DNA of 9,461 nucleotides from Desulfobacteraceae bacterium. GTDB lineage: Bacteria > Desulfobacterota > Desulfobacteria > Desulfobacterales > Desulfobacteraceae. Made by a program: the position numbers and the translations under genes. Shown here piece after piece: positions 1-9,461 of this stretch (the stretch's first letter is position 1; every line of letters begins with the position of its first letter). The stretch is taken from assembly GCA_022712835.1 (NCBI GenBank), contig JAFLJU010000294.1, forward strand, positions 1-9,461, in the 5' to 3' direction. The notes beneath the pieces were generated by a model. The model was not told where the DNA came from. It saw only the letters and a list, made by a program, of their open reading frames with translations, and ran no database searches.

Positions 1-2441
1 ACAAATTTACCGCCGTTGAGGTGCTCGTCCACCACCCTATGGTCTGGATCCCGCATGTAGATGGCCCCACCAGAAGCGAGGGAAAACAGATTGGACCCCG
101 GGTAGACCGTTTCCAGATCCCTCACCTGTCCCTGGTCATCAAACTCAACCCCGTTGAGGATGACAAATCCGCCCCCGTTTAAAGGGTCCCCGGCCATAAA
201 TGATTCAGCCAGATAATCCAGACAGGTCCCGTTGATAATGACCCGGGGGCGGCCCGTGGCATTGATCAGGGGGCGGCCGGCGGCATTGCCCATGATATAG
301 ACCTCTCCCCCCTTTGCCCCGTACATGAAGGTTTGCCCGACATCTCCGTGAACCACCAACTTTCCGTCTTTGATGATTTGTCCCAGCTGATCCTGGGCAT
401 TTCCGTGGACATGGATTTCCATGCCGTCAATGCCAGAAGCCAGGTAATCCCCGGAGGAATCATAGACATCAAACCGAACCTCTTTGGTGCCTGCCCCAAA
501 CCCGCAGCCGGTAAATCGCTGGCCCCGAAATCCGAAACAAAGAAACTGTTTCCACCCTAAGCGGTATGCCTTGTTTTCCAGGCGGGAATCACACAATTCT
601 CCTTCGGGTTCAAAGCCCTTGGCATTGACCACCAGAATTTTTTCACCTTGTTCAGGGGCTCTCAGGTTTTCTCTGGAGTCAAAATCAATATAGGTATAGG
701 GTTGGCCCGCATGCTCCGCGATCCCGGGGGAAGCCATGAAAATACGGGTCAGACTTTCCCGGATGATCTGGAGCAGGGAGCTTCTTTTTTTATTGCCCGT
801 GGGGAAAATCCGGTCATTTAAGTAGGTGAGCAGGTCAATAGCCTTGGCTTTTTTGAGATCATCCTTGGCGGCAAAGGCTTCAATTGTTTCGCAAAGATGA
901 TTTACCTGGACAAAATCCCAGTCGGCCATGCCCTTTGTACAATAGCGTTTAAGTCCGGCAAGATCCCCATTGATGATAAGATCGGATGCAAAAATATCCT
1001 GAAAGTCCGGATCAATTGTTTTACCGGATGTTTTTGACAAATTCGTGGTAATATCATAGTGGAACTGCCCCTCCGGGGTCTTTAGGATCTGGCCAAATTT
1101 GTTTTCTGTAACCAGCCGTTTGGATCCGTCGTCATTTCCCTTAATGGTAAAAGAAAAGGCACCGCCATCGGTGGCGCTGCCGCCCCTGGCATTCCAATAG
1201 GTGTCTGCAATGGGGCAGAACCGTGGGTCTTCCTTGGCAATATTTTCCAGGGTGGCGTCAATGGCCTGTTTTTCGGAACAAACCAGGCCGATCTGCACCT
1301 CGTCTCTTTCCTGGAGGGCAAAGACCTGTGGCCTGAGCATGGCCGTGTCTGTGATGCCAAGCAATTGCAGGATATTCTTATAAGGATCGTTCCGGGCAAT
1401 GATAAAGAACCAGGGCCCGTCCGGGGAACCGTTCATGTGCTGGGACTGGATATACCGGTAGACCTCCTGTTTTTCTTTGGGCAGGCAATCGAAATCATAT
1501 TCCGTTGTGGGGGCCAGGGCTTCAATGATATATTCCATGGGGTACTCAAAAACCCGATTATACAAATCCAAAAGCAGGACCGCGGTTTCCGTATCCGTTA
1601 GAAATTGGGGGAAAATATTATGTTGGTTTAAATATTCACTGACCGCATGGTAGTTGGCAAAATCCCCATTGTGGACCAGGGCTTCGTGCATGCCGGAAAA
1701 GGGGTGGGCACCCCCCGGATGCCAGAGTCTTCCCCTTGTGGGGTAACGCTGATGGGCAATCCAGCCGTGGGCCCTGAAGTCGTCCAGACAATAATACTGG
1801 GTCACCTGTTCAGCATAGCCCACGATTTTAAGGATCATGACATTCCTTGCATGGGACATGACAAAGGCCTGTTTGTCGCCAAGAGACGCATAATAGGTCT
1901 GGTTCAGTCGATTGGAGTTCTGGAAGACAAACTCATCCTCTGCCTTTCTTTTGTCCATTTCATATAAATTATGGAATTGGATGAATTTTTCTAAGACCGC
2001 AGGTTTCACCCGGACAAAATACCGCCATACATCCGGAGGCTTAACTTCTAAGCCGATGCTCGTATAATCCCCAATGGTGGGAATCTTTTCCGATGAGTAG
2101 ATATCAAAATATGGGTGAACATTGGTGGATTCCACCCGGGACTGGGAGTCTGGATCAAGATATGCCACCTGGAGAAGATAATGGTCTTCCAACACATCCT
2201 GGGGAACCGAGAGATCGCTGGCCGAAAGTCCCACGGCAGCTATACCGCCACCCTTTCCGTTGCCCCGGTTATGCATCTGAACCGAGGGTTCGTAAATATG
2301 ACGGCCGGCAATGGGAATATTGGCCATGAAACCGGTTACACCGCACCCGCCTTCTTCATCGCATTTGTTGACCGGGGTTTTTATATGGGGCAGCTTTCCC
2401 CTGGCTGTCAGAATCTTTTGAATCAGTTTCTCTCGTGTCAT
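1..2441 (-). CDS. Class II glutamine amidotransferase fused to GXGXG (GltB C-terminal-like) domain; 3' end off the window
   Basis: I translated this frame by eye and found no stop over 813 codons; it runs off the left edge. Family knowledge: class II (Ntn) amidotransferases hydrolyse glutamine with an N-terminal Cys, and the ammonia is used by a partner synthase. The expected marks are present: CGVTGF with candidate nucleophile Cys33, HQRYPT (R232), HNGD (N258-G259) and TDTE (D283). After an unassigned stretch (about 420-630), a glycine-rich beta-helix (GXGXG) domain begins near residue 640 with GCGFGAG at 645-651. GltB normally has an FMN synthase domain between these two parts; here it is absent and supplied by the two genes upstream. 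Use of Cys33 would require removal of a 32-residue propeptide, as GltB does. The ATG has AGGGAAG about 6 nt upstream. The gene is last of the visible operon, 42 nt after the 539-aa gene. Likely ammonia-generating and scaffold subunit of a glutamate-synthase-like complex. Confidence 0.88.
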   Translation of the reverse strand, partial: MTREKLIQKILTARGKLPHIKTPVNKCDEEGGCGVTGFMANIPIAGRHIYEPSVQMHNRGNGKGGGIAAVGLSASDLSVPQDVLEDHYLLQVAYLDPDSQSRVESTNVHPYFDIYSSEKIPTIGDYTSIGLEVKPPDVWRYFVRVKPAVLEKFIQFHNLYEMDKRKAEDEFVFQNSNRLNQTYYASLGDKQAFVMSHARNVMILKIVGYAEQVTQYYCLDDFRAHGWIAHQRYPTRGRLWHPGGAHPFSGMHEALVHNGDFANYHAVSEYLNQHNIFPQFLTDTETAVLLLDLYNRVFEYPMEYIIEALAPTTEYDFDCLPKEKQEVYRYIQSQHMNGSPDGPWFFIIARNDPYKNILQLLGITDTAMLRPQVFALQERDEVQIGLVCSEKQAIDATLENIAKEDPRFCPIADTYWNARGGSATDGGAFSFTIKGNDDGSKRLVTENKFGQILKTPEGQFHYDITTNLSKTSGKTIDPDFQDIFASDLIINGDLAGLKRYCTKGMADWDFVQVNHLCETIEAFAAKDDLKKAKAIDLLTYLNDRIFPTGNKKRSSLLQIIRESLTRIFMASPGIAEHAGQPYTYIDFDSRENLRAPEQGEKILVVNAKGFEPEGELCDSRLENKAYRLGWKQFLCFGFRGQRFTGCGFGAGTKEVRFDVYDSSGDYLASGIDGMEIHVHGNAQDQLGQIIKDGKLVVHGDVGQTFMYGAKGGEVYIMGNAAGRPLINATGRPRVIINGTCLDYLAESFMAGDPLNGGGFVILNGVEFDDQGQVRDLETVYPGSNLFSLASGGAIYMRDPDHRVVDEHLNGGKF

Positions 2442-2483
2442 GATGAACTTCCCTTTTATAAAACCCTATATTATAGAAGCAGG

Positions 2484-4103
2484 TTATAGAACCATTTTAA
2501 AGTCAGGCGTTGGCTGATAGGTGTCTCTTTCTTCTTGTTCCAGATAATCCAGATGAACCAGAAGATCGGAACGCCCTCTGAGTTCTCGAATGCTGGTCAG
2601 GCCATAGGTTCTTAAGATATCGCACCATTGACTTCTCCAGGCCATGTACATATTGACCAGGCGCTGTTCCACCCAGGCCTCTTCCACCATATAGCCCAGT
2701 TCCGGATCTGTGGTGGCAATTCCCCTGGCACAGCCCCTGCCGCTTTCGCAATTGCCGCACCTTACACATTCCACCGCGACCAGATCGGCTGTGCCGATGA
2801 CGCAGCCGTCCGCCCCCAGGGCAATGGCCTTGGCCACATCCAACCCGTTTCGTATGCCGCCGCTGGCAATGAGGGTGATATTGTCCCTTACCCCTTCGTC
2901 CGTAAGAAATTGGTGGACCTTGGGAATGGCATATTCAATGGGCATGGCAATATTTTTTTTGGCAATGTCAGGTGCTGCGCCTGTTCCGCCGTAGCTGCCG
3001 TCAATATGGATAATATGGGCGCCGGCATAATAAGCCCCCACCGCCACCATATCCACATCCGTGGGGGTGGATACCTTTATGGAGCAAAGCACATCAGGAT
3101 TGATGAGCTTCATCCAGTCCACATGTTTTTTATGGTCTTCAACCGAATAGACGGAATGAAAGGGAAAGGGGGAGAAAAGGGAGCTTCCCACAACGGTTTC
3201 CCGCATTTTAGCAACCGCTTCGGTGACTTTTTCCCCCAAAAGATGTCCACCTAAGCCAGGCTTTGCCCCCTGGGCATATTTAAATTCCATGATCGGGCAG
3301 TTCTGGATGGTCTCTTCCCTCACCCCGAAAAGGCCTGTGGCCACCTGGGTGATGACATGTTCCTTATAGGGAAGAAATTCTTGGGGGTATCCGCCCTCTC
3401 CGGTGCAGGTCAGGGAGTTGAGCCGCTGGGCAGCCCGGGCACGCCCCACAATGATAGACAGGGCCGTGGACCCATAGGACATACCGCCTCCGTAACAGGG
3501 AAGGGAAATCCTCTTTTTGGGGCGTCCGTCACCGGTTTTGTTCAGCTCAATGCTGGTATCTATGGCCTCGTCGGCAAGTCTAATGGCAAGGGTCGGGTCT
3601 GGATGGACAAAGCGCATCTTGTCAAATCCGCCCCCTGAATTGCCAAGGTTGTATTCCAGGGGCACATGGGGAAGATGCCCTGTTTCTGCCATGGCAAAAT
3701 GGCCCAGCAGCATTTCAGGGGTCCACCGATAATCCCCCAGTGTATCCAGCAGGGGATTGATTTTCAGGGTAAGCGCGTTTTCAGGACAGGCGTCTATACA
3801 GAAATGATCGGTCTTTTTGCAATCAAACCCAACACATTTATGCTCAATGGGCCGAAAAGGAAGGCTGTGGTTTTCAGGCTTTAGATGGACCCCGTGGGGG
3901 CAGAGCTTTGCACAATTACCGCAGGCCGTGCAGTTTGAATTTCTTTTAATAATGTACTTACCCATGGTATTGCGAAACCTGGAGGGTGTCTCAATAATTT
4001 CGGGCAGTGTCCGTTCTGTTATTGATGGTTCTGTGATTGACAGGTCTGATAATGATGGTTCCGTTAGTGACGGTTCCGTTAATGACGGTATTACCTGGCT
4101 CAT
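2484..4103 (-). CDS. FMN-binding glutamate synthase central-domain protein with N-terminal 2x[4Fe-4S] ferredoxin (539 aa)
   Basis: Domains in order: a low-complexity tail (about 6-35) of PS(L/I)TE repeats; a ferredoxin domain with C58xxCxxCxxxCP and C90-x4-C-x6-C-x3-C106P, enough cysteines for two [4Fe-4S] clusters; then a TIM-barrel FMN domain like the GltB synthase domain. GltB signatures are present: GEGG (about 235), YAQGAKPGLGG (about 276-286), YGGTGAAP (371-378), ASGGIRNG (413-420) and a cysteine motif C446xxCxxCx5C followed by GIATTDPEL, matching the GltB FeS-cluster loop. In the family this domain adds ammonia to 2-oxoglutarate and reduces the imine using FMN and FeS electrons. It starts 3 nt after the stop of the 476-aa gene, with AGGA about 6-7 nt before ATG, which suggests translational coupling. 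An alternative start at Met47 (3965) would remove the repeat tail but has a poor ribosome site. This is the only copy of the pair that keeps the synthase motifs, so it is probably the catalytic subunit; its true product is unproven. Confidence 0.9.
   Translation of the reverse strand: MSQVIPSLTEPSLTEPSLSDLSITEPSITERTLPEIIETPSRFRNTMGKYIIKRNSNCTACGNCAKLCPHGVHLKPENHSLPFRPIEHKCVGFDCKKTDHFCIDACPENALTLKINPLLDTLGDYRWTPEMLLGHFAMAETGHLPHVPLEYNLGNSGGGFDKMRFVHPDPTLAIRLADEAIDTSIELNKTGDGRPKKRISLPCYGGGMSYGSTALSIIVGRARAAQRLNSLTCTGEGGYPQEFLPYKEHVITQVATGLFGVREETIQNCPIMEFKYAQGAKPGLGGHLLGEKVTEAVAKMRETVVGSSLFSPFPFHSVYSVEDHKKHVDWMKLINPDVLCSIKVSTPTDVDMVAVGAYYAGAHIIHIDGSYGGTGAAPDIAKKNIAMPIEYAIPKVHQFLTDEGVRDNITLIASGGIRNGLDVAKAIALGADGCVIGTADLVAVECVRCGNCESGRGCARGIATTDPELGYMVEEAWVEQRLVNMYMAWRSQWCDILRTYGLTSIRELRGRSDLLVHLDYLEQEERDTYQPTPDFKMVL
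4006..4095. repeat. Six imperfect 15-bp tandem repeats coding for PS(L/I)TE
   Basis: Units on the plus strand include AATGATGGTTCCGTT (4051-4065) and AGTGACGGTTCCGTT (4066-4080), with more diverged copies at 4006-4020, 4021-4035, 4036-4050 and 4081-4095. The 15-bp period keeps the reading frame and encodes a five-residue repeat near the N-terminus of the 539-aa FMN/ferredoxin protein. Slipped-strand change would add or remove whole five-residue units. Confidence 0.85.
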
Positions 4104-4106
4104 AGA

Positions 4107-5537
4107 TTATCCTATATCCAATGATATTTTTCTTTCCCCGAAGATGGGCCCAAAATTCTGTGCTTCCAGATCCTCAAACCACATGGATCGTCCCACTTCC
4201 CCCCGAAGGCGCCTGGCTTCCCGCAGGCCCATGGCGCCCAGCATCTCCAGTATCTGGTTCCGCCAGGCCCCCATGAGATTGACAATCCGCTGGCTGCCAT
4301 AGGCCACATCAATGGATTCCAGTTTTACCGGGCAGGAGAGCCCCTGTTTGCAGCGATGGCAGAGCCTGCATTCCAGGGCAATCAAAATGGGAAGATCAAT
4401 GGCCACCCCGTCGGCGCCGCAGATAATGGCTTTGTTCACATGCTCGGCCATTGAGATCCCACCGGTGGCAAGGATGTTGACCTGTTGCCGTATACCGTCA
4501 TCCACCAGGGCCAGATGGATATCCCTGAGCATATCCTTGATAAATCTGGGAGCGGGAAAATCAAACTCCCGGCCATTGGTATCGGCATAGACATGGAGGG
4601 TGTCCACCCCGGCCCTTGCCAGGGAAACGGCTGTTCGTGCATAATCCAGATCGGCAGATAGGGGCAGACCGCAACTGATAAACAATCCTTCTTTCATGCC
4701 CCGAAGCGTTGCTATCTCTTGTTCAAGCCCTTTTTCAATACCGGGCTCATAGACGATTTCCACCATGTCGCAACCGGAAATGAGCCGGGGATATTTCGGG
4801 TAAGTTTCTCTTGTTACCAGGGGAATGATGGTGGAAGAAAACACCATGAGGCCATCCAATACATCAGCGGCCGGCATAAACATCTTGGTACCAATGGTTT
4901 TGGCTGCCCCAAGCATGGCAATAATGACCTCTTTGCTTAAAATACCGAAATCCGGCTGGGAAAAAAGAATGGGCAGAGGCACTTCCAGAATGGGCATTTT
5001 TTCAATGGCCAGGGAACCGTCTTTCTTAAAGGAAAGCTGAGCGGGTCTGCGGGAAAGCTCAATACAGGTATTGATATACTCCCGGCCATGGATGCCGTCC
5101 CGGGTGGGCCGGACAATTTCCGACATGTCCGTCCACATGGAATCAAAGCCTTTTCCCACAAAGGGTCCCCTGTAACCAGCCCCGGACACGGGAATGCTCC
5201 CGGTATGGGCCTGGTACCAGGTGCGGTTCAGTACATCCGGGGTCCAGTATTCATCGCCTATTTCCCGGTATTCAGGATTGATCACCCTGGAAAAGATTCC
5301 TTTGGTGCATTCCTGGATACACCTGAAGCAGGAGTTGCAGGTATACAGATACTCCGGGTCTTCCATGTGGCTCATGTGCATATAATTATCCTTGAAGACG
5401 TTATAAACACATTTATTTTTGACACATTCCTTGCAGGAGCCGGCACAATTTTCCCTGAATTCGATGGTGGCATATTTGCCCACGGGATAAAACCTTGGAG
5501 GGGCCTGTTGGGTATGTATATTGTATTTTGCAGGCAT
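4107..5537 (-). CDS. Divergent FMN/glutamate-synthase-like protein with N-terminal 2x[4Fe-4S] domain (476 aa)
   Basis: A paralogue of the neighbouring 539-aa protein. The N-terminus carries C31xxxCxxCx4C43 and C67xxCxxCxxxC77, enough for two FeS clusters. The barrel follows, with an FMN-phosphate-type loop ATGGIS (about 357-362) and then C390xxCxxCx5C402, the same spacing as in the neighbour. The C-terminal helices also match (IVNLMGAWRNQILEML here, LVNMYMAWRSQWCDIL there). In contrast, the GEGG, QGAKPGxGG and GGTGAxP motifs are not recognisable: the position of the last reads HVYADTNGREF. It therefore probably does not carry out ordinary glutamate synthesis; a structural or electron-carrying role in a heteromeric complex is my inference. 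It begins 5 nt after the metF stop, with GGGGA inside the metF end as likely ribosome site, and is 3 nt from the next gene. It could instead be a dihydropyrimidine/dihydroorotate-dehydrogenase-like barrel, but the shared cysteine loop favours GltB ancestry. Confidence 0.82.
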   Translation of the reverse strand: MPAKYNIHTQQAPPRFYPVGKYATIEFRENCAGSCKECVKNKCVYNVFKDNYMHMSHMEDPEYLYTCNSCFRCIQECTKGIFSRVINPEYREIGDEYWTPDVLNRTWYQAHTGSIPVSGAGYRGPFVGKGFDSMWTDMSEIVRPTRDGIHGREYINTCIELSRRPAQLSFKKDGSLAIEKMPILEVPLPILFSQPDFGILSKEVIIAMLGAAKTIGTKMFMPAADVLDGLMVFSSTIIPLVTRETYPKYPRLISGCDMVEIVYEPGIEKGLEQEIATLRGMKEGLFISCGLPLSADLDYARTAVSLARAGVDTLHVYADTNGREFDFPAPRFIKDMLRDIHLALVDDGIRQQVNILATGGISMAEHVNKAIICGADGVAIDLPILIALECRLCHRCKQGLSCPVKLESIDVAYGSQRIVNLMGAWRNQILEMLGAMGLREARRLRGEVGRSMWFEDLEAQNFGPIFGERKISLDIG

Positions 5538-5542
5538 GGCGA

Positions 5543-6472
5543 TTATTCCCCAGCTCTTTTAAGATCGGTACGTTTGAGACCGGCTTGTTCCACAATAGTC
5601 CCGACGATTTCTTCCCATTCAATGGCCATGAGATGAATCCCTGCAACGCCTTTCAGGCCTTTGAGTTCTTCAATGGTTTCCAGACAGATCTGAACCCCTT
5701 CCTGGGCAGCTTTTTCCTTGGGAACCTGTTCCATCCGAAAGATGATCTTATCGGGAATATCCATTCCCGCCACTTTCTTTTTCATATACCGGGCCATGCC
5801 AGCTGATCGAAGGGGGGTTACCCCGCCCAGGATGTACACCTTGTCTGTGAGACCCTGGTCATTGGCCCTTTTGATCCATTCCTTGAATCTGTCCATATTG
5901 TAAATGCATTGGGTCTGGATAAAATCTGCGCCTGCCTCGATTTTTTTGGCAAGACGGAGCACCCGGTATTCAAAGGGGTCGGCAAAGGGATTGGCCGCGG
6001 CACCAATGAACATTTCAGGGGCCTCATCAAGCGCATACCCGCTCATGTCACGGCCGGTCTCCCGCATGTCTCTGACGGTCCGGATGAGGTTGGTTGAATC
6101 GATATCAAAGACATTGCGTGCGTCGGGCTGGCTGCCGAATTTCTGATGATCCCCGGAAAGGCAAAGAATGTTTCGAATCCCAAGGGAATAGGCCCCCATG
6201 ATATCTGACTGGATAGCAATGCGGTTCCTGTCCCTGACCACCATCTGCATCACCGGCTCCATACCGGCCACAACCAGATGAGCGGAAGCCGCAACAGAAG
6301 ACATCCTGACAATGGCGGTCTGGTTGTCCGTCACATTGACGGCATCGGCATGGCCGTTCAGCAATTTGATTTTTTCTGTGATAACGCCTTTGTTGGATCC
6401 CCGGGGGGGACCGCATTCTGCGGTCACCACAAAATCTTTGTTCATAAGTTTTTTCTGCAAGTGGCTGATCAT
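5543..6472 (-). CDS. metF: 5,10-methylenetetrahydrofolate reductase, MetF (309 aa)
   Basis: MetF is an FAD TIM barrel that interconverts methylene- and methyl-tetrahydrofolate in the methyl branch of the Wood-Ljungdahl pathway; in a complete-oxidising sulfate reducer it may run in the oxidative direction. Seen here: TAECGPPRG with E19 (equivalent of the catalytic Glu28 of E. coli), NVTDNQ (46-51), VRDRN (79-83) for FAD contact, GDH (107-109) with D108 at the place of E. coli Asp120, QTQCIYN and GGVTPL. Length about 309 fits the family. The ATG overlaps the metV stop by 4 nt (ATGA), typical of coupled subunits; Met10 is a weaker alternative start. There is no NAD(P)H-binding extension, consistent with the MetF-MetV type that takes electrons through a partner protein. 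The following glutamate-synthase-like gene is 5 nt away, so all are very probably on one mRNA. Confidence 0.96.
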   Translation of the reverse strand: MISHLQKKLMNKDFVVTAECGPPRGSNKGVITEKIKLLNGHADAVNVTDNQTAIVRMSSVAASAHLVVAGMEPVMQMVVRDRNRIAIQSDIMGAYSLGIRNILCLSGDHQKFGSQPDARNVFDIDSTNLIRTVRDMRETGRDMSGYALDEAPEMFIGAAANPFADPFEYRVLRLAKKIEAGADFIQTQCIYNMDRFKEWIKRANDQGLTDKVYILGGVTPLRSAGMARYMKKKVAGMDIPDKIIFRMEQVPKEKAAQEGVQICLETIEELKGLKGVAGIHLMAIEWEEIVGTIVEQAGLKRTDLKRAGE

Positions 6473-7137
6473 ACGATGTGGTCCTCCCGGATAAGTTTTC
6501 TGGGGCCGCCGGACAGACTGGTCGCCCAGTTTTTAGGGGGAATATATGTTTTTAAGTTATCCAGCTGGCCAAGGAGGGTCAGCCGGTCAATGATTAAATG
6601 CCATGCACAGTCCGTGTTTTCATCAATCTCGCATTTGCCTTGCTGGGACCCGCCGCAGGGTCCGTTCAAAAGTTTTTTGGCGCACCGGGTTAAGGGGCAG
6701 ATGCCGCCAAAGGCAGCAAGGCCGCAATTGCCGCACCCGGAACATTCTTCCGTAAAAACCCCGGGGCTTTCCTGGATGCCGATAAAGGTGGTATTTACCC
6801 CGGGCAATACCGGTGATTTTACGAATCGTTTGGCCAGGGCCTGGACACCTGCACCGCAGGCCAGGGAGAGAATGGCATCATTCTGGCCAGTTTTCGCGGC
6901 GGCCTCCTGGATAAATTCGTTTTCACACTGGCGTTCAACGGTGAGTTCATCTATCGCGAGTTCCTGGCCTGCCTTTTTAAAATAAAGCCGCAGGGCCGAG
7001 GCCAATACCGCGACTTCATCCTCACCACCGGCAAAACATGTTTTAACGCAGGTACCGCACCCCAAAATCAGAACGCGCTCATAGGGGTCAACAAGGTCTG
7101 CAATCTCTTGAATAGGTTTTTGACTGCCTGTAATCAT
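6469..7137 (-). CDS. metV: MetV, zinc/FeS partner of methylenetetrahydrofolate reductase (222 aa)
   Basis: MetV is the cysteine-rich partner of MetF in acetogens and other Wood-Ljungdahl bacteria (methylene-tetrahydrofolate reductase C-terminal family). The N-terminal part has GCGTCVKTC (C27, C30, C34). The C-terminal part has the family signature CSGCGNCGLAAFGGICP (C132, C135, C138, C147), then C152 and LLNGPCGGSQQGKCE (C161, C169), plus C177. In studied MetVF enzymes this subunit binds metal and is needed for activity, probably by passing electrons to the MetF flavin. Ribosome site GGAG lies about 9 nt before ATG; the gene starts 28 nt after mvhD and overlaps metF by 4 nt. The metV-metF order with an MvhD gene in front is a known arrangement, but the usual HdrA/B/C genes are not seen in the window. 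Confidence 0.95.
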   Translation of the reverse strand: MITGSQKPIQEIADLVDPYERVLILGCGTCVKTCFAGGEDEVAVLASALRLYFKKAGQELAIDELTVERQCENEFIQEAAAKTGQNDAILSLACGAGVQALAKRFVKSPVLPGVNTTFIGIQESPGVFTEECSGCGNCGLAAFGGICPLTRCAKKLLNGPCGGSQQGKCEIDENTDCAWHLIIDRLTLLGQLDNLKTYIPPKNWATSLSGGPRKLIREDHIV

Positions 7138-7165
7138 AAGCGTTTACTCCATTAAGATGTTGGGT

Positions 7166-7573
7166 TCAATTGTAAAGGTTTACAGCGGGATTCAGTCCAA
7201 TGGTGTCTAAGTTTTCCAGGGTAGTTTGGATGATTTGCCTTATTTCATCCGATTCTCCGGCCTTTGTATTGAAGATGGCAAGCCTGTCACCATCCATGCC
7301 GATATCATCTAAAATCCTCTTCACATAATCCACCCGCTTTTTCGCCCGGATGCTTCCTTGGACATACCGGCAGGCGTCCTCCTTGCAGACAAGGACGATA
7401 ACCGCATCGGCCCCGGCTTCAAAGGCCCTTAATAAGAAGATATCCCTTGTCATGGAAGAACAGGCCATCTTAACGATGCTAGGGTCACACCCCTCAAAAA
7501 GCTCAGGGGTTTCACGGAAAGAATTGAGACAATGAAACAAGGTGATTTTTGGTTTTTGCGCTGTATCTGACAT
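7166..7573 (-). CDS. mvhD: MvhD-like hydrogenase/heterodisulfide reductase FeS electron-transfer subunit (135 aa)
   Basis: Similar in layout to MvhD, the small [2Fe-2S] protein that links hydrogenase or other dehydrogenases to HdrA: a central CSSMTRDIFLLRAFEAGADAV block (C38), then VCKEDACRYVQG (C63, C68) in the place of the usual GCHxGDCHY, followed by a helix with K/R and the NTKAGESDEI ending. It is divergent: the first motif reads HCLNSF with a single cysteine (C15) where MvhD usually has a CxxC pair; C29 might substitute. Start chosen at 7573 because GGGAG lies 7 nt upstream and homology begins there; the frame is open further to a TTG at 7714, but that extension would cross the inverted repeat and hairpin. 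First gene of the mvhD-metV-metF unit. Likely role is to bring electrons to or from MetVF; the partner (HdrA or the glutamate-synthase-like complex) is unknown. Confidence 0.82.
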   Translation of the reverse strand: MSDTAQKPKITLFHCLNSFRETPELFEGCDPSIVKMACSSMTRDIFLLRAFEAGADAVIVLVCKEDACRYVQGSIRAKKRVDYVKRILDDIGMDGDRLAIFNTKAGESDEIRQIIQTTLENLDTIGLNPAVNLYN

Positions 7574-7580
7574 TTGTCGT

Positions 7581-7585
7581 CTCCC
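7581..7585 (-). promoter_or_regulatory. Ribosome binding site that decides the mvhD start
   Basis: GGGAG, 7 nt before the ATG at 7573, directly after the T-rich tract of the upstream hairpin. It supports the short 135-aa form of MvhD over the longer open frame. Confidence 0.7.
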
Positions 7586-7633
7586 AAAAACAAAAAAGGC
7601 GTTTTGCCTATAATTATAGGAAAAAACGCCTTT
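7586..7633 (-). terminator. Two-tier hairpin plus T-tract before mvhD (terminator or attenuator)
   Basis: On the minus strand an 11-bp outer stem (AAAGGCGTTTT at 7633-7623 with AAAACGCCTTT at 7605-7595) encloses a perfect 14-nt palindrome CCTATAATTATAGG (7620-7607), which folds as an inner stem. After the outer stem the minus strand reads TTT G TTTTT (7594-7586), the form of an intrinsic terminator. It ends at the mvhD ribosome site. It may stop readthrough from the Ni superoxide dismutase gene, or, if the operon promoter lies upstream, act as an attenuator in the leader. The palindrome also contains TATAAT, so a promoter -10 here, without a good -35, is another reading. Confidence 0.7.
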
Positions 7634-7689
7634 GTTTTCTTTAAAGTTCCATGTCGGACACGCCATTGTATCCGGCAATTCAATTAGGT

Positions 7690-7716
7690 TATTGACAAAT
7701 ATGTAATTTGTCAATA
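7690..7716. promoter_or_regulatory. Perfect inverted repeat (operator-like) overlapping a TTGACA box
   Basis: TATTGACAAAT (7690-7700) and ATTTGTCAATA (7706-7716) are exact reverse complements around a 5-nt spacer ATGTA. On the minus strand TTGACA (7715-7710) is a perfect -35 box, and 17 nt later comes TAACCT, a poor -10. A strong -35 within a long dyad and a weak -10 fits a regulated promoter for the mvhD operon. The core TTGAC/GTCAA resembles the half-sites of CRP/FNR-family proteins, but it is not a clean FNR or HcpR consensus, so I do not name a regulator. Confidence 0.55.
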
Positions 7717-7753
7717 CTTTTTTTAACCCTGTTTAAATGTTTTGAAAGTCCCC

Positions 7754-8218
7754 CTATTTCTTGTGCTCAGGATAGTAGGAAGACAAGGCCTCAATGCTTT
7801 CTTTCAGACTTTTTACAACAGTTATATCGGCATTCTGCTTGGCTTTCATAGCGGCAAGAATAACAAAATGGTGTCTTTTTAAACGTTCTGCATAATCCTG
7901 TTGATCCGGCTTGACCCGCTGGGTCAAAAAATAATCGCTGATACTGGTAATGATCTTCTGGGCATGTACTTCCTTGTTCATCACCCATCGCACCAATTGG
8001 TTTTGAGACTGGGCATCAGACTTGCCCGCAAGCTCCATAATCAAGCGGATTGACTTTTCAATGGTAGCGGCATCTTCACGCATGGATTGAACCCTGGCGA
8101 AATCATCATAGATCCCGCAGGGGATTTGACAATGGGCCTGCAAGAGTTGCGGTAACCCTAGGATAAAGGTTGCCAGCACAAAACAAATCAACAGAACACT
8201 TTTTTTAAAATCTTTCAT
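7754..8218 (-). CDS. sodN: Nickel superoxide dismutase with Sec signal peptide (154 aa, mature 126 aa)
   Basis: NiSOD dismutates superoxide using Ni bound by the N-terminal hook H1-C2-x-x-P5-C6-G7-x-Y9 of the mature protein. Here HCQIPCGIY starts right after a signal-peptide-like segment: KDFKK, a hydrophobic run of about 17 residues, then QLLQA, giving predicted cleavage A28|H29. The mature 126 residues show the NiSOD helical pattern, including NKEVHA...SDYF (compare KEQRAE...SDYF of Streptomyces NiSOD as I recall it) and end KK. Gln replaces Asp3, and by alignment a Gln may replace the hydrogen-bonding Glu17. Start chosen at 8218 because AAGGAG is 9 nt upstream; an in-frame ATG at 8242 has no good ribosome site. 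No SodX maturation protease is seen nearby, so signal peptidase may itself free the Ni-binding histidine. Probably periplasmic. Stands 86 nt after the peroxiredoxin-like gene. Confidence 0.9.
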   Translation of the reverse strand: MKDFKKSVLLICFVLATFILGLPQLLQAHCQIPCGIYDDFARVQSMREDAATIEKSIRLIMELAGKSDAQSQNQLVRWVMNKEVHAQKIITSISDYFLTQRVKPDQQDYAERLKRHHFVILAAMKAKQNADITVVKSLKESIEALSSYYPEHKK

Positions 8219-8227
8219 AATTGCGTT

Positions 8228-8232
8228 CTCCT
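8228..8232 (-). promoter_or_regulatory. Ribosome binding site that decides the sodN start
   Basis: AGGAG within AAGGAGAA, 9 nt before the ATG at 8218. The earlier in-frame ATG at 8242 lies upstream of this site and has no such motif, so the shorter protein with a compact signal peptide is preferred. Confidence 0.7.
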
Positions 8233-8270
8233 TAAGATTCATGGTTTGATCCGGTCTAAATTTTTTTTGA

Positions 8271-8299
8271 ACTATATTCCCCTATAGAGTTGTTAAGAA
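8271..8299 (-). promoter_or_regulatory. Possible weak sodN promoter
   Basis: On the minus strand TTCTTA (8299-8294) is followed after 17 nt by TATAGT (8276-8271), which matches TATAAT in 5 of 6 positions. It lies in the 86-nt gap before sodN. The -35 is poor, so sodN could equally be read from the upstream peroxiredoxin-like gene. Confidence 0.25.
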
Positions 8300-8304
8300 A
8301 CCGT

Positions 8305-8847
8305 TCAAAGATTCTCAGCTAAAGTAGATGGGGTTGGTACATCACTGATGTTCTTGCCATAATATACATATTTTATGGTTCTGTCTGATTTTATGATAAA
8401 CGCTGCTGGCAATTGTGTTTCCTTCCCCTCTAACTTCTTGTGAACAAATCCCTGACGCAATGCCTTGATAGCAGCGATAAGACCTGCAGGATGTAGATAT
8501 TTCATGATGCTGGCAGGCTCAACGGCATAACGCTCAAAAATAGTTCCTTTTGGATCACAAACAATGTCAAATGGCCAATCGCTTTCTTCTAGCAGTGGTA
8601 TCAGAGTGGCAGTTGCGCTCTGCAGGAAAACGAAAACCCTGGCTCCTTTTTGAGTGAACAATTCCATGTCACGTTTTAGGTTAGCCATTTCCATCTGACA
8701 TACGGGGCAACCATGATATCTTAAAAATACAAGGACTGCATCTTGGTGTTGTATGGTTTCAAAAAAATCCTGTGATGATGCCCAGGGCGTATCAAATTGA
8801 AAGTTTGGTGCTTTGTCCCCTACTTTTAATGGCATACTCAAAATCAT
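8305..8847 (-). CDS. Peroxiredoxin-like (AhpC/TSA family, thioredoxin fold) protein with CPVC motif (180 aa)
   Basis: The N-terminal LKVGDKAPNFQFDTPWASS is the standard opening of AhpC/TSA-family proteins, followed by the core strand AVLVFLRYHGCPVCQMEM with C47 and C50. Classical peroxiredoxins have TxxC at this point; the RYxGCPxC form is typical of the peroxiredoxin-like 2 / AhpC-TSA_2 group, whose members are thiol oxidoreductases or peroxidases. The second half keeps the thioredoxin-fold strand-helix pattern (VFVFLQSA, FDIVCDPKG, LPAAFIIKSDRTIKYVYYG). No signal peptide, so cytoplasmic. AAGGAG lies only 3 nt from the first ATG; a TTG at 8841 would have the ideal 9-nt spacing and an ATG at 8835 is also possible, so the first 2-4 residues are uncertain. 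Next to sodN, suggesting joint defence against superoxide and peroxide. Confidence 0.8.
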   Translation of the reverse strand: MILSMPLKVGDKAPNFQFDTPWASSQDFFETIQHQDAVLVFLRYHGCPVCQMEMANLKRDMELFTQKGARVFVFLQSATATLIPLLEESDWPFDIVCDPKGTIFERYAVEPASIMKYLHPAGLIAAIKALRQGFVHKKLEGKETQLPAAFIIKSDRTIKYVYYGKNISDVPTPSTLAENL

Positions 8848-8908
8848 TCTCTCCTTTTTCTATCATAAAGTCGGCGAATACTGGGAAATCTTCATTTTCT
8901 CTTCTAAA

Positions 8909-9370
8909 CTACAGCCATCGGCGCACCCGTTTCTGATAAAGATCATATGGTTTGCCAAAAATTGATTGAAGGGTTCTTTCTTCGGGTTTGATTTGAAATT
9001 GGGTCATGTACCAGTGATAAAATATAACAAAAATTAAAGAATAAAGATTGTCCAGGTAGCAGGTCCAGGAGAAAAGTGCGAATAGCAGTCCTAAATACAT
9101 TGGATTACGTGTGAATTGGTAGATTCCCGTAGAAACGACAGAATTTGCAAGATCCGGCTTTAAAGGATTCAATGTTGTTTTCATTCTTTTAAATTCAAGA
9201 ACACCTGCCACAGCAATACAACCTCCCGCTACCAATGAAATCATGCCGAAGATAAGCCGCAATACTGTATTAATGACAGCTTCGTTCGTGACTAAACTTG
9301 TCAACCACATCAAAATGACACAGATGGCAAAGACCAAAACAGGGGGGATTTTTAATTCTAAAAATTTCAT
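8909..9370 (-). CDS. Membrane methyltransferase of the isoprenylcysteine carboxyl methyltransferase (ICMT/PEMT-like) family (153 aa)
   Basis: Hydrophobic segments near residues 9-26, 33-58 and 92-120 (the last long enough for two helices) indicate a small integral membrane protein. The C-terminal half has the family signature: GIYQFTRNPMYLG (82-94), then PEERTLQSIFGKPYDLYQKRVRRW (129-152 region, with E130/E131 and the FGxxYxxYxxxVxRW ending), which binds S-adenosylmethionine in ICMT-like enzymes. Length about 150 is normal for bacterial members, whose substrates are mostly unknown, so I assign no substrate. The start lacks a clear ribosome site. It lies 61 nt upstream of the peroxiredoxin-like gene and begins 13 nt after the stop of a gene entering from the right edge. 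Confidence 0.8.
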   Translation of the reverse strand: MKFLELKIPPVLVFAICVILMWLTSLVTNEAVINTVLRLIFGMISLVAGGCIAVAGVLEFKRMKTTLNPLKPDLANSVVSTGIYQFTRNPMYLGLLFALFSWTCYLDNLYSLIFVIFYHWYMTQFQIKPEERTLQSIFGKPYDLYQKRVRRWL

Positions 9371-9383
9371 AAAGAAAACATTA

Positions 9384-9461
9384 CTATTCCACCGCTACCT
9401 TGACAACCACTTTGTGGAGTTGTCCTGCTGAAATCATCGGCATATGCGCATCTTCCGGGAA
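9384..9461 (-). CDS. C-terminal end of an unrecognised protein (25 codons visible)
   Basis: An open minus-strand frame enters at the right edge and ends with TAG at 9386-9384. The visible tail, ending SAGQLHKVVVKVAVE, looks like a beta-strand-rich protein end rather than random sequence, and its stop is 13 nt from the next ATG, a spacing common within operons. I do not recognise the family. Only 25 residues are visible, so it may also be a chance open frame. Confidence 0.4.
   Translation of the reverse strand, partial: FPEDAHMPMISAGQLHKVVVKVAVE

What the first reader, a model, noticed from the sequence alone, without database searches (positions are those of the whole stretch)
1..7573. Glutamate-synthase-like three-gene set locked to mvhD-metV-metF
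Six genes in one direction with gaps of -4 to 42 nt join MetVF and an MvhD-like protein to three proteins that together carry all GltB parts plus four extra FeS-cluster motifs. GltD, the usual NADPH-oxidising partner, is missing, as is HdrA, the usual partner of MvhD with MetVF. Two hypotheses follow. First, the FMN/FeS complex replaces HdrABC as redox partner of MetVF. Second, it makes or uses an amino compound linked to C1-tetrahydrofolate, as N-methylglutamate synthase (MgsABC) does in methylotrophs. Neither is shown by the sequence.
Basis: partly seen in the sequence, partly recalled or inferred. Interest (0 to 1): 0.8.

Follow-up and report, generated by a model that had tools for sequence, protein, structure and literature searches.

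The report
Glutamate-making enzyme paired with folate reductase
In many sulfate-reducing bacteria the genes for an unusual glutamate-making enzyme sit in one operon, behind an RNA switch, with a folate (one-carbon) reductase, which suggests that these microbes may pay for nitrogen assimilation with electrons from one-carbon metabolism instead of the usual NADPH.

Summary
Six minus-strand genes, mvhD-metV-metF-476-539-813 (the last cut by the window end), have gaps of -4 to 42 nt. Among the 80 best relatives, 55 of 55 loci with enough upstream sequence have mvhD, 49 have metV and metF upstream, and each testable locus has 539 (71/71) and 813 (43/43). In a separate phylum draw 34 of 118 genomes carry the 476 gene; 23 of those 34 have metV and/or metF in the cluster.

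The trio is best read as a glutamine-dependent glutamate synthase: amidotransferase and FMN-barrel motifs are conserved, while the 476-aa barrel has lost them and looks like an Fe-S relay. Neighbours include type I glnA, carAB and purF; 11 of 30 genomes show no other recognised glutamate synthase. ANTAR switches mostly control nitrogen genes.

In place of GltD stand interchangeable partners: MvhD with MetVF, MvhD with HdrA(BC), or a GlcD-like flavoprotein, fused to the trio in L121. I infer that MetVF-MvhD feeds methyl-THF electrons into glutamate synthesis. Electron coupling is unproven.

The parts
7690..7716 (.). perfect 11-bp inverted repeat (TATTGACAAAT / ATTTGTCAATA, 5-nt spacer) upstream of the leader; possible operator or promoter element
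   Evidence: the repeat finder; function and conservation not tested
7653..7676 (-). leader hairpin P1, hexaloop AATGGC (A1, G4) closed by C-G
   Evidence: covariation (rows pre-selected for pairing); fold
7622..7639 (-). leader hairpin P2, hexaloop AAAGGC, overlapping the 5' arm of the terminator
7592..7630 (-). intrinsic terminator (GGCGTTTT...AAAACGCC plus T-run) that ends 18 nt before the mvhD ATG
   Evidence: sequence; inverted repeat; leader fold z -3.51
7166..7573 (-). mvhD-like (FlpD) protein, 135 aa; four Cys kept in the operon family
   Evidence: Pfam PF02662 81.3 bits; Cys in 95-96 of 96
6469..7137 (-). metV, 222 aa, Fe-S subunit of MetVF-type methylene-THF reductase
   Evidence: PF12225 122.9 bits; Cys columns
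5543..6472 (-). metF, 309 aa, methylene-THF reductase
   Evidence: PF02219 141.1 bits; E19 and D108 kept in at least 90% of 85 operon MetFs (that these are the catalytic pair is recalled)
4107..5537 (-). 476-aa subunit: two N-terminal 4-Cys motifs, glutamate-synthase-like barrel without the 2-oxoglutarate/FMN motifs, barrel 4-Cys cluster kept; proposed electron relay
   Evidence: PF01645 59.6 bits; model and fold search
2484..4103 (-). 539-aa catalytic FMN subunit of glutamate synthase with two N-terminal 4-Cys motifs and barrel cluster Cys
   Evidence: PF01645 290.4 bits; alignment to GltB 1ea0; fold search
1..2441 (-). class II glutamine amidotransferase (Cys33) fused to GXGXG domain; C-terminus cut by window end
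   Evidence: PF13522 and PF01493; conserved Cys33, HNGD and others in 66 sequences

Best explanation
The six genes are one nitrogen-regulated operon for a glutamate synthase whose GltD is replaced by a MetVF-MvhD module. The 813-aa protein releases ammonia from glutamine and holds the GXGXG domain; the 539-aa protein carries the FMN and the 2-oxoglutarate site; the 476-aa protein is a dead barrel with Fe-S clusters that receives electrons. Most likely flow (inferred): methyl-THF is oxidised to methylene-THF at the MetF flavin, then electrons pass MetV Fe-S, MvhD, the 476-aa Fe-S clusters, the 539-aa Fe-S clusters and FMN, to 2-iminoglutarate, giving glutamate. Shown by sequence: gene order and its conservation, conserved catalytic motifs, nitrogen-assimilation neighbours in relatives, ANTAR-type leader, exchangeable input partners. 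Inferred: physical complex, direction and donor.
For: Linkage: mvhD 55/55, metV 50/55, metF 51/55 loci with at least 2.5 kb upstream; 539 in 71/71 and 813 in 43/43 testable loci of the 80 best relatives; 23 of 34 trio genomes of a 118-genome phylum draw have metV and/or metF in the cluster. Active sites: Cys33 amidotransferase and HNGD motifs at 97% or more in 66 sequences; QGAKPG-GG, TGEGG, GGTGAAP kept in 539, lost in 476. Nitrogen context in relatives: glnA, carA, carB, purF; no other recognised glutamate synthase in 11 of 30 genomes, two of which also lack a detected ELFV glutamate dehydrogenase (G015, G024). ANTAR-type leader before mvhD in 21 of 59 loci plus the window, 4 hits elsewhere, Markov controls 1, 0, 0, 0, 1; model hits also before mvhD in L015, L021, L030 and before glnA in L035 and L051; GAF-ANTAR gene nearby in relatives. 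Input is modular: hdrC-B-A or hdrA joins in L076, L077, L079, L112-L114; a GlcD-like FAD/Fe-S gene takes the mvhD place in L123, L125, L126 (only L123 typed); one 2533-aa chain in L121 holds GlcD-like, Fe-S, both barrels, amidotransferase and GXGXG; 476 and 539 share one frame in L064, L087, L088, L090, L094, L101. Operon MetFs of the window's kin lie apart from the hdrA-linked MetFs of the same genomes. Methylene-/methyl-THF E0' is -200 mV, and tagged MvhD pulled down HdrA, HdrB and MetF in Sporomusa, though no tight complex was purified (passages of PMC9430772); glutamate formation needs about -120 to -140 mV (recalled).
Against: No biochemistry. metVF is absent from the flanks seen in 7 of 34 trio genomes (4 mvhD only, 3 GlcD-like), and 4 more are cut by contig ends. 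G020, a one-contig chromosome MAG, keeps metV but has the operon-type metF elsewhere. 6 of 34 trio genomes have no detected CdhC, three of them with metVF in the cluster. Fer4_20 (GltD-type) matches exist in all 15 genomes tested, so a GltD-like partner in trans is possible. 19 of 30 genomes have another glutamate synthase by my classing. The window itself has no glnA, carAB or purF.
Confidence: 0.52

Rival explanations
1. Co-regulation without electron coupling: the trio is a ferredoxin- (or GltD-in-trans-) dependent glutamate synthase, and MetVF-MvhD shares the operon because C1 units and nitrogen are both needed for biosynthesis.
For: metVF is missing in some trio loci; GltD-type Fer4_20 matches are in all 15 genomes tested; metF lies with other C1 biosynthesis genes in Methanosarcinaceae and ANME (passages of PMC9012536).
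Against: MvhD, an electron carrier with no known C1 role, is the more constant neighbour (55/55). Its place is taken by another redox flavoprotein in three genomes, and such a protein is fused to the trio in L121. The six-gene core has no other C1 gene.
Confidence: 0.22
2. Bifurcation/confurcation: an HdrA-containing partner (from elsewhere in the genome, or in the cluster as in L079 and L112) docks through MvhD, and the exergonic arm to glutamate drives a second reduction.
For: hdrA or hdrCBA plus a second mvhD and metV(F) in one cluster in L079, L112, L113; hdrA also in L076, L077, L114.
Against: No HdrA or NAD-binding subunit in the window; my hdrA HMM, built from the L079 protein alone, found none near the trio in the other loci printed (L064-L130).
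Confidence: 0.12
3. One reading: the trio is mainly a redox partner that lets MetVF reduce or oxidise C1 units for energy metabolism, glutamate synthesis being secondary.
For: MetVF with MvhD is known to sit with Hdr subunits (passages of PMC9430772, PMC5736913); CdhC is commoner in trio genomes (28/34 vs 49/84, p 0.018 uncorrected for kinship).
Against: The genomes examined keep separate hdrA-mvhD-metV-metF clusters that could do that job (six genomes sampled). Trio motifs, glnA/carAB/purF context and the ANTAR-type leader point to nitrogen.
Confidence: 0.08
4. One reading: the trio makes another amino compound such as N-methylglutamate from a C1-linked amine.
For: Shared domain set (amidotransferase, GXGXG, FMN) with MgsABC (recalled).
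Against: 5/5 tested glnA neighbours are type I, below the type III cut-off; no other recognised glutamate synthase in 11/30 genomes; amidotransferase and GXGXG are one chain here.
Confidence: 0.05

Closest known systems
NADPH- or ferredoxin-dependent glutamate synthase (GltB/GltD, Fd-GltS)
   Same: Class II amidotransferase Cys, FMN barrel motifs, GXGXG and the three cluster Cys of GltB align (which GltB Cys bind the cluster is recalled); best fold matches of the 539 model are GltS structures 6s6s, 1ea0, 1ofd
   Different: Split in three chains, amidotransferase fused to GXGXG, a second degenerate barrel subunit, four extra N-terminal 4-Cys motifs, a fourth barrel Cys, no GltD in the cluster
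Separate-subunit (archaeal-type) glutamate synthase with GltD, as in L007 916-5985
   Same: Fe-S-bearing FMN subunit; by my classing found in 12 of 30 of these genomes as a paralogue, within about 10 kb in L006, L007, L031
   Different: In L007 its GXGXG is fused to GltD; its FMN subunit is about 28-29% identical to 539
Hdr-type methylene-THF reductase (HdrABC-MvhD-MetVF of Moorella/Sporomusa; PMC9430772 passages)
   Same: mvhD, metV and metF together
   Different: Here the glutamate-synthase trio takes the place of HdrABC; MetFs of the window's kin lie apart from hdrA-linked ones
N-methylglutamate synthase MgsABC
   Same: Domain inventory (recalled)
   Different: Domain arrangement and glnA type differ; no MgsC sequence was compared
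ANTAR-target antiterminator leaders (EutV/NasR type; PMC3369931 abstract and passages)
   Same: Two hexaloop hairpins with A1 and G4 (the A1/G4 rule is recalled), second overlapping a terminator; GAF-ANTAR gene in relatives; nitrogen targets
   Different: This operon was not named in the passages read; the paper reports glutamate synthase genes of Desulfotomaculum reducens as targets

Membership tests
Glutamate synthase (GltS) | Class II amidotransferase with catalytic Cys and HNGD-type motif | tested here: met
   Cys33, N258, G259, D260 at 97% or more in 66 sequences; GATase_6 just at cut-off in the window, just under it in L007
Glutamate synthase (GltS) | FMN/2-oxoglutarate barrel motifs and cluster Cys | tested here: met
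   539 aligns to GltB 857-1170 at E about 3e-52, with motifs and three cluster Cys
Glutamate synthase (GltS) | GXGXG domain | tested here: met
   PF01493 46.1 bits, cut-off 32.5
Glutamate synthase (GltS) | GltD encoded with it (NADPH type) | tested here: not met
   No GltD in window or in the conserved core of relatives; GltD-type Fer4_20 matches elsewhere in the 15 genomes tested. So it is not filed as the NADPH type
Glutamate synthase (GltS) | Makes two glutamates from glutamine and 2-oxoglutarate | not testable with these tools
   Needs assay
N-methylglutamate synthase MgsABC | Three chains: amidotransferase, GXGXG and FMN separate (recalled) | tested here: not met
   Amidotransferase and GXGXG in one chain
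N-methylglutamate synthase MgsABC | Type III/GMA-synthetase-like glnA neighbour (recalled) | tested here: not met
   5 of 5 tested neighbours are type I GlnA; the window itself has no glnA
N-methylglutamate synthase MgsABC | Sequence kinship to MgsC | not tested
   No MgsC sequence on hand
Hdr-type MTHFR (HdrABC-MvhD-MetVF) | MetV, MetF and MvhD together | tested here: met
Hdr-type MTHFR (HdrABC-MvhD-MetVF) | HdrA in the gene set | tested here: not met
   Absent from window; present in some other lineages
ANTAR-target RNA | Two hexaloop hairpins with A1 and G4 | tested here: met
ANTAR-target RNA | Second hairpin overlaps an intrinsic terminator | tested here: met
ANTAR-target RNA | ANTAR protein in the genome | tested here: inconclusive
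   No genome held for the window; a gene of one cluster lies in 9 of the 80 relatives' loci, two members of it typed GAF-ANTAR by Pfam
ANTAR-target RNA | Binding and antitermination | not testable with these tools
   Needs assay; Rfam gave no match above a gathering score for window 7400-8000

The most novel reading that the evidence does not exclude
A methyl-tetrahydrofolate-driven glutamate synthase: nitrogen assimilation wired straight into the Wood-Ljungdahl methyl branch through MetVF-MvhD. It would be one member of a modular glutamate-synthase family in which a degenerate Fe-S barrel subunit is a universal socket for different electron inputs (MetVF-MvhD, MvhD-Hdr, GlcD-like flavoprotein).
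Probability: 0.48. Interest if true: 0.85.

Novelty: new variant of a known kind. Interest (0 to 1): 0.72.

Why it matters
The well-studied glutamate synthases draw on NADPH, NADH or ferredoxin (recalled), and an F420-dependent type is named in passages of PMC9012536. A donor at -200 mV would be cheaper for organisms at the energetic limit and would couple C1 flux to nitrogen assimilation directly. It would give a role to one of the many metF paralogues of these bacteria (2 to 10 MTHFR matches in each of 30 genomes), which matters when their energy budgets are inferred from gene counts. Desulfospira joergensenii DSM 10085 (L018/G007) carries the set and its record names a strain, so the idea is testable.

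Tried and rejected
Whole-genome search of the window's own assembly: none held. NADPH-type assignment rejected: no GltD in the cluster. AsnB label for the gene after carB in L051 rejected: it is PurF; my HMM named asnB is that protein. A strict definition of the leader motif with a required terminator arm found it in 4 of the 80 loci (5 hits) plus the window, with 0 in three dinucleotide-shuffled replicates; I relaxed it afterwards, where the Markov controls gave 1, 0, 0, 0, 1. One relaxed-motif hit also lies on the window plus strand near 1166, inside a gene and probably chance. The promoter/terminator scan did not list the terminator before mvhD, probably because its loop is longer than that scan allows. 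Rfam: nothing over a gathering score. The P1 covariation test is weaker than its numbers: its 20 rows were picked by a filter that already demands four or more paired positions next to the loop, and the outer pairs 1, 2 and 4 are unpaired in 14, 15 and 10 of 20 rows; the real helix is about five to six pairs. Of 16 R1 hits in 8 genomes, 7 lie before operons whose leaders built the model, so only the other 9 are independent. I first took the G026:C96 hit for one before liv/urt-type permeases; the next ORF is an unknown 146-aa one, the permeases lie about 1 kb on. AlphaFold models are middling (mean pLDDT 72.6 and 75.0, with several Fe-S loops poor), so fold matches are used only as support. A role tied strictly to Wood-Ljungdahl organisms was not borne out: 6 of 34 trio genomes lack a CdhC match. 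The operon MetFs are not one clade: 6 label changes against 23.3 in shuffles, at least 4 forced by starred branches, with long branches present; the window's own MetF was not a row of that tree, the paralogues were taken from six genomes only, and the script labelled L112 and L113 as paralogues although their metVF is in the cluster downstream. The 80 loci are the best of 463 and so biased towards close relatives; the 118-genome draw (G007 is in both) is the fairer sample. In 4 of the 34 genomes (G032, G111, G073, G033) the contig ends before metVF could be judged.
Full report
What is there. The window's minus strand carries mvhD, metV, metF, a 476-aa gene, a 539-aa gene and a truncated amidotransferase/GXGXG gene with gaps of 28, -4, 5, 3 and 42 nt. 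Upstream on the same strand lie a Ni-SOD-like gene, a SelL-related peroxiredoxin-like gene and a PEMT/ICMT-like gene. No whole genome is held for the window. The closest protein for the 476 gene is 93% identical, from a JGI-sourced contig; the closest genome contig is a Desulfobacula MAG at 83%.

Conservation. A scan of genome contigs with the 476 family gave 463 relatives, of which the best 80 were kept. Of the 80, 55 have at least 2.5 kb upstream: mvhD 55/55, metV 50/55, metF 51/55, both metV and metF upstream 49/55, any metV/metF in the locus 54/55; the 539 gene follows in 71/71 and the 813 gene in 43/43 testable loci. This sample is biased to close relatives. A draw of 118 genomes of the same phylum found full-length 476 homologues (476 bits or more) in 34. 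For these 34: metV and metF upstream in 18, metF only in 1, metV only in 2, metVF downstream after hdrA in 2, mvhD without metVF in 8 (4 of them cut by contig ends), and a GlcD-like gene instead of mvhD in 3. Many of the 34 loci have only 1.5 kb of flank, so how often mvhD is present was not counted there. In the phylum of L022 (Dehalococcoidia) 4 of 121 genomes have the family at E 1e-40 or better. By record title, distant loci also come from Latescibacterota, Armatimonadetes and Hydrogenedentota.

What the trio is. The amidotransferase Cys33 and its companion motifs are kept at 97% or more in 66 sequences. The 539 protein aligns with GltB of Azospirillum at E about 3e-52 and keeps the barrel motifs and cluster Cys; the 476 protein has lost the TGEGG, QGAKPG-GG and GGTGA motifs but keeps two N-terminal 4-Cys motifs and, in the window lineage, the barrel 4-Cys cluster. 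Glutamate synthase is the best PDB match of both models, at moderate model confidence. Neighbours in relatives are glutamine synthetase (type I by NCBIfam in 5 of 5 tested), carA, carB and purF. In 30 genomes taken from the 80 loci, 19 have another recognised glutamate synthase and 11 do not (my classing by score and frame length: 8 with a full-length GltB, 12 with the separate-subunit type, 3 with a class at about 342-363 bits, overlapping; weaker PF01645 matches not counted). One of the 11, G020, is a one-contig chromosome MAG (CP070768.1). An ELFV glutamate dehydrogenase match is absent from 3 of 30 genomes (G015, G016, G024) and below cut-off in G014; G015 and G024 are among the 11. Completeness of the genomes is not given.

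Electron input. GltD is not in these clusters. MvhD is the most constant neighbour in the 80-locus sample, MetVF the usual one with it. In L076, L077 and L079 hdrC-hdrB-hdrA follows the trio; in L112 and L113 hdrA-mvhD-metV-metF follows it, and L114 ends in hdrA. In L123, L125 and L126 a gene of 619-630 aa precedes the 476 gene; the L123 protein has FAD_binding_4, FAD-oxidase_C and Fer4_8 and is GlcD-like, the other two were judged by sequence only. In L121 one 2533-aa frame contains those domains, both barrels, amidotransferase and GXGXG; L122 has a frame of 2531 aa with the same trio order, its N-terminus not typed. In L064, L087, L088, L090, L094 and L101 the 476 and 539 parts lie in one frame. 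A dead barrel with Fe-S clusters beside exchangeable redox proteins is what an electron socket would look like (inference). A tree of 110 MetFs (84 labelled operon, 26 labelled paralogue; the window's own not included) puts 57 operon MetFs of Desulfobacterota and Dehalococcoidia, the window's nearest kin among them, in a 100/100 clade with one other row, the metF of G020, whose cluster lacks one; hdrA-linked MetFs of the six genomes sampled fall elsewhere. Distant operon MetFs fall in other places, so the pairing may have arisen or been replaced more than once; long branches make this uncertain.

Energetics. Methylene-THF/methyl-THF E0' is -200 mV (passage of PMC9430772); 2-oxoglutarate plus ammonium to glutamate is near -120 to -140 mV (recalled). 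Electron flow from methyl-THF to glutamate is therefore downhill under standard conditions; the opposite direction is not. Direction and donor remain inference. The ACS marker CdhC is found in 28 of 34 trio genomes and 49 of 84 others (p 0.018, not corrected for kinship), so the link to the Wood-Ljungdahl pathway is moderate; G065, G099 and G109 have metVF in the cluster and no detected CdhC.

Before mvhD the minus strand has two hairpins with loops AATGGC and AAAGGC, the second sharing its 3' arm with an intrinsic terminator that ends 18 nt before the ATG (fold z -3.51). No room is left for a promoter between terminator and ATG, so transcription should have to read through (inference). The same layout with different stems lies before mvhD in 21 of 59 loci with at least 300 nt upstream; 4 hits lie elsewhere (one of them, in L015, before the 550-aa gene below) in about 2.1 Mb of both strands (one search gives the bases); first-order Markov controls gave 1, 0, 0, 0, 1. 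P1 shows changes on both sides in 7 of 9 tested pairs, score 0.448 against 0.178 in shuffles, 0 of 500, but its rows were pre-selected for pairing near the loop. The layout matches the ANTAR substrate, which in the 2012 PLoS Genetics paper lies mainly before nitrogen genes, glutamate synthase included (PMC3369931, abstract and passages). Nine of the 80 loci carry a gene of one cluster near the operon, two members typed as GAF-ANTAR. A model built from 19 leaders finds 16 sites in 8 genomes: 7 before this operon (in the model by construction), 5 before a roughly 550-aa protein with weak Glu_synthase similarity (G005 checked as an ORF in L181, G020 by its place in L051, the others by distance to the match), 1 at the glnA start of G020, 1 before an aminotransferase IV and alanine racemase pair, 1 before an unknown 146-aa ORF with liv/urt-type permeases about 1 kb on, 1 before an unknown 245-aa ORF. 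In 13 chosen sources the model also finds leaders that did not build it, before mvhD in L015, L021 and L030 and before glnA in L035.

Literature. Ten full-text searches were run; the first nine looked for this cluster or its parts, the tenth for ANTAR. In the listings, and in the passages I saw of PMC2702500, PMC5736913, PMC9012536, PMC10553843 and PMC9430772, I saw no description of metVF-mvhD beside a glutamate synthase. Supplements and closed papers were not seen, so this is no proof of absence.

Verdict. Observation confirmed; interpretation partly supported; the most likely reading is a nitrogen-controlled glutamate synthase with MetVF-MvhD as electron input. Membership in the NADPH type, the MgsABC type and the Hdr-type reductase each fails a tested feature, so I file it as a new variant of glutamate synthase.

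Noticed in passing
window 7592-7676 minus: ANTAR-type double-hairpin leader with overlapping terminator before mvhD; several relatives carry a GAF-ANTAR gene nearby.
   Followed up: yes
L121 1969-9567 minus; L122 315-7907 plus: Single 2531-2533-aa frames with the trio in order; the L121 protein starts with GlcD-like FAD and Fe-S domains followed by both barrels, amidotransferase and GXGXG.
   Followed up: partly
L051 2122-3771, L181 1066-2724, L015 1418-3067 and similar: A roughly 550-aa protein with weak Glu_synthase similarity, present in many of the 30 genomes and in several of them behind the same ANTAR-type leader; function unknown.
   Followed up: partly
window 7690-7716: Perfect 11-bp inverted repeat TATTGACAAAT/ATTTGTCAATA with 5-nt spacer upstream of the leader, possible operator.
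   Followed up: no
window 3999-4088: 15-nt tandem repeats give the window's 539-aa protein an N-terminal TEPS-like extension not seen in the relatives printed.
   Followed up: no
window 7754-8242: Ni-SOD-like gene (129 bits to Pfam Sod_Ni, but below the NCBIfam sodN cut-off) directly upstream; not in the conserved operon core.
   Followed up: no
G007, G017, G020 (L142-L155): These genomes carry several MTHFR paralogues (2 to 10 in each of 30 genomes), several in hdrA-mvhD-metV-metF clusters, plus a short MetF-like gene before hdrA in some loci.
   Followed up: partly
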